Of a stretch of 64,000 nt of DNA, positions 1 to 64,000 are shown piece after piece. This stretch comes from Chryseobacterium gleum. GTDB taxonomy: Bacteria > Bacteroidota > Bacteroidia > Flavobacteriales_D > Crocinitomicaceae. Location of the stretch: contig CAMDFN010000005.1 of assembly GCA_945897565.1 (NCBI GenBank), positions 1 through 64,000 on the forward strand. Reading direction: 5' to 3'. Every line of letters begins with the position of its first letter. Position 1 is the stretch's first letter. Under the pieces are notes generated by a model. The model had not been told where the DNA came from. It made no database searches and worked only from the letters and a program-made list of their open reading frames with translations. Position numbers and translations under genes: made by a program.

Positions 1-1140
1 CAGCCTAAGCCTACAGCTTATACCGCAACAGTTACCGCTGCTTACGAAGCAGAAAATCAAAAATTACTGGCGCAATACGAAGCCGACAAAGCACAAGCTG
101 AAGCCGACTACCAGCGCGACATGGCAGATCTGCCTAACAAACAAAAAGCTGCCGACGACAAATTCGAGCGCGAGACCAAAGCCTGGAACGAAAAATCTAC
201 CGCTTCCAAAATCATCGAAAAACAAGTGCTCAACGAAAACAACAAGCCTGTCAAAGACTACGTTGCCCAGCCTTATCGCCGCACCATCACAATGCCCGTC
301 ATGAAAACCGCTTATGACTACAACGCATTGGCATCTACCTACCTCTTTATCGACGGCTTGCAAAAAGGCGCTGCCAATGCCCTTAACTACACCGTTACTT
401 TGCAAGGGTTTGAAGCTACACCAGCTAAAATTGTTACTGAAGTAAAGGATGAAGTATCTCGCAAAGACGGCGTAAGCACCACTACTAAAGTGACTTACTA
501 CCACATCGAGTTTACGTATCGCCACCCAATGAGTTTCCGCGTTACCAACGCCATTAACCAAGAAATTTACGCCGCTGCCCCTGCCGAATTCACCGAATTC
601 AAGTTATACAAAGGCGCAGCTACCAAAACACAGCCTTCAATGGATGTGAGCGCGGTTGTCAAATCAATGGAAGACAAATGTTTGCAAGAAAACCTCAAAG
701 TAATGAACCACATGGTCAATGACCGCATTGGTTTTGAGCGCACCGAAGAAACCTTCGAACTCAATTTCGTGAAATCTAAAAATGAGTCACACAACGACTT
801 GCTAGACGCTTTTAATGCGGCCAATCTAGGCTTCAAGATGCTCGGCACCAACGAAGCACAAGGCGCTATGAAACTCAATGAAGCCATTGGTATCTGGAAC
901 AAAGCCCTCGAAGAGTCTGACATCGAAAACAAAAAAGCACGCATAGACAAAGACGTCACTGTTGCTATTTACTTCAACCTACTCGAGGCCTACTTCGCTT
1001 TGCGCAACACCACCGCAGCAGACGAAATCCTCAAAACAATGGGCCGCATGGACATCTCCAACCGCGACAAAAAACAACGCGAAGCATACGAGCAAGCGTA
1101 TATCGACCTTAAATTGCGCATGGCTGCCAACGGATTGTAA
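1..1140 (+). CDS. hypothetical protein, partial (frame open to window start)
   Basis: Frame 1 is open from base 1 through the ORF at 121 to the stop at 1138-1140, so the real start lies upstream of the window. Confidence 0.75.
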   Translation, partial: QPKPTAYTATVTAAYEAENQKLLAQYEADKAQAEADYQRDMADLPNKQKAADDKFERETKAWNEKSTASKIIEKQVLNENNKPVKDYVAQPYRRTITMPVMKTAYDYNALASTYLFIDGLQKGAANALNYTVTLQGFEATPAKIVTEVKDEVSRKDGVSTTTKVTYYHIEFTYRHPMSFRVTNAINQEIYAAAPAEFTEFKLYKGAATKTQPSMDVSAVVKSMEDKCLQENLKVMNHMVNDRIGFERTEETFELNFVKSKNESHNDLLDAFNAANLGFKMLGTNEAQGAMKLNEAIGIWNKALEESDIENKKARIDKDVTVAIYFNLLEAYFALRNTTAADEILKTMGRMDISNRDKKQREAYEQAYIDLKLRMAANGL

Positions 1141-1193
1141 GAAATACCAAATCCAAGCAACTCTTTATGGTCCCTTCGGACTTTGACACCACC

Positions 1194-1220
1194 AAATGCC
1201 GTTTTACCGACGGCATTTTT
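1194..1220 (+). terminator. Rho-independent terminator
   Basis: AAATGCCGT-TTTACCG-ACGGCATTT stem-loop followed by T run, between the stop at 1140 and the next start at 1266. Confidence 0.6.
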
Positions 1221-1265
1221 GGTATGCGGTTATTTACATTCCAAACCCTTACAAATTCGCAATCC

Positions 1266-2498
1266 ATGAGAATCATTACACTTTTCGGTATTTTTTTTCT
1301 GAATACGCTCCTCTTTGGACAAGACACGCTGCGCGCTCTTTTCATCGGCAATAGTTACATGGGCGTCAATAACCTGCCTTCAATGGTAAGCGACTTGAGC
1401 GCCTCTCTAGGCGACAACCTCATCTTTGACAGCAATACGCCAGGTGGCCAAACCTTTCAAAACCATGCTTTAAACCCGATCAACTATCAAAAAATGGCGG
1501 CGCAAGAATGGGATTACATCATTTTGCAGGGCCAAAGCCAAGAACCGAGCTTTCCGTTCGACCAAGTCAATTCTCAATCGCTCCCCTACGCCGTGCAACT
1601 TGCTGATAGCGCCAAAGCGATACAACCTTGTAGTCAGGTCAACTTTTTCATGACCTGGGGCCGACAAAACGGCGATCCGCAGTGGGATTCCATCAATACC
1701 TTCGACAAAATGAATACCCGCTTGCGCGATGCGTACCTGCGCATTGCAGACTCAGCCAATGCAGCGGTTTCTCCAGTTGGCGTTGCTTGGAAATATGTCC
1801 GAGACAACCATCCGAACATCAATTTATACCAACAAGATGGCTCTCATCCAAGTGTAGAAGGGTCTTATTTAGCAGCGTGTGTATTTTACACATCTATGTT
1901 TCATAAAAGCAGTGTTGGCAGCCCTTACAATCCAGGTATAGATCACGCCGATGCATTGCTCATTCAACAAATTGCAAGTGCTATTGTCTTGGATAGTCTT
2001 TCAACTTGGAAACTCATACATAAAGACAGTACACTGCAGGCCAACGCGAGTTATTCAAGCATTCCTGGCGCAAGTTTATTGAGTTTTTCAGCCACAGCAA
2101 ATGAGGCCGCTAATTTCACCTGGTATTTTCCAGATGGAACCATAGAAACCGGACCAATAATAGGTTTTGAATACAACTTATCGAGCTATCAAGTCATGCT
2201 TGTCGCTGAAGGACTTTGCGACACAGATACAGTTCTGGTAAACGTCAACAGCTCCAATGCGGGGCTTTCTGCCCTCGGCAATTTTCAATGGAAATGGATC
2301 AACCCTTTACAAATTGAAATTTACAGTTTATCTCTAGTTGAAATTCAAGCGATAGACCTACTGGGTAAAGTACTTTCGAATGATAGAGAAGCAATTCAAA
2401 ATGGAATCCGAATTACCTTTGCGGCGAACACTTCTTTTTTAAGGGTAGTTACCCCAAACGAATCAATAATTATAAGGATTCCTTACCTTCTCAATTGA
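1266..2498 (+). CDS. SGNH/GDSL-type hydrolase-like secreted protein (PKD-like region, possible degenerate T9SS C-terminus)
   Basis: Signal peptide MRIITLFGIFFLNTLLFGQ at ATG 1266; 'LFIGNSYMGVNNLP', 'YIILQGQSQEP' and 'QDGSHPSVEGSYLAACVFY' motifs; ORF track start 1167 lies inside the upstream terminator. Confidence 0.7.
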   Translation: MRIITLFGIFFLNTLLFGQDTLRALFIGNSYMGVNNLPSMVSDLSASLGDNLIFDSNTPGGQTFQNHALNPINYQKMAAQEWDYIILQGQSQEPSFPFDQVNSQSLPYAVQLADSAKAIQPCSQVNFFMTWGRQNGDPQWDSINTFDKMNTRLRDAYLRIADSANAAVSPVGVAWKYVRDNHPNINLYQQDGSHPSVEGSYLAACVFYTSMFHKSSVGSPYNPGIDHADALLIQQIASAIVLDSLSTWKLIHKDSTLQANASYSSIPGASLLSFSATANEAANFTWYFPDGTIETGPIIGFEYNLSSYQVMLVAEGLCDTDTVLVNVNSSNAGLSALGNFQWKWINPLQIEIYSLSLVEIQAIDLLGKVLSNDREAIQNGIRITFAANTSFLRVVTPNESIIIRIPYLLN

Positions 2499-3531
2499 GC
2501 ATTTTAGAACGCGAGAAATAATTGGCTTCAGTGATCACAATCGGATTGGGGTTGTACCACTTGACGAAATAACCGAAGTTGGTTTCATTGCTTTTGCGCC
2601 ATTTTTCAAATTGGTCGTTTGGAGCTTGGGCAAAAATCCAATAGTTGTAAGCATCCCAGAAGTTCATGTCGTCGATACCTTGCCAAAATGAATAGAGCAC
2701 CATGCCTTTAGCTTTGTCTTGCTCTGTCAAGATTTGTAGCATTTGTTTTCTGATTGCCGTAAGAGAAGCTACATTGATACTTGGCTTTTTGGTTTCAATA
2801 CCATAAGCCGCGGCTGCTAGCCCTAAAGTGACTTCGAAGTCTATCGTAAAGGGGCTGGCGTCTTTAGCAAAGCTAATTTGCCATTGTCCTTTCTCGTAAA
2901 CAAGCGCTTTTTGATAGGTTTGGTAAAGCAAGGCGCTGATTTCGCGGGTGCGTTGCGTATTGCGCTCTAAATTCATGAAGATTTCTCCGTAAATGATACC
3001 CCAAATTTCGTTTTCAGAATTGCAAAAAATACGCGCCAAGCGGTAATAGTTTGAAGGGAACTCAGGCGACATCTGGATGCCTTTTTCATAATACGGAATA
3101 GCCTTCTCGGTTTCTCCTTTGATCAAGAAGATATTGCCAGACTCTACATACAAGCGGCCACTATTCGGAAAACGCTCTAGGCCTTGGGCATAAGTAGCCA
3201 AAGCGTCTTCTGAGTTACCCATGATATCTTGGCTGTTGCCAATCATTTGCCACAATTGATCAGTGGCTTCTGCATGAGCGGTTTGGGTTTGCATAAGTTG
3301 CACCGCCTTGGCGTAATCTTTTTGCATGTAGTAGCTATAAGCATACTCATACCAAGCGTCGTAATTGGTGGAGTCTTTCTGCAAAACGCCCTCTAAAATA
3401 ACACGGCTCTGCGAAAAGTTGCCGGCGTCCATTTCTTTGATGGCTTCGTTGATCTCTTTGCTTGCAGGGTTTTCTTGGGCGAAGATGACAGAAAAAGAAA
3501 ATGTGAAGAGGAGCGTAAGGATCAATTTCAT
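2491..3531 (-). CDS. tetratricopeptide repeat exported protein
   Basis: Signal peptide plus TPR-like repeats (DAWYEYAYSYYMQKDYAKAV, ALATYAQGLERFPNSGRLY, AIPYYEKGIQMSPEFPSNYYRLA). Confidence 0.75.
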   Translation of the reverse strand: MKLILTLLFTFSFSVIFAQENPASKEINEAIKEMDAGNFSQSRVILEGVLQKDSTNYDAWYEYAYSYYMQKDYAKAVQLMQTQTAHAEATDQLWQMIGNSQDIMGNSEDALATYAQGLERFPNSGRLYVESGNIFLIKGETEKAIPYYEKGIQMSPEFPSNYYRLARIFCNSENEIWGIIYGEIFMNLERNTQRTREISALLYQTYQKALVYEKGQWQISFAKDASPFTIDFEVTLGLAAAAYGIETKKPSINVASLTAIRKQMLQILTEQDKAKGMVLYSFWQGIDDMNFWDAYNYWIFAQAPNDQFEKWRKSNETNFGYFVKWYNPNPIVITEANYFSRSKMLN

Positions 3532-4439
3532 TGGAAAGGGGTAATTTGAAAGTGGGTTAATTTTACTTTTTTAGTGGAAGAAGTGCGCCAAAATACGCGT
3601 CTGGCACCACAAAGATGAGCGATTTTTGCCAAAAAACTGCGTACTGGGTAAATTTTTCCGAGGCGATAGCCTAAAGACACCGTACAAATTCCTTCTTTGG
3701 TTTCCACCACTAAATATTGATGGGAATAGCTTGGCAAAGACGCCAAAACCGCTTGGCTGTACAATTGTGCGCTGAGAATGGGCCAAGTTTGAGGGCATTT
3801 CATGCTTCGTTTAAGTTTCCTTTTGACGCGTTTCCAGTTGGCGTGGTAGAAATTTTTCGATTTTCGATCTTTTAAATGAAATTCATTGTTTGCATAAAAG
3901 ATAGCGCAAAGATCACTATACATAGGGCCTTGATAGGCAAAGCGTTGGTCGCCATCGATGGCCGCGTCAGTTGGCTCTCCTTCTTCATCGTACCAGCGAA
4001 ACGCATACTTGAAATAAGCCTCGCATACATGTGGTTGGTATATGATTTGGTAAGCCCTTCCTGAAGACGGCGGTTCGTTGATGACAAAAAGCTGCTTGTA
4101 ACTTTCCCCAGGGCGCAGGCTCCAAAACTGCATGTATTTGCTGTCTGCGGCAGCGGAATCGGGCAGCACTAAGCTGTAGGTGGTGTCGAGTGTCCACTTC
4201 ATGGTCTCGGCGCGCTCATAGGCAATTACTTCAAACAAACCCATGCCCAATTGCGGATGGCCTGGAATTAAAATGCTGTTATACAAGGAAGAAGCGTTTT
4301 TGATCTCTAACTCCAAAACGGTATACTGATCTGAGCGCGTAGGAACCTGCTTGAGTGAAAAGCGCAACTCAGTGGGCAGCATGTCGGCACGCAACACAGC
4401 CACCCAAAAAAAGAGCAATAAAAGCATCAGTCGTTCCAC
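3528..4439 (-). CDS. hypothetical exported protein
   Basis: Hydrophobic N-terminus; overlaps neighbours on both sides by a few bases. Confidence 0.6.
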   Translation of the reverse strand: MERLMLLLLFFWVAVLRADMLPTELRFSLKQVPTRSDQYTVLELEIKNASSLYNSILIPGHPQLGMGLFEVIAYERAETMKWTLDTTYSLVLPDSAAADSKYMQFWSLRPGESYKQLFVINEPPSSGRAYQIIYQPHVCEAYFKYAFRWYDEEGEPTDAAIDGDQRFAYQGPMYSDLCAIFYANNEFHLKDRKSKNFYHANWKRVKRKLKRSMKCPQTWPILSAQLYSQAVLASLPSYSHQYLVVETKEGICTVSLGYRLGKIYPVRSFLAKIAHLCGARRVFWRTSSTKKVKLTHFQITPFQ

Positions 4440-6343
4440 ATGTAAAATTTAGGCGTCCAAATTTGTTCGGTGTTCAATTCTTCTTTGGTATACCGATGAT
4501 TAAATATTTCAATTTCCATATCTGGATAGATGATGAGCGTGAGGGAACTCGTTGCATAAGCACTTAAATCCATCCAAATAATGGGGCCCTTACGGCGCAA
4601 ATGAACACGCAAAGTACGGTTGAAATCGCGCAGGCCGTTATATTCAGTCTGAGGAAGGGGTTCAAATTGTTCGGGAATGAACTGATACGCCAACTCAATC
4701 AGGGTTTCTATTTCTCTCTTTGAGAATTGGAGTGAGTCTAGTCTTTGTGTTTTGATCAGCCGCTCCAGGCCCTGTTTGGTTTCGATCGATAAACTTGGCA
4801 ATGCTTTTCTCTTATGAACGGATGAATAGCTTGAATTGCGAATGCCCATCTCGTAGAAGCTTTCAAAAATTAAAGACCCGTTAGCATCGTATTCTCGGCA
4901 CCAGCCATCTCTCAAGCCTGAGGTATACCTGTAGTCGAGCAATAGCATGCCCGTAGAATCTAATTCTTGATACGGCCCGTGCAAGCTATCCGAAATGGTA
5001 TGTAAAGCGCGCATTTTAATGCCGTTGCTGGCGTAAAATTCTTTGTAGCATTCTTTGTTTTTGTATTCTACCCTGCTTTTGAGCTTGCCATTTGGGTAAT
5101 AGGAGTCCATCAATTGCTTGAAAAAGCCGTCAGCGCGCGTCTCGACAATAAATACACTTTCCGGAACTAATTTGGGATACCAACGGCGCAGTTCTTTGTA
5201 GGTGTCCAAGCCCTTTTCTTTCGAGATATCCAAACGTTGTATTTCACCATTTTCATAAAATTGAATCATGGTGGTGTCTTGCCCCTGTCGATTGTCTCGG
5301 CGCCAATGGAGCTGCCCGTTGTTGTGCCAATAGGTTTCTACGCCTTTGTTGCGGTCTAGCAATTGGATGCTGACATCATGGGTTTGGACCCCAGCAGCTG
5401 TCCATTCTTTAAGATAACCATTAGCACCTACATCCAACACCTGCTCTAGCGTAAGTTGACCATTTTGGGCCCATTCTTTTTTGTTGGGCTCAAACGGATG
5501 CGCTGTTTCTAGGTCATACAAATACCAATACGCTTGTTGGCCGTTGGCGTGCCAGCCCTTCCACTCGCCCACCGGCACATCATTTTCGTAATGGCGCTCT
5601 GACTCTAGTTTGCCGTCGGGATAATAACTCTTGAAAACGCCGTACAAGCTTCCGTCTTTATGGGTTCCTTTTGATTTGAGCTTGCCGTTTTGGTAGTAGG
5701 TATACACAGGACCGTTCAACGACCGGTGCTCATATTGCCCATTTTTGATAAATTGATGGTATTTGAGTTCCATGAGCTCACCGGTGTCATCATACGTTTT
5801 TTCTGCACCAAAGGGAACCATCAAATAGGTATAGCCGTCTTCGTCAACCGTATGTTCGGGGTGCTGGCTTTTGTCGGACTCATTGAGCTCGCGGTAGCGC
5901 ACCCAACCATAGGAGTGTTCAAATCGTTTTTGCCCTTTGAGGCCAAATTCAATTGTTTTTACACAACGGCGCCCTGTCGCATCCAAGTAATAAATGTTGT
6001 GCGTTTGTAGGGGGCCATTTTCGTAATATACTTTTTGGTCAATGAGCAGCGAATCGCCGTCCCAGAGGGAGAACTTACTGCGCACACGCGAATTGCCTTC
6101 AAAGGTATTGAGAGTTTCTTCCACCAAGCGGCCTTTAACGAAAACGCGGCGCTCATAAATTTTACCCAAATGTATAATTTGACAAACACCATCGCGCGGC
6201 GTTTGAAGGTCGTCTTCGTAAAAAGTAGAAAAAAGATAATGCCCACCTTTTTTATTGGTGGGCTTGAATTCACAGTTGTCTTGCGCCTGCAGTACAAACG
6301 TCAAAAAGTTGAAAAAAAAGAAAAGTAGCCTCGTTAATTTCAT
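4427..6343 (-). CDS. MORN/YwqK-type repeat exported protein
   Basis: Repeated motifs 'YYQNGKLKSKGTHKDGSLYGVFKSYYPDGKLESERHYENDVPVGEWKGWHANGQ'. Confidence 0.75.
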   Translation of the reverse strand: MKLTRLLFFFFNFLTFVLQAQDNCEFKPTNKKGGHYLFSTFYEDDLQTPRDGVCQIIHLGKIYERRVFVKGRLVEETLNTFEGNSRVRSKFSLWDGDSLLIDQKVYYENGPLQTHNIYYLDATGRRCVKTIEFGLKGQKRFEHSYGWVRYRELNESDKSQHPEHTVDEDGYTYLMVPFGAEKTYDDTGELMELKYHQFIKNGQYEHRSLNGPVYTYYQNGKLKSKGTHKDGSLYGVFKSYYPDGKLESERHYENDVPVGEWKGWHANGQQAYWYLYDLETAHPFEPNKKEWAQNGQLTLEQVLDVGANGYLKEWTAAGVQTHDVSIQLLDRNKGVETYWHNNGQLHWRRDNRQGQDTTMIQFYENGEIQRLDISKEKGLDTYKELRRWYPKLVPESVFIVETRADGFFKQLMDSYYPNGKLKSRVEYKNKECYKEFYASNGIKMRALHTISDSLHGPYQELDSTGMLLLDYRYTSGLRDGWCREYDANGSLIFESFYEMGIRNSSYSSVHKRKALPSLSIETKQGLERLIKTQRLDSLQFSKREIETLIELAYQFIPEQFEPLPQTEYNGLRDFNRTLRVHLRRKGPIIWMDLSAYATSSLTLIIYPDMEIEIFNHRYTKEELNTEQIWTPKFYMWND

Positions 6344-6412
6344 TTCCCGAAAAGATAACGCCTAAAGTTCGGAATTCTTAACATGATACGGAAGATGCTT
6401 TCCAGAATGCTT

Positions 6413-8014
6413 TCATTGGATGTTGAGTTGTTTGGTGAGCACTTGTTGGTCGTTGAAAATGAGTTGTACGGTGTAGTTGCCTGGCTGCAAACCAAGGGTT
6501 TTTAAATCTATAGTTTTCTTGGTGTTTTTGATTTTTTCGTAATAGACCTCGTGCACTAACTTCCCGTTGGCATCTGTGATGAAACACTCCACATTTGCTT
6601 TTTGAGCAAGTTCAAAATCAAGAAAAACTATTTCTTTTGCTGGATTCGGATATAAATTCACATTTGAAACAAGCTGAGGAGCCTGCACCTCTATGGCACC
6701 CACATTGGTTCTTTTCAACCACACCTGATAAATGACCGCATTGGCATCGGTTACGCCCGTATTGTTGTTGGTAAATGGGTTCAGCGTTGGGCTTTTGATG
6801 CCGCCTACTACATGCCCAATGAAGATGGAATCACCACTCAACGCTGCGAGGTCAATGATGTCCGAGATGTACTGTGGCACTTGTTCCAAAAGAATAAACT
6901 CCGCACCTGCGCCGAGTAATGCGGGCATTTCTGTCCCTAACACATATTCTTGATAAGTGCCATCGGGGCCCTGTGCACAGCGGCTTATGGTGCGCACAAA
7001 TGGAACATTTTGATCATTAATCAGCGTTCCATTTTGGTAATAATACTGACTGATTCCGCCTAGAAAAAGATGGTGCATGGTTTGGGTTGCGCTATCATAC
7101 AAGCTGAATTTACTCGAATGGTAATTGCTCAAGTACTGACTAAAGCCATTGACAGCGGTGTGGCCGCTACTTTTGATTTCCACAGGATACAAAAAAGGCA
7201 AGTCGGCATTGATTTGAAACACGCCAGATGAAATGAGATAGCCTACTTCGCCATTCGGATACACATGCGGCAGCAAGTTGTAGTCGCGGCGATGCAAATT
7301 GACTTGATCTGTCACCAATTGGTAATTGAGTACTGCTAAGCCTTGCCCCGGCGCACTCAATTCAAATTTTTTAAGGCCGTCCACATACGCTTGCACAAAC
7401 GTTGGGTTGTTCATGGGGTTGTAGCGCCCGTCAAAACGATGCCCACCCACTAAGTAATATTGACTACCTATTTTCCCGATGTTTCCACCTGTAACCGCAA
7501 AGCGCTCATCTTGTATTTGTTCAAAGAAAGTGCTTAACGCTTGATTGTTGATGACCGCGTTGATTGCACCATCTAGATCAATGCGCGTCAGATTCGGAAA
7601 GGTAATGTGGTCATTGGCCGAATTGCTAAAGGCGTAACCGCCTGCTAAAATCAAGGAATTGCCGTCTTGGTAAAAGTTCATGTTGGTGCTTTGCAATTGC
7701 TCCTGCAAGGAAACAGATAACTCGCTCAAAGGACGGCTCCAAGATTGTTGGGTAGCGATGTCTAATACTTGCAATATTTGGTTGTTCTGACTTGCCGGAA
7801 ATGCATTAAAGGGCTGGCGGGCGTGAATGCCGTCTGGCCTACCGCCGATCAATAAGACCTTGCCATCGCGTTGCCCATAAGCAAAAGAATGCAGGCCATT
7901 AAAGCCGGAAATGGAGTCTACCTTGAGTACAATTTCAAAAGGAAAATTGCCGGTTTGAGCAAAAGTTTGAGAGAAAAACAAGAAAGAAAGGAAGGTAAAA
8001 AAAAATGTATTCAT
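6413..8014 (-). CDS. T9SS type A sorting domain-containing protein
   Basis: Signal peptide; C-terminus 'LYPNPAKEIVFLDFE...GLQPGNYTVQLIFNDQQVLTKQLNIQ' matches T9SS sorting domain. Confidence 0.85.
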   Translation of the reverse strand: MNTFFFTFLSFLFFSQTFAQTGNFPFEIVLKVDSISGFNGLHSFAYGQRDGKVLLIGGRPDGIHARQPFNAFPASQNNQILQVLDIATQQSWSRPLSELSVSLQEQLQSTNMNFYQDGNSLILAGGYAFSNSANDHITFPNLTRIDLDGAINAVINNQALSTFFEQIQDERFAVTGGNIGKIGSQYYLVGGHRFDGRYNPMNNPTFVQAYVDGLKKFELSAPGQGLAVLNYQLVTDQVNLHRRDYNLLPHVYPNGEVGYLISSGVFQINADLPFLYPVEIKSSGHTAVNGFSQYLSNYHSSKFSLYDSATQTMHHLFLGGISQYYYQNGTLINDQNVPFVRTISRCAQGPDGTYQEYVLGTEMPALLGAGAEFILLEQVPQYISDIIDLAALSGDSIFIGHVVGGIKSPTLNPFTNNNTGVTDANAVIYQVWLKRTNVGAIEVQAPQLVSNVNLYPNPAKEIVFLDFELAQKANVECFITDANGKLVHEVYYEKIKNTKKTIDLKTLGLQPGNYTVQLIFNDQQVLTKQLNIQ

Positions 8015-8068
8015 GTCATTAAAATATTATTAATCAAATATTTAAATTAAATTACCTCATGTTTTAGT

Positions 8069-8902
8069 TTAATGAGCTTGTGCGCCTGGAAAAAGCAACT
8101 CTTTAATGATAATATAGATTCCCATTACCAACACAAACCAACCAAAACCTTTCTTTAATGGTGCACCATCTATTTTTTTAGAGAGTTGGTTACCGAAGAA
8201 AATACCAACGATTGCAAGTGCCGTTACCAATGACAATAAGGTCCAATTCATTTGATCAAAGTTTTCCATGACATCCCCGGTAAAGCCAATTAAAGATTTG
8301 GCGCCAATGATCAATAAACTCGTGCCTACGGCTTGTTTCATTGGTAATTTACTGAGCAGCACCAAAGCTGGAATGATCAAGAATCCGCCACCTGCGCCTA
8401 CCAATCCAGTTAAAACACCAACCACACTTCCCTCTAGTAAAATCATTGGGTAATTGAACACACGCGGTTCATTTGATTCTTGCGCCTCTTTTTTATGGTC
8501 TCGGATCATAGAAACCGAAGCAGCCACCATTAGTACTGCAAAAAGCAACATCAGGGCCAACGCTTTAGTCACCGATATACCTGCGAATTCAAAAAGAATG
8601 GATGGAATTGCAGGAACCAGCACCTTTCTGGTTAGAAAAACGGCAATGATGGAGGGGATGCCAAAAACAACTGCTGTTTTGAGGTCAATGAGCCCCGACT
8701 TGTATTTTGGAAAAGCACCCACCAAACTACTCAAACCTACAATAAATAGTGAATAGGCTATGGCGAGAATAGGGTCTACATTGAAAAGATAAACGAGTAC
8801 AGGAACCGTTAAAATGGATCCTCCACCTCCTATAAGCCCGAGTGAAATACCAATTAAAACGCTAGCAAGAAGACCAAATATGGAGAGTAGATCGAAGGTC
8901 AT
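8069..8902 (-). CDS. sulfite exporter TauE/SafE family membrane protein
   Basis: Polytopic protein with duplicated 'GLIGGGGSILTVPVLVYLF' / 'GLVGAGGGFLIIPALVLL' motifs. Confidence 0.9.
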   Translation of the reverse strand: MTFDLLSIFGLLASVLIGISLGLIGGGGSILTVPVLVYLFNVDPILAIAYSLFIVGLSSLVGAFPKYKSGLIDLKTAVVFGIPSIIAVFLTRKVLVPAIPSILFEFAGISVTKALALMLLFAVLMVAASVSMIRDHKKEAQESNEPRVFNYPMILLEGSVVGVLTGLVGAGGGFLIIPALVLLSKLPMKQAVGTSLLIIGAKSLIGFTGDVMENFDQMNWTLLSLVTALAIVGIFFGNQLSKKIDGAPLKKGFGWFVLVMGIYIIIKELLFPGAQAH

Positions 8903-8914
8903 TTGTAAAGAAAC

Positions 8915-10330
8915 TTAAAGCTTCAGCACTTTGCTCTGACATATAAAATTAGTTCTTGGCACTGCTGTTTTAGAAATGGCACCAAAACCGCCTTCTACTT
9001 CAGTAAAGTTGCGGTAGCCACGCGCTTGCAAAATAGAGGCCGCAATCATACTGCGGTAACCGCCAGCGCAATGCAAAAAGAAGTGTTCGTCTGGCTGAAT
9101 ATCTTTGGTCCAGTCGTTGATGTAAGCTAGTGGTTTGCTGTAAGCATCTTCAATGTGCTCTGCTTCATACTCACTTTCTTTGCGCACGTCAATAACCATA
9201 GATTCGCCTGCTTTAAATTGTGCAGCAAATTCTTCGGCTGCAATGCGCGTTACTTGATCCTCTTCTTTTCCGGCTTCTTGCCATGCGGCAAAACCACCTT
9301 CTAAATAACCAAGCACCTTATCAAAACCAACACGACTCAAACGCGTAATAACTTCTTCTTCCATACCGGCTTCTGTAATGAGGACTATTTCTTGCTTGAC
9401 ATCGCCAATAAGTGCTCCTACCCAAGGGGCAAAATCGCCTTTGATACCGATATTGACGGACTTCGGGATAAAACCTTTGTAAAAATCGCCTGGCGAACGC
9501 GTATCTAAAATCAAGGCACTGGTTGCTTCAACAAGTGTTTCAAATGCTTCTGGGCTCAATGGCGACAAAGCTCTTGCTTTTACCACTTCAAAACTGTCAT
9601 AACCTTTTTTGTTCATGGCCACATTTTGACCAAAATAAGCAGGCGGGGGCAATAAACCATCAGTAACGGCTGCAATGAATGCTTCCTTATTGGGCTGATT
9701 CAAGGCATAATTCATTTTCTTTTGGTTACCGAGCGTGTCAACCGTTTCTTTCATCATGTTTTTGCCACAAGCGGAGCCTGCGCCATGTGCTGGATAAACA
9801 GTAATGTCATCCGCTAAAGGCATGATTTTGGTCATCAATGATTCATAGAGCATACCTGCCAATTGTTCTTGGGTCATATGGGCAGCTTTTTGTGCGAGGT
9901 CTGGGCGGCCGACATCACCTAAAAAGAGGGTGTCTCCTGAAAAGATGGCTTCGTCTTTACCTGCTTCGTTGATCAACAAAAAAGTAGTGCTCTCCATGGT
10001 GTGGCCTGGGGTGTGCAATACTTTAATTTTGATGTCTCCAATTTCAAATACTTGCCCATCTTGCGCAGTTATAGCCTCGAATTCAGGCTGTGCCGTTGGA
10101 CCATAGACAATTGGGGCGCCCGTTTGCTTGCTCAAATCGAGGTGACCTGAAACAAAATCGGCATGAAAATGCGTTTCAAAAATATATTGAAGCGTTACGC
10201 CGTCAGCTGTAATGCGGTCTAAGTAAGGCTGTACTTCCCTTAATGGGTCAATTATAAAAGCTTCGTTGTTACTCACTACATAGTAAGCACCTTGAGCCAA
10301 ACAACCTGTATAAATCTGTTCTACTTTCAT
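8915..10330 (-). CDS. MBL-fold metallo-hydrolase with two rhodanese domains (persulfide dioxygenase-like)
   Basis: 'FETHFHADFVSGH', 'LHTPGHTMESTTFLL', 'FSGDTLFLGDVGRPDL' MBL motifs; second rhodanese has 'HCAGGYRSM'. Start set at MKVEQIYTG (10330) because the inferred promoter lies inside the longer ORF. Confidence 0.9.
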   Translation of the reverse strand: MKVEQIYTGCLAQGAYYVVSNNEAFIIDPLREVQPYLDRITADGVTLQYIFETHFHADFVSGHLDLSKQTGAPIVYGPTAQPEFEAITAQDGQVFEIGDIKIKVLHTPGHTMESTTFLLINEAGKDEAIFSGDTLFLGDVGRPDLAQKAAHMTQEQLAGMLYESLMTKIMPLADDITVYPAHGAGSACGKNMMKETVDTLGNQKKMNYALNQPNKEAFIAAVTDGLLPPPAYFGQNVAMNKKGYDSFEVVKARALSPLSPEAFETLVEATSALILDTRSPGDFYKGFIPKSVNIGIKGDFAPWVGALIGDVKQEIVLITEAGMEEEVITRLSRVGFDKVLGYLEGGFAAWQEAGKEEDQVTRIAAEEFAAQFKAGESMVIDVRKESEYEAEHIEDAYSKPLAYINDWTKDIQPDEHFFLHCAGGYRSMIAASILQARGYRNFTEVEGGFGAISKTAVPRTNFICQSKVLKL

Positions 10331-10346
10331 CTGCTGCAATTTGATA

Positions 10347-10354
10347 CAAAAATA
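10347..10354 (-). promoter_or_regulatory. TAnnTTTG -7 box of the MBL/rhodanese-TauE operon
   Basis: TATTTTTG on minus strand, 16 bp upstream of the ATG at 10330; no TTTG -33 box at the expected spacing. Confidence 0.5.
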
Positions 10355-10375
10355 CGCCATTGTTTGCTTGTAAAA

Positions 10376-10391
10376 TGTGACTTAAGTCACA
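10376..10391. promoter_or_regulatory. Crp/Fnr-family operator candidate (TGTGA-N6-TCACA)
   Basis: Perfect 16-bp palindrome TGTGACTTAAGTCACA, centred about 42 bp upstream of the inferred TSS. Confidence 0.6.
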
Positions 10392-10414
10392 AAAAAAAGC
10401 CACTTGCGTGGCTT
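10391..10414 (-). terminator. Rho-independent terminator downstream of chalcone isomerase-like gene
   Basis: AAGCCAC-TTGC-GTGGCTT hairpin with A-tract on + strand (T-tract on - strand). Confidence 0.65.
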
Positions 10415-10437
10415 TATATATTTTAAAAGGTAAGATG

Positions 10438-11001
10438 CTAATCTTTGCCCAACATTTCTTCTTTGAGGCTCTCTTGAACGGGTGGCGTTCCAAACCAAAT
10501 GCCGAAGAGTGCTTTTTTGAAATCTAAACCGGGGATAGTGCCTTTGACAGCGCCATTTTTAGTAACACGAACGCCTTTACCAGGAATGTAGTCGAGGTAG
10601 ATTTTGTCGCCTTCTTCGATAGACTCACTGAAAAAACCAACGAATTTTTTGATTTCTTCTTTGCTCGCGCTGCCATGTTTTGAAGTTGCAAAACCTGCAT
10701 TGACAGACTCGATGAAACGCTCGCGCGTAACGCTGCTTGAAACAATTTTGATGTGAATGGCCATTTCGGTGTCGTCGTAGATGACTTTTTTGGCGTCTTC
10801 TGTCTTCTTCGGTACGTATAGACCTGCAACGTAGAGGTCCATGAAGTACTTTTCACGTAAACCTGCACCGTTAATGACTAGGTTTTCACCGTCTAGTTTC
10901 AATTCTGTATTGAAACTGACACCGTGGAATTTTTTAGTTTGTGCAAAAGTTATAGACGTTAGACACAATACTAGGGCTAGCAAGTAAGTTTTCCTTTTCA
11001 T
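10438..11001 (-). CDS. chalcone isomerase family protein
   Basis: Signal peptide; 'LVINGAGLREKYFMDLYVAGLYVPKKTEDAKKVI...DEE..FWFGTPPVQESLKEEMLG'-type pattern. Confidence 0.8.
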   Translation of the reverse strand: MKRKTYLLALVLCLTSITFAQTKKFHGVSFNTELKLDGENLVINGAGLREKYFMDLYVAGLYVPKKTEDAKKVIYDDTEMAIHIKIVSSSVTRERFIESVNAGFATSKHGSASKEEIKKFVGFFSESIEEGDKIYLDYIPGKGVRVTKNGAVKGTIPGLDFKKALFGIWFGTPPVQESLKEEMLGKD

Positions 11002-11049
11002 GGTTAATTATTAAATTAATTTTTGATGAAAATAACAATTATTTATGAA

Positions 11050-12273
11050 TTAATCCTCCCAAAAGTCTGGATTTGAATTTTCGTCCAATAATTTTTGCCA
11101 GTTGTAATTGGGGTCATCTACGTCAAACAATATGGCTTTGTATTCGCCTTCAGAGATTTCATAGCGCAAGACATCTTCTCCGGTGTAGGCTTCTATGGCG
11201 TCCAGAAGCGGAAGTTCATCTTTGCTACAAAAGGAAAGTGCTTGCCCAAGTGCATTGCCCCTACCCGTTCGACCGCAACGGTGCACGTAGTTTTCAGGGT
11301 TGTCTGGCAAATCATAATTGATGACGTATTCCATGTTGGGAATATCGATGCCTCGCGCCGAAACATCGGTGGTGATGAGCACTTGGTTTTTAACTTCGCG
11401 AAAACGTTCCAAGAGCGCAAATCTTTCATTTTGAGGTACGCCTCCATGCAAGGCCTCGGCATGCACACCCGCGCGTTCGAGTGCTTTCACTACGCGTTCT
11501 ACACGCACTTTGGTGCGTGCAAAAACAAGAAAGCGCGCCTCGGGGTATTCACCGATCATGTTTTCCAAGAAAAACCGTTTGTCGTCCATTTCAATGAAAG
11601 CAACGGCGTGCTGAACATTCTTAGAAACCGGGTTTTGAGGAGACAACTGAATGCGGATGGCCGAGCGCACGACGTCATAAGCCAAAGACTTGATTTTTTT
11701 ATCGATGGTGGCGGTAAAAAACAAGGTTTGGTGCTTGGCAGGTATCTTTTTGATAATGTCTTGGATGTCTTTGTTGAAGCCGAGGTCGAGCATGAGGTCG
11801 GCTTCGTCTAGCACAAGTGTGTGCACACCAGATACATCTAAGTGGCCCTGGGAAATGAGGTCAAACATACGGCCTGGGGTAGCGATGAGCACCTCAGCGC
11901 CTACCTGCAGTTGCTTGATTTGCGCCTCTTGCTCTACACCGCCATACAAACCAATGACTTTTACTTTGGTTTGGGCGCCTATTTGCTCAAATACACCCGT
12001 AATTTGTTGGGCAAGTTCACGGGTTGGCACCAAAACAATACAGCGGATTTGAATGGAGTTGGTGGCGTTTTTTTTATACTTCAGTAATTTGTTAAGCACG
12101 GGAATGACAAACGCGGCGGTCTTGCCGGTTCCGGTCTGGGCCACGGCCATGACATCTTCGCCATCCAAGATATGTTTTATGGCACGGTATTGGATGTCGG
12201 TCGGGCGTCTGAAACCGAGCACTTCTAGTTGGTCCTTAATTTTTTGATCAATATGGTAGTCTTCGAATTTCAT
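11050..12273 (-). CDS. DEAD/DEAH box RNA helicase
   Basis: AQTGTGKTAAF, PTRELAQQ, TPGR, LVLDEADLML, TATIDKKIK, TTDVSARGIDIP, YVHRCGRTGR motifs. Confidence 0.97.
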   Translation of the reverse strand: MKFEDYHIDQKIKDQLEVLGFRRPTDIQYRAIKHILDGEDVMAVAQTGTGKTAAFVIPVLNKLLKYKKNATNSIQIRCIVLVPTRELAQQITGVFEQIGAQTKVKVIGLYGGVEQEAQIKQLQVGAEVLIATPGRMFDLISQGHLDVSGVHTLVLDEADLMLDLGFNKDIQDIIKKIPAKHQTLFFTATIDKKIKSLAYDVVRSAIRIQLSPQNPVSKNVQHAVAFIEMDDKRFFLENMIGEYPEARFLVFARTKVRVERVVKALERAGVHAEALHGGVPQNERFALLERFREVKNQVLITTDVSARGIDIPNMEYVINYDLPDNPENYVHRCGRTGRGNALGQALSFCSKDELPLLDAIEAYTGEDVLRYEISEGEYKAILFDVDDPNYNWQKLLDENSNPDFWED

Positions 12274-12355
12274 TGCTACAAAGATACGACTTATAATAAA
12301 GCGCTTACTTTTGCGCTAGAAAACCCGCTTCAATACCTCTCTAAAATCAAACCAT

Positions 12356-14053
12356 ATGAAAATTACTTTATGCTTCACGTTTATCCTCCTCGGATCTACA
12401 CTTTTTGCCAACGAACCGCTCACGGTCAAAGGGCCACTCACCGGTGTAACGGTTTACATGCAAGGGGCGCAGCTCCAACACAAAGCCAACTACACTATTA
12501 AAGCAGGCGTCAGCGAAGTCATCGTAGAAGGTATCTCGCCGCAAATTTCACCAAGCACAATCCAGGTAAAAGCCACGGGCGCTGTAGTAATCCTCGATTC
12601 TAAATACGAATTTTACTACCCGCAACCATCCGTTAGCGTTGGTTCAGGCGAATTGCCCCCTAAAATCCGTGCCTCAATTAAAGCACTCGAAGACTCAATC
12701 ATTTTGGTGAATTTTGAACTCCGCGATATCAGTGACGAAATTGAAGTGCTGGTGGCTGCCCGCAAAATCATCATCTCAAACGGCGCCGTTAAAGGCCAAG
12801 GAAAAGTCAATGACAGTATTCAGTTATTGAAAGCAACTGTCGATTATTACACCACTAAGGTTTCCGAACTCAACAAAAAAATCAGTGCACTAGACCGTCA
12901 AAAAGTGAAAAAAAATGATGTTTTCGCAGCCCTCGATACCAGACTCAACGATCTGCGCAATTACGCCGAACAAAACAACCCCACACCAGAGATCAAAGGG
13001 ATTCCGCGCATCATCATCACCTTTATGGCCAAAGAAGCGGCAACAGGCAAAATAGAGCTCTCCTACTTGGCCTCCAATGCCGGCTGGACGCCACTTTACG
13101 ATATCCGCAGCGAAGCAGCTTCTGGTAAAATTAGCCTTACTTACAAAGCGCAGGTGCGCCAGCAAACAGGTTTGGACTGGGACGACATCAAGCTGAGCAT
13201 CTCGACCAACAACCCTTATGCCAACAAAACCAAGCCCGAACTCAGCCCGTGGTATATCGACTACCAAGAATTTAGAAGAAAATTAGAAGAAAAAGCCAAA
13301 CTCCGCTCTGATCAATATGAAAATGATGACGCTCCTTCAGTGAACACCTCCGCCATGAACATGGGTTTTATGTATTCTTCACAAAGCAATGGTTTACTCG
13401 AGGTGGATGCACTGAACGCCAATCAATTCACCACAATTGTACAACAACTCATTGCGGCCGAATTCAAAATAGACCTCAACTACAGCATTGCCTCAGACAA
13501 TCAAGTGCGCATGGTATTGGTGAAGCAAACAGAACTCAACACGAGCTTCCGCTACTATGCCGTTCCGAAACTCGACCCGGGTGTTTATCTTGTGGCGCAA
13601 ATGACCAAACTAGACGAACTCCAATTGGTTCCGGCCAAAGCCAATATCTTCTTTGACGGCAGCTACATAGGAGAAACATATCTCGACCCCACCACAATGG
13701 ATGACACACTCAATTTATCCTTAGGAAAAGACCCGAACATTGTCGTGAAACGCACCTTGCTCAAAGACCAAAGCAAAGAGCGCATCATTCAAGACAAAAA
13801 GGAACGCAATTTTGCCTATAACATTGAAGTGCGCAACCTCAAGTCTTCAGAGATAGACCTCATTATTCAAGACCAAGTACCACTCACCACCAACCCTGAA
13901 ATCACGATAGAAAAATCCAATTTAGGTAAGGGTTCGCTCGATGAAAAAACAGGGCTCATTGAATGGAAACTGAAGCTTAAGGCCAAGGAGAACCTCAACT
14001 TTGACTACGACTTCAAAGTGCGCCACCCTAAAGATAAGATCGTACAGATCTAA
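12356..14053 (+). CDS. mucoidy inhibitor MuiA family (DUF4139/DUF4140) protein
   Basis: Signal peptide; 'LTGVTVYMQGAQLQHKANYTIKAGVSEVIVEGISPQISPSTIQVKATG' and C-terminal 'YNIEVRNLKSSEIDLIIQDQVPL' typical of family. Confidence 0.85.
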   Translation: MKITLCFTFILLGSTLFANEPLTVKGPLTGVTVYMQGAQLQHKANYTIKAGVSEVIVEGISPQISPSTIQVKATGAVVILDSKYEFYYPQPSVSVGSGELPPKIRASIKALEDSIILVNFELRDISDEIEVLVAARKIIISNGAVKGQGKVNDSIQLLKATVDYYTTKVSELNKKISALDRQKVKKNDVFAALDTRLNDLRNYAEQNNPTPEIKGIPRIIITFMAKEAATGKIELSYLASNAGWTPLYDIRSEAASGKISLTYKAQVRQQTGLDWDDIKLSISTNNPYANKTKPELSPWYIDYQEFRRKLEEKAKLRSDQYENDDAPSVNTSAMNMGFMYSSQSNGLLEVDALNANQFTTIVQQLIAAEFKIDLNYSIASDNQVRMVLVKQTELNTSFRYYAVPKLDPGVYLVAQMTKLDELQLVPAKANIFFDGSYIGETYLDPTTMDDTLNLSLGKDPNIVVKRTLLKDQSKERIIQDKKERNFAYNIEVRNLKSSEIDLIIQDQVPLTTNPEITIEKSNLGKGSLDEKTGLIEWKLKLKAKENLNFDYDFKVRHPKDKIVQI

Positions 14054-14170
14054 GCTCTTCGACTCAAAAAGCAAGATGGTTTTCATGAGAATCAATTTTT
14101 TGTCAAAGAAAACGAAAAAATTGGAAGCTTACAAAAACACAGACCCACGCTTTTTTCTAACTTCGTAGGC

Positions 14171-15556
14171 ATGAATTATGTCATTGTCGATGTTGAAACT
14201 ACAGGTGGCCACACCAAAGACTCCAAAATAACAGAGTTGGCCATGTATAAACACGACGGCAAACAAGTCATTGACCACTTCCAGAGCCTCGTAGATCCCG
14301 AACAAGCCATTCCAGAATTTATTGTTCGTCTCACCGGCATCACAGACAAAATGGTGGCTGGTGCTCCTAAATTTTACGAACTCGCCAAGCAAATCATCGC
14401 GTTTTGTGAAGGCTGTACTTTTGTAGCGCACAATGTTGCTTTTGACTACGGCATGTTTAAGAGTGAATTCAAGCGCTTGGGTTATGAATTTAGAATGCCG
14501 CAACTTTGCACCGTTAGGGCTGCGCGCATTGTATTGCCTGGTTATGCATCTTACAGTTTAGGCAAAATCTGTGCAGACCTCGACATACCCAATGCTGCCC
14601 GCCACCGTGCCGACGGCGATGCAAAGGCGACTGCCCAACTCTTCACCATTTTAATTGAAACTGACAAAAACCAGCTTCAAACGTTTATCCAAGATGTACT
14701 CAATCCTAAATCAGTCCATCCGAACCTCAGTTTAGAGAGCATCGAAGAGCTACCCAATAAAACGGGTATCTACAAACTTTACAACGAGTTCAATCAGCTC
14801 ATTTACGTCGGCAAGAGCATTCATATCAAAAAGCGCATCGAACAACACCTGCGCAACCACAAAACTGCCAAAGGGCTCAAAATGATCCAAGATATTTGCA
14901 GGGTTGAATACGAACTCACAGGCTCAGAGCTCATTGCTATGTTACTTGAATCGAACCTCATCAAAGAACACAAACCCATTTACAATCGAAAACTTCGCAA
15001 AAGCTTGTTTCCTTTTGGCCTCTACGACCAACAAGATTTCGACGGTTACATCAGGCTCAAAATTGAAAGTACTGCCAAAAAAGACGAAGAACCGCTGCTT
15101 CAATTCACCTCCAAAAAGGAAGCGCAATCGTACCTAGAATACATCGCAAGCAACCTTGAATTGTGTCAAAAACTTTGCTATCTATACCCTACGCAAAGTG
15201 CTTGTTTTCATTATACCATTCAGCAATGCAAAGGCGCTTGTGTTCAAGAAGAAGACCCTGTGGCCTACAACAATCGGGTTCAGCAATACATTGACCAACT
15301 GCAGTTCAATGGAGACACTTTCTTTCTGGTAGATAAAGGCCGTAACAAAGGAGAAAAAAGCTTGGTTTGGATAGAAAATGGCATTTACAGAGGTTTTGGT
15401 TATGCCCCGTTTCATTTTCATGGCAAAGAACCACTGTACTGGGCGCGCTACATCAACGTTGAAAAAGAAAACCGCGACAGCAAAACAATTGTTCATCAGT
15501 TCATGCGCAAACCCACTGGGCAAAAACGCATCGACCTCAATTCAAGCGTTCAATGA
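14171..15556 (+). CDS. DnaQ-like 3'-5' exonuclease fused to UvrC-type GIY-YIG nuclease domain
   Basis: 'VIVDVETTGG' and 'FVAHNVAFDYGMF' exonuclease motifs; 'NKTGIYKLYNEFNQLIYVGKSIHIKKRIEQHL' GIY-YIG motif. Confidence 0.88.
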   Translation: MNYVIVDVETTGGHTKDSKITELAMYKHDGKQVIDHFQSLVDPEQAIPEFIVRLTGITDKMVAGAPKFYELAKQIIAFCEGCTFVAHNVAFDYGMFKSEFKRLGYEFRMPQLCTVRAARIVLPGYASYSLGKICADLDIPNAARHRADGDAKATAQLFTILIETDKNQLQTFIQDVLNPKSVHPNLSLESIEELPNKTGIYKLYNEFNQLIYVGKSIHIKKRIEQHLRNHKTAKGLKMIQDICRVEYELTGSELIAMLLESNLIKEHKPIYNRKLRKSLFPFGLYDQQDFDGYIRLKIESTAKKDEEPLLQFTSKKEAQSYLEYIASNLELCQKLCYLYPTQSACFHYTIQQCKGACVQEEDPVAYNNRVQQYIDQLQFNGDTFFLVDKGRNKGEKSLVWIENGIYRGFGYAPFHFHGKEPLYWARYINVEKENRDSKTIVHQFMRKPTGQKRIDLNSSVQ

Positions 15557-16344
15557 CCACTACCCCCAAAGGAAAACTCACTTTTCTGGGTTCGGGTACC
15601 TCTCAAGGTGTACCGGTCATTGCCTGTTCTTGCCCAACGTGTCAGTCTACAGATCCCAAAGACCAACGTTTGCGCGCAAGTGTGCTGCTTGAATTCCCTG
15701 AGCTCACCATCGCTATAGATGCAGGCCCCGATTTCAGACAACAAATGCTGCGTGCAAAAGTCAAGCACCTCGACGCCATTCTGCTGACCCACGAGCACAA
15801 AGACCACATCGCAGGTCTCGACGACATCCGCGCATTCAATTACCACCTGCAAGCCGATTTCCCCATTTACTGTACACCAAAGGTAGAAATAGCGCTCAAA
15901 CGCGAATTTCACTATGCTTTTGAAGCCGAACCATATCCGGGGGTGCCCCGTTTTGAAATCCGCCACCTGGAAGTTGAGCGCTTTCAGGTGGGTAGCTATA
16001 CCATTGATGCTATTGAAGTTTGGCACCACCAAATGCAAGTATTGGGTTTTCGTTTTGGCAAGTTAGCCTACATCACAGATGCCAAAACAATTACTGCGCT
16101 TGAGAAATCTAAACTTCAAGACTTAGACATCTTGATCATCAATGCCCTGCACAAATATCCGCATCCTTCGCACTTCAATTTAGCTGAAGCGCTGGCGTTC
16201 ATCGCCGAAATCAAGCCCAAGCAAAGCTACCTCACACACATCTCGCATCTCTTTGGCTTACATGCGCAAATCAACGAAACGCTGCCCACCAATGTGCAGT
16301 TAGCCTATGACGGCCTGGTGCTCAATTTCAATTATTCAGCTTAA
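15553..16344 (+). CDS. MBL fold metallo-hydrolase (PhnP-like)
   Basis: 'FLGSGTSQGVPVIACSCPTCQS', 'LTHEHKDHIAGLDDIR'. Confidence 0.9.
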   Translation: MTTTPKGKLTFLGSGTSQGVPVIACSCPTCQSTDPKDQRLRASVLLEFPELTIAIDAGPDFRQQMLRAKVKHLDAILLTHEHKDHIAGLDDIRAFNYHLQADFPIYCTPKVEIALKREFHYAFEAEPYPGVPRFEIRHLEVERFQVGSYTIDAIEVWHHQMQVLGFRFGKLAYITDAKTITALEKSKLQDLDILIINALHKYPHPSHFNLAEALAFIAEIKPKQSYLTHISHLFGLHAQINETLPTNVQLAYDGLVLNFNYSA

Positions 16345-16353
16345 TTTTACGGC

Positions 16354-17187
16354 ATGTCTAAACACGACTTAATTGATATCGAGGCACTCATCAAAAGCAA
16401 AAACCCACGTTTGCTCAAGTGGCTACCGCGCTTTGTCATTTCATTCTTGAAACGCAAACTTCACCAAGAAGAAATCAATTCGTTTTTGACAGCCTACGGT
16501 CATCTCCAAGACCACGCATTTTGCGAGGCCATCATCGACTATTTTGAAATTGATATTGAAATTCATGGCCTAGAAAATATCCCTGAGACCGGCGGGGCTA
16601 TTCTCGCCTTGAACCACCCGCTTGGTGGCATGGACGGTGTTGCGCTCATTCATGCGCTCAGAAACAAGCGTCCTGATGTCGCATTGATAGTCAATGACAT
16701 ACTGCTCAATATCAAGCAACTCTCTCATTTATTTGTGGGTATCAATAAATTTGGGCGCAACGACGGTGAGGTGCGGCAAAATATCCGCAGCGCCTTTGAA
16801 AAAGAACAAGCCGTGATTATTTTCCCTGCGGGAATGGTGACGCGCATTCATTACGGTCAAATTATTGAAGCCGAATGGAAAAAAACGTTTGTCAGCTACG
16901 CCCGCCAGCTGCAGCGTCCGATTGTCCCCATTTATATCGATGGGCGCTTGTCCAATGCATTTTACCGCGTCAATCGCTGGCGCAAACGCATTGGCATCAA
17001 AGCGAATATCGAGATGTTCTTGCTTGTAGACGAAATGTATAAGCAAAAAAAAGGCAAGATCACTTTTGTGATCGGCGCAGCCCTCAACCCACAACAACTT
17101 CCAACAGACCTCAACGACTACGCCGCCGCCAATTGGATAAAAAATCATGTGTATAGCCTAAAACCAACCGATGAAAACAATCATTGA
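16354..17187 (+). CDS. 1-acyl-sn-glycerol-3-phosphate acyltransferase-like O-acyltransferase (GlsA-like)
   Basis: 'ALNHPLGGMDGVAL' (NHPxxxxD) and 'IIFPAGM' motifs; overlaps the downstream GNAT gene by 17 bp. Confidence 0.8.
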   Translation: MSKHDLIDIEALIKSKNPRLLKWLPRFVISFLKRKLHQEEINSFLTAYGHLQDHAFCEAIIDYFEIDIEIHGLENIPETGGAILALNHPLGGMDGVALIHALRNKRPDVALIVNDILLNIKQLSHLFVGINKFGRNDGEVRQNIRSAFEKEQAVIIFPAGMVTRIHYGQIIEAEWKKTFVSYARQLQRPIVPIYIDGRLSNAFYRVNRWRKRIGIKANIEMFLLVDEMYKQKKGKITFVIGAALNPQQLPTDLNDYAAANWIKNHVYSLKPTDENNH

Positions 17188-18082
17188 CCCTATTGACCGC
17201 GATTTATTGCGCCAAGAATTAAACAGCGAACGTTTTTTGCGCACCACGCGCAAAGGCGGCAACGAAATATACCGCGTCAATGCCGAAAATTCACCGGCTG
17301 TTTTGCAAGAAATCGGGCGCTTGCGCGAACTCACCTTTAGAGCTTCAGGTGGTGGCACAGGCGAAGAAATTGACCTAGACGCGCACGATTTTGGCCCCTA
17401 TGCCTATGACCAACTCATTGTTTGGTCCGTAGAAGACCAAGAAATCATCGGCGGCTACCGCTACAAAATCTGTGCAGAGGCCAAAAATGAAAACGGCGCT
17501 TTTGAGCTGTCTACGACCCACTATTTTGAATTCAGTGACTTATTCAAAAACAACTTTTTACCCTACACCATTGAGCTAGGCAGAAGCTGGGTACAGCCCA
17601 ATTTTCAGCCAAATGTCAATCCTAAAAAAGGTTTGTTTGCACTCGATAACATCTGGGATGGTCTAGGTGCCCTCATCCGCTTTTATCCTCAAATCAAGTA
17701 TTTCTTTGGAAAGGTAACCATGTACCCTGATTACGACCGCGAAAGCAGAGATTTCTTGCTACAGTTTTTACACCACTTTTTCCAAGATCCAGACCACCTC
17801 ATTGAAGCCTTTCATCCTTTAGATTTCCGTTCCAGTTCAGACTTTACCTCACTCGTTTCGGGCTTAGACTTCAAGGAAGCGTTCAAAGTGCTCAATCAAT
17901 TTGTGAGAGATCGGGGCACGTTTATTCCGCCGCTCATGAATATTTACATGAACCTCTCCCCTACCATGCGCACCTTCGATACCGCAGTCAATGCCGATTT
18001 TGGTGCGGTAGAAGAAACGGCAATTTTGGTCACGATAGACGACATCTACTTAGAAAAGAAAGAAAGACACCTTGACTTTTGA
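17171..18082 (+). CDS. hemolysin-like GNAT N-acyltransferase (OlsB/GlsB-like)
   Basis: 'EIGRLRELTFRASGGGTGEEIDLDAHDFGPYAYDQLIVW...IIGGYRYKI...ELGRSWVQPNF' conserved pattern. Confidence 0.8.
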   Translation: MKTIIDPIDRDLLRQELNSERFLRTTRKGGNEIYRVNAENSPAVLQEIGRLRELTFRASGGGTGEEIDLDAHDFGPYAYDQLIVWSVEDQEIIGGYRYKICAEAKNENGAFELSTTHYFEFSDLFKNNFLPYTIELGRSWVQPNFQPNVNPKKGLFALDNIWDGLGALIRFYPQIKYFFGKVTMYPDYDRESRDFLLQFLHHFFQDPDHLIEAFHPLDFRSSSDFTSLVSGLDFKEAFKVLNQFVRDRGTFIPPLMNIYMNLSPTMRTFDTAVNADFGAVEETAILVTIDDIYLEKKERHLDF

Positions 18083-18095
18083 ACCTATTATAAGT

Positions 18096-18626
18096 TTAGA
18101 GCCAATCGAGGTCTATACGGCCAATTTTTTTCTTGATTTTCAACCTAATTCTAGACAACAACACATCTACATGCTGAAGGCCTAAGCGCTGTTCAATTTC
18201 TTTAGAACTTCGCTTGTACTCGTATTTCATTTTCAAGATCAAGGCCTCCTTTTTATCTACACAACCAAGCGCCTCAAGGTATAAAGCCTGCAATTCCAAT
18301 TCGCGCTGTGGCGCACACTCCTGAGCAGCCAAGACATAGAAGACTGTTGTTTGCTGCCAAACACTGTTTTTCTGCGCCTGATTTTTGCGCAATTGAGAAA
18401 TACAAAAATGCACCAATACTTTTCGCAACCATGCTTTTGATTCAAAGAGATGGCTGTTTTCAGGCTGAAGTTTGGCCAGCTGCGCGTACAAATGGATTGA
18501 AAAATCTTGTAAGACGTCTTGTTGCTGGGCGCCAGTAAAATAGCGTGCAATAATGTGTTTGAAAAACCGCTGCTCCGTTGCGTAGAGGCTTTCAAATTGT
18601 TGGTGGAGGGTACTTGTAGGCTTCAT
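18096..18626 (-). CDS. sigma-70 family RNA polymerase sigma factor
   Basis: Small protein with 'FKHIIARYFTGAQQQDVLQDFSIHLYAQL' region-2-like and C-terminal HTH 'KYEYKRSSKEIEQRLGLQHVDVLLSRIRLKIKKKI'. Confidence 0.8.
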   Translation of the reverse strand: MKPTSTLHQQFESLYATEQRFFKHIIARYFTGAQQQDVLQDFSIHLYAQLAKLQPENSHLFESKAWLRKVLVHFCISQLRKNQAQKNSVWQQTTVFYVLAAQECAPQRELELQALYLEALGCVDKKEALILKMKYEYKRSSKEIEQRLGLQHVDVLLSRIRLKIKKKIGRIDLDWL

Positions 18627-18704
18627 GTTTTGGCGATATGCAATTATTGTTCCAAAGTTTTTGACACTATTTTTTATTGTATTTTCACAATCTGATTTGA
18701 CGTT

Positions 18705-19757
18705 ATGCGTTTAAAGCTTATGAAATTAATTGGCTTCATCTTATTTGGCTGCGTTTTCAGCGCACAAGCGCAGTACAGCTGGGGAACACACGCGTTTACG
18801 TACCTGAATCAACTCAATAACGCGACAAACGCAGGGGTTGGCGGCAGGTTATACGCACTCAATGACAAAGAAGTTGGGCTCAGCATAGATCAGCCTGGCC
18901 TCCTAGACGCTTCGCTCAACAACCAATACCACACTTCTGTTGGCATTTTACCGAGCGGTGTGCATTACGGCTCGCTGGTGAGCGCTGTAAAAACCAAATG
19001 GGGTGTTTTTGCGCCTTACTTGCGCTACATGAATTACGGCTCTTTTAACCAGACCAACACAGAAGGGCAAGTTACCGGAACATTTAATGCCTTAGATTAC
19101 AACATCGGCACGAGCTATGCCTATACGCCCAATCCTTATTTTAGAATTGGCGCTCAAATCAATCTCCTTGGTTCACATTTAGAACGGTTTAGCGCTTTTG
19201 GATTCTCTACTCACTTTTCAGCACTTTTGGTGCACCCCAATCAACAATTTGTAGCCGCGCTTGGCCTCAGAAATGCAGGCTATATTTTTAAAGACTACAC
19301 ACCGCAAGCCAATTCTGTGCTGCCCCTAGACGTTTATGCAGCTGTTAGTTTCCGCCTAGCGCATGCACCGTTTCGTTTTCATTTGGTAGGGCATTCACTC
19401 AATCGTTCACAAAATATTTGGCTCGATCCAAATGCCACAGCAACCCTAGATCCGCTCACCGGCGATACCATTCCGGTTTACGCACCCAATATTGGAGAAA
19501 AAATTGCGAACCACCTGCATTTTCAGCTCGAACTCATCCCTAAAGGAGCCATTCAAATTCGAATGGGTTTTGATTACAACCGCAGACAACAACTGAAACT
19601 CGATGATTTTCCTGGCCTAGCGGGCTTTTCTTTTGGAACGCGCTTGCACATCAAGCGTTTTGATCTCGACTACGCCGTTCAGTTTTATTCCAAAGCTGGC
19701 AGCATCCAAACCATCGGGCTCAGCACCGATTTAGCGCGTCTTAAAAAGAAAATTTAG
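18705..19757 (+). CDS. porQ: type IX secretion system protein PorQ
   Basis: Signal peptide and beta-barrel-like pattern; 'ATNAGVGGRLYALNDKEVGLSIDQPGLLD', 'GVFAPYLRYMNYGSFNQTNTEGQVTGTFNALDYNIG' match PorQ family as I recall it. Confidence 0.8.
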   Translation: MRLKLMKLIGFILFGCVFSAQAQYSWGTHAFTYLNQLNNATNAGVGGRLYALNDKEVGLSIDQPGLLDASLNNQYHTSVGILPSGVHYGSLVSAVKTKWGVFAPYLRYMNYGSFNQTNTEGQVTGTFNALDYNIGTSYAYTPNPYFRIGAQINLLGSHLERFSAFGFSTHFSALLVHPNQQFVAALGLRNAGYIFKDYTPQANSVLPLDVYAAVSFRLAHAPFRFHLVGHSLNRSQNIWLDPNATATLDPLTGDTIPVYAPNIGEKIANHLHFQLELIPKGAIQIRMGFDYNRRQQLKLDDFPGLAGFSFGTRLHIKRFDLDYAVQFYSKAGSIQTIGLSTDLARLKKKI

Positions 19758-20461
19758 ATTGGCCTGTCATGAAAATGCCCTGCTAGCTTGCGGTAATCTG
19801 CATGATAGCTCCCGTCCAAATCTCGAATAAAATAAGTCCGAACTTTATCTTTTTTGGCATTTCTCTCCAAACACAAAACCCAACGCTTGTCTAATTTTTG
19901 CGCATTCGCATGAAAATGAATTTCTTGCGCACAGTTCCAACCCTGCAATTGACAAAAATCTAGTGTCTGAGCAGCTAGTAAAGGCGGCAAAATAAGCCAA
20001 ATTTGGCCCGCTTCATGACAGCGCAAACAAAGGTCTTGAAGTAAGTCAAAATAAGCAGGTTCAGCCATGTGTTTGGCCTGCTGATCAAGCGCGTGTTGCG
20101 CTGGTAAACTATCGATAAAAAATGGAGGATTCGAGACGACTACATCGTATTTTTGATCCAAAGGCAAGGCAGAAAGTGTGGTTTGAATGGCCTTTAAGCG
20201 GGAAGCATATCTAGAATTTCCAAAATTGAACTGCGCGTCTTGTACGGCGCCTTCGCTCGGATCAATACCTGTGATGTGGACTTCATCAAAGCGAGAAGCA
20301 AGCATTAATGCGATGACACCATTGCCCGTACCTACATCTAGGATTTTCAAGTGCTTATGGGGTATTTGGACGCTCGCACCCAATAAAATAGCGTCCGTAC
20401 TGACCTTTAACGGACTATTCTCTTGACGAACAGTAAAATCTTTAAAGGCAAATACGGCCAT
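19754..20461 (-). CDS. tRNA1(Val) (adenine(37)-N6)-methyltransferase / methyltransferase
   Basis: 'FTVRQENSPLKVSTDAILLGA', 'ILDVGTGNGVIALMLA', 'VVSNPPFF'; start codon overlaps proS stop. Confidence 0.88.
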   Translation of the reverse strand: MAVFAFKDFTVRQENSPLKVSTDAILLGASVQIPHKHLKILDVGTGNGVIALMLASRFDEVHITGIDPSEGAVQDAQFNFGNSRYASRLKAIQTTLSALPLDQKYDVVVSNPPFFIDSLPAQHALDQQAKHMAEPAYFDLLQDLCLRCHEAGQIWLILPPLLAAQTLDFCQLQGWNCAQEIHFHANAQKLDKRWVLCLERNAKKDKVRTYFIRDLDGSYHADYRKLAGHFHDRPI

Positions 20462-21933
20462 TAATAAGCTTTGGCAAACACAACACGACCTGCTGATGGC
20501 TTCCCTGTGACCATACAAACACCAGGCTCCGGTTGCTGATCAAAAGGAATGCAACGAATGGTGGCTTTGGTCTCTTGCTTGATGCGTTCTTCGGTTTCGG
20601 CAGTGCCGTCCCAATGGGCCAAGAAAAAACCGCCATTTTCAATGTCGATCTTGAATTGTTCGTAAGAATCTATGGTGTGTGTATTGGCAGTGCGGAAATC
20701 TACCGCACGCTGTAAGAGATTTTGTTGAATGTCTTTTAATAGGGACTCAATGACCTCCACTAAATTAGCGAAATCGAGGGTTTCTTTGGATTTGGTATCG
20801 CGACGAGCCACTTCAATTTTGCCGTTCTCGAGATCGCGCGGCCCCATGGCCAAACGCACGGGAACACCTTTGGTTTCGTATTCGGCGAACTTCCATCCTG
20901 GGCGACGGTTGTCGTCGTTGTCGTATTTGAAGCGAATGCCTTTTGCCTTGAATTCTTGTGCCAATTGTTGGAATTTGACATTGATTTGATTGAGCTCTTC
21001 TTCGGTGCGGTAAATAGGCACTCCAACTACTTGAATTGGCGCCAAAGCCGGCGGCACAATAAGCCCTTCGTCGTCAGAATGCGTCATGATAAGCGCACCC
21101 ATTAAGCGTGTGGAAACACCCCAAGAGGTAGCCCAAACGTAGTCTAGCTTGCCTTCTTTATCTGCAAATTTTACTTCAAAAGCCTTGGCAAAATTCTGAC
21201 CAAGAAAATGACTTGTGCCCGCCTGCAAGGCCTTGCCGTCTTGCATGAGGGCTTCAATACAGAGCGTGTCTTCGGCTCCGGCAAAGCGTTCGCTCGCAGT
21301 TTTACGGCCTTTGAGTACTGGCATGGCCATGTAGTTTTCGGCAAATTCTGCGTAGACGTCTAGCATTTGTTCGGCCTCGGCAATCGCTTCTGTTTTGGTT
21401 GCGTGAGCGGTGTGTCCTTCTTGCCACAAGAATTCTGTTGTGCGCAAAAACAAACGCGTGCGCATTTCCCAGCGGACTACATTGGCCCATTGATTGATCA
21501 AGATGGGGAGGTCGCGATAAGACTGTATCCAGTTTTTATAAGAATTCCAGATAATGGTTTCTGAGGTGGGGCGAACGATGAGTTCTTCTTGTAATTTAGC
21601 GTCTGGATCCACAATAATGCCGCTGCCGTCTTCGGCATTTTTGAGGCGATAATGTGTGACCACAGCACATTCTTTGGCAAAGCCGTCGACGTGCGCAGCT
21701 TCTTTACTGAGGTAGCTCTTGGGAATAAAGAGTGGGAAATAGGCATTCGAATGGCCAGTTTCTTTGAATTTGGCATCGAGGACGTCGCGCATGTTTTCCC
21801 AGATGGCATAGCCATAAGGTTTGATGACCATACAACCGCGCACATCGGAGTGCTCAGCGAGGTCGGCTTTATAAACGAGGTCGTTGTACCAGGTTGCGTA
21901 ATCTTCTTGACGGGAGACTTTCTTTTCGGCCAT
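20461..21933 (-). CDS. proS: proline--tRNA ligase
   Basis: '[48 protein letters not shown]', 'RPTSETIIW', '[16 protein letters not shown]'. Confidence 0.97.
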
Positions 21934-21969
21934 AGTGTGCTTGCTTTGAAAGCGCAAAGATAAGCAATT

Positions 21970-23811
21970 CTATGGTAAGCGGGGCTTGGTCGTTTGCGGA
22001 GAACAACGGTTTTGCAACAAACTATTCATGTAGAACTGATACAAGACACTCATTTGTTGGCTCACCTTCGCCTCTTCTTTTGAATAATTGCGCTGTATGC
22101 CGGGGGTCCAGGCAATGGGCAGTAGATTGGTGCCATTATAAATGAAAGACAGTAAATTGCCGTTGTCATAGACCATTTTCTGACCTTGATTGACTTCAAA
22201 ACAAGATGAACCCAATTGATAAGGTGATTTTTCATACCCTAAAAGATCGAGTAGCGTTGGCATGATGTCTATTTGCTGAAAAACAACTCCTTTGGCAGGT
22301 TTAGGAATATCCAGCGCAGGGTGGTAAAAAGCAATTGGAATGTGGTAGCGCCAGTCAAGTGTTTGGAATTGTCGCTGACGGGTTGGGCCAACATGATCAG
22401 CGGTAATCACAAACAAGGTGTTTTTGAACCAAGACTCATTTTGATACCGCTTGAAAAAGCGACGCAGTGAAAAATCAGTGTAAGAAATTGTTTTGCATAA
22501 AGGCTCCGGGCCTTTTTTTAATTTGGCCTTAAACGCAGCCGGTACTTTATAGGGATGGTGTGAACTCAAAGTAAAAATAGTGCTGAAAAAGGGTTGCTTG
22601 ACCTTTTGCAGTTCACTGCCAAAGAAGTGGAGCATATGGTGATCCCAGATACCCCAGTTGCCGTCAAAATGTGCCTGATTCGGATAAGATTCCATGCCTT
22701 TATAGGTATCTACACCAATTGCTTTTGTAAAACTCTTGAAACTCATAGAGCCTTCTTTGGCACCGTGATAAAATGAGGTCTTGTAGCCTTTTGATTTGAG
22801 TATTTGTGGCAGGCTATTGAGTTGATTACTGCAATACGGAGAAAGTATATAAGACTCTGGTAGCCAAGAAGGCATGCCCGCCAAAATGGCAGGAACGGCA
22901 TCCATTGAAGTGCGGCCATTGGCAACGGCATATTCAAAAAACAGACCTTTCTGTAGCAGTGAATCTAGAAAAGGACTGTAAGATTTTGGACTATTTGGGC
23001 CCGCGTAGTTTGTGCCAAAGCTTTCTAAAATCAAGACAACAACATTGGTGTTTTTGGGCAGCGTAGAATGCACTTGTTTGTTTTTGCTTGGCAAAAGACT
23101 TTGCATTGTACGATTTGAATGGATCTTGACCAATTGAGTTGAACCATCATTGGTTGTTTTGAGTACCGTAAAAGCTGTATTGAGCACAATTGGCGCTTGC
23201 TCAAGGCTACTTAGAGCAGTTGCATCTATAATGCCAATTGGGCGCAATTGAACACCTCCTCTTCCCATGACAACTACAAAACCAAATAGCAAAAAATAGC
23301 GCAACCATTGTTGTTTGTTTTTCCAATCAAAATGTATCGCATCAAACTTCTTGATCTGTTGCCATAATAAATAGAACAAGCAAACAAATACCAATGGGAG
23401 CCACCAAAACTCCAGTAAAAATTCTCCAGCTAAGGAGCTCGATTCTGTACCGGTGAGCAGATGTAGGAAATAACTAAAACCCGAACGTTTTTGAGTGTAA
23501 GAAAAATAGGCGATATCCCAACTGTTGAGCACGAGGATCGTAAATGCGAGAACAACCATGTAAAATTTGGCCAGCATTTGGAATGACTTTTTGGCTGTCG
23601 TCCCTAATTTATTGCTGAGCGGATGCAACAATAAGAACAATGGTAAGCTCAGTAGAGCGATTGTAACCAAATCGAAATAGCAACCGATTACAAACAATGA
23701 GGGATCGATTTGCTTGAAAAAGGTAGCGTTTTGCAGTGTGAAAGCTACACGCAAGATGCTCATGCTGGATAATAAGCCAAGAAAAAACTTAAATATGGGC
23801 TTTGCGTTCAA
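21970..23811 (-). CDS. LTA synthase family protein (membrane sulfatase-domain)
   Basis: N-terminal TM helices; 'VVLILESFGTNYAG', 'GRTSMDAVPAILAGMPS', 'FVITADHVGPTR'. Confidence 0.9.
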   Translation of the reverse strand: MNAKPIFKFFLGLLSSMSILRVAFTLQNATFFKQIDPSLFVIGCYFDLVTIALLSLPLFLLLHPLSNKLGTTAKKSFQMLAKFYMVVLAFTILVLNSWDIAYFSYTQKRSGFSYFLHLLTGTESSSLAGEFLLEFWWLPLVFVCLFYLLWQQIKKFDAIHFDWKNKQQWLRYFLLFGFVVVMGRGGVQLRPIGIIDATALSSLEQAPIVLNTAFTVLKTTNDGSTQLVKIHSNRTMQSLLPSKNKQVHSTLPKNTNVVVLILESFGTNYAGPNSPKSYSPFLDSLLQKGLFFEYAVANGRTSMDAVPAILAGMPSWLPESYILSPYCSNQLNSLPQILKSKGYKTSFYHGAKEGSMSFKSFTKAIGVDTYKGMESYPNQAHFDGNWGIWDHHMLHFFGSELQKVKQPFFSTIFTLSSHHPYKVPAAFKAKLKKGPEPLCKTISYTDFSLRRFFKRYQNESWFKNTLFVITADHVGPTRQRQFQTLDWRYHIPIAFYHPALDIPKPAKGVVFQQIDIMPTLLDLLGYEKSPYQLGSSCFEVNQGQKMVYDNGNLLSFIYNGTNLLPIAWTPGIQRNYSKEEAKVSQQMSVLYQFYMNSLLQNRCSPQTTKPRLP

Positions 23812-23815
23812 GGGG

Positions 23816-25810
23816 TCAGTAGGCCAAAAGTTTGTCGATGGTAGAAAGCAAGCGGCTGCTCGCTAAATATTGTTGTTCGAGGTCTGCGGCAAATGGAACT
23901 GGGGTGTCTAAGGAAGCCACGCGCAAGACGGGCGCATCTAGCTGTGCAAAACAATATTCATTGACCAAAGCCACAACTTCTCCACCGATGCCTGCAGTGA
24001 GGGTATCTTCGTGCAGAACCAATACGCGCCCAGTTTTGCCTGCTGCGGCAATGATGGCTTCTACATCGAGTGGCAATAAGGTGCGCAAATCGAGGATTTC
24101 AAAAGTGTGATCAGGACGCTGAGCCGCGGCATCTAGCGCCCAATGCACGCCCAGGCCATAGGTAATAATGGTGAGGTCTTGGCCTTCTTTGGCGAGCGCT
24201 GCTTTGCCAATTGGTGTGTTGTAATAACCTGCTGGAACTTCGCCTTTTAGGCTGCGGTACAAAAACTTATGCTCAAAGAAAAGAACAGGGTTTGGATCTT
24301 CGAATGCAGCAAGTAAAAGACCTTTCGCGTCTTGCGGATTGGATGGATATACTACTTTCAAGCCTGGGGTGTGTACAAACCAGGCTTCATTGCTTTGCGA
24401 ATGAAAAGGGCCTGCAGCTGTACCTGCTCCTGTAGGCATACGCACCACGACATCTGCGTTCTGACCCCAGCGCCAATGCATTTTGGCTAAATTATTGACA
24501 ATCTGATTGAAACCAACAGTTACAAAGTCGGCAAATTGCATTTCAACCATGGCTTTCATACCAGAAATACTCAAGCCCAAACCGGCGCCAATAATAGCTG
24601 ATTCACAAAGTGGTGTATTGCGAACGCGGTCTTTGCCGAAGATCTCTACAAAACCTTCAGTGACCTTAAAAGCGCCGCCGTATTCGGCGATATCTTGCCC
24701 CATAAGTACTAGCTCAGGATGCTTGTGCATGGCTTCGCGCAAGCCATCTTGAATGGCATCAATAAAGCGCACTTCTGTTGAGGCTTCTGTTGGTGCAACA
24801 GGCTCAAAAGTATGTGGCGCATAGACATCGTTGCGTTCTTGAGCGAGGTCGGGAATAATTTGGGGAGCAGCATTGGCTTGATCAAAAGCATGCTGAATAT
24901 CTTCTTTATATTGTTGTTTGATGCTTTCAATGGTTTGCGCATCGAGCACACCTTCTTGTAGTAGATAGGCTTCGAAGTTGCTCACTGGGTCTTTGGACTC
25001 CCATTCTGTTTGCAGGCCTTCTGGGTAATATTTGGTGCCCGAGGCTTCTTCATGGCCACGCATGCGAAAGGTCATGAGCTCTAAGATGAAAGGACGCGGG
25101 TTTTCTTGAATTTGTGCACGAATTTGACGCACCGTTTCGATGACCGCCAGTATGTTGTTGCCATCTACTTGAATGGCATCCATGCCATAGCCGATACCTT
25201 TATCGATGAATTGCTTGCAGCGGAATTGTTCTGAAGACGGCGTGCTTAAGCCCCAACGGTTGTTTTCTATGGCAAAAATAACGGGGAGCTGCCAAACAGC
25301 AGCTACGTTGAGCGCTTCGTGAAAATCGCCTTCAGACGCACCGCCATCACCAGTAAAAACAAGCGTGGTATCTTGGTTCTTACGGACTTTCGACGACAGC
25401 GCTATGCCATCGGCAATACCTAGTTGGGGCCCTAAATGAGAAATCATGCCCACCAATTTGTGCTCTTGAGTGCCGAAGTGAAAACTGCGGTCACGGCCTT
25501 TGGTGTAGCCGTCGGCTTTACCTTGAAATTGCGCAAACAAGCGCTGTAAGGGTATCTGACGGGTGGTAAAAACACCTAAATTGCGGTGCATCGGCAAAAT
25601 GTATTCGTGCGCAGCCATAGCATAGGCGCAACCTACAGAAACGGCTTCTTGTCCCCAGCCCGAGAACCACTTTGTAATCTTGCCTTGTCTGAGCAAAATA
25701 AGCATTTTTTCCTCGATTATGCGAGGCAATACCAATTGCTTATAAATGGCGATGAGTTCTTCTGTTGCGAAGGAATGTTGTTGGTAATTGATGGGGTCTT
25801 GGTCTGGCAT
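23816..25810 (-). CDS. alpha-ketoacid dehydrogenase E1, fused alpha/beta subunits
   Basis: Alpha half 'GDGGASEGDFHEALNVAAVWQLPVIFAIENNRWGLSTP'; beta half 'LVLMGQDIAEYGGAFKVTEG...NTPLCESAIIGAGLGLS'. Confidence 0.93.
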   Translation of the reverse strand: MPDQDPINYQQHSFATEELIAIYKQLVLPRIIEEKMLILLRQGKITKWFSGWGQEAVSVGCAYAMAAHEYILPMHRNLGVFTTRQIPLQRLFAQFQGKADGYTKGRDRSFHFGTQEHKLVGMISHLGPQLGIADGIALSSKVRKNQDTTLVFTGDGGASEGDFHEALNVAAVWQLPVIFAIENNRWGLSTPSSEQFRCKQFIDKGIGYGMDAIQVDGNNILAVIETVRQIRAQIQENPRPFILELMTFRMRGHEEASGTKYYPEGLQTEWESKDPVSNFEAYLLQEGVLDAQTIESIKQQYKEDIQHAFDQANAAPQIIPDLAQERNDVYAPHTFEPVAPTEASTEVRFIDAIQDGLREAMHKHPELVLMGQDIAEYGGAFKVTEGFVEIFGKDRVRNTPLCESAIIGAGLGLSISGMKAMVEMQFADFVTVGFNQIVNNLAKMHWRWGQNADVVVRMPTGAGTAAGPFHSQSNEAWFVHTPGLKVVYPSNPQDAKGLLLAAFEDPNPVLFFEHKFLYRSLKGEVPAGYYNTPIGKAALAKEGQDLTIITYGLGVHWALDAAAQRPDHTFEILDLRTLLPLDVEAIIAAAGKTGRVLVLHEDTLTAGIGGEVVALVNEYCFAQLDAPVLRVASLDTPVPFAADLEQQYLASSRLLSTIDKLLAY

Positions 25811-25814
25811 TATA

Positions 25815-26363
25815 TTATACTTTTAAACCGCGGACAACGCGTTCTTTGCGTTTGGTGCGCTCTAGTTTTTTCTTCACGATCAATAAATGTGCTGCACGTG
25901 GAGCGCCTCTAGTGAGGTCTACTTTGTATTCGTTGCCGCCGTAGTTGATGCGGGCACCACCTTGCGCCGACCAATCTGCATCCAAATAATAACGACGCAC
26001 ACTTGCGCCATCTGTTTTGGTGGCAAAAGGAATAGCGCGCTGGTCTCCGGTTTCAAAACGAACAAGAATTTGGCCGGCATCGCCGAAGTTTTCAAAAATA
26101 CAGCGCGTTCCGGCAGGAATCACTACGGATTCTGATTGTGAATTGGAACTAGAAACAAGCGCGCCGTTTTGAGTTGTCAGCTCGCTTGATTGCTTGTTGA
26201 TCTGGTTTAAAATAATGGTGTGAGATGTATAAAACTGGACTTGGCGGAGTTTATCTTCGGTATCTAGACTAAATTCGTCTCGGATGGCAGTGGTATAAGG
26301 AATTTTGGTTCCGCATGAGGCCGTAAGGGCCGCAAGAAGGATAAAAAGTGTGAATTGTTTCAT
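25815..26363 (-). CDS. hypothetical lipoprotein
   Basis: Lipobox-like 'LLAALTASCGTKIP'. Confidence 0.7.
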   Translation of the reverse strand: MKQFTLFILLAALTASCGTKIPYTTAIRDEFSLDTEDKLRQVQFYTSHTIILNQINKQSSELTTQNGALVSSSNSQSESVVIPAGTRCIFENFGDAGQILVRFETGDQRAIPFATKTDGASVRRYYLDADWSAQGGARINYGGNEYKVDLTRGAPRAAHLLIVKKKLERTKRKERVVRGLKV

Positions 26364-26396
26364 AGTTGTTAAATTTGTTCAAAATTAATTAAAAAG

Positions 26397-27032
26397 ATGC
26401 GTGCTTTGACAAAACTTCCGGGCTATCTTTTGGCACTCACTTGGATGCTCTTTTTTGCGTGCAATGATGCCACTTCAAAAAGAACAATTTCCTTAGATGA
26501 AATCCGACCAACATCCACACAAAAAAGTAACCAAAAGGATCCGGAAAATGCTGCAGACACACTTCAACGCCTTCTCAATTTTTATGCCAATGACTCTGCC
26601 TCCTTGCAAATAGCCCACATCGAGCTCAATGACACCAACGACAAGTTTTTCCTCGATCGATTTAGTTTAACCAGGCAGCGCTATCTTCTCACGGACTCAC
26701 TTCAAAAGGACTTCCAATACAGTACCTGGTTTTTCAAGGACAGCAATTCCTGTACTGAAGCCTTCTACAATTGGCTCGATCAAGCAGGTAAAAACAAAAC
26801 GAGTGTTGCGCTCAGGACAGGAAACATTTGGAGCTCAAGTCATGATATCTATGTGGTTGCTGATCGACAAATACTAAAGATCAGTAGTACGCAACCTATT
26901 CACTTGAAAAAATGGTTGAACTGGTACAGTGGCACCCCAGAATTTACGACTTTTAAGTACATCATCTACGCCCAACCTAAGCAAAAAACAAAATGGTTGC
27001 AGCACACAAACAGTAAATCAAAAGCCTTATGA
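26397..27032 (+). CDS. hypothetical lipoprotein
   Basis: N-terminal signal with lipobox-like 'MLFFACNDA'. Confidence 0.65.
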   Translation: MRALTKLPGYLLALTWMLFFACNDATSKRTISLDEIRPTSTQKSNQKDPENAADTLQRLLNFYANDSASLQIAHIELNDTNDKFFLDRFSLTRQRYLLTDSLQKDFQYSTWFFKDSNSCTEAFYNWLDQAGKNKTSVALRTGNIWSSSHDIYVVADRQILKISSTQPIHLKKWLNWYSGTPEFTTFKYIIYAQPKQKTKWLQHTNSKSKAL

Positions 27033-27355
27033 ATTTAGTCAATCGCGGATTTATTTTTATCAAGCCGAAGCCAGCATTTATTGCATGGGCGCTACAAATC
27101 GACCCTAAAATGCTCATCGATGAGCATGCTGAAGGCAGTGTTTACCTCATTGAAGAAGAATTTTGGGACGACGAACTATTGCTTGAGTCTTACGCCAAAA
27201 AAATAGCCAGCCATGAGTTCGGCAGCATTACCGAAGACCAAGAACGATGGGTCAAATGGACAACGAACGAGGACTTCGAAGCACTTTTTTTCGTAGAAAT
27301 AGGCTGCACTTGCATGGATTTACGCAAAGAACCTCTTCAGAAAGAGACCATATAA
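27029..27355 (+). CDS. hypothetical acidic protein
   Basis: ORF overlaps upstream gene by 4 bp (ATGA). Confidence 0.7.
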   Translation: MNLVNRGFIFIKPKPAFIAWALQIDPKMLIDEHAEGSVYLIEEEFWDDELLLESYAKKIASHEFGSITEDQERWVKWTTNEDFEALFFVEIGCTCMDLRKEPLQKETI

Positions 27356-27381
27356 TAGTGCTCATCGAAGGTCAACAATAC

Positions 27382-27864
27382 CTACAAGCGATCAATTAAA
27401 TTTGAATTGAGGTAGGCTGGGTCAAACGTAACCTCTTCTGCTAACCAATCGGGTTTTGCAAAATATTGCTCTTCTTCTAAAAGTTCGAGTTCGGCAACTA
27501 CCAAACCCTCAAGGGCGCCATGAAAAACATCGAGTTCCCAGGTATCCGTACCGTTTTGAATGTAGTAGCGCGTTTTGTGCAGACAAGGTAAATCCGCTTC
27601 AGCGATCATGTCGTTGGCTTCATCTTGCGGAATTTCATATTCAAACTCGCTACGCGTAAGGCCAGTGCCTAATTTAATGGTGAAAAAAGCCATATTGTCG
27701 GTAACCCGAATGCGCACCGAGCGGTCGCTGCCACGCAATAAGTAAGCTTGCTTTAACTCGCGCTGACCAATACATTTTGCTTGTTTCCAAGTATCATTGG
27801 CCACCAGAAACTTCCGTTCTATTTCTTTCAAGATTCGAATTTTTGCATTATTTTTACCCCGCAT
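27382..27864 (-). CDS. CYTH domain-containing protein
   Basis: 'EIERKFLVANDTW', 'RSVRIRVTDNMAFFTIKLGTGLTRSEFEYEI' pattern of CYTH/triphosphate tunnel enzymes. Confidence 0.9.
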   Translation of the reverse strand: MRGKNNAKIRILKEIERKFLVANDTWKQAKCIGQRELKQAYLLRGSDRSVRIRVTDNMAFFTIKLGTGLTRSEFEYEIPQDEANDMIAEADLPCLHKTRYYIQNGTDTWELDVFHGALEGLVVAELELLEEEQYFAKPDWLAEEVTFDPAYLNSNLIDRL

Positions 27865-27914
27865 GCAACTTAAAGATGTTGTTTAGCGTCAACACACAAA
27901 ACTAATCTTTCTCT

Positions 27915-28316
27915 ATGAAACTGCGCATTACTTTTTTCAGCTTGCTTTTCGCTAGCAGCTCTTTCTTCGCTCAAAAGTCTATAGACCAAGCAGGCGTTAA
28001 AATCACTACAGCTCCATTGCATTGCGATGTACCTTCAGAGGGCTACCAAGCCGACCTCATTGCCCTCACCATTGTGAATACAACCAATGAACTCAAAACT
28101 GTTTCTTACAGCTTTGAGTTGTATTACGATGAAAATTGCGCCACTTGCGGCCATGACGAATACCTCTACACACAAACTTTGCAGCCCAACCAAACCCTAC
28201 AAGGTGTTTGCTTAGACCGCAACAACATGGGGCTTACTATTTTTGACCACATGCCTGCACACCTCACCAAAACAAAACTAACCGACTTCAGTATCCGAAG
28301 CGTAACGGTTCAGTAA
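27915..28316 (+). CDS. hypothetical exported protein
   Basis: Signal peptide MKLRITFFSLLFASSSFFAQ. Confidence 0.7.
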   Translation: MKLRITFFSLLFASSSFFAQKSIDQAGVKITTAPLHCDVPSEGYQADLIALTIVNTTNELKTVSYSFELYYDENCATCGHDEYLYTQTLQPNQTLQGVCLDRNNMGLTIFDHMPAHLTKTKLTDFSIRSVTVQ

Positions 28317-28338
28317 TCTTACTACAACCCTACTATCC

Positions 28339-30585
28339 ATGAAACTTCAGCATCTCATCGCAGGTCTTGCGCTCACTTTAGGGTTTGTGCAACAAACACA
28401 AGCGCAATGCACTGTACAAGCCATTGCTCAAGACACCATCGTTCCATGTAACGGCTCCACCACGCTAAGTGTAAATGGCACCGGTACGAGTGTCGTGGCC
28501 TTCGGCGAAAGCTTTAATGCGGGCCAGCCCCTTGGCTGGGACTTCTCTCAAGTAGTTACCATTGCCAACAACACATGTGGGGTTCCTTCTATAGATGGTT
28601 CAGATTTCATGTGGATGGGTAACCAATCAGTAGCGCCGCGCGTCATGGCTACGGTTCCGCTCGATGTATCATCTGGCGGCACGGTTTGTTTTGAGATGCG
28701 TTATGCAATTCAAGCACAAGCCTCTCCTTGTGAAGGCCCCGATTTAGCTAGCGAAGGCGTTTACCTTCAATATTCCACAGACAACGGCGCCACCTGGACC
28801 ACCATGAACTACTGGAGCCCTAACGGCGGCTATGATTCTTACATGACTTCATGGAACACCTACTGCGAGAGCATCCCGGTGGCAGCCCAAACAGCCACAA
28901 CCAAATTCCGTTGGACACAACTCGCCGTTTCTGGCGCGCCCTACGACCACTGGGGCCTAGACAACATTGCCATTTCTGCAGCCATCCCGAACTACACCAT
29001 CACCTGGCTCCACGACAACTACGCCTACCCTACTGGCGTTTACACGGGCAACAACCCAACGCCCGTTTCGCCAACAGGCACCACAAGCTACATTGTCATG
29101 ATGACCGACAGCACCAACATTTGCTACGACACCATCACCTTGTTCATCTCTTATCCGCAAATCGATAACATTATTGAAAACAACCCTACCTGCGGAAGTA
29201 GCAATGGCAGTTTAGATGCAAGTGCATCCGGAGGAGCCGGTGGCTATACCTACAGCATTGACAATGGGCTCAATTTTCAACCTACAGGAACCTTCAGTGG
29301 CCTTGGTATAAACAATTACACCGTTATTTTAGTAGATCAAAACAACTGTTCTGACACCATGCAAGCAGCCTTAATTGGTGTCGACTCGGTAGAAATCAGC
29401 AATATGGTTGTCACCACCACCACCTGCGGTCTAGACAACGGCATCATCGACCTCACAATTACAGGTGGTACGCCCACATATCAATACAGTTTAACCAATG
29501 GTTCCACTTTCTCCGCGAGTCCAGTTTTCAACAACCTCGTACCCGGAACTTACCAAGTTTATGTAGAAGACGTAAATGGTTGTTTTGACTCCACTACAGC
29601 CACCATATATCCATCCACCAACCCACTCTTAGGTCAAACGACAAGTACGCTTGAATTTTGCAGTTTACAAGACGGTAGCATCAGCACGAGTGCCACACTC
29701 GGTGTTGCTCCTTATGTTTTTGTTTTACATCAAGGACCTACTCTTGTGGCAACTAGCCCAACTGGCGCCTTCGACAACTTGCATTCAGGCAGTTATTGGG
29801 TAACCGTGATCGATCAAATTGGCTGTGCAGATAGCACCTTAATGGTTGTGGATAGCATTCCAGCACCAATTTCTCCTATGGTAGACACCGTCTTGTGTAA
29901 CCTCACGCTACAAACTTTTGGCGTGCTTTCCTATACGGGTAGCAATTGGTCTGCCAACTCAACTGACATCACGTTTAGCAATGCTACAGGTCAGAACCCA
30001 TTAATTACTGCCGACAACTCCGGTATTTATTTGATCAATCTTCAGGATACCGTTTGTAATTTCAACGAAACCTTCAGCCTGACTTTTGTAGCCGACCCCT
30101 TCACCTCCATTATAGACACCACGCTTTGTATTGGAGAAACCGCTACACTTGCCGCTGTTCAACAACCACAAAACGTCAGTTACCTCTGGAGCACAGGAGC
30201 AACTACGCCTACTATTCAGGTCACCGAACCAGGCAACTACCTCATTTCTACCACGAACATGTGTGGCACAGTCTTAGACACCGCAAGCATCGATTTCTAC
30301 TTTTGTGATATCGATTTACCAAATGTATTTACACCAAACGGAGATGGCAACAACGACTACTTCCAAATGTTGTTCTATGGTGGCCTCAGTACTTTTGAAT
30401 GCATCATCGTGAACCGTTGGGGAAATACCGTTCGCGAATTCAATAACCCTGCATTCCAATGGGATGGAACCGATGAAAAAGGTGATCAAATGGAAGAGGG
30501 CGTTTATTTTTACGTAGCCCGCACAGTGACAAACGCCGGCGACGAAATTGAAAAACACGGCCTTGTTCACCTCGTAAGAGAATAG
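28339..30585 (+). CDS. SprB-type repeat protein with gliding motility-associated C-terminal (T9SS type B) domain
   Basis: 'NPTCGSSNGSLDASASGGAGGYTYSIDNGLNFQPTGTFSGL' repeats; C-terminus 'DIDLPNVFTPNGDGNNDYF...FECIIVNRWGNTVREFNNPAFQWDGTDEKGDQMEEGVYFYV'. Confidence 0.92.
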   Translation: MKLQHLIAGLALTLGFVQQTQAQCTVQAIAQDTIVPCNGSTTLSVNGTGTSVVAFGESFNAGQPLGWDFSQVVTIANNTCGVPSIDGSDFMWMGNQSVAPRVMATVPLDVSSGGTVCFEMRYAIQAQASPCEGPDLASEGVYLQYSTDNGATWTTMNYWSPNGGYDSYMTSWNTYCESIPVAAQTATTKFRWTQLAVSGAPYDHWGLDNIAISAAIPNYTITWLHDNYAYPTGVYTGNNPTPVSPTGTTSYIVMMTDSTNICYDTITLFISYPQIDNIIENNPTCGSSNGSLDASASGGAGGYTYSIDNGLNFQPTGTFSGLGINNYTVILVDQNNCSDTMQAALIGVDSVEISNMVVTTTTCGLDNGIIDLTITGGTPTYQYSLTNGSTFSASPVFNNLVPGTYQVYVEDVNGCFDSTTATIYPSTNPLLGQTTSTLEFCSLQDGSISTSATLGVAPYVFVLHQGPTLVATSPTGAFDNLHSGSYWVTVIDQIGCADSTLMVVDSIPAPISPMVDTVLCNLTLQTFGVLSYTGSNWSANSTDITFSNATGQNPLITADNSGIYLINLQDTVCNFNETFSLTFVADPFTSIIDTTLCIGETATLAAVQQPQNVSYLWSTGATTPTIQVTEPGNYLISTTNMCGTVLDTASIDFYFCDIDLPNVFTPNGDGNNDYFQMLFYGGLSTFECIIVNRWGNTVREFNNPAFQWDGTDEKGDQMEEGVYFYVARTVTNAGDEIEKHGLVHLVRE

Positions 30586-30606
30586 CATTAATTGCTATCT
30601 TTGTGT

Positions 30607-32484
30607 GTGCTCGAACTCAAGAAAAATACACCAAGATGGGTAATTGTCGCTTTTGACTTACTGATTCATCTGTTTGCCTTATTTTTTGCCTACTTAATCC
30701 GCTTTGACCTCAAAGCGGATTTTTCATTAATAGCCAACGAATGGGCCATTTTATCGAAATCTATTTGGTATTTCATAGCTGTCAAAATTTCAGTATTTGC
30801 TGCCTTCCAGATCCATCAAGGTATTGTAAGACATAGCTCTACTGCAGATTTTAAACGTATTTTTATGGCTGAAATCACCGCTACATTGCTCTTTATTTTG
30901 GGTAGCATGGTGCGTTTTTATCAGCTCGATGGCCTTTTCTTGTTTCCGAATTCAGTGCTCGTGATGGAGTTTATCTTTAGTACGGCATTTGTTATTTCGG
31001 GGCGTTTTGTTGTCAAACTTCTCTATCTTGAATACACAAGAGATAAGGGAGAAGAAGAAGCAATTCTCATTTTTGGAGCCGGGATTTCTGGCCAACTCAC
31101 CAAGCGCTTGATAGAAAAAGATACCGCCAACTTGCAGCACGTCATTGGTTTTATCGACGATGCCGCTCATTTGAAAGGCAAACGCATTGAAGGTGCTAAA
31201 GTGTATCCACTCACAGCACTCGCCAAGCTCAAAGAAAAATACAAAGTAGCTACACTTGTGATCGCCGTCCAACAGATAGAGCGCAACAAACTACAAGAAC
31301 TTGCAGAAATAGCCCTCGATTTAGGACTGCAGATCAAGCGCGTGCCCGAAGCGCGCGCCTGGGTAAATGGTGCATTTGAAGTGCGCAATCTCAAAAAAAT
31401 CGATATCAACAGTTTGTTGGGCCGGGCAGTTATTGCGCTCAACAATCCCAAACTTGAAAAGCATTTTTTCAATAAGACCATTTTAGTCACTGGCGCGGCA
31501 GGGAGTATCGGCAGCGGATTGGCAACAGCACTTTTACAGTACAAAGTCGCGAAACTCATTTTTCTAGATCAAGCAGAATCTGCACTTTTTGAACTCGAAC
31601 AGCGCTTTAAGCAACACCCCAACTCCGTTCAAATTGAATATGTCATCGGCGATATCTGCGATACACAGCGCATGCAACGGCTTTTTGCCTTGTACCAACC
31701 TCAGATTATCTTTCATGCAGCTGCTTATAAACATGTGCCTTTAATGGAGGCCAACCCTGCGGAGGCCATCAGAAACAACATCGGCGGTACCCAACTCCTT
31801 GCGCAATTAGCCGCGCAACACCAAGCCGAACAATTCATCATGATTTCGACAGACAAGGCCGTCAACCCTACCAATGTTATGGGCGCCTCTAAGCGTGTTG
31901 CCGAAATGTTGGTCAGTGAACTCGATTCCGAACAACAAACCGCTTACATCACCACACGTTTTGGCAATGTTTTGGGTTCAAATGGTTCGGTTATTCCGCT
32001 TTTTGAAAAGCAAATTGCCAATGGTGGGCCAATTACGCTTACCGACGAACGCATCACGCGCTTCTTCATGACGATCCCAGAGGCCTGTCAGCTGGTACTT
32101 GAAGCGGCCACTATGGGCAACGGTGGTGAAATTTTTGTTTTTGACATGGGCGCACCCGTCAAAATCCTGGACTTGGCCAAAAAAATGATCCAACTTTCTG
32201 GACTTCGGCCTTATACCGATATCGATATTCAATTAACGGGCCTGCGACCCGGTGAAAAACTATTTGAAGAAGTATTGGCCAACGCTGAAAATACCATCAC
32301 AACCTATCATCCGCAAATCTTGATCGCACAAACAAGACCAACAAGCCCTGATCAAAACCAACTCATCAAAGAACTCTTGGCAACAGTTGGTCAGCAAGAA
32401 AATGAGGCCAGTGTGCGCCTCATGAAACAAATCGTACCTGAATTTATCTCCAACAACTCCTCTTTTCAAAAACTTGACACATGA
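30607..32484 (+). CDS. polysaccharide biosynthesis protein (CapD/FlaA1-type NDP-sugar epimerase/dehydratase)
   Basis: N-terminal TM region; 'VTGAAGSIGSGLATALL', 'HAAAYKHVPLMEANPAEAIRNNIGGT', 'STDKAVNPTNVMGASKR'; ORF track TTG start at 30592, GTG 30607 equally possible. Confidence 0.9.
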   Translation: MLELKKNTPRWVIVAFDLLIHLFALFFAYLIRFDLKADFSLIANEWAILSKSIWYFIAVKISVFAAFQIHQGIVRHSSTADFKRIFMAEITATLLFILGSMVRFYQLDGLFLFPNSVLVMEFIFSTAFVISGRFVVKLLYLEYTRDKGEEEAILIFGAGISGQLTKRLIEKDTANLQHVIGFIDDAAHLKGKRIEGAKVYPLTALAKLKEKYKVATLVIAVQQIERNKLQELAEIALDLGLQIKRVPEARAWVNGAFEVRNLKKIDINSLLGRAVIALNNPKLEKHFFNKTILVTGAAGSIGSGLATALLQYKVAKLIFLDQAESALFELEQRFKQHPNSVQIEYVIGDICDTQRMQRLFALYQPQIIFHAAAYKHVPLMEANPAEAIRNNIGGTQLLAQLAAQHQAEQFIMISTDKAVNPTNVMGASKRVAEMLVSELDSEQQTAYITTRFGNVLGSNGSVIPLFEKQIANGGPITLTDERITRFFMTIPEACQLVLEAATMGNGGEIFVFDMGAPVKILDLAKKMIQLSGLRPYTDIDIQLTGLRPGEKLFEEVLANAENTITTYHPQILIAQTRPTSPDQNQLIKELLATVGQQENEASVRLMKQIVPEFISNNSSFQKLDT

Positions 32485-32879
32485 TCCAACCCGCAGCCAT
32501 TCAAGTCCGGCTTACTGACATCGATATTTTAGGGCACGTCAACAACTCCATTTATTTGACCTATTTCGAAATGACCCGCATCCATTACTTTGGTCACTTG
32601 GTTGGGCCCGATTGGGATTGGATGGAAAACGGAGTAGTTTTGGTTCAAAATGAGGTAAATTACCACCTCCCTGTCTTTTTATATGACCAACCTGAAATAC
32701 ACATGTTCTGTAACAAAATTGGTCAAAAGAGTTTCACGCTGAGTTACGAACTTTATGTCAAAAACGAACTCAGAACAAGCGGAAGCAGTACACTCGTAGG
32801 TTTCAATTCAAATCAAAAAACAAGTATAGAAATTCCTGAAAAAATGCGTGCGGCGCTTTTACAATTGCCTCAAAAATAA
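32481..32879 (+). CDS. acyl-CoA thioesterase (hotdog fold)
   Basis: 'IQVRLTDIDILGHVNNSIYLTYFEMTRIHYF'. Confidence 0.9.
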   Translation: MIQPAAIQVRLTDIDILGHVNNSIYLTYFEMTRIHYFGHLVGPDWDWMENGVVLVQNEVNYHLPVFLYDQPEIHMFCNKIGQKSFTLSYELYVKNELRTSGSSTLVGFNSNQKTSIEIPEKMRAALLQLPQK

Positions 32880-32889
32880 ATTCAAAACG

Positions 32890-33792
32890 ATGAAGAGCTG
32901 TCTTTTTACTTTGTTGTTGCTATTATGCTTTGGTAACTCTGCTCAGGCACAAGTTCCGGAACCTTGCAAAGCAACTAGGCAAGTTTGCCCCATGAACAAC
33001 GTTAAATTTTGTCATGAGAGCGTGGCTTTTGATGAAGATCACAACCTGTATTTATTGCGCAAAGACTACGCTACACCCTACACAGGCGCATGTGTGAGCT
33101 GTTATCCAAGTTTTGTAATTGAAGAAAAATTGAACTTCAGCAACGGCAGACGCCAAGGAACCGATACCTCCTTTTACAAAAGCGGCTGCTTACAATCGAT
33201 ACAAAGTTATCAGATAGGCCTTCAAGACGGACCAACCTACGTTTATTACGACTCCACCAACCTTGTGCAATATGAAATTTGGTATAAAGGTGGTCAACTT
33301 CATGGGCCTTCTATTCAGTTTAACCTTCATTCAGGGGACACACTCACTTATAAACATTACAAAGGCGGTAAACTAGATGGGCCACAACGCACTTACCTAC
33401 CCAATGGCCAATTAAGAAAAGTGAGCAACTACCTTGAAGGCTTGGCAGAAGGCGCTCAAATCACCTACAATGCGAGTGGGCAAAAAGAAAGTGAACTTTA
33501 TTTCAAAGCAGGCAAGAAACACAGCACCTGGACCTACTATTTTGACAGCGGTAAAACCGCCCGAACCGAAACCTGGAAAGAAGGCAAAAAGAATGGCGTA
33601 TTTCTAAGCTACAACGAATTAGGAAAAATTCTGAGTACCGAAAAATATGCTGCTGGGCTTCCGATAGGCTTGCATCAGACGTTTTACGCCGACGGCAAAC
33701 TCAATTACTCCTGCGCTTACTCCAACAAAGGAGAAAAAATGGAAGAATACGTGATTGACCAATACGGTGTCAAAAAGCAGTTGTTTCCTTAA
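32890..33792 (+). CDS. MORN/YwqK-type repeat exported protein
   Basis: Signal peptide MKSCLFTLLLLLCFGNSAQAQ; 'KHYKGGKLDGPQRTYLPNGQLRKVSNYLEGLAEG' repeats. Confidence 0.75.
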   Translation: MKSCLFTLLLLLCFGNSAQAQVPEPCKATRQVCPMNNVKFCHESVAFDEDHNLYLLRKDYATPYTGACVSCYPSFVIEEKLNFSNGRRQGTDTSFYKSGCLQSIQSYQIGLQDGPTYVYYDSTNLVQYEIWYKGGQLHGPSIQFNLHSGDTLTYKHYKGGKLDGPQRTYLPNGQLRKVSNYLEGLAEGAQITYNASGQKESELYFKAGKKHSTWTYYFDSGKTARTETWKEGKKNGVFLSYNELGKILSTEKYAAGLPIGLHQTFYADGKLNYSCAYSNKGEKMEEYVIDQYGVKKQLFP

Positions 33793-34529
33793 ATCAAACC
33801 GAAGAACAGCAATATGCCCATCAGGAGTAAAGCGACGCCCACAACAACAGAAAGATATTTATGATCTATTTTCTGAATGTATTTCTTTCCGATTAAAGTG
33901 CCAACTAACGCCGACGGAACCCCGAGAAAGATGAAGTAAGAGGGCTCGTAATGAACAAACCAAGAACTTGAAAAATAAACCCCAACTCTAGTTAAATCAA
34001 CTAACAGAGAAATGATTGCTGTTGTGGCGACAAAAACAAGAGGATTGAGCTTCAATTGCGACAAAAATAAGGCCCTCAATGCACCCTGATGACCAGAAAA
34101 ACCGCCAAAAAAACCACTTAGACTGCCTCCAATGCGCAGCGCCCAAGGACCGCGAAGGGGTAATTTCCAATGAAAGAGCTCTAAAAGCGCAAATATCACG
34201 AGAATAATTCCAAAAACGGGCTTCAATTGAGCACCTCTAGAAAATGTTAAATCATTTAGAATGTTCGCGCCTAAAAATGCAAAAATGAGCGCAGGGACAC
34301 CAAAATTTCGAAATAAATGCCAATCTATAGACCGCGCCGTTAGGGCTACTTTTAGGATATTATTGCAAAGATGTACAATGCCCGCCATGAGCACCGCAAG
34401 CGGGGCATCCCAATAAATCATAAATACAGGCACTAATATAGTGTTGAGCCCAAAACCAGTAAAAAAAGTGGCGAGCGCCCCTAAAAAAGGCGCTAAAATT
34501 ACGAGGGCAAACAACAGCAAAACATCCAT
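33789..34529 (-). CDS. sulfite exporter TauE/SafE family protein
   Basis: Polytopic protein; 'FFTGFGLNTILVPVFMIYWDAPLAVLMAGIVHLCNNILK', 'GFFGGFSGHQGALRALFL'. Confidence 0.85.
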   Translation of the reverse strand: MDVLLLFALVILAPFLGALATFFTGFGLNTILVPVFMIYWDAPLAVLMAGIVHLCNNILKVALTARSIDWHLFRNFGVPALIFAFLGANILNDLTFSRGAQLKPVFGIILVIFALLELFHWKLPLRGPWALRIGGSLSGFFGGFSGHQGALRALFLSQLKLNPLVFVATTAIISLLVDLTRVGVYFSSSWFVHYEPSYFIFLGVPSALVGTLIGKKYIQKIDHKYLSVVVGVALLLMGILLFFGLI

Positions 34530-34560
34530 GTGAAGTTGTATTTTTGTCAAAAGTACTAAT

Positions 34561-35577
34561 ATGATTGATTTACGCAGCGATACCGTTACCCAACCATGTG
34601 AAGAGATGCGCTACGCGATGGCAAATGCAGCCGTCGGCGACGACGTTTTCAAAGAAGACCCCACTGTGCTTGCACTTGAAGCGTATGGTGCAAAGCTTTT
34701 TGGAAAAGAGGCTGCGCTCTTTTGCAGTTCGGGAACGCAAACCAATCAAATTGCCATCAATGTACATGTACAACCTGGAGGCGAAGTCATTTGCCATGAA
34801 GAAAGTCATATTTACAAATACGAAGGTGGTGGCATAGCTAAAAATTCGGGGGCATCGGTGCGGCTTTTACCCGGAGACCGCGGCAGGATCACCGCTGATG
34901 CAATTTCCCAATGGATCAATCCGCCGCACGACGTTCATTTTCCGCTCACGCAGCTTGTTTCTTTGGAAGATACTGCCAATCGTGGAGGTGGTGCAGTTTA
35001 TGATATCCAAGCGCTGCAAAGCATCAGTAATTTGTGTAAAGAACTCAAGTTGCCGCTGCACCTAGATGGTGCACGGGTATTCAATGCACTAGCGGTCAAT
35101 CAGATGAGCCCCGCGGCTTATGGCGCATTTTACGATAGTATTTCTGTCTGTTTGTCTAAAGGCCTAGGCGCCCCTGTTGGTTCTTTACTGATTGGTTCTG
35201 CAGCGTTTATTGAAAAGGCCAGACGCGTCAGGAAAGTTTTTGGTGGCGGCATGCGACAAGCCGGCATCATTGCAGCAGGAGGTTTGTATGCACTTCTAAA
35301 CAATGTGGAACGGCTTGGCCACGACCATCTACACGCAAAGCTTTTAGAAGCAGCGCTACTCAAGTGCGCTTGGATTCAAGAAGTAGTGCCCGTGCAAACA
35401 AACATCGTGGTGGCTATCCTCAAAGACCACAGCCAAAGAGACCTCATGCTCGAAAAATTGCAACATCAAGGTATTTTATGCATGGCTTTTGGGCCGGGCA
35501 TGATCAGAATGGTGACGCATTTGAATTTCTCCGCGGATGAATGCGCATTTTGTGTAGAAACCCTGCAAAAAATGTAA
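34561..35577 (+). CDS. threonine aldolase / GntG-type PLP-dependent aldolase
   Basis: 'IDLRSDTVTQPCEEMRYAMANAAVGDDVFKEDPTV', 'LSKGLGAPVGSLLIG'. Confidence 0.95.
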   Translation: MIDLRSDTVTQPCEEMRYAMANAAVGDDVFKEDPTVLALEAYGAKLFGKEAALFCSSGTQTNQIAINVHVQPGGEVICHEESHIYKYEGGGIAKNSGASVRLLPGDRGRITADAISQWINPPHDVHFPLTQLVSLEDTANRGGGAVYDIQALQSISNLCKELKLPLHLDGARVFNALAVNQMSPAAYGAFYDSISVCLSKGLGAPVGSLLIGSAAFIEKARRVRKVFGGGMRQAGIIAAGGLYALLNNVERLGHDHLHAKLLEAALLKCAWIQEVVPVQTNIVVAILKDHSQRDLMLEKLQHQGILCMAFGPGMIRMVTHLNFSADECAFCVETLQKM

Positions 35578-35608
35578 CTTTTTGGACCAAGTTCGTTAAA
35601 CTCAGGTG

Positions 35609-37639
35609 ATGAAATTCGTTACATTCCTTTGTTTACTCTACTTGCTTTGCGCGGTGCCAATGGCCATCGGGCAAACGACAAATTGCAGCACCTCTGACAA
35701 AAAAATCAACAAGGCCATAGAAGAAGCGAACAACGCAACAAATTTTGATGACTTTGTTCAAGGATTGGCCGCGGTAGTTGGCAAGTATCCCAACAATGTA
35801 CAAGCCTACTTTTATTTGGGCCAAATTCATTACCAGCAAGGAATGGGCATGATGCCGGTGAACCGAAACGACGCCGAAAAACTACTCCAAAAAGCGTTGC
35901 TTTTTTACCAAGCGAGTATTCAAAAATGCCCGAGCTTCCATTCAGATGCCTATTACTACGCAGCCCGCCTGCTCTATAACTTTAGTGAAAAAGCAGCAGC
36001 CCTCACCTACTTAGAAACCTTCATGAAGTTTGACTCGCTATACCCTGGTGAGCAAGCAGCCAACTATAACAAATTCAAAGAAGACATCCTTCCTGTATAC
36101 AAGGAATTGCGCTTCCCCAATGACGCGCAACAAAACCCTGTTCCGTTTGAGGTTCAGCGCGTTGCGGGCGTAAGCACCAAACAAGATGAATATTTCCCTA
36201 TGCTGAGCCCAGACAACAGCTTGCTCTTTTTTACCCGAAAAGCCGATAAAACCAATCTTGGTGATATCTCTGGATACGTTCAAGAAGAATTTACCGTAGC
36301 TGAAAGTCAAACACCCCCGCAGTTCAATGTTGGCAAGGCCTTGCCGCATCCTTTCAACGATGGTCAATTTACAAACTACGGATCAGCAAGTTTATCGGCA
36401 GACAACCGAGAACTCGTATTGTGTGCGTGTAAGGCAGAAAAGGTTTACAACAAAGATTACCTAAACTGCGATCTATACAGCAGTAAGTACCAACTCAAGA
36501 AAGGAACTTCAGACCAATACGAATGGACCACACTTGTTAACTTAGGTGTCAATATCAACACCAAAGACGGTTGGGAAGCCCAGCCTTCCTTGTCTGCAGA
36601 TGGGCAAATCCTCTATTTTACAAGTTTGCGCAAGGGCAGCCAAGACAACGATATTTATTATAGCGAAAAACAAGCCGATGGCAGTTGGGGGCTGGCCAAA
36701 TCCTTTGCGCTCGTCAATACCCCGGGCAAAGACAAAAGTCCTTTTTTCCATCAAGATGGCGAAACGTTCTACTTTGTCTCGCAAAGCAGCCGACTCAGAC
36801 CCGGAATGGGAGGACTCGATATTTTTATGATGCGCAAGGAAAGTAATGGTTGGGGCCCAATCCAAAACATAGGCTACCCGATCAATACAACGGCCGATGA
36901 ACTCGGCATATTTGTGTCTACCGACGGCAAACAAGCTTATTTCTCTAGCCAACAAGCCGAAAACTGGGATATCTTCAGTTTTGAACTCCACCAGGCAGCA
37001 CGCCCCAAAGAAACGCGCATCTTGACAGGCAAACTACAAGACATGAATGGAACAAGCGTTGCCGCTGCAAAAATAATAGTGCGCTATGAGGGGCAAGCCG
37101 AAGCACAACAAACAACAAGTACCAATGAAGATGGCAGCTACGCTATTGCCGTGCGCGTGGATCAAAAAATCAGTGTAGAAGCCAGTAAAGAAAACTATAG
37201 TTTTCAAGCGCAAATCATCAGTGAAGCTCAATTGCAAACACGCAATCTAAAAATTGAAACCAGCCCCCTTCAAATTGATTCGCTGCAAGAAGGAAGTGCT
37301 TATGCCATTGAGGCTATTGTTTTTGATACCGATGCCGCTTTATTGAGCACCGATGCGCAATTATTGCTGCAAGGCTTTGCAAGCTACCTCCAATCACAAC
37401 AAACATTGCGCATACAAATCAACGGCCATACCGACGATATCGGCGATGCAGCAAGCAATCAAGTACTTTCAGAACAGCGTGCCAAAGCAGTTGCCGCCCA
37501 TCTAGAAGCACTAGGTGTGGATGCCGACCGGATGCAGTATAAAGGTTTTGGGGAGGTGCAACCGCGTGTGGAAAACAACTCAGCAGCCAACCGCGCGCTC
37601 AATAGAAGAACTGAATTCGAGATCATTTCTATTCGCTAA
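35609..37639 (+). CDS. OmpA family protein with TPR, PD40 beta-propeller and carboxypeptidase-regulatory-like domain (PorE-like architecture)
   Basis: Signal peptide; 'DGWEAQPSLSADGQILYFTSLRKGSQDNDIYYSEKQADGSWG'; 'LQDMNGTSVAAAKIIVRYEG'; 'IQINGHTDDIGDAASNQVLSEQRAKAVAAHLEALGVDADRMQYKGFGEVQPRVENNSAANRALNRRTEF'. Confidence 0.9.
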   Translation: MKFVTFLCLLYLLCAVPMAIGQTTNCSTSDKKINKAIEEANNATNFDDFVQGLAAVVGKYPNNVQAYFYLGQIHYQQGMGMMPVNRNDAEKLLQKALLFYQASIQKCPSFHSDAYYYAARLLYNFSEKAAALTYLETFMKFDSLYPGEQAANYNKFKEDILPVYKELRFPNDAQQNPVPFEVQRVAGVSTKQDEYFPMLSPDNSLLFFTRKADKTNLGDISGYVQEEFTVAESQTPPQFNVGKALPHPFNDGQFTNYGSASLSADNRELVLCACKAEKVYNKDYLNCDLYSSKYQLKKGTSDQYEWTTLVNLGVNINTKDGWEAQPSLSADGQILYFTSLRKGSQDNDIYYSEKQADGSWGLAKSFALVNTPGKDKSPFFHQDGETFYFVSQSSRLRPGMGGLDIFMMRKESNGWGPIQNIGYPINTTADELGIFVSTDGKQAYFSSQQAENWDIFSFELHQAARPKETRILTGKLQDMNGTSVAAAKIIVRYEGQAEAQQTTSTNEDGSYAIAVRVDQKISVEASKENYSFQAQIISEAQLQTRNLKIETSPLQIDSLQEGSAYAIEAIVFDTDAALLSTDAQLLLQGFASYLQSQQTLRIQINGHTDDIGDAASNQVLSEQRAKAVAAHLEALGVDADRMQYKGFGEVQPRVENNSAANRALNRRTEFEIISIR

Positions 37640-37715
37640 GGCCCTTCATTTGATAGCGTTTTCCAACAGCTAACGAACACCATCCATTGAGGAACGCGGT
37701 CTAAAATTTGAGGCA

Positions 37716-37743
37716 TAAAAAAAAGGAGCCAAAGCTCCTTTTC
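37716..37743. terminator. bidirectional Rho-independent terminator
   Basis: AAAAGGAGC-CAAA-GCTCCTTTT between convergent OmpA-family gene and rplS. Confidence 0.75.
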
Positions 37744-37764
37744 AAATATTTGGAATGCGGATTG

Positions 37765-38121
37765 TTATTTTGAAAAGTTCTTTTTCTCGCGGATACGTGC
37801 TGACTTACCAGTGCGCTCACGGAAGTAGAAAATACGTGCTCTGCGCACAGCACCGCGCTTAACGATGGTAATGCTGTCGATGAATGGTGAATGAACTGGT
37901 ATGATACGCTCAACACCGATATTACCCGACATTTTGCGGATAGTGAAAGTTTCGGTTGCTCCGGCACCACGACGTTGTAAGACAACACCTTGGAATTGTT
38001 GGATACGCTCTTTGTTACCCTCTACAATACGGTATGAAACGATAATGGTATCACCTGCTCCGAAAACTGGTAATTCATTTTTGGCGATTAGCTCCTGCTC
38101 GATTTGTTTAATGACGTTCAT
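37765..38121 (-). CDS. rplS: 50S ribosomal protein L19
   Basis: 'FGAGDTIIVSYRIVEGNKERIQQFQGVVLQRRGAGATETFTIRKMSGNIGVERIIPVHSPFIDSI'. Confidence 0.97.
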   Translation of the reverse strand: MNVIKQIEQELIAKNELPVFGAGDTIIVSYRIVEGNKERIQQFQGVVLQRRGAGATETFTIRKMSGNIGVERIIPVHSPFIDSITIVKRGAVRRARIFYFRERTGKSARIREKKNFSK

Positions 38122-38213
38122 CTCTGAAAATTTAGCCCAATTCAACTGAACGGGGGTGCAATATTACAAATTATTTCTGATTCTGAATATAGGACAAGTT
38201 TTTTTTTTGGGCT

Positions 38214-38600
38214 CTAAATGTAAAAAGCCATTAAAAAAAGGATCAGGGCGATGGCAAGGTAGATGAAAATCAATTGAAAGCGCATGCCTTTTTGTTTTGC
38301 ATCGGCTGCTTTATTTTCTACTTCTTGGGCAACGATTTGATCGGCAGAGATGCCAAAAATGGGCATCCAGTCAATGCGGTGCTGGCCAACAAAAAGTTCG
38401 TCACCGATATCGAGAATGCGGGTTTGGCTGTCTGAATGTCCATTCAATTGATATGGCGCTTGGGCTGTTCTGCTCGAAACCCAAACAGAACCGTTTTGAT
38501 CTTGGCAGAGCAACAAATGAAAAGGAGCCCATGCTGAAGTAGCAAACTGAAGATCGTTTTGTGAATCGCTTCCAATACTTATGTAGCGCTTTGCTTTCAT
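38214..38600 (-). CDS. putative degenerate FHA-domain protein with C-terminal TM helix
   Basis: 'RYISIGSDSQNDLQFATSAWAPFHLLL...YQLNG...RILDIGDELFVGQHRI' FHA-like; C-terminal hydrophobic helix. Confidence 0.55.
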   Translation of the reverse strand: MKAKRYISIGSDSQNDLQFATSAWAPFHLLLCQDQNGSVWVSSRTAQAPYQLNGHSDSQTRILDIGDELFVGQHRIDWMPIFGISADQIVAQEVENKAADAKQKGMRFQLIFIYLAIALILFLMAFYI

Positions 38601-38761
38601 AACTGTAAAATTAGCGAAAAAAATGCAGCCTACAGATAGTGCTAACAAGCTGTGAATGAATGATATTGACAGTGAGTTAGTTGAAATGGTTAATAAGTTC
38701 CTTTTGGAAGGCTCTAAAGTATGCTGAACAACATGTAATTTTATAGCTCAATAAAACACTT

Positions 38762-39574
38762 ATGGGTAAAATTATTGCCATTGCCAATCAAAAGGGGGGC
38801 GTCGGAAAAACAACAACAGCCATTAATTTGGGTGGTTGCCTCGGCGTACTCGAATACAAAACCCTCATTGTCGATGCAGACCCACAAGCAAATGCCACTT
38901 CAGGAACAGGTTTTGATCCCAAATCTATCAAAAATATTTACGATTGCTTGGTCAATAACAAGCCTGCACAAGAGGCCATTCTCCAAACCAGTAATCCCAA
39001 TCTTTTTATTCTCCCCTCGCACGTAGACCTCGTTGGCGCGGAGTTAGAAATGATCAACATGCCCAACCGAGAATACTTACTGAGGGCTGCACTCGAGCAA
39101 ATCAAAGACGACTACGACTTCATCCTCATCGATTGCTCACCATCTTTAGGTCTAATTACCGTAAACGCACTTGTTGCCGCCGATTCTGTCATGATTCCCG
39201 TTCAATGCGAGTATTTTGCACTAGAAGGGCTCAGCAAATTGCTCAACACTATTAAAATTGTACAAGGCAGGCTGCATCCGGCATTAGAAATCGAAGGAAT
39301 GGCCCTCACCATGTACGACACCCGTTTGCGCTTGGCCAATCAAGTTGTCGACGAAGTCAAGACACACTTTCAAGAATTGGTTTTTGATACGGTTATCCAT
39401 CGCAATACCACCCTTAGCGAAGCCTCTAGCCACGGCCAAACGGTCATCATGCACGATGCCTCATCTAAAGGCGCCATCAATTACCTTAATTTTGCGCGCG
39501 AACTTTTACAAAAAAACGACCTTACCAAAATCGGAAACGACGACAAAAATATCGATATTGACCATGAGCTCTAA
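38762..39574 (+). CDS. parA: ParA family chromosome partitioning ATPase
   Basis: 'IAIANQKGGVGKTTTAINLG', 'VDADPQANAT', 'LIDCSPSLGLITVNAL'. Confidence 0.97.
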   Translation: MGKIIAIANQKGGVGKTTTAINLGGCLGVLEYKTLIVDADPQANATSGTGFDPKSIKNIYDCLVNNKPAQEAILQTSNPNLFILPSHVDLVGAELEMINMPNREYLLRAALEQIKDDYDFILIDCSPSLGLITVNALVAADSVMIPVQCEYFALEGLSKLLNTIKIVQGRLHPALEIEGMALTMYDTRLRLANQVVDEVKTHFQELVFDTVIHRNTTLSEASSHGQTVIMHDASSKGAINYLNFARELLQKNDLTKIGNDDKNIDIDHEL

Positions 39575-40460
39575 CGCAAAAAAACAACCCGCCTTAGGCC
39601 GTGGCCTCAGTGCACTGCTTCAAAATGCCGAAACAGATATTACTGGCGCCAGCGCGGTTCCTGCCGGTGCGGTTGCGCTCATTTCCATTTCTTTGATTGA
39701 AGCCAACCCCTTTAATCCGCGCACTCATTTTGAGCTTAGCGCTTTGGAAGAACTCAAAACATCTATCCAAACCCACGGAATTATACAACCACTCACAGTG
39801 CGTAAAATGGGCCGCGATCGCTACCAGCTCATTTCGGGTGAACGTCGTTTTAGAGCTGCACAGCTCGCTGGGCTCACTGAAGTCCCGGCCTATGTGCGCA
39901 TCGCCAACGACCAAACCATGCTCGAGATGGCCCTTGTTGAAAACATCCAACGCGAAGACCTCAACGCCATCGAAGTAGCGCTTTCTTACGAACGCTTGCT
40001 CGAGGAATGTAAAGTCACCCAAGAACAACTCTCTGAAAAAGTAGCCAAATCGCGCTCACATATTGCCAATCACTTGCGCTTACTCAAGCTACCCGACGCT
40101 ATTCAAGCTGCTGTTCGCGACAAGCAAGTTACTATGGGCCATGCCAGGGCACTGCTCTCGTTGGCTACAGAAAAACTTCAATTACAGGCCCTTGCACGCA
40201 TCTTAGAAGAACAACTCTCTGTTCGCGAGGTAGAGGCCCTTTCTAAACCAGAAGCGGCCAAAAAAGCGACTCCCTCAATTGCGCACTCAAAAAACAAACC
40301 TAGCCTCACCACGACCGAAAAGCTTTACCTCTCTTACCTCACCGAACAACTCGGCACAAAAGTAAGTATTGACAAAACAACTGAAGGCAAAGGAAAGCTG
40401 ATCGTTCACTTTGATCATGAAGCCGATTTGCAGCGCCTCATAGAAATGCTCAAAAAATGA
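39564..40460 (+). CDS. parB: ParB/RepB/Spo0J family partition protein
   Basis: 'RGLSALLQN', 'NPFNPRTHFELSALEELKTSIQTHGIIQPLTVR', 'YQLISGERRFRAAQLAGL', 'LVENIQREDLNAIE'; ATG at 39564 overlapping parA. Confidence 0.96.
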   Translation: MSSNAKKQPALGRGLSALLQNAETDITGASAVPAGAVALISISLIEANPFNPRTHFELSALEELKTSIQTHGIIQPLTVRKMGRDRYQLISGERRFRAAQLAGLTEVPAYVRIANDQTMLEMALVENIQREDLNAIEVALSYERLLEECKVTQEQLSEKVAKSRSHIANHLRLLKLPDAIQAAVRDKQVTMGHARALLSLATEKLQLQALARILEEQLSVREVEALSKPEAAKKATPSIAHSKNKPSLTTTEKLYLSYLTEQLGTKVSIDKTTEGKGKLIVHFDHEADLQRLIEMLKK

Positions 40461-40999
40461 AAATGAGGTTATTGCTCTGCCTAATGCTGCTGTCATTTGA
40501 GCACTTTTCGCAAGATTCTATTCTGCCCAAAGACAGCATGAAGCTCAGTTATCACCAAAAAAGCATGCTGTGCTCAGCATTGGTTCCGGGTTTAGGTCAA
40601 ATCCGAAATTCTCACGACGCAGCTAACTTACAAGCCGTTTGGAAAGTACCCCTTATCTACGGCGGGCTCGGCGCAGCAGGTTATTTTTTGATCAGTAACC
40701 AACAAACCCAATTGAGTCTCAAACAAGAATACACCAATAGAACAGACGGTGGCAGCCTCAACCCAACTTGGGCGCCCTACGACGACCAAGCTGTTCTGCA
40801 GCTCTACCGTCAATATTTAGATTGGCGAGACCTCTCCATTCTCGGATTTGCAGCCATTTACCTTTTTCAGCTTGCAGAAGCAGGCGCTGCTGCGCATTTC
40901 GTGCATTTTGACACCACTCCCGATTTAAGTTGGACTATCACACCACAAGTAATACCCAATCAATACCTAGGCGCTCGCCTCCAATTGACTTTTCGCTGA
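40457..40999 (+). CDS. DUF5683-like protein
   Basis: 'SALVPGLGQIRN...WKVPLIYGGLGAAGYF'; position between parB and dapB. Confidence 0.8.
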   Translation: MKMRLLLCLMLLSFEHFSQDSILPKDSMKLSYHQKSMLCSALVPGLGQIRNSHDAANLQAVWKVPLIYGGLGAAGYFLISNQQTQLSLKQEYTNRTDGGSLNPTWAPYDDQAVLQLYRQYLDWRDLSILGFAAIYLFQLAEAGAAAHFVHFDTTPDLSWTITPQVIPNQYLGARLQLTFR

Positions 41000-41014
41000 T
41001 AAATCGTATCTTTA
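40985..41014 (+). promoter_or_regulatory. candidate promoter for dapB (TTG-N19-TAtcTTTA)
   Basis: TTG at 40985-40987 and TATCTTTA at 41007-41014, upstream of ATG 41019. Confidence 0.4.
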
Positions 41015-41018
41015 ACCC

Positions 41019-41732
41019 ATGAGAATCGCATTACTTGGTTATGGTAAAATGGGAAAAGCCATTGAAGCAATTGCGCTAGAACGCGGTCATGAAATTGTGG
41101 CTAAAATCAATTCTCAAGTTCCTTTAGACTCCATAGACTGGTCAGTGATCGATGTTTGCATCGAATTCACAAGACCTGAGCTCGCCCCGCAACACATCGC
41201 CTTTTGTGCTCAAAGACAAATTCCTATTGTCGTCGGGACCACCGCATGGCAAGACGCCCTCCCTCAGGTCACTGAATGGGTAAACAACGCAAATAGCGCA
41301 CTGCTTTACGCCAGTAATTTTAGTGTGGGTGTCAACTTATTCTTTGAACTCAACCGACAACTCGCGCTGCTCATGAAAGCGCAACCCGCATACAAAATTG
41401 AGGTAAGCGAAACCCATCATATACAAAAACTAGATGCCCCTAGCGGCACCGCCGTGAGCTTACTCAACGACATCTTAGCCATCCATCCGAACTACACAGG
41501 ATGGTCGCTTGACGCGCACTCGCCTGACCACATTCCGGTGCAAGCCCACCGCATCCCAGACGTTCCGGGCACCCATGAAATCAGCTACAACAGCGCTATC
41601 GACACCATCCGCATCGAACACATTGCCCACAACCGCAAAGGCTTTGCCCTGGGCGCGGTACTTGCAACAGAATTCATTTATCAACGCAAAGGCATTTTCA
41701 CGATGTCTGACGTCTTAAAAACTACCTTATGA
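41019..41732 (+). CDS. dapB: 4-hydroxy-tetrahydrodipicolinate reductase
   Basis: 'ALLGYGKMGKAIE', 'VGTTAWQD', 'ASNFSVGVNLFFELNR', 'VSETHHIQKLDAPSGTA'. Confidence 0.96.
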   Translation: MRIALLGYGKMGKAIEAIALERGHEIVAKINSQVPLDSIDWSVIDVCIEFTRPELAPQHIAFCAQRQIPIVVGTTAWQDALPQVTEWVNNANSALLYASNFSVGVNLFFELNRQLALLMKAQPAYKIEVSETHHIQKLDAPSGTAVSLLNDILAIHPNYTGWSLDAHSPDHIPVQAHRIPDVPGTHEISYNSAIDTIRIEHIAHNRKGFALGAVLATEFIYQRKGIFTMSDVLKTTL

Positions 41733-43582
41733 GTTTCATTTATTTTTACCTACTCATTCTTGTTCACCCTTATTTGGCACAGTGGCACCGTTTGTTCCCG
41801 AAATTAGGGCGTAAGTCTTGGGAAGCACTCGTGCCGGGCTACAACTACTTTATCCTCTATAAAGAAGTGCTCAACAAACCTTGGTGGTCCTTGCTTTTGG
41901 TATTTCCAGGGGTTCATTTAGTGATGTGGATGACCATCAATGTGAGTGTGTTGCGTCGTTTCAAATTCTTCAGCTTCACAGACACCCTACAAGGCTTGTT
42001 CTTTCCATATTTGTTGTTTGCCAAAATTGCCAAAGACGAACAACTGCAATACGGACCAGCCACCAATTGGGCTAACTCCAAAGAACTCGAAGAGCGCAAA
42101 TGGGGAGACCACATCATTTTATTTATGGCGCTGCCCGTCATTGGGCATGTCATTGCAATTGTACTCGATAAAATTTCACGAGACAAACCCGGAGCCAAAC
42201 CGCGTGTCAAAGAATACGGAGACTCCTTTGTTTGGGCTTTGGTGGCTGCAGCTGTCATTCGCACCTACTCTTTTGAGCCGTTTCAAATCCCGACGGGCTC
42301 CATGGAAAAAACGATGGTTGTTGGCGACTTCTTATTCGTCAACAAACTCGCTTATGGCTCTAAAGTTCCGATCACGCCCCTCTCCTATCCTTTGGTGCAC
42401 AATATTGTTCCGCTTGTCAATATCAAATCTTACCTCAGCTGGGAAAAAGGCACCTATACCCGCTTACCCGGTTGGAGCAAAATTGAGCGCAACGATGTTG
42501 TTGTCTTTAACTTCCCGTCTGGCGACACCGCCATTCTAGACCCGCGCACCCCAAGCGGCCTCATGGGCCACGACTTCCATGGCTTGATCAACCAAGAAGC
42601 GTTTAGTCAGTTTATCAATAGCAAAAGCAATCAAAACTTATCGGAACTCGACTCTTTAGGCCAACAATATCTTTACACCGAATATATTGCCGGTTTTGAC
42701 AAATGGAAAGCACGCGCACGGGCGCATTTTGCAGCAGGCTACTTCCCACTCAACTCCCAAGAATATGCCGAAGGCATGACCCACGGCGGGCTCATACACC
42801 GCCCTGTAGACAAGCGCGAAAACTATATCAAGCGCTGTGTGGGTCTTCCAGGCGACGTCCTCGAAATCCAAAATTCAGTACTCTACGTCAATGGCAAAAG
42901 AGCCTATGTATCGCCGGGCCAAGCCTTACAATACCGCATCGAAAAAACCAAAGTATCGTTTCCATCTGTCGAGGAAATGCTGAGCCGCTATGGCCTTGAA
43001 AACTCCTCTGACGGCGCCCGCACCGACTTCGATGCCGTCAATGACCCGCAATTTTATATTTTGAACCTTACCCGTCAAGAGAAAAAGAAAATTGAAACAG
43101 ATTTCAATATTAAATTGACCAAAATTCGAGATCCCCAGTACAGTGACAACCCTAAGGCGCTGCCATCCTCTATTGAATTGTTTTCCAATTTGAATCAATT
43201 CCCTAAAGATTTGAATGTGAACAACACCATGACCGATTTTCAGCGCTTTCAAATCCCAAGAAAAGCTCAACGCATTGCGATCAATATCCATAACATTGCT
43301 TGGTATAAGCGCATCATCAGCGCCTATGAAGGGCATCAGTTGGCCATTAAAGGAGACAAAATTTACATCGATGGAAAGCGCGCCACAAGCTATCGTTTTG
43401 CCATGAACTATTACTGGATGATGGGAGACAACCGCTTCCACTCTGCCGACTCGCGCGTTTGGGGCTTTGTGCCAGAAGACCATATTGTGGGTAGAGCTTC
43501 CTTTATTTGGTTTTCTAAATCGCCTTTCGTAGACTCTTTCTTGGGTATTCGTTTTGACCGCATCTTCCGCTTCGTCGACTAA
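41729..43582 (+). CDS. lepB: signal peptidase I (large Bacteroidota form)
   Basis: 'FQIPTGSMEKTMVVGDFLFVNKLAYG', 'KRCVGLPGDVLEI', 'YYWMMGDNRFHSADSRVWGFVPEDHIVGRA'. Confidence 0.96.
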   Translation: MSFIYFYLLILVHPYLAQWHRLFPKLGRKSWEALVPGYNYFILYKEVLNKPWWSLLLVFPGVHLVMWMTINVSVLRRFKFFSFTDTLQGLFFPYLLFAKIAKDEQLQYGPATNWANSKELEERKWGDHIILFMALPVIGHVIAIVLDKISRDKPGAKPRVKEYGDSFVWALVAAAVIRTYSFEPFQIPTGSMEKTMVVGDFLFVNKLAYGSKVPITPLSYPLVHNIVPLVNIKSYLSWEKGTYTRLPGWSKIERNDVVVFNFPSGDTAILDPRTPSGLMGHDFHGLINQEAFSQFINSKSNQNLSELDSLGQQYLYTEYIAGFDKWKARARAHFAAGYFPLNSQEYAEGMTHGGLIHRPVDKRENYIKRCVGLPGDVLEIQNSVLYVNGKRAYVSPGQALQYRIEKTKVSFPSVEEMLSRYGLENSSDGARTDFDAVNDPQFYILNLTRQEKKKIETDFNIKLTKIRDPQYSDNPKALPSSIELFSNLNQFPKDLNVNNTMTDFQRFQIPRKAQRIAINIHNIAWYKRIISAYEGHQLAIKGDKIYIDGKRATSYRFAMNYYWMMGDNRFHSADSRVWGFVPEDHIVGRASFIWFSKSPFVDSFLGIRFDRIFRFVD

Positions 43583-43584
43583 AA

Positions 43585-44172
43585 ATGCAAGTTTTACCTA
43601 GCGCATATTTTCCCTCGCTCGCTTACGTTCATACCTTACTTCAAGACCCTCATGTTGTTCTTGACTTAAAAGAACATTTTGTAAAACAGAGTATGCGCAC
43701 GCGCGCTGAAATCTTAAGTGCAAATGGTATCATTCAGCTCAATGTTCCTATTATACACACCGCGCACAAACAAACGCTAGAAGGCCTTCAGATAGACTAC
43801 AGTAAAAACTGGCAAGCTGAGCACTGGAGAGCCATAGAAAGCGCCTACGCCAATGCGCCCCACTTTGAACATTACGCCCATGACCTTCGATTTATATTTA
43901 AGGAACAACATGTTTTTTTGCACGAGCTCAATAGCACTATTTTAAATTGGATTGATAACGCCCTGGCCTTGGAATTGCAAATAGAACGAAGTGATGAATT
44001 TACAGGGCAGACGCCTTCAGAGAAAAAAGCTTTTTTAGGTAGCGCATTAAATCCTACACAAGCGTACCAACAAGTCTTTAATGGAAAGTCTGAGTTTGTT
44101 CAGAATTTGTCTGTAATAGATGGCCTAATGAACGAGGGGCCCTTGCTCAGGCGTCATTTTATGCCAAGGTAA
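43585..44172 (+). CDS. WbqC family protein
   Basis: 'AYFPSLAYVHTLLQDPHVVLDLKEHFVKQSMRTRAEILSANGIIQLNVPI'. Confidence 0.9.
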   Translation: MQVLPSAYFPSLAYVHTLLQDPHVVLDLKEHFVKQSMRTRAEILSANGIIQLNVPIIHTAHKQTLEGLQIDYSKNWQAEHWRAIESAYANAPHFEHYAHDLRFIFKEQHVFLHELNSTILNWIDNALALELQIERSDEFTGQTPSEKKAFLGSALNPTQAYQQVFNGKSEFVQNLSVIDGLMNEGPLLRRHFMPR

Positions 44173-44994
44173 GCGCAAAACTAGCGGATGCAAAGTATTG
44201 GCGTCAGTAGCGAGTAAATCTCCGTTGGGGGCAAAGCTAATGAGTTTGGGCTCGTTGATACCGACAGGAAGCTGATGACGTGATAGCAGCACTCCTTGTT
44301 GGTCTAAGATCACGACCTCACCGGTTTTGGACAATAAATAAAATTCATTGGAGAGTGGCTCGATAGCCATAGAGATGGGTTCAAACAAAAGCGCTTTGCT
44401 GTCAAAACTAAAAAGTGGAACCTGGCTGAGCTGACGCTTGCCAATATGGAAAGTTTGGCATACAAAACGGCGCTCACCACTTTCCAATAAAGTACTGTTC
44501 AAGAGCAAAATTCGATTGAGGTTGGGATGATAGCACAAGAGTTGCTTGGTGCCATCCTCGTTTTGAAGTGCATAGGTTTGGGCAAATTCTGCGGTGTAAG
44601 GCGCTTGTAAAAAATGTAGTTCTTGTGCCTGGTCTAAGTATACGATTGTGGAATCAAAACCAACAATTTGCGTCATTTTTTGATCGGGCGGTAGCACGAA
44701 TAAAGATGAAAAAGTATTGGCCTGACTGTTGTAGTGCAGCACTTGTAGGGAGTCTTGACTGATGGCGACAGACTGAATGGAGTCTTGGGAAGATAGCGCT
44801 GCAAACGGTTGCAAGCCCATGGGTAGATATTGCGCCGAAGAAGGATGCTCGAAATCAATGAAGCCGAGTTCTTTTTGAAAGCCTGATGTAACTTGTTTAT
44901 AGTAGTTTTCTATGCCCTCGCGCTGGATAGAGCGCGCCGCAATAAATGAAATGGTGGCCAAAACAAAAGAAAAGAAATATTGCGTTCGCGACAT
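44125..44994 (-). CDS. hypothetical exported/anchored protein with beta-propeller-like pattern
   Basis: ORF with N-terminal hydrophobic segment; convergent 48-bp overlap with the WbqC gene. Confidence 0.65.
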   Translation of the reverse strand: MSRTQYFFSFVLATISFIAARSIQREGIENYYKQVTSGFQKELGFIDFEHPSSAQYLPMGLQPFAALSSQDSIQSVAISQDSLQVLHYNSQANTFSSLFVLPPDQKMTQIVGFDSTIVYLDQAQELHFLQAPYTAEFAQTYALQNEDGTKQLLCYHPNLNRILLLNSTLLESGERRFVCQTFHIGKRQLSQVPLFSFDSKALLFEPISMAIEPLSNEFYLLSKTGEVVILDQQGVLLSRHQLPVGINEPKLISFAPNGDLLATDANTLHPLVLRLPWHKMTPEQGPLVH

Positions 44995-45090
44995 ACCTAA
45001 CAAATTTAGATGAAAAACAAACACAAGCACAAAAAAAGAACAAGAAAAAGGCCCTATTTTTGTTGGAACAATAATTGCTAGTTATCCAAC

Positions 45091-45786
45091 ATGAAATATA
45101 TCAGCCTACTCTTATTCGCCGGCCTTCTCCAAATTCAACTATTTGGTCAATTCAGTTACGGCGGAGGCCTGAGCCTCAACAGCTACTTAAACACACAAGG
45201 TGTTCAAAACGGAAACCTCTCCATGCCAGGCTTACATGCCCATCTCGAAATCCCAAGAAGTGGAGATGTTACACTCTATGGCAGATTGAGTTATTCCTTC
45301 CCTAAAGCCAACTACGACACGCTTGTCGGCTACGTAACGGGGGTCAATCAGAATGTCAACCCTTATATTTTAGCAGTCAACAACCGTTTCAAAACAAGTT
45401 ACTTTACCATTGAAGGTGGCAACCGCTACTATATTGGCAATGATTACGACAACGGTTTTGCAGGGTACGGAGGATCTGGCATCATCATTGGAATTGGCAA
45501 GGTGCGCAAAGTGTATGAAGATACCGACATCACCGGCCAATACAGTTGGACACAAACCCATCAATTAGACCCGAGTGAAACTACGGAAGGCCGAATTTTC
45601 ACCTTAGGAGGCTACTTACAAGGAGGCGTCAAGTATACCATTCCGGCAATCGGGACCATTTATTCGGACGTTACGCTCAATTACCTCCTTTTAGCCAATG
45701 CAAATAACAATACCGCAGCGGCAACAGAATACCTCTCTCCATTGTTTTTCAACTTTGCGATCGGCTTCAAAAAAGATATTTACTGA
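45091..45786 (+). CDS. hypothetical outer membrane protein
   Basis: Signal peptide MKYISLLLFAGLLQIQLFGQ, beta-strand-rich, Gly/aromatic-rich. Confidence 0.7.
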   Translation: MKYISLLLFAGLLQIQLFGQFSYGGGLSLNSYLNTQGVQNGNLSMPGLHAHLEIPRSGDVTLYGRLSYSFPKANYDTLVGYVTGVNQNVNPYILAVNNRFKTSYFTIEGGNRYYIGNDYDNGFAGYGGSGIIIGIGKVRKVYEDTDITGQYSWTQTHQLDPSETTEGRIFTLGGYLQGGVKYTIPAIGTIYSDVTLNYLLLANANNNTAAATEYLSPLFFNFAIGFKKDIY

Positions 45787-46289
45787 TTGCTTATTGTTTC
45801 GTGTAAAGACAGCAATTGGGCTACAATCTGTTCTTTTGGCTGGGCTGCATTCATGATGATATGCGCTTTTTGGTAAGTTTCTTCTCGCTCAGCGTTCAAG
45901 CGCGTAAAAGTTTCTAAGTCTTGTAATTTTGGTCTGCGGCCATCGCCGTTAATTCTTTGATACAAAAGCGCTGGGGCTGCATTTAGATACACCACGCTAC
46001 CTTTGGCACACAGCAGCTCCATGTTATTGAAGAAACAGGGCAAACCACCACCACAAGCCACCACAGCCGCTTCATTCGTTAAGTGCTGTATGAAACGCTC
46101 TTCAAGCACTCTAAAGTAGGCCTCACCCTCCTGTTCAAAAATCTGCTGAATTGATTTGCCCTCCATTTTTTCAATAACCACATCTGTGTCCAAGAAAGGC
46201 AAAGCCAAACGGGCCGCAAGCGCTGCACCAATAGTTGACTTGCCACTACCCATCATTCCTATCAAAAAGATTTTTTTGTTTACCTTCAT
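45780..46289 (-). CDS. aroK: shikimate kinase
   Basis: 'IFLIGMMGSGKSTIGAALAARLALPFLDTDVVIEKMEGKSIQQIFEQEGEAYFRVLE', 'VACGGGLP'. Confidence 0.96.
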   Translation of the reverse strand: MKVNKKIFLIGMMGSGKSTIGAALAARLALPFLDTDVVIEKMEGKSIQQIFEQEGEAYFRVLEERFIQHLTNEAAVVACGGGLPCFFNNMELLCAKGSVVYLNAAPALLYQRINGDGRRPKLQDLETFTRLNAEREETYQKAHIIMNAAQPKEQIVAQLLSLHETISNQ

Positions 46290-46355
46290 TACTCAGTTGG
46301 CAATCAATTGATTGCCTTTGTATGCTTAATTTTTATCAAATTTACCACATATTTC

Positions 46356-46387
46356 TTTGCCAAATCAAAACAATAGTCGTATCTTTG
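46356..46387 (+). promoter_or_regulatory. Bacteroidota promoter for tRNA-Lys (TTTG-N20-TATCTTTG)
   Basis: TTTG 46356-46359, TATCTTTG 46380-46387, 17 bp before the tRNA. Confidence 0.65.
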
Positions 46388-46403
46388 CACCCTTAAAAAG
46401 GCA

Positions 46404-46476
46404 GATCCTGTAGCTCAGCTGGTAGAGCAATACACTTTTAATGTATGGGCCCTGGGTTCGAATCCCAGCGGGATCA
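46404..46476 (+). tRNA. tRNA-Lys(TTT)
   Basis: Full cloverleaf: acceptor GATCCTG/CGGGATC, anticodon loop CTTTTAA, T arm CTGGG-TTCGAAT-CCCAG. Confidence 0.97.
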
Positions 46477-46477
46477 C
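46461..46477 (+). repeat. 17-bp direct repeat copy 1 (tRNA-Lys 3' end; candidate att core)
   Basis: AATCCCAGCGGGATCAC, identical to 46624-46640. Confidence 0.85.
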
Positions 46478-46484
46478 TCTGATC

Positions 46485-46514
46485 AAAGCACCTCGAATGA
46501 GGTGCTTTTTTTGT
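46485..46514 (+). terminator. Rho-independent terminator after tRNA-Lys
   Basis: AAAGCACCTC-GAAT-GAGGTGCTTT followed by T run. Confidence 0.8.
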
Positions 46515-46623
46515 TTAATGGCGTGAATAATTTATTTTTCAAAGTCATGAAACAAAAAAAGTAATTCAATTTGAAAAATTGAATGTGCTTTGATCCACTG
46601 CACGTCGATCCAATGGGATCTTT

Positions 46624-46640
46624 AATCCCAGCGGGATCAC
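46624..46640 (+). repeat. 17-bp direct repeat copy 2 (duplicated tRNA-Lys 3' end; candidate att core)
   Basis: AATCCCAGCGGGATCAC, exact copy 163 bp downstream of copy 1. Confidence 0.85.
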
Positions 46641-46669
46641 AGAGACGAAAGTCAAAAGACATCAAAGTC

Positions 46670-46705
46670 ACTCAAGTTACAATACTAGAGTGGCTTTTTT
46701 GTTTT
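46670..46705 (+). terminator. second terminator-like hairpin after duplicated tRNA 3' end
   Basis: GTCACTC ... GAGTGGC (one G-T wobble) followed by TTTTTTGTTTTT. Confidence 0.45.
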
Positions 46706-46708
46706 TAG

Positions 46709-46942
46709 GCAAATCATATCGAAAAATTCCCCTTCAAAGATTGCAAGTTTGAAAAGGTTAAACAGAATATAAAGTATTTAACCGAAGAAGAATATATTTC
46801 AATAGCTAATTTTGATTTTTCAAAGGCCGATGAACGTATTCAAAGAACAGCAGACTGTTTTCTATTTGCTTGTAATACTGGTTTAGCAATTTCAGATTTG
46901 AGGTCATTTAATAAGTCCAATCTGGAAAGGGATAAAGATGAC
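46709..46942 (+). pseudogene. truncated tyrosine recombinase/integrase fragment
   Basis: In-frame ANHIEKFPFKDCKFEKVKQNIKYLTEEEYISIANFDFSKADERIQRTADCFLFACNTGLAISDLRSFNKSNLERDKDD resembles the 'LTEEEL...R..DLFLFSCYTGLRFSDL' core of Bacteroidota integrases; no N-terminus and no catalytic C-terminus. Confidence 0.75.
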
Positions 46943-47767
46943 ATCCCCTCCAAACAAGGCGGCGCTAGTTTTTATCAAACCGAAATTAGTGTTCCCGCCT
47001 TTGAATTCAAATGGCACTACCATCCAGAATTTGAATTGACGTATATCCTCAAAGGCAATGGCTACCGGGTAGTTGGCAATTCGCAGGAACAATTTTCTAC
47101 TGGTGACCTCGTCTTGTTGGGTAGCAAGCTCCCACACACTTGGTGGGGAAAAAATGAAGACGGCAGTCCTTCGCAAGCAATTGTCATTCAATTTTCAAGC
47201 GCATTCATCGAACCATTTATAAAGTTGAATGAAGGGCAGGCAATCAAAGAATTGTTGGAGAAATCTGCAAACGGGCTGCGTTTTGAGTCGGATGCTTTGT
47301 TCGTGCAAAAACTCCGCTCACTTGGCCAAACCAAAGAACTAGAAAGCGTCCTAGCGCTTTTATCCTTGCTCCAAGATATGACCGCAAAACAAGCAAGCAT
47401 CTTGTGTGCAGATGCCTATCACAACGTTATCTCCAAAAAGTTCGAAACGCGCATCAATAAGGTTTGCACGTACATCCAAAACCATTATTCGGAGCCCATT
47501 TCACTCAAACAAGTCTCAGACCTTGTCTTTATGTCAGAAAGTAATTTTTGCAAGTTTTTCAAGAAGGCCACGAATACGACCTTTTCGGATTACCTCAACG
47601 ACCTCAGGATCAATGAAGCCTGTCACCTGCTACTCTCTTCCGAAGAAAGTGTCAGTAAAATTGCACACGATTGTGGCTTTGAGTCTTTGAGTTATTTCAA
47701 TAGGGTGTTTTTGAAGAAAAAACAGTTGACTCCGTCGGGATTTAGGAGGAGTAAGTTGTTGAATTGA
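46898..47767 (+). CDS. AraC family transcriptional regulator (5' end fused to integrase remnant)
   Basis: Cupin part 'FKWHYHPEFELTYILKGNGYRVVGN...GDLVLLGSKLPHTW'; HTH part 'ISLKQVSDLVFMSESNFCKFFKKATNTTFSDYLNDLRINEACHLL...ISKIAHDCGFESLSYFNRVF'-type; TTG start at 46898 lies in the integrase-derived part. Confidence 0.85.
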   Translation: MRSFNKSNLERDKDDIPSKQGGASFYQTEISVPAFEFKWHYHPEFELTYILKGNGYRVVGNSQEQFSTGDLVLLGSKLPHTWWGKNEDGSPSQAIVIQFSSAFIEPFIKLNEGQAIKELLEKSANGLRFESDALFVQKLRSLGQTKELESVLALLSLLQDMTAKQASILCADAYHNVISKKFETRINKVCTYIQNHYSEPISLKQVSDLVFMSESNFCKFFKKATNTTFSDYLNDLRINEACHLLLSSEESVSKIAHDCGFESLSYFNRVFLKKKQLTPSGFRRSKLLN

Positions 47768-47790
47768 TGATGAGATGTTATCTTTAATCA

Positions 47791-49125
47791 ATGAAACGAA
47801 GTGATTTTATTTTAAAATCTTGTTTGCTAACAGCTGGTTGTATTCTGGTTCCGTCCGCGATATTAAATTCATGCCGCAAAGATTCTTTTTTTGATCAGGA
47901 TGAATTTAAGGGTAAGGTACTCATTATCGGGGCGGGTGCTGCTGGTTTATACGCTGGGTATTTACTGCGTTCAAAAGGAATTTCTTTTCAGATTTTAGAG
48001 GCGAGTGATCGGATCGGTGGTCGGTTGGGGAAACTATCAGGTTTCTCAGATTACGATTTAGATACCGGTGCGCAATGGTTACATGGAACGAATAATATTT
48101 TAGGGGATTTAATCCTGCAAACACAAACAAAAGTTACGCTAGATGATTCATCGATGAGTTATTGGTTTGAGAATAACATGGTTACTGAATTACCAAAAGA
48201 CCCGTATATTTTTGAGCAAAAAAATCTTCCAGATATTTCCTTCAAAGATTACGCGCATCAGCAAGGACTAGATAGCAGTTATGATCAAATCGTTGAGGCA
48301 ATTGCCGGTGATCAAGGTGCCTCAGCTTCCCTTTTATCAGCCTATTGGAATAGCAAGGATGAAGAAAATTGGGTTTCAGGTGATGATGATTATAAATTCT
48401 CTGATACATTTTTCGATTTCATTTATCAGCAATTTGCTCAGCCAATATTGAATCAAATAAATTTGAATAAGCCCGTTGTTTCTATTGATTATAGCGGAGC
48501 TCAAATTCAAGTGATTGATCAAAATGGAGCTGAATATTTCTGTGATAAGCTTATTTTGACCGTACCCATTTCCATTTTGAAGTTAAATGAGATTCAATTT
48601 AATCCTTCATTACCTGCAACAAAAACAGATGCATTTTCTCGTTTTGGAATGGGTCCAGGGATGAAAGTGTTCTTGAAATTTAACGTAAAATTCTTCCCGG
48701 AAAATACCTATGGGGGGTCCATTTGTGCCGCATATTTAGATGATTCCATTGGAAAAACCACAAATGATTTCGTATTGACAGCCTTTGTTATGGGAGATCA
48801 AGCAGCAAATTTACATGCATTAGGGAACGATGCTGCAATTACAAACGCATTGATTCAAGAATTAGACCTCATGTTTAACGGTCAAGCTTCTTTGTATTTT
48901 ATGCAATCCTTTGTTCAAGATTATACGGACAAACCATTTATCAAAGGTGCTTATTCGTACAGTACCATTGGCATGGACAATGCGCGTCAAATCGCCGCGG
49001 AGCCGATTGATAATAAAGTTTTCTTTGCAGGCGAAGCGATGAACATAAACGGTCATCATCAAACCGTTCATGGTGCAGTAGAGTCTGCATATAAAGCAGT
49101 TCTTGACCTTATCACTTCAAGTTAA
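47791..49125 (+). CDS. FAD-dependent flavin monoamine oxidase family protein
   Basis: 'KVLIIGAGAAGLYAGYLLRSKGISFQILEASDRIGGRLGKL', 'DTGAQWLHG', C-terminal 'KVFFAGEAMNINGHHQTVHGAVESAYKAV'. Confidence 0.92.
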   Translation: MKRSDFILKSCLLTAGCILVPSAILNSCRKDSFFDQDEFKGKVLIIGAGAAGLYAGYLLRSKGISFQILEASDRIGGRLGKLSGFSDYDLDTGAQWLHGTNNILGDLILQTQTKVTLDDSSMSYWFENNMVTELPKDPYIFEQKNLPDISFKDYAHQQGLDSSYDQIVEAIAGDQGASASLLSAYWNSKDEENWVSGDDDYKFSDTFFDFIYQQFAQPILNQINLNKPVVSIDYSGAQIQVIDQNGAEYFCDKLILTVPISILKLNEIQFNPSLPATKTDAFSRFGMGPGMKVFLKFNVKFFPENTYGGSICAAYLDDSIGKTTNDFVLTAFVMGDQAANLHALGNDAAITNALIQELDLMFNGQASLYFMQSFVQDYTDKPFIKGAYSYSTIGMDNARQIAAEPIDNKVFFAGEAMNINGHHQTVHGAVESAYKAVLDLITSS

Positions 49126-49128
49126 GCT

Positions 49129-49800
49129 ATGAAAAATACCCTATTTTTTTGTATTTTCTTTTTCCATGTGGTCCATGCCCAAAAATTCTCCATGGATGTA
49201 TCTTATAAATACATGTATGCCAAACAATGGGACCGTTCCATTCAATTGTACAATTTCAGTAGACCTTGGCTCATTGAAAAACAGCCATTATTTATGCATG
49301 GGTTCAACGCGTCTTTTAACTATACACTATCAACAAAACAAGAACTAATTCATGGCCTGTCCTTTGATCTTTCATTTTTTAGGAGTGTTGCGGAAAATAA
49401 AAACATGGCGAATGCAATCAATTTGTACATCAGTAATTTGGGATATTTTGCGCGCAAGGACTTTAGCATTCTTCACTCGAATTGTTATACTGAAATGAGA
49501 TTGGCTTTGACAATAAGCGGGCTTTTTCGAAGGGTAAACCAAGAGCCTATTCTAGTGGATGAAACGCCAACTCGGGCATTCGGAATAGGCTCCGATGTAC
49601 AAATGAAGTTTGGCTATTCTTTACCATGTTTAGCGGAAATTAAGGGCTCCTTGTTTTTGGCGATTTCCTATGCTCCCTATGTTTATTCCCCATATAGCGA
49701 AAGTGTCTTAAATCAAACGATGGGTATTACAAACCATTATGGCACGGGGATAGTTGGTGCGCAAATTGGATTTAGAAAAGGATTTGCTTTAAGTCGTTAA
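49129..49800 (+). CDS. hypothetical exported protein
   Basis: Signal peptide; begins 3 bp after the amine oxidase stop. Confidence 0.7.
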   Translation: MKNTLFFCIFFFHVVHAQKFSMDVSYKYMYAKQWDRSIQLYNFSRPWLIEKQPLFMHGFNASFNYTLSTKQELIHGLSFDLSFFRSVAENKNMANAINLYISNLGYFARKDFSILHSNCYTEMRLALTISGLFRRVNQEPILVDETPTRAFGIGSDVQMKFGYSLPCLAEIKGSLFLAISYAPYVYSPYSESVLNQTMGITNHYGTGIVGAQIGFRKGFALSR

Positions 49801-49860
49801 CTTTCAAATTATCCAGCTAGAAGCAGAGGTCTTGCCCTTAACTTAGGTCAATAAATCAAC

Positions 49861-51453
49861 CTACGCCTCTAATTTGAAGGCAGATGTTTGGTGGAAAGTG
49901 AGATCGGGGTAGTCTTGTTCGGCCATCTGCAATAAAAATGGTGTTTCTGCCAAGAAAACGAGATTTTCATCTTTGTCTAAGGCCAAATAATTGCTTTTGG
50001 CACGCTTGAAATTTGCGAATTGTTCAGGATTGGTAGTGGTGATCCAGCAAGCCTTGAAATAATTGCGCGGCACAAAACGGCAATTGGCGCCGTACTCGTG
50101 AATAAGGCGGTAGTTGATGACCTCAAATTGAAGCTGCCCCACCGTACCGACAATTTTACGGTTACCCGGCTGTTGTATGAACAACTGCGCTACTCCTTCG
50201 TCAATGAGTTGGCGAATGCCTTTTTCTAATTGCTTAGATTTCAAAGGATCGAGGTTTTCTAGTTCCTGGAAAATTTCTGGAGAAAAGGAAGGCACCCCTT
50301 TAAAGCGCATCTTTTCACCTGTGGTGAGGGTATCGCCGATTTTGAACGAACCGGTGTCGTACAAACCGATGACATCGCCAGGATAGGCGTCGTCGATGAC
50401 GCTTTTGTCTTGGGCCATGAATGACGTTGGATTGGCAAATTTCATGTCTTTGCTCAAGCGTACGTGGTGGTAAAATTTATTGCGTTCAAAACGACCAGAT
50501 ACAATGCGCAAAAAGGCAATGCGGTCGCGGTGTTTGGGATCGAGGTTGGCGTGGATTTTAAAAACAAAGCCAGAAAAGCGGTCGTCGTCGGGCGCTACCA
50601 TGCGGGTATCGCTTTCGCGCCCTTGTGGCGATGGTGATATCTCGCAAAAGGTATCGAGTAATTCCTTTACGCCAAAGTTATTGACGGCAGAACCAAAAAA
50701 TACAGGCGCTACATCGCCAGCCAAGTAGGTGTTGCGATCAAATGCATCATAAACACCCTCTACTACGTCTATTTCTTCTCTGAGTTCATTTGCGGCATTT
50801 TCACCGACTATTTGATCTAAAGTAGGGTCGGTCAGACTAGAAATTGAGACCACCTCGTCTGAAATTTTGGTTTTGTTGGCTGCAAAAAGATTGAGTCCTT
50901 TTTGGTAGATGTTATAGACACCTTGAAAGCGATCGCCCATGCCAATTGGCCAAGTAAGCGGACAAACTTTGATGGATAATTTGGCTTCTAATTCATCGAG
51001 TAAGTCAAAAGCTTCTTTGCCATCGCGGTCCATTTTGTTGATAAAGATGATGACCGGTGTTTTGCGCATCCGACACACTTCCATGAGGCGTTCTGTTTGC
51101 GCTTCTACTCCATTGGCGCAGTCGATGACCAAAATAACGCTGTCTACTGCGGTGAGGGTGCGAAAGGTGTCTTCGGCGAAGTCTTTGTGACCGGGTGTGT
51201 CTAGGATATTGATTTGTTTGCCGTTGTAGGCAAATGCCATGACGGAAGTTGCTACGGAGATACCGCGTTGCTTTTCAATTTCCATGAAGTCTGAAGTGGC
51301 CGACTTCTTGATTTTGTTGTTTTTTACAGCCCCCGCAGTTTGAATGGCCCCACCAAAAAGCAAGAGCTTTTCTGTTAGGGTGGTTTTACCCGCATCTGGG
51401 TGGGAAATAATGCCGAAGGTGCGGCGTTTCTCGGTGGCTTCTGTGAATCTCAT
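49861..51453 (-). CDS. prfC: peptide chain release factor 3
   Basis: '[35 protein letters not shown]', '[21 protein letters not shown]', '[16 protein letters not shown]'. Confidence 0.96.
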
Positions 51454-51465
51454 GGGGCTCAACAT

Positions 51466-51492
51466 AAAAAAAGACCGCAAAGCGGTCTTTAA
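51466..51492 (-). terminator. Rho-independent terminator downstream of ndk
   Basis: AAAGACCGC-AAA-GCGGTCTTT. Confidence 0.7.
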
Positions 51493-51513
51493 CAATCTAT
51501 TTGTATGGCGAAA

Positions 51514-51933
51514 TTAGAAAATTTCGTTGGCAGCAAAATGAAATTTACCTTCGATTTCAGCGTTTTCGTCTGAATCTGAACCGTGAACAGCATTGCGACC
51601 TTTGTTTTCAGCATAAGCTTGACGGATAGTGCCGTCTGCAGCCTCAGCTGGGTCTGTAGCGCCGACAAGCGCACGGAAATCTGCTACAGCGTTGTCTTTT
51701 TCGAGAATTGCTGCAACAATTGGGCCGCTGGTCATGTATTCAACGAGTTCGCCGTAGAACGGACGCTCTGCGTGAACAGCATAGAATTCTTTGGCTTGCG
51801 CTTCAGAAAGCATTGTGTATTTCATCGCTTTGATCTCAAAGCCTGCACCGATGATCATGTCGATGATTTTGCCCATGTGCCCGTTTTCGATTGCATCGGG
51901 CTTAAGCATTGTAAAAGTTCTGTTGGTAGCCAT
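51514..51933 (-). CDS. ndk: nucleoside-diphosphate kinase
   Basis: '[23 protein letters not shown]', '[38 protein letters not shown]'. Confidence 0.97.
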
Positions 51934-51990
51934 GTATTTTCTTTATTTTGGGTGCAAAGATACCACTTTTTTAAAAATTCTAGCAGCTTA

Positions 51991-54411
51991 TTACTTTGCT
52001 TTTTTGGTGATGAACTCAATGATGATGCCTAAAGTGGGTTGCAACAGACCAGAAGCGTTTGCCAATAATTTGGTTTGGTAGCGCGTTGGGTCGTTGGGGT
52101 CGACAACCGGTTGGTTATTGGCATCCGTTTCTACAAGTAAAATAGGTGCTAGCTGCGCTTTGAAACCATACGCGTTTTGTACATCAAAATAGAAGTTCAT
52201 GTTGAATTTATCTAGATAGAGTTTTTTATCTACACGGATATTCAACTGATGAAAGCTTGACTCGCGCGCGGTATTGAGTTTGGTGTAATCGAGAACTCCG
52301 GTTCCGTTTACATCCCAATTACTGGCTAAACTTGAAGTGGCGATATCATAAGGTGTGTAAGGCGCACCGCCCGAAAACAACCAACGCATGCCAAACTCCC
52401 AACCGTTTTTAAAGCGCTTCCCTCCTGTTAAAGACACAATATGTCGGCTGTCCCATGAAGTCGGTACATACACGTTGTTTTTGTCTAAGAATTCTGAACG
52501 CACCCATGTGTAGGCCAACACCGCATAAAAACCTTTGTATAATTTTTGTTGGTAGAGGAATTCTGCGCCGTAGCTTCTTCCGCTTGAAGTTGAACTAATG
52601 GGCTCATTGCCCACAACGCCAAAATCAGAACCGATGTTTGCCAGAGAAATCGAATCTTCAATGGAGAAAGGATAGTAATTGTATTTTTTATAAAAACCTT
52701 CTAAGGTCACGCGCGCATTCCACTTGAGTAAGTACTCGGTACCCAAAACAAAGTGGTCGGCCTGAATGTAGCGAACGCCGTTTTGTTGATTGACCAACTC
52801 GCCTGCTGGATTGCGGTAACCTAAGATGGTATAAGCTGGCAACTGGTGGTAGCGCGCAATATTGGTGTTGATAGCCCAATCTTCGGTCAAGCGATAAGAA
52901 GCCGAGAACATCGGTGAAAACTGCTTGAACGGATTGCGCATTTGAGTGCTGTAAGATGTGCCGTCCATGCGAAGGCCAAGAGACAAACGCAAGCGCTCGT
53001 TTAAAACAGTACGGCTCAATTGCGTAAAAGCAGCATATTTGTGCAGGTTGAGCGTAGACTCAAAGTCGATGACAGCCGGTTGGCCAAAGATGGTGAGTTT
53101 TTGATAGGTATCGGAGAAATATTTAGCGAATTCATAGCCTAGCCCAACGTTCCAACGCCAGCCGTTTTTGAGATAGGTGTGTTCAAAACGCAGTTTATTT
53201 TCAGCCTCAAAGGAAGTGTAGTCTTGGAGCAAGTTTTGTGGCTCCTCAACCATGTCTTTGTAGCGATAGGCGCGGTTGTTGAGCATATTGCGACTAGCTA
53301 CAACTGTTTGAATGGATGATTTGGAAGAGTGCTGCCAAACGGCACCCATGGTGTAGTTCCATTGACCTTGCTGCGGTAGATTTCCGAGAATAAAGTTGTT
53401 ATATTCCACTTGAGCTGTGTCGGTGAGGCCGTCATTAACGCTCGAGTTAAGTCCAAACTGATCAAGTGCGCCCAAACCGATGATAGACAACTTGTTTTTG
53501 GGGTCTAGTTGAAAGTTGAACTTGAATTGGTAGTCGTTGTAGGTCGGTAGAATCGGCAATTTGAGCGCTGCAAATAGCAATTGCAAATAAGAGCGGCGAA
53601 TAGAGAAAATAAAGTCGCCTTTAGCGCCGATTGGACCATCTAAGGTGAGGGCTGCATCTGAAGAACCGAGTGCAAAATTGGTGATCAGTGCGTCTTTATT
53701 GCCATCTTTTTGCTTGAATGAAAGTACTGAGGAAAGCCCATTGGCGCGGTTGGCCGGAAAGGCGCCCGAATAAAATTCTACCTCTCTGATAAAGTTGACG
53801 TTGAGTAAGCCAACAGGTCCGCCACTGCTGCCTTGCGTAGCAAAGTGATTGATATTGGGCACTTCGATGCCATCTAAATAAAATTTGTTTTCGCCCGGCG
53901 AGCCACCTCTAATGATGATGTCGTTTCTAAATGAAGCGCGGGCAGCTACACCAGGAAGCGCGGCAATGACTTTACTCACATCGCGGTTGGCGCCTGGTAG
54001 GCGCTCAATTTCTGTAGCGCTCAGTGTTTTAAGCGAATTGGGCGACTCTGCTTTGCGCTGAAAAGGCGCCGCACTTACCTTCACATCTTTGGAGGTTTGT
54101 ACTTTTTCTTCGAGCTCGACATTGAGCTCCGTTGGGCGCGCATTGGTAATCAGTACCTCTGACTGTATTTTGTCTTCGAAACCAGGCGCACTAATTTTAA
54201 CGGTATAGATACCCGGAGCAAGCGCTTCAAAGCTAAACCGACCATCGAGGTCAACGGCTTTGAGCTGCTGAAGCTCTACAATTGAAACTTTAGCAGGAAA
54301 AACAAGGATTCCGTTGGCGGCATTACTGACTTTACCAGACAACACGCCTGTTTGGGCAAAGAGGGAAAGCGGAAAAATAAAAAAGAAAAGGGTTTGGAGA
54401 GTGCGTTTCAT
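51991..54411 (-). CDS. TonB-dependent receptor with carboxypeptidase-regulatory-like N-terminal domain
   Basis: 'GVLSGKVSNAANGILVFPAKVSIVEL', plug 'IERLPGANRDVSKVIAALPGVAARASFRNDIIIRGGSPGENKFYLDGIEVPNINHF'. Confidence 0.95.
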   Translation of the reverse strand: MKRTLQTLFFFIFPLSLFAQTGVLSGKVSNAANGILVFPAKVSIVELQQLKAVDLDGRFSFEALAPGIYTVKISAPGFEDKIQSEVLITNARPTELNVELEEKVQTSKDVKVSAAPFQRKAESPNSLKTLSATEIERLPGANRDVSKVIAALPGVAARASFRNDIIIRGGSPGENKFYLDGIEVPNINHFATQGSSGGPVGLLNVNFIREVEFYSGAFPANRANGLSSVLSFKQKDGNKDALITNFALGSSDAALTLDGPIGAKGDFIFSIRRSYLQLLFAALKLPILPTYNDYQFKFNFQLDPKNKLSIIGLGALDQFGLNSSVNDGLTDTAQVEYNNFILGNLPQQGQWNYTMGAVWQHSSKSSIQTVVASRNMLNNRAYRYKDMVEEPQNLLQDYTSFEAENKLRFEHTYLKNGWRWNVGLGYEFAKYFSDTYQKLTIFGQPAVIDFESTLNLHKYAAFTQLSRTVLNERLRLSLGLRMDGTSYSTQMRNPFKQFSPMFSASYRLTEDWAINTNIARYHQLPAYTILGYRNPAGELVNQQNGVRYIQADHFVLGTEYLLKWNARVTLEGFYKKYNYYPFSIEDSISLANIGSDFGVVGNEPISSTSSGRSYGAEFLYQQKLYKGFYAVLAYTWVRSEFLDKNNVYVPTSWDSRHIVSLTGGKRFKNGWEFGMRWLFSGGAPYTPYDIATSSLASNWDVNGTGVLDYTKLNTARESSFHQLNIRVDKKLYLDKFNMNFYFDVQNAYGFKAQLAPILLVETDANNQPVVDPNDPTRYQTKLLANASGLLQPTLGIIIEFITKKAK

Positions 54412-54465
54412 TTTTTGTTGAAGTTTGGTAAGACAAAAAAAGAACAAAAGTTCAACAAAAAAGTT

Positions 54466-54912
54466 TTATTCTGTGGGTATTTTATCCGTTCGTACCCATT
54501 CTTGGGTCCTGTAAAACGGACCAATATAGCCGCGCACATTGAGTTTATCGTTGTTGTTTTCGTTCAGCCACATCGAACAGGTGTAGGTTTTGCCATTGTC
54601 TGGATCGAGGATAGTGCCATCTTCCCATTGAGACCCACTCCATTGCATTTGCTTGACAATGAGCATGCCCATGACGGGCTGATTGTAAAGTTTGCCACTG
54701 CACTCGGTGCATTTGGAATTTGGGCCGTCTTTTCCTCTTTTATAAATGTAAACGACTTTACCGTAGAGCACACCGTCTTTTTTGTAAAGTTCGACAATTG
54801 ATTTTTTGTAGCCAGTGGCGTCGTCTATGGTGATCCATAAACCAGAACAAGACTGCGAATAGGCAAGTAAACCTATCCAAAAAAACAAAGAAAAGGAAAT
54901 GAATTTAAGCAT
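54466..54912 (-). CDS. DUF2147 domain-containing protein
   Basis: 'GLWITIDDATGYKKSIVELYKKDGVLYGKVV...MGMLIVKQMQWSGSQWEDGTILDPDNGKTYTCSMWLNENNNDKLNVRGYIG'. Confidence 0.88.
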   Translation of the reverse strand: MLKFISFSLFFWIGLLAYSQSCSGLWITIDDATGYKKSIVELYKKDGVLYGKVVYIYKRGKDGPNSKCTECSGKLYNQPVMGMLIVKQMQWSGSQWEDGTILDPDNGKTYTCSMWLNENNNDKLNVRGYIGPFYRTQEWVRTDKIPTE

Positions 54913-55468
54913 GTTGAGCGATCTGTATAAAATTGCGCAAAATTTCTTTACCGAGTGGCGTCAAGACCGATTCTGGATGAAATTGCACGCCGTAAACCTT
55001 TAATTCAGGTCTTTCAAAAGCCATGGGCACACCACTTTGGCTTTTGGCACTGATCCAGTCTGGCGGACAAACCACCTTCCAAGAATGATACAGCCCCACT
55101 TCAATATGTGAAGGTAAGTGCTTAAATAAGCCTTGGTGGTGTTGGATATTGATTTTTTCTGAAACCCCGTGTCTGACTTCACTTTGATTTTCGAGTGTAC
55201 CGCCCAGGTGTTCAACCAGGGCTTGCATGCCCAAACACACTCCTAGGATTGGTTTTTTACCAACAAACTCTTGTAGCAAGGCAGCGAGACCTTCTTTTTC
55301 TGACGGAAGACCCGGCCCTGGGGATAAAACAATGGCGTTTGCCTGCCCAACGATCTCTCGCGAAAGTTGGTCATGACGCACTACCGTAAGTTTCAACTCC
55401 ATTGCCTCGAGGTAATGGGCAAGGTTGTACGTAAAGGAGTCATAAAAATCAATCAAAAGAACCCTCAC
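54905..55468 (-). CDS. anthranilate/aminodeoxychorismate synthase component II (glutamine amidotransferase)
   Basis: 'LLIDFYDSFTYNLAHYLE', 'LSPGPGLPSE', 'PILGVCLGMQAL', 'VYGVQFHPESVLTPLG'. Confidence 0.93.
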   Translation of the reverse strand: MRVLLIDFYDSFTYNLAHYLEAMELKLTVVRHDQLSREIVGQANAIVLSPGPGLPSEKEGLAALLQEFVGKKPILGVCLGMQALVEHLGGTLENQSEVRHGVSEKINIQHHQGLFKHLPSHIEVGLYHSWKVVCPPDWISAKSQSGVPMAFERPELKVYGVQFHPESVLTPLGKEILRNFIQIAQHA

Positions 55469-55518
55469 GTAGCTTGTTTTTTGTTACTTTGCAAAAGTAG
55501 TAAATTCAAGCACTCGGC

Positions 55519-55905
55519 ATGTCAGCAGTTAAAATACCCATTCAGATTCCCAACGCACCTGCTCCGGTTGGCCCCTACAGCCAAGCCATTCTCAAGGGCG
55601 ATACGCTCTATATCAGTGGGCAAATTCCTCTGAATCCGAGCACTGGCTTACTTGAAATAGAAACGATAGAAATGGCTACAAATCGGGTGCTCCTCAATAT
55701 TGACGCGTTGCTTCAAGAAGCGGGCTTTGGTAGCGAAGACGTCGTGATGGTGAGTATATTTATGAAAGACCTACAAGAATTTCAAGCCATGAATCAGGTA
55801 TATGCCTCCTATTTCAAAGGGATTGCACCTGCCCGCCAGACCGTACAGGTTGCCAGGCTTCCGCTCGACGTAACCATTGAAATCTCTTGCATCGCTCAAA
55901 AATGA
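55519..55905 (+). CDS. RidA family protein
   Basis: 'IPNAPAPVGPYSQAILKGDTLYISGQIPLNPSTG', 'RQTVQVARLPLDVTIEISCIA'. Confidence 0.95.
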   Translation: MSAVKIPIQIPNAPAPVGPYSQAILKGDTLYISGQIPLNPSTGLLEIETIEMATNRVLLNIDALLQEAGFGSEDVVMVSIFMKDLQEFQAMNQVYASYFKGIAPARQTVQVARLPLDVTIEISCIAQK

Positions 55906-57830
55906 CCTCCGAACACCACTTTGATTTGAGTGTCGTGATTGTCAACTACAATGTAGCGAACTTTCTAGAGCAGTGCTTGAACAGTGTTTTTGCGGCCAGC
56001 CAAAACTTGCGCATCGAAGTATTTGTCGTGGACAACAACAGTGTGGACGGTTCGGTAACGTTAGTTAGAGAAAAATTCCCGTCGGTTCAGCTGTTGGCCA
56101 ATACAGATAATGTTGGTTTTTCAAAAGCCAACAACCAAGCAATCCACTTGAGTAAAGGACGTTATGTTTTATTGCTCAACCCAGATACGGTTGTAGAGCA
56201 AGACACCTTCGATAAATGCGTTGCCTACATGGATGCGCACCCAAAAGCCGGAGGGCTGGGCGTGCGCATGCTCGATGGAAAAGGACGCTTTTTGCCAGAA
56301 TCGAAACGGGGCCTACCTACTCCGGCCGTATCGTTTTATAAGATATTTGGCTTGTCTAAGTTGTTTCCGAAAAGCAAAAAATTCGGCACCTACCATTTGG
56401 GCTTTCTCGATGAGCATCAAACGCACGAAATAGATGTTTTGAGCGGTGCCTTTATGCTGATGCGTGCCGAAACGCTAGATAAAGTTGGCCTGCTCGACGA
56501 AGCCTTTTTTATGTACGGAGAAGACATCGATTTGTCTTACCGCATTCAGCTGGGCGGTTATTCCAACGTTTATTTTCCCGAGACAAAAATCATCCATTAC
56601 AAAGGAGAAAGCACCAAAAAAGGGTCTTTGAACTATGTTTTTGTCTTTTACAAGGCCATGGTTATTTTTGCTAAAAAGCATTTTTCTGCGCGCTATGCGC
56701 GTATTTTCTCGTTCGCTATCCACATGGCTATTTACCTCAGAGCGAGCGCTTCTATTCTCAAACGCGTTGTCACCAACTTAAGTTGGCCGCTTACAGATGC
56801 CGCTATTTCATACGGACTCTTGTATATCTTGGCCCAACAATGGGAACAACATCAAATTCTATTTCCAGCATGGGCCTATGACGTTCTTATTCCTTTCTAT
56901 GTAAGTATTTGGATTTTCTATTCCTGGCTTTTTGGCCTCTACGATCGAGGTACGCAAGTACATCAAATATGGAAAAGCACTTTTTTAGGTACTATTGCTA
57001 TTTTAGTTGCCTATGCTTTATTTCCGAATGAATGGCAATTTTCAAGGCTTTTTATCTTATTAGGTGCCGCTGGATTTTTAGTTGCCTATTACCTCACTCG
57101 TTCATTGAAAGAACTACTGAGCAAAGGCCGAATTGACTTCGGTAAACTCCCTAAAAAACGCTTTGGCATTGTAGCCAACCAAGAAGAATTTAACCGCATT
57201 GCTGACTTGTTAAAAGCTACGTACCCTGAGATAGAACAAATCTATCAAATTGCCATTAGCGAGCTCCCTGCAAATGCTGGCGCTCAGCTAGAAGACATCA
57301 TTCGGGTGCGCCAGCTCAATGAAATGATTTTCTCGGCCAAAGATGTGGGTACATCCAAGATCATCCAATACATGGCCGATACCGCTACACTCGACCTCGA
57401 ATACAAAATTGCCCAACCTGATACCAGCTACCTCATCGGAAGTTCTTCCATTGATCAAGCTGGCGCATACTACAACATACACTTTGACGCCTTGCAACTA
57501 CCCGCCAACAAGCGCATCAAGCGCCTTTTTGACCTTATCTTGGCTACCCTATTGCTATTGCTCAGCCCCCTCCTATTTTGGTGTTTTCACAAGCCTAAAC
57601 AATTCATCAAAAATATTTTTCAAGTTTTATTTGGTCGCTGTTCTTTTGTGGGCGTCAGGTCTCAGCAAGACAGCTCCAAAAAAGGTAAACTTTGCATCCT
57701 GCAACCACAACTAAATAAAGAGCAACCATCTGAATTACAAGCATTTATTTACACCAAAACCTACGCCCTCACCCATGACCTCACCTCTGTCTGGATGCAA
57801 CTAAGGCTGCTAGACAACGAACCGCACTAA
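55902..57830 (+). CDS. GT2 family glycosyltransferase fused to a degenerate polyprenyl sugar-phosphate transferase-like membrane region
   Basis: 'LSVVIVNYNVANFLEQCLNSVFAAS...VVDNNSVDGS', 'LLNPDTVVEQDTF', then TM segments, 'NKRIKRLFDLILATLLLLLSPLLFW' and 'GRCSFVGVRS'. Confidence 0.88.
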   Translation: MTSEHHFDLSVVIVNYNVANFLEQCLNSVFAASQNLRIEVFVVDNNSVDGSVTLVREKFPSVQLLANTDNVGFSKANNQAIHLSKGRYVLLLNPDTVVEQDTFDKCVAYMDAHPKAGGLGVRMLDGKGRFLPESKRGLPTPAVSFYKIFGLSKLFPKSKKFGTYHLGFLDEHQTHEIDVLSGAFMLMRAETLDKVGLLDEAFFMYGEDIDLSYRIQLGGYSNVYFPETKIIHYKGESTKKGSLNYVFVFYKAMVIFAKKHFSARYARIFSFAIHMAIYLRASASILKRVVTNLSWPLTDAAISYGLLYILAQQWEQHQILFPAWAYDVLIPFYVSIWIFYSWLFGLYDRGTQVHQIWKSTFLGTIAILVAYALFPNEWQFSRLFILLGAAGFLVAYYLTRSLKELLSKGRIDFGKLPKKRFGIVANQEEFNRIADLLKATYPEIEQIYQIAISELPANAGAQLEDIIRVRQLNEMIFSAKDVGTSKIIQYMADTATLDLEYKIAQPDTSYLIGSSSIDQAGAYYNIHFDALQLPANKRIKRLFDLILATLLLLLSPLLFWCFHKPKQFIKNIFQVLFGRCSFVGVRSQQDSSKKGKLCILQPQLNKEQPSELQAFIYTKTYALTHDLTSVWMQLRLLDNEPH

Positions 57831-57887
57831 TATTTGTCTGAATTTGCTTAATTTTGCAGGCAAATCAACGACATCAATTTTCAATAC

Positions 57888-59174
57888 ATGGCACAAATAG
57901 AAATTCGTCTTCCCAAAATGGGAGAAAGCGTCACCGAAGCAACCATTACCAATTGGCTCAAAAACATTGGCGATTCAGTTGCCATGGACGAACCGCTCGT
58001 TGAAGTTGCTACAGACAAAGTAGACAACGAACTTCCTTCTGAAGCAGCCGGCACCCTGATCCAAATTCTTTTTGAAAAAGACCAAGTTGCGCAAGTTGGC
58101 GATGTCATTGCCATTCTTTCTACCGACGGAAGTGCCGCACCTGCACCCGCTGCACCAGCACCTGCTGCTGTCAGCACACCGACAGAAACAAGCAACACCG
58201 TTGTTGCCAACAACGCCCCAACAGCAGTAGCGCCGTTAACCAAAGGTGCCGAGGGTCGTTTCTACTCTCCACTCGTGCGCACTATTGCTCAAAAAGAAAA
58301 TATAAGCGCGCAAGAATTAGCCGCTATCCAAGGGACGGGTCAAGACGGCCGCGTCACCAAAAAAGACATCCTTAGCTTTTTGGAGACAAGAGGCAGCGCA
58401 CCAGTAAGTGCAGCAGCAAGCACCAACTTGCCTGCATTCAAAGCGCCAGTAGTTATGCCAAATAGCGGCGATGAAATCATCGAGATGGACCGCATGCGCA
58501 AACTCATTGCAGACCACATGCTCATGTCCGTTCAGGTGTCTCCGCATGTCACCTCTTTTGTCGAGGCAGATGTCACGACTATCGTGAAGTGGCGCGAGCG
58601 CATGAAAAACGAATTCAAAAAACGCGAAGGTGAAAACCTCACTTTTACACCAATCTTTATAGAAGCGGTGGCCAAAGCCATCAAAGACTTCCCAATGATC
58701 AATGTTTCTGTTTCTGGCACAACGATCATCAAGCGCAAAGACATCAATATCGGTATGGCTGCGGCTTTACCAAGCGGCAACCTCATCGTGCCCGTGATCA
58801 AAAACGCTGACCGCATGAATCTTGTTGGTTTGGCCAAAGCAGTGAACGAACTCGCCAACAACGCCCGCAACAACAAACTCAAGCCAGAAGATATCCAAGG
58901 TGGCACCTACACCGTTACCAACGTCGGAACCTTCGGCAACGTAATGGGTACTCCAATTATCAATCAGCCCCAGGTGGCAATTCTTGCACTTGGTGCCATC
59001 AGAAAAGTACCAGCCGTAATCGAAACACCAGAAGGTGACTTCATTGGCATTCGTCACAAAATGTTCTTATCCCACTCCTATGACCACCGCGTTGTCGACG
59101 GAGCACTCGGAGGTCAGTTTGTACGCCGAGTAGCCGATTACCTCGAAGGATTTGATCCAGAAACAAGTATTTAA
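57888..59174 (+). CDS. 2-oxo acid dehydrogenase E2 (dihydrolipoamide acyltransferase)
   Basis: Lipoyl domain 'EPLVEVATDKVDNELPSEAAG'; E3-binding 'YSPLVRTIAQKENISAQELAAIQGTGQDGRVTKKDI'; catalytic 'LSHSYDHRVVDGALGGQF'. Confidence 0.96.
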   Translation: MAQIEIRLPKMGESVTEATITNWLKNIGDSVAMDEPLVEVATDKVDNELPSEAAGTLIQILFEKDQVAQVGDVIAILSTDGSAAPAPAAPAPAAVSTPTETSNTVVANNAPTAVAPLTKGAEGRFYSPLVRTIAQKENISAQELAAIQGTGQDGRVTKKDILSFLETRGSAPVSAAASTNLPAFKAPVVMPNSGDEIIEMDRMRKLIADHMLMSVQVSPHVTSFVEADVTTIVKWRERMKNEFKKREGENLTFTPIFIEAVAKAIKDFPMINVSVSGTTIIKRKDINIGMAAALPSGNLIVPVIKNADRMNLVGLAKAVNELANNARNNKLKPEDIQGGTYTVTNVGTFGNVMGTPIINQPQVAILALGAIRKVPAVIETPEGDFIGIRHKMFLSHSYDHRVVDGALGGQFVRRVADYLEGFDPETSI

Positions 59175-59176
59175 GC

Positions 59177-60007
59177 ATGGCGCTCAAACTCGTACGCCCG
59201 CTTTGTGTTTTTGACCTCGAAACAACCGGTCTTCAAATCACCAAAGACCGCATTGTACAAATCGCAGTAATCAAACTTTTCCCCGACGGACACCGCGAAA
59301 CCTTCAATGAATTGGTCAACCCAGGCCAGCTAATTCCTGAAGAAATAACCGCCATTCATGGCATCAGTAACGAAATGGTTGCCAACGCGCCTAGTTTTGA
59401 GACACTGGCCCCTGGCCTGCTCGATTTTATTGGCGATGCCGACCTCGGAGGTTACAATTCCAATAAATTTGACATTCCGGTTTTGTCCGAAGAGCTCTTG
59501 CGCTGCGGTATCGATTTTGATTTGGGCGCGCGACACTTTGTAGATGTCCAAAATATCTTCCACAAAATGGAACAACGCACCTTAGCTGCGGCTTATCAGT
59601 TTTACTGCGGCAAACAAATTGAAAATGCCCACAATGCGCTTTATGATACCCTTGCAACCCTAGAGGTCTTGCAGGCGCAAACAGAAAAATACCCCGACCT
59701 CAACAACGATATTGCAGGCCTTGCCAAGTTTTCTACTGTCGGCAACAAGCAAGCCGATTTTGCAGGGCGCTTGGCCATCGATGAAAATCAAGAGGTTTGC
59801 TACAACTTTGGCAAGCACAAAGGCAAAACCGTTGCACAGGTTCTCAAATTAGAGCCAGGCTACTACGGCTGGATGCTCGAGGCCGATTTTCCGCTCTATA
59901 CCAAACAAGTCTTGCGCAAAGAAATGGAGCGCATCAAAGCCGGTAATAGTTCACAACAAATCGGCGACAAACTCGAATTATTGAAAAATAAATTCAACAA
60001 GCCATGA
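59177..60007 (+). CDS. 3'-5' exonuclease (DnaQ/RNase T-like)
   Basis: 'VFDLETTGLQITKDRIVQIAVIKLFPDG', 'GGYNSNKFDIPVLSEEL'. Confidence 0.93.
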   Translation: MALKLVRPLCVFDLETTGLQITKDRIVQIAVIKLFPDGHRETFNELVNPGQLIPEEITAIHGISNEMVANAPSFETLAPGLLDFIGDADLGGYNSNKFDIPVLSEELLRCGIDFDLGARHFVDVQNIFHKMEQRTLAAAYQFYCGKQIENAHNALYDTLATLEVLQAQTEKYPDLNNDIAGLAKFSTVGNKQADFAGRLAIDENQEVCYNFGKHKGKTVAQVLKLEPGYYGWMLEADFPLYTKQVLRKEMERIKAGNSSQQIGDKLELLKNKFNKP

Positions 60008-60612
60008 AAATCATCTGTATTGGTCGCAACTATGCCGACCATGCCAAAGAAATGAAGGCTGCGCTACCCTTAGAGCCACTCTACTTTCTCAAACCAGATA
60101 CCGCCTTACTCAGAGAAGGAGATTTTTATTACCCAACTTTTACCCAAGACCTCCATTTTGAATGTGAGCTTGTGGTGCGCATAGAAAAAGTTGGCAAGCA
60201 TATATCACCTGAATTTGCGCATAAATACTATACTCATTTCACGCTTGGCATTGATTTTACTGCCCGCGACATCCAAGAAAACTGCAAAGCAAACGGCTTG
60301 CCTTGGGAGAAAGCCAAAGGTTTTGACCACAGTGCGCCACTTTCCAATACCTGGATTGAAAAAACACAAATAGACCTTCAAACAGCCGAATTCAAATTGT
60401 TTCAGAACGGCGAGCTCAGACAAACAGGCCACCCTAAAGATTTTATTTTTAGCATCGATACGGTCATTTCTTATGTGTCGCAATACGTAACGCTCAAAAC
60501 CGGCGATCTCATTTTTACAGGCACCCCAGCAGGCGTTGGCCCTGTTCAAATTGGAGACGTGCTTCGCGCCCAACTCAATGGACATGAGCTACTTGAGTTA
60601 AAAATCAGCTGA
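60004..60612 (+). CDS. fumarylacetoacetate hydrolase family protein
   Basis: 'IGRNYADHAKEM', 'FECELVVRIEKVGKHI', 'GIDFTARDIQ', 'TGDLIFTGTPAGVGPVQIGDVL'. Confidence 0.95.
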   Translation: MKIICIGRNYADHAKEMKAALPLEPLYFLKPDTALLREGDFYYPTFTQDLHFECELVVRIEKVGKHISPEFAHKYYTHFTLGIDFTARDIQENCKANGLPWEKAKGFDHSAPLSNTWIEKTQIDLQTAEFKLFQNGELRQTGHPKDFIFSIDTVISYVSQYVTLKTGDLIFTGTPAGVGPVQIGDVLRAQLNGHELLELKIS

Positions 60613-62820
60613 TCAATTTTTGATGAGCAGCGCGTTTTGGCCGTTTGCTAAGCGTAAAAAATAGGATCCGGACGCTAAAGAGGAAAGATCAAGCGTGAAA
60701 TCTTGAGACATTTCTTTGATCATTCGTATATTTTGTCCGGTAACTGTGAATAAAGCACCCGAGCAAGTACCTTGAATGCCAGAAATTGTCACATTGGCAT
60801 TGGTAGGATTCGGATAAACTTGAAGTGGCGCAAACTGAATAGCTTCTAAACTCAGGTCAGAACCAGGTTCGTTTTCGAGTAAAAATAAACCCCCAGCATC
60901 TTGCCCAACAAATAGCTCTAGGTGCTCGTCGTTGTCTAGATTGCCGATAGCGGCTGCAGCATAAGCGCCAATTTGGGCACTTAAACCCAGGAAATCTGCA
61001 CTGCGCTCGTGAAAAAGCGCGCTTTGCGAAGTGGTAATGCTGTCATAAAAATGAAGGTGCCCATCGAGTGCCCCCACCAAAAGGTATGTGCTGTCTTGGA
61101 AGCTAAAAAAGTGAGGGACGGCATAGCCATCTGGGCCGTTGCTTTGCACATTTACCCCCCCGAGTTGCGTGGTCACCAAAGTAAAGATGGCCGCACTTGT
61201 TGTGCCGGTGTTCTGATAATAATGAATGGTCCCGCCTTTATGACCAATCAGGAGGTCAAGCAAGCCATCTTGATTGTAATCAAAAAGTTGAGGTGCTGAA
61301 AAAAGCGGTACTTGGATCACTACATTATTGGCATCGGGTAGCGCGTTTGTTTGTAATTGAAACAACGGACTAGAACCCACACTCGTGTTGACAAAAAAGG
61401 CCAGCTGCCCGTTGTCTCTGCCGAGTATCAAATCGGGCTTGCCATCGGCATTGAGATCGCCCAGGGCAGGTATCAAACGCAGCCCCAAATTGGCAGTAGA
61501 CAAATTTAAAAAGTCTTGGTCGACCAATACTAAAGACGGCGCTGTTGCGGTGCCCACATTTTGATAATAGGCCAAGCGCGCTTCTTTATTGAGTACGGGC
61601 TTATAGGCAAAGAAGTTGGCCACTAATAAATCGGTAAGGCCATCCTGATTGACATCGTATAATAGCGGCACTGAACCCAAGCCGTGGTCGATCATGTCGC
61701 CTTGTAGCCAATCGTTATCTTGGTAGGCAAAAACGGGCACTTGGTTGCTGCCTAAATTTTTGTAGTACCAGACACTGTTCTCGTTTTCAGAGACATTATT
61801 GGCATTGGGCGCCACGAGCAAGTCTTTCTTTTGATCAAAGTCGATATCGAGATAAAAAGCTGCGGGAAAAAGCTGCACATTGGCCGGTGTGGTATTGCTC
61901 GGAAAATTGTAGTCGGCACTCACCATTGGCGAGTTGGTATTGGGTGCGGTGCCCCCATTCATGAGGCGCACGAGGTTGCCATAGGCTACGTCGCCGAGTA
62001 TCAAATCTAAAACACCAGACTGATCGAGGTCTAGGGCCAAAACCGTGGAGCCCGCATGCGCTTTGGCTTGCTCAGTTGCTGGTAGTTCTGGATTAGGGAC
62101 ATTCCCATCGGTACAATACGAACTGGTGTCATTTAAAAAAAGTGTATTGCTCGTGACGTCTTCGCGGTATTTGCCCCAGCACCTATTTTTGAGCATAAAA
62201 ACCAAAGAATCTGAATGTCCGTAAAGTTCTTGACTTTGATTTTGATGATACTGCAGGTATTCTCCACTAATGTGGTAGGTCAGGATATCCATATCGCCAT
62301 CGCCCTCGACGTCTACGAGTGCAGGAATATCTGCTCCACTCACATACAAATTAAGGGTTGGACCCGCGTAATTAGAAAGTAAATAAGGACTGTACGCCTC
62401 CCATTGTAGGCCCGTTGCAGCACTTCCTATATTCCTGTAAGCTTGCATACCACCTACTGCATAACCGAAGAGGTCTTTTCTGCCATCGTTGTCGTAGTCG
62501 TAGGTAGTGACGCGGTAATGGAGGTTGGACGGAAAAAACAACTGTGCACGCAAATCGATTTCATAGGTAGGGCCTGCAACTGAGGAGATCTGTTTAAATA
62601 CGCGAATTTGATCTGCGCTGCGGTCAAAAACGAGGAGGTCTTCATCGCCATCAAAATCGTAATCTAGGGTAGAAAATTGTGGCGTATTGAAACCTCCATC
62701 CCAAGCCTTACTTAGGTTTTGCCCATCGGAGACAACGGGAATATAGGCGCTGAAATTAAATTGAAACTGTGCGTGAACACCAAATGTGAAAAAAATAAAT
62801 AAGAATGTCCAACTCTTCAT
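60613..62820 (-). CDS. FG-GAP/VCBS repeat protein with T9SS type A sorting domain
   Basis: 'DYDFDGDEDLLVFD', 'DYDNDGRKDLFGY', 'DVNQDGLTDLLVANF' repeats; C-terminus 'VYPNPTNANVTISG...LASGSYFLRLANGQNALLIKN'. Confidence 0.93.
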   Translation of the reverse strand: MKSWTFLFIFFTFGVHAQFQFNFSAYIPVVSDGQNLSKAWDGGFNTPQFSTLDYDFDGDEDLLVFDRSADQIRVFKQISSVAGPTYEIDLRAQLFFPSNLHYRVTTYDYDNDGRKDLFGYAVGGMQAYRNIGSAATGLQWEAYSPYLLSNYAGPTLNLYVSGADIPALVDVEGDGDMDILTYHISGEYLQYHQNQSQELYGHSDSLVFMLKNRCWGKYREDVTSNTLFLNDTSSYCTDGNVPNPELPATEQAKAHAGSTVLALDLDQSGVLDLILGDVAYGNLVRLMNGGTAPNTNSPMVSADYNFPSNTTPANVQLFPAAFYLDIDFDQKKDLLVAPNANNVSENENSVWYYKNLGSNQVPVFAYQDNDWLQGDMIDHGLGSVPLLYDVNQDGLTDLLVANFFAYKPVLNKEARLAYYQNVGTATAPSLVLVDQDFLNLSTANLGLRLIPALGDLNADGKPDLILGRDNGQLAFFVNTSVGSSPLFQLQTNALPDANNVVIQVPLFSAPQLFDYNQDGLLDLLIGHKGGTIHYYQNTGTTSAAIFTLVTTQLGGVNVQSNGPDGYAVPHFFSFQDSTYLLVGALDGHLHFYDSITTSQSALFHERSADFLGLSAQIGAYAAAAIGNLDNDEHLELFVGQDAGGLFLLENEPGSDLSLEAIQFAPLQVYPNPTNANVTISGIQGTCSGALFTVTGQNIRMIKEMSQDFTLDLSSLASGSYFLRLANGQNALLIKN

Positions 62821-62829
62821 GCGCTAAAA

Positions 62830-63741
62830 TTACGGCGTTTTTGCATTGGAAGCATGCCAAATAATGATTCTTTTGTCGTCGCCGGCACTTGCAAATCCTT
62901 TACCCAATAACAATAACGCATTGATGGAATGGCGATGCGCAGCCATATGCACATCAAGCTTCTGACAAATTTGGTCATCCTCTAGAGACCAAATTTTGAG
63001 GGTCTTATCTCTAGAGGCTGACACGTAGTGCTCATCAGACAATTGGAGTAGCTGGTAGATCGTTCCCAAATGGGCAGGGAAAGCATTTTGCTTGTCGCCT
63101 GCTGCTGTCCACCGCCTGATGAAGGCATCTTTTCCGGCGCTCAACAAATCTCCATTTGGCAAAATACACAGCGCTGTACAGCCCTCATGGTGTGCATAGA
63201 CCTGTTGAGTTTCATTGAAAAATGTTGTTTCAACTTTTCTATAATAACCATCTGCACAAGCTACTATAAAATAACTTCCGTCCGGAGCTACCGCAATTTG
63301 ACGAATTTTACCGCAAGCAAATGGAAGCGACAACATGAGATTCCAGGTAGCATCCCAAATGAACACATTGCCTTCTGCATCGGCAGTATAACGCTGATTT
63401 TGTTGGGGATTGTATGCAATGGCAAAGACAGCACTTTGATGCACCTTCAAGTATTTGAGCTCTGCCTTTTGAATGGTGTCTATCAGGTGGAGGCTGCCAT
63501 CTGATAAACCAATGATGAGTTGGTTGTAATCGGGCAAGACAAGCATGCTAAACGGCGCTTGCGAACAGCGAATGGCGAAATCATCTTGCAGCCCTGTGGT
63601 TTTGTGCCAGCGCGCTATGAATTTGTCCGACGAAGCCGAGTAAATAAAGTTTGCATCTTGGGAAAGTGCATAAATAGGGCCTTGATGGCCAGTAATTTGA
63701 TGGTGTTTGGAATAAAGCGCGAGCGAATTATTCTTGTTCAT
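62830..63741 (-). CDS. WD40 repeat protein
   Basis: 'GHQGPIYALSQDANFIYSASSDKFIARWHKTTG', 'SASRDKTLKIWSLEDDQICQKLDVHMAAHRHSINALLLLGKGFASAGDDKRIIIWHAS'. Confidence 0.92.
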   Translation of the reverse strand: MNKNNSLALYSKHHQITGHQGPIYALSQDANFIYSASSDKFIARWHKTTGLQDDFAIRCSQAPFSMLVLPDYNQLIIGLSDGSLHLIDTIQKAELKYLKVHQSAVFAIAYNPQQNQRYTADAEGNVFIWDATWNLMLSLPFACGKIRQIAVAPDGSYFIVACADGYYRKVETTFFNETQQVYAHHEGCTALCILPNGDLLSAGKDAFIRRWTAAGDKQNAFPAHLGTIYQLLQLSDEHYVSASRDKTLKIWSLEDDQICQKLDVHMAAHRHSINALLLLGKGFASAGDDKRIIIWHASNAKTP

Positions 63742-63997
63742 CGTCTAGATCGGCATCGGCATCGTCGTTGACCTGTTTGAGGCGGTCTGCGTAAGATTTT
63801 GGAAGGAAATCAAAGAAGGTGTCTCCGCGCAAGCCAAGGCGCAGGCACTCTAAAGGAATGACGTCGTTGGGGGCAATATTGCCTAAATTGACTTCTGCAC
63901 CAAAAAGTTTGATAAACCAAACCTGCTGATTTTTTTGTGGTGCCTCCCAGAGGATATCCTCTGGCTTCACGCTGGCAATAATGCGGTTAATGAGCAT
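63728..63997 (-). CDS. hypothetical protein, possibly partial at window end
   Basis: ORF reaches the last bases of the window; overlaps WD40 gene by 14 bp. Confidence 0.55.
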   Translation of the reverse strand: MLINRIIASVKPEDILWEAPQKNQQVWFIKLFGAEVNLGNIAPNDVIPLECLRLGLRGDTFFDFLPKSYADRLKQVNDDADADLDDEQE

Positions 63998-64000
63998 GGA

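Follow-up and report, generated by a model that had tools for sequence, protein, structure and literature searches.

Duplicated 3′ end of tRNA-Lys

The window analysed here, a stretch of 64,000 nucleotides from a genome of the family Crocinitomicaceae, contains the 3′ end of a tRNA-Lys gene twice in close succession, which raises the question of what lies between the two copies and how it came there. The reading that we favour, with a probability of roughly 60%, is that two insertions are stacked at this gene: an intact, non-autonomous folded unit used by a recombinase acting in trans and, beyond it, the remains of an integrase island.

The tRNA-Lys(TTT) gene was located by ARAGORN at 46404–46477 and matches Rfam family RF00005 (E 6.5e-16). 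It ends in the 17-mer AATCCCAGCGGGATCAC at 46461–46477, which recurs exactly at 46624–46640, as the initial annotation had reported. No third copy is present at up to two mismatches (0.01 expected), the whole 2.24-Mb genome holds only these two, and past the 17 bp the match is weak (82% over 28 nt). The terminator-like hairpin described after each copy is clear at copy 1, an intrinsic terminator with its stem at 46485–46508, and looser at copy 2, where a hairpin with a T run, AAAGTCACTC...GAGTGGCTTTTTTG, was spotted by eye at about 46663–46700; its loop is too long for the terminator scan. The 11-bp inverted repeat and the palindrome noted earlier between the copies are also present, and they prove to be two arms of a conserved fold. 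The features up to copy 2 are as follows.

46404–46477, + strand: tRNA-Lys(TTT), the target gene, whose last 17 nt (46461–46477) are copy 1; ARAGORN, Rfam RF00005
46478–46623, + strand: proposed non-coding insertion unit, class A; 146 bp between the copies, 163 bp from start to start
46481–46491, + strand: helix P1, left arm GATCAAAGCAC, which doubles as 5′ side of the new terminator of the tRNA; P1 covariation
46485–46512, + strand: intrinsic terminator for the tRNA transcript, carried by the unit; terminator scan
46504–46561, + strand: long hairpin P3, a T-tract pairing with a downstream A-tract; single-stranded DNA fold, inverted repeat I1
46563–46583, + strand: hairpin P4, the palindrome; sequence and single-stranded DNA fold
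46585–46595, + strand: right arm of helix P1, GTGCTTTGATC; inverted repeat, covariation
46596–46607, + strand: conserved unpaired 12-nt segment CACTGCACGTCG, the class A signature; nearly invariant across tRNAs and genera
46608–46619, + strand: inverted imperfect copy of the T-stem/acceptor 3′ strand of the unit's own tRNA; matches its own tRNA better than other tRNAs
46624–46640, + strand: second copy of the tRNA 3′ end (copy 2), where the unit ends distally and meets the island

Anatomy and distribution of the unit

The unit contains no gene and follows a general plan. The tRNA 3′ end is followed by 6 nt (usually CACTCT) and by the arm GATNAAAGC, which doubles as a terminator stem; the complementary arm GCTTTNATC comes about 80–95 nt later and is followed by a 12-nt segment, which is CACTGCACGTCG in class A and other segments, such as TATGCTTGGATTGA, in class B. 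At tRNA-Lys this segment stands opposite the CACTCT after the tRNA. At the distal end the 3′ strand of the same tRNA is repeated in inverted orientation, and a short loop and AATCC come after it; AATCC often opens a further, direct repeat of the tRNA 3′ end that has another terminator behind it. The inverted and direct repeats are separated by a spacer whose length varies.

The motif GTGCTTTGATCCACTGCACGTCG turned up at other tRNA loci, and a scan of GTDB genomes with it returned 56 stretches, nearly all from Crocinitomicaceae or Flavobacteriales related to them, among them Taishania pollutisoli, which is in culture; the matches scattered in unrelated phyla were about as many as expected by chance (7–8 by our own estimate). 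In the genus of the window and in Taishania, wherever a tRNA gene stands close ahead of the first motif copy, the spacing is 107–128 nt, and the gene may be one for Val, Lys, Arg (TCT, CCG, ACG, TCG) or Leu. Units also follow Met, Phe and Ser tRNA genes, and two copies follow tmRNA. A structure (covariance) model, R1, was built from 15 units; the unit at tRNA-Lys, itself a member of the model, matches it at G000:C5:46461-46627 (E 1.4e-27), G000 being the genome of the window. Of 249 genomes from the order, 95 match the model, some of them up to 10 times; these span 11 families and 35 of 64 genera. In a phylum-wide sample 12 of 297 genomes matched; others did so weakly, most of these again adjoining a tRNA gene (Asp, Arg, Pro, Ser, Glu).

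No Rfam family corresponds to the unit, only tRNA and tmRNA reaching the gathering score, and neither a pattern search of IMG/VR nor blastn against phage and plasmid records gave a unit match. A description was not found in the open-licence literature. The family thus appears to have been unnamed so far; a tRNA target, a small non-autonomous repeat and a folded attachment site are each familiar, and their combination appears to be new.

Gain, loss, stacking and cargo

In the window's genome, tRNA-Arg(TCT) has behind it, in order, a unit, a repeat of the tRNA end and the terminator ATTCAAAACACTAAGCGC..., while in a congener (G102) the gene runs directly into the terminator ATTCAAAACACCAAGCGCTTATTTGATGGGCGC, which is 90% identical to the former over 60 nt; since the tRNA 3′ sequence of the empty-site relative is slightly different, this pair reads equally as a gain or as a loss. 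Other congeners carry a class B unit at the same tRNA-Arg(TCT), and a second filled/empty pair occurs at tRNA-Lys (L204 and G002, 89% over 54 nt). Across congeners, tRNA-Lys is followed by class A, by class B, by mixed stacks in which older distal arms lie beyond newer units, by islands, or by nothing. The displaced tRNA ends keep their own, different old terminators downstream, and stacks and tandem units occur with a period near 165 bp. Taken together, the filled and empty sites, the displaced ends with their old terminators and the stacked arrays show units that come and go at the tRNA 3′ end, as judged from the compared genomes.

Comparing this locus among relatives, as the initial annotation had proposed, thus yields empty sites, other unit classes or integrase islands; the downstream copy is neither a fixture of all relatives regardless of insertion nor confined to a clade whose tRNA-Lys is free of integrase elements. 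The suggestion of tandem att sites from successive integrations comes close to what these relatives present. Near-identical class B units were seen at tRNA-Arg(ACG) and tRNA-Arg(TCG) of the window's own genome (G000 L152 and L154), which suggests a recent move between the two tRNAs.

At some loci kilobases of cargo lie between the tRNA and the distal arm. In one congener (L227 3040-7136, G062:C10) 4.2 kb between tRNA-Lys and the distal arm encode two CHU_C secreted proteins, one with PKD domains, in a cargo-like position, and similar secreted-protein genes lie ahead of the distal arms at L030, L228 and L207. Such copies, the ends resembling terminal inverted repeats and the fossil arrays would suit an origin of the unit, in the manner of a MITE, by trimming of a larger autonomous element down to its two ends, the complete element having an integrase between those same ends. 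That origin, which differs from the favoured reading in this respect only and is not exclusive of it, we consider possible at somewhat less than even odds: no copy containing an integrase was found among the loci examined, and none turned up in IMG/VR by pattern or in phage and plasmid records by blastn.

Passive tandem duplication of the tRNA 3′ end and its terminator, without any recombinase, would account for the loci that are pure tandem arrays; it cannot yield a filled/empty pair, a tRNA copy in inverted orientation or end motifs that tmRNA and unrelated tRNAs have in common, and is very unlikely.

Fold and covariation

The region at tRNA-Lys folds far better than chance, both as single-stranded DNA (z −6.7) and as RNA (z −7.1). 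Over 37 units the mean z of the single-stranded DNA fold is −6.9, P1 is formed in 32 of the 37 and a four-way junction is usual. The tRNA-sense (upper) strand is stabler than its complement in 39 of 41 units as DNA and in 38 of 41 as RNA. The mismatches seen within helices, G-T (16) against A-C (3) and A-G (21) against C-T (2), are ones that the tRNA-sense strand tolerates. Given this strand-biased stability and these mismatches, selection appears to act on a single strand, DNA or RNA.

The P1 arms covary. The 19 distinct pairs have 152 variable positions, of which 141 are complementary (99 ± 5 after shuffling, maximum 120 in 20000); counted on the alignment, 93.9% are paired (slid controls 37–46%), with 25 double changes (6.8 ± 2.3 shuffled), and RNAalifold recovered the P1 helix unaided. 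The match of the inverted copy to its own tRNA exceeds that to other tRNAs by a margin reached in 0 of 20000 shuffles. The covariation and own-tRNA tests are both inflated by the relatedness of the sequences, but every one of the four complementary states is found at the variable position (G 6, A 6, C 4, T 1), with 2 mismatches.

The strand-biased fold, the excess of G-T over A-C, the strong covariation and the RNA fold z are also what would be expected of a structured RNA, encoded by the host or by an element, that reads the 3′ end of tRNA or tmRNA: a four-way junction on read-through transcripts whose inverted copy pairs with the tRNA 3′ end, for instance in control of maturation, the copies of the tRNA end arising by local tandem duplication. 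A structured RNA would give covariation and strand bias equally well, which counts against a folded-DNA reading. The strong terminator ahead of the distal half and the turnover at each tRNA, with patchy occupancy between congeners and unit classes replacing each other at the same tRNA, speak against the RNA, as do the displaced copies with different old terminators and the lack of an Rfam family. We therefore regard it as unlikely, the folded insertion unit remaining the preferred reading. If the unit does act as RNA, it would be an RNA family so far missing from the catalogues, widespread and associated with the 3′ ends of tRNA and tmRNA.

Remains of an integrase island

To the right of copy 2 lie three further features.

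46641–46721, + strand: island end on the integrase side, including a terminator-like hairpin; identity to the island of congener G008
46709–46903, + strand: tyrosine-recombinase remnant of about 64 codons, its 5′ part deleted and no start codon left
46898–47767, + strand: ORF of an AraC-type regulator, fused in frame to the integrase remnant; homologues

BLAST of the DNA beyond copy 2 gave a single strong match: positions 46643–46721 are 97.5% identical over 79 nt to L031:4393-4471, the integrase end of a tRNA-Lys island in G008, where the matching DNA comes after a masked tRNA-Lys locus and precedes an intact PF00589 integrase of 427 aa (L031:4648-5931, PF00589 E 3.6e-16). The remnant aligns with residues about 207–268 of this integrase (BLASTP 42% over 64 aa, E 3e-20); searches of Pfam (E 0.16), NCBIfam and PDB with the short fragment alone were uninformative. 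Homologues of the AraC-type regulator start with MKALLEDIPSKQGG, and the window keeps DIPSKQGG onward, the shared part running from about 46940. In the integrase–AraC fusion as a whole (46709–47767) the regulator's own start codon and upstream DNA are gone. Three relatives have about 8–10 kb of ordinary genes between tRNA-Lys and the araC gene; therefore a deletion is taken to have fused the integrase remnant to araC. As in an island integrated at a tRNA by a tyrosine recombinase, the integrase lies next to the att site, and of the two island ends the integrase end is the one preserved, the other having been removed with about 8–10 kb of flanking genes.

In G008 the far end of the island lies on a second contig and has a unit beyond it, so that this island sits between tRNA and unit. 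It also carries a type ISP restriction-modification system, split over two contigs (L031 7236-9036, L032 11900-13033). Islands occur at other tRNAs of the genus as well: in G077, tRNA-Val(TAC) and tRNA-Asn each have an integrase gene whose start is no more than about 200 bp away (L113 and L126).

The duplication had been read as the footprint of a tyrosine recombinase. This holds in so far as insertion is site-specific and an integrase element was once present; the element lies to the right of copy 2, not between the copies. The accompanying idea that the roughly 150 bp between them are a single island almost wholly deleted, to which the direct repeats and the nearby integrase relic had lent some appeal, retains hardly any probability and is refuted by the complete 146-bp architecture with paired ends and covarying structure, which recurs at full length after many tRNA and tmRNA genes, by the position of the relic outside the repeats and by the placement of the G008 island between tRNA and unit.

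Proposed mechanism

In the favoured reading, the unit enters at the T-stem 3′ strand of a tRNA or tmRNA gene and supplies a fresh tRNA 3′ end and terminator, the old 3′ end being pushed downstream with its old terminator, as the genome comparisons indicate. The upper strand folds into a four-way junction in which P1 joins the unit ends and the distal end carries the inverted 3′ end of its own tRNA, as covariation and complementarity show. This folded strand may be the attachment site. Its two inverted bipartite arms, some 90 nt from each other, are interrupted by 6 nt in one case and by 12 nt in the other, and by pairing they would create a substrate for a tyrosine recombinase supplied in trans, as when phage CTX and integron cassettes integrate as single strands; the unit might travel as a circle or as a single strand. 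It is the resemblance of this arrangement to the CTX attP that leads us to favour a folded single-strand attP with a trans-acting tyrosine recombinase. Separately, a conventional integrase island would once have occupied copy 2, and a deletion would then have joined the interior of its integrase gene to araC, leaving the in-frame relic.

The variable spacer between inverted and direct copies counts against this reading, since the overlap of a normal tyrosine recombinase would not allow it, and so does the lack of resemblance between the arms and dif. Among the loci examined, no recombinase consistently accompanies the unit, no copy has an integrase inside and no integrase shares the unit's ends; neither a circle nor a transposition event was observed. 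As agent, an integron integrase was rejected, no TIGR02249 match over the cut-off being present in 86 congeners; no class A site lies close to the weaker IntI-like recombinases, and on inspection their nearest "class B" matches, with 2 mismatches in L242 and L231, proved unrelated, those of L242 lying inside genes.

Roughly 30 of the 86 congeners encode recombinases of about 280–380 aa that score 100–138 bits to the integron integrase model and do not have its positions about 181–238 (for example G000:C46:3086-4078 in L241, and L231-L240). One locus of the genus (L242, G017:C1:1060000-1079999) has an IntI-like tyrosine recombinase of 277 aa at 10360–11193 followed by four repeats ACAAAACCTAAACTGCATTGAAACCCAGTTTAGCTAAAACGTT at gene boundaries (12750–16504), an integron-like cassette array.

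Three further candidates were discarded: a hammerhead-like core (CTGATGA) in the trailer, where the position that requires G varies and covaries; tRNA-primed reverse transcription with a primer binding site, where the inverted copy has no complement to CCA; and a conserved att overlap at the T-loop, where loop length varies. A Tn7/CAST homing guide was also considered, on the pairing pattern.

As a wider and rather doubtful extension, these units may represent, throughout the phylum, a class of integrative elements without genes, about 165 nt long, which travel as a folded single strand. Recognition would be by structure, not sequence, and each element would adapt to its target through the inverted copy it carries of the tRNA or tmRNA 3′ end that it occupies. 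If units do insert as folded single strands, the tRNA and tmRNA genes of Bacteroidota would preserve traces of past structure-guided recombination in a setting other than integrons and filamentous phages, the tRNA gene serving as entry site. Such insertion would explain the stacked repeats and secreted-protein cargo at tRNA ends in the phylum, and would offer a short, defined substrate for asking how one recombinase serves many tRNA sequences. Whether the unit acts as DNA or as RNA, a short duplicated tRNA end is not necessarily a deleted island.

Comparison with known systems

The relic shares with the tRNA-targeting tyrosine-recombinase islands of Bacteroidota, such as that of G008, a PF00589 integrase, an island end and an att duplication, and differs in being cut down to one end and a fused fragment. 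The additive flexible genomic islands or tycheposons at tRNA genes likewise show recurring tRNA-end copies at a tRNA hot spot and stacked cargo, and are gene-bearing and of kilobase scale (PMC10872708). The unit is similar in its recurring tRNA-end copies and in stacking at the tRNA; it differs in being non-coding, structured and geneless.

Small non-autonomous repeats such as MITEs, RUP and YPAL are under 200 bp and non-coding, with inverted ends, filled and empty sites and a foldable transcript (PMC2229807). In size, inverted P1 ends, filled and empty sites (G000 and G102) and foldability the unit resembles them, whereas it targets and rebuilds a tRNA or tmRNA 3′ end and its ends differ by tRNA; no transposase or integrase partner with the unit's ends was found among the loci examined.

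Integron cassettes, with their attC sites, fold preferentially on one strand, have stems that vary by covariation, stack at a single entry point and occasionally bring cargo, all of which the unit shares. Unlike attC, it has no core RYYYAAC/GTTRRRY, its ends reading GATNAAAGC/GCTTTNATC and AATCC; the tRNA itself is the entry site, and the congeners are without an integron integrase over the cut-off.

The attP of phage CTX (attP1/attP2), used in XerCD-dependent integration of single-stranded DNA, is a 150-nt forked hairpin formed by one strand; its 11-bp arms lie about 90 bp from each other and have centres of 12 nt and 6–7 nt (PMC3089051). The arms of the unit are tRNA 3′ ends and GATNAAAGC, not the dif-like XerC/XerD arms; it carries no phage genes, is absent from IMG/VR and phage records as searched, and targets tRNA and tmRNA where CTX targets dif. 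What the two have in common is the arrangement itself: inverted bipartite sites with centres of 12 and 6 nt, about 90 nt apart, in a single-strand hairpin of about 150 nt.
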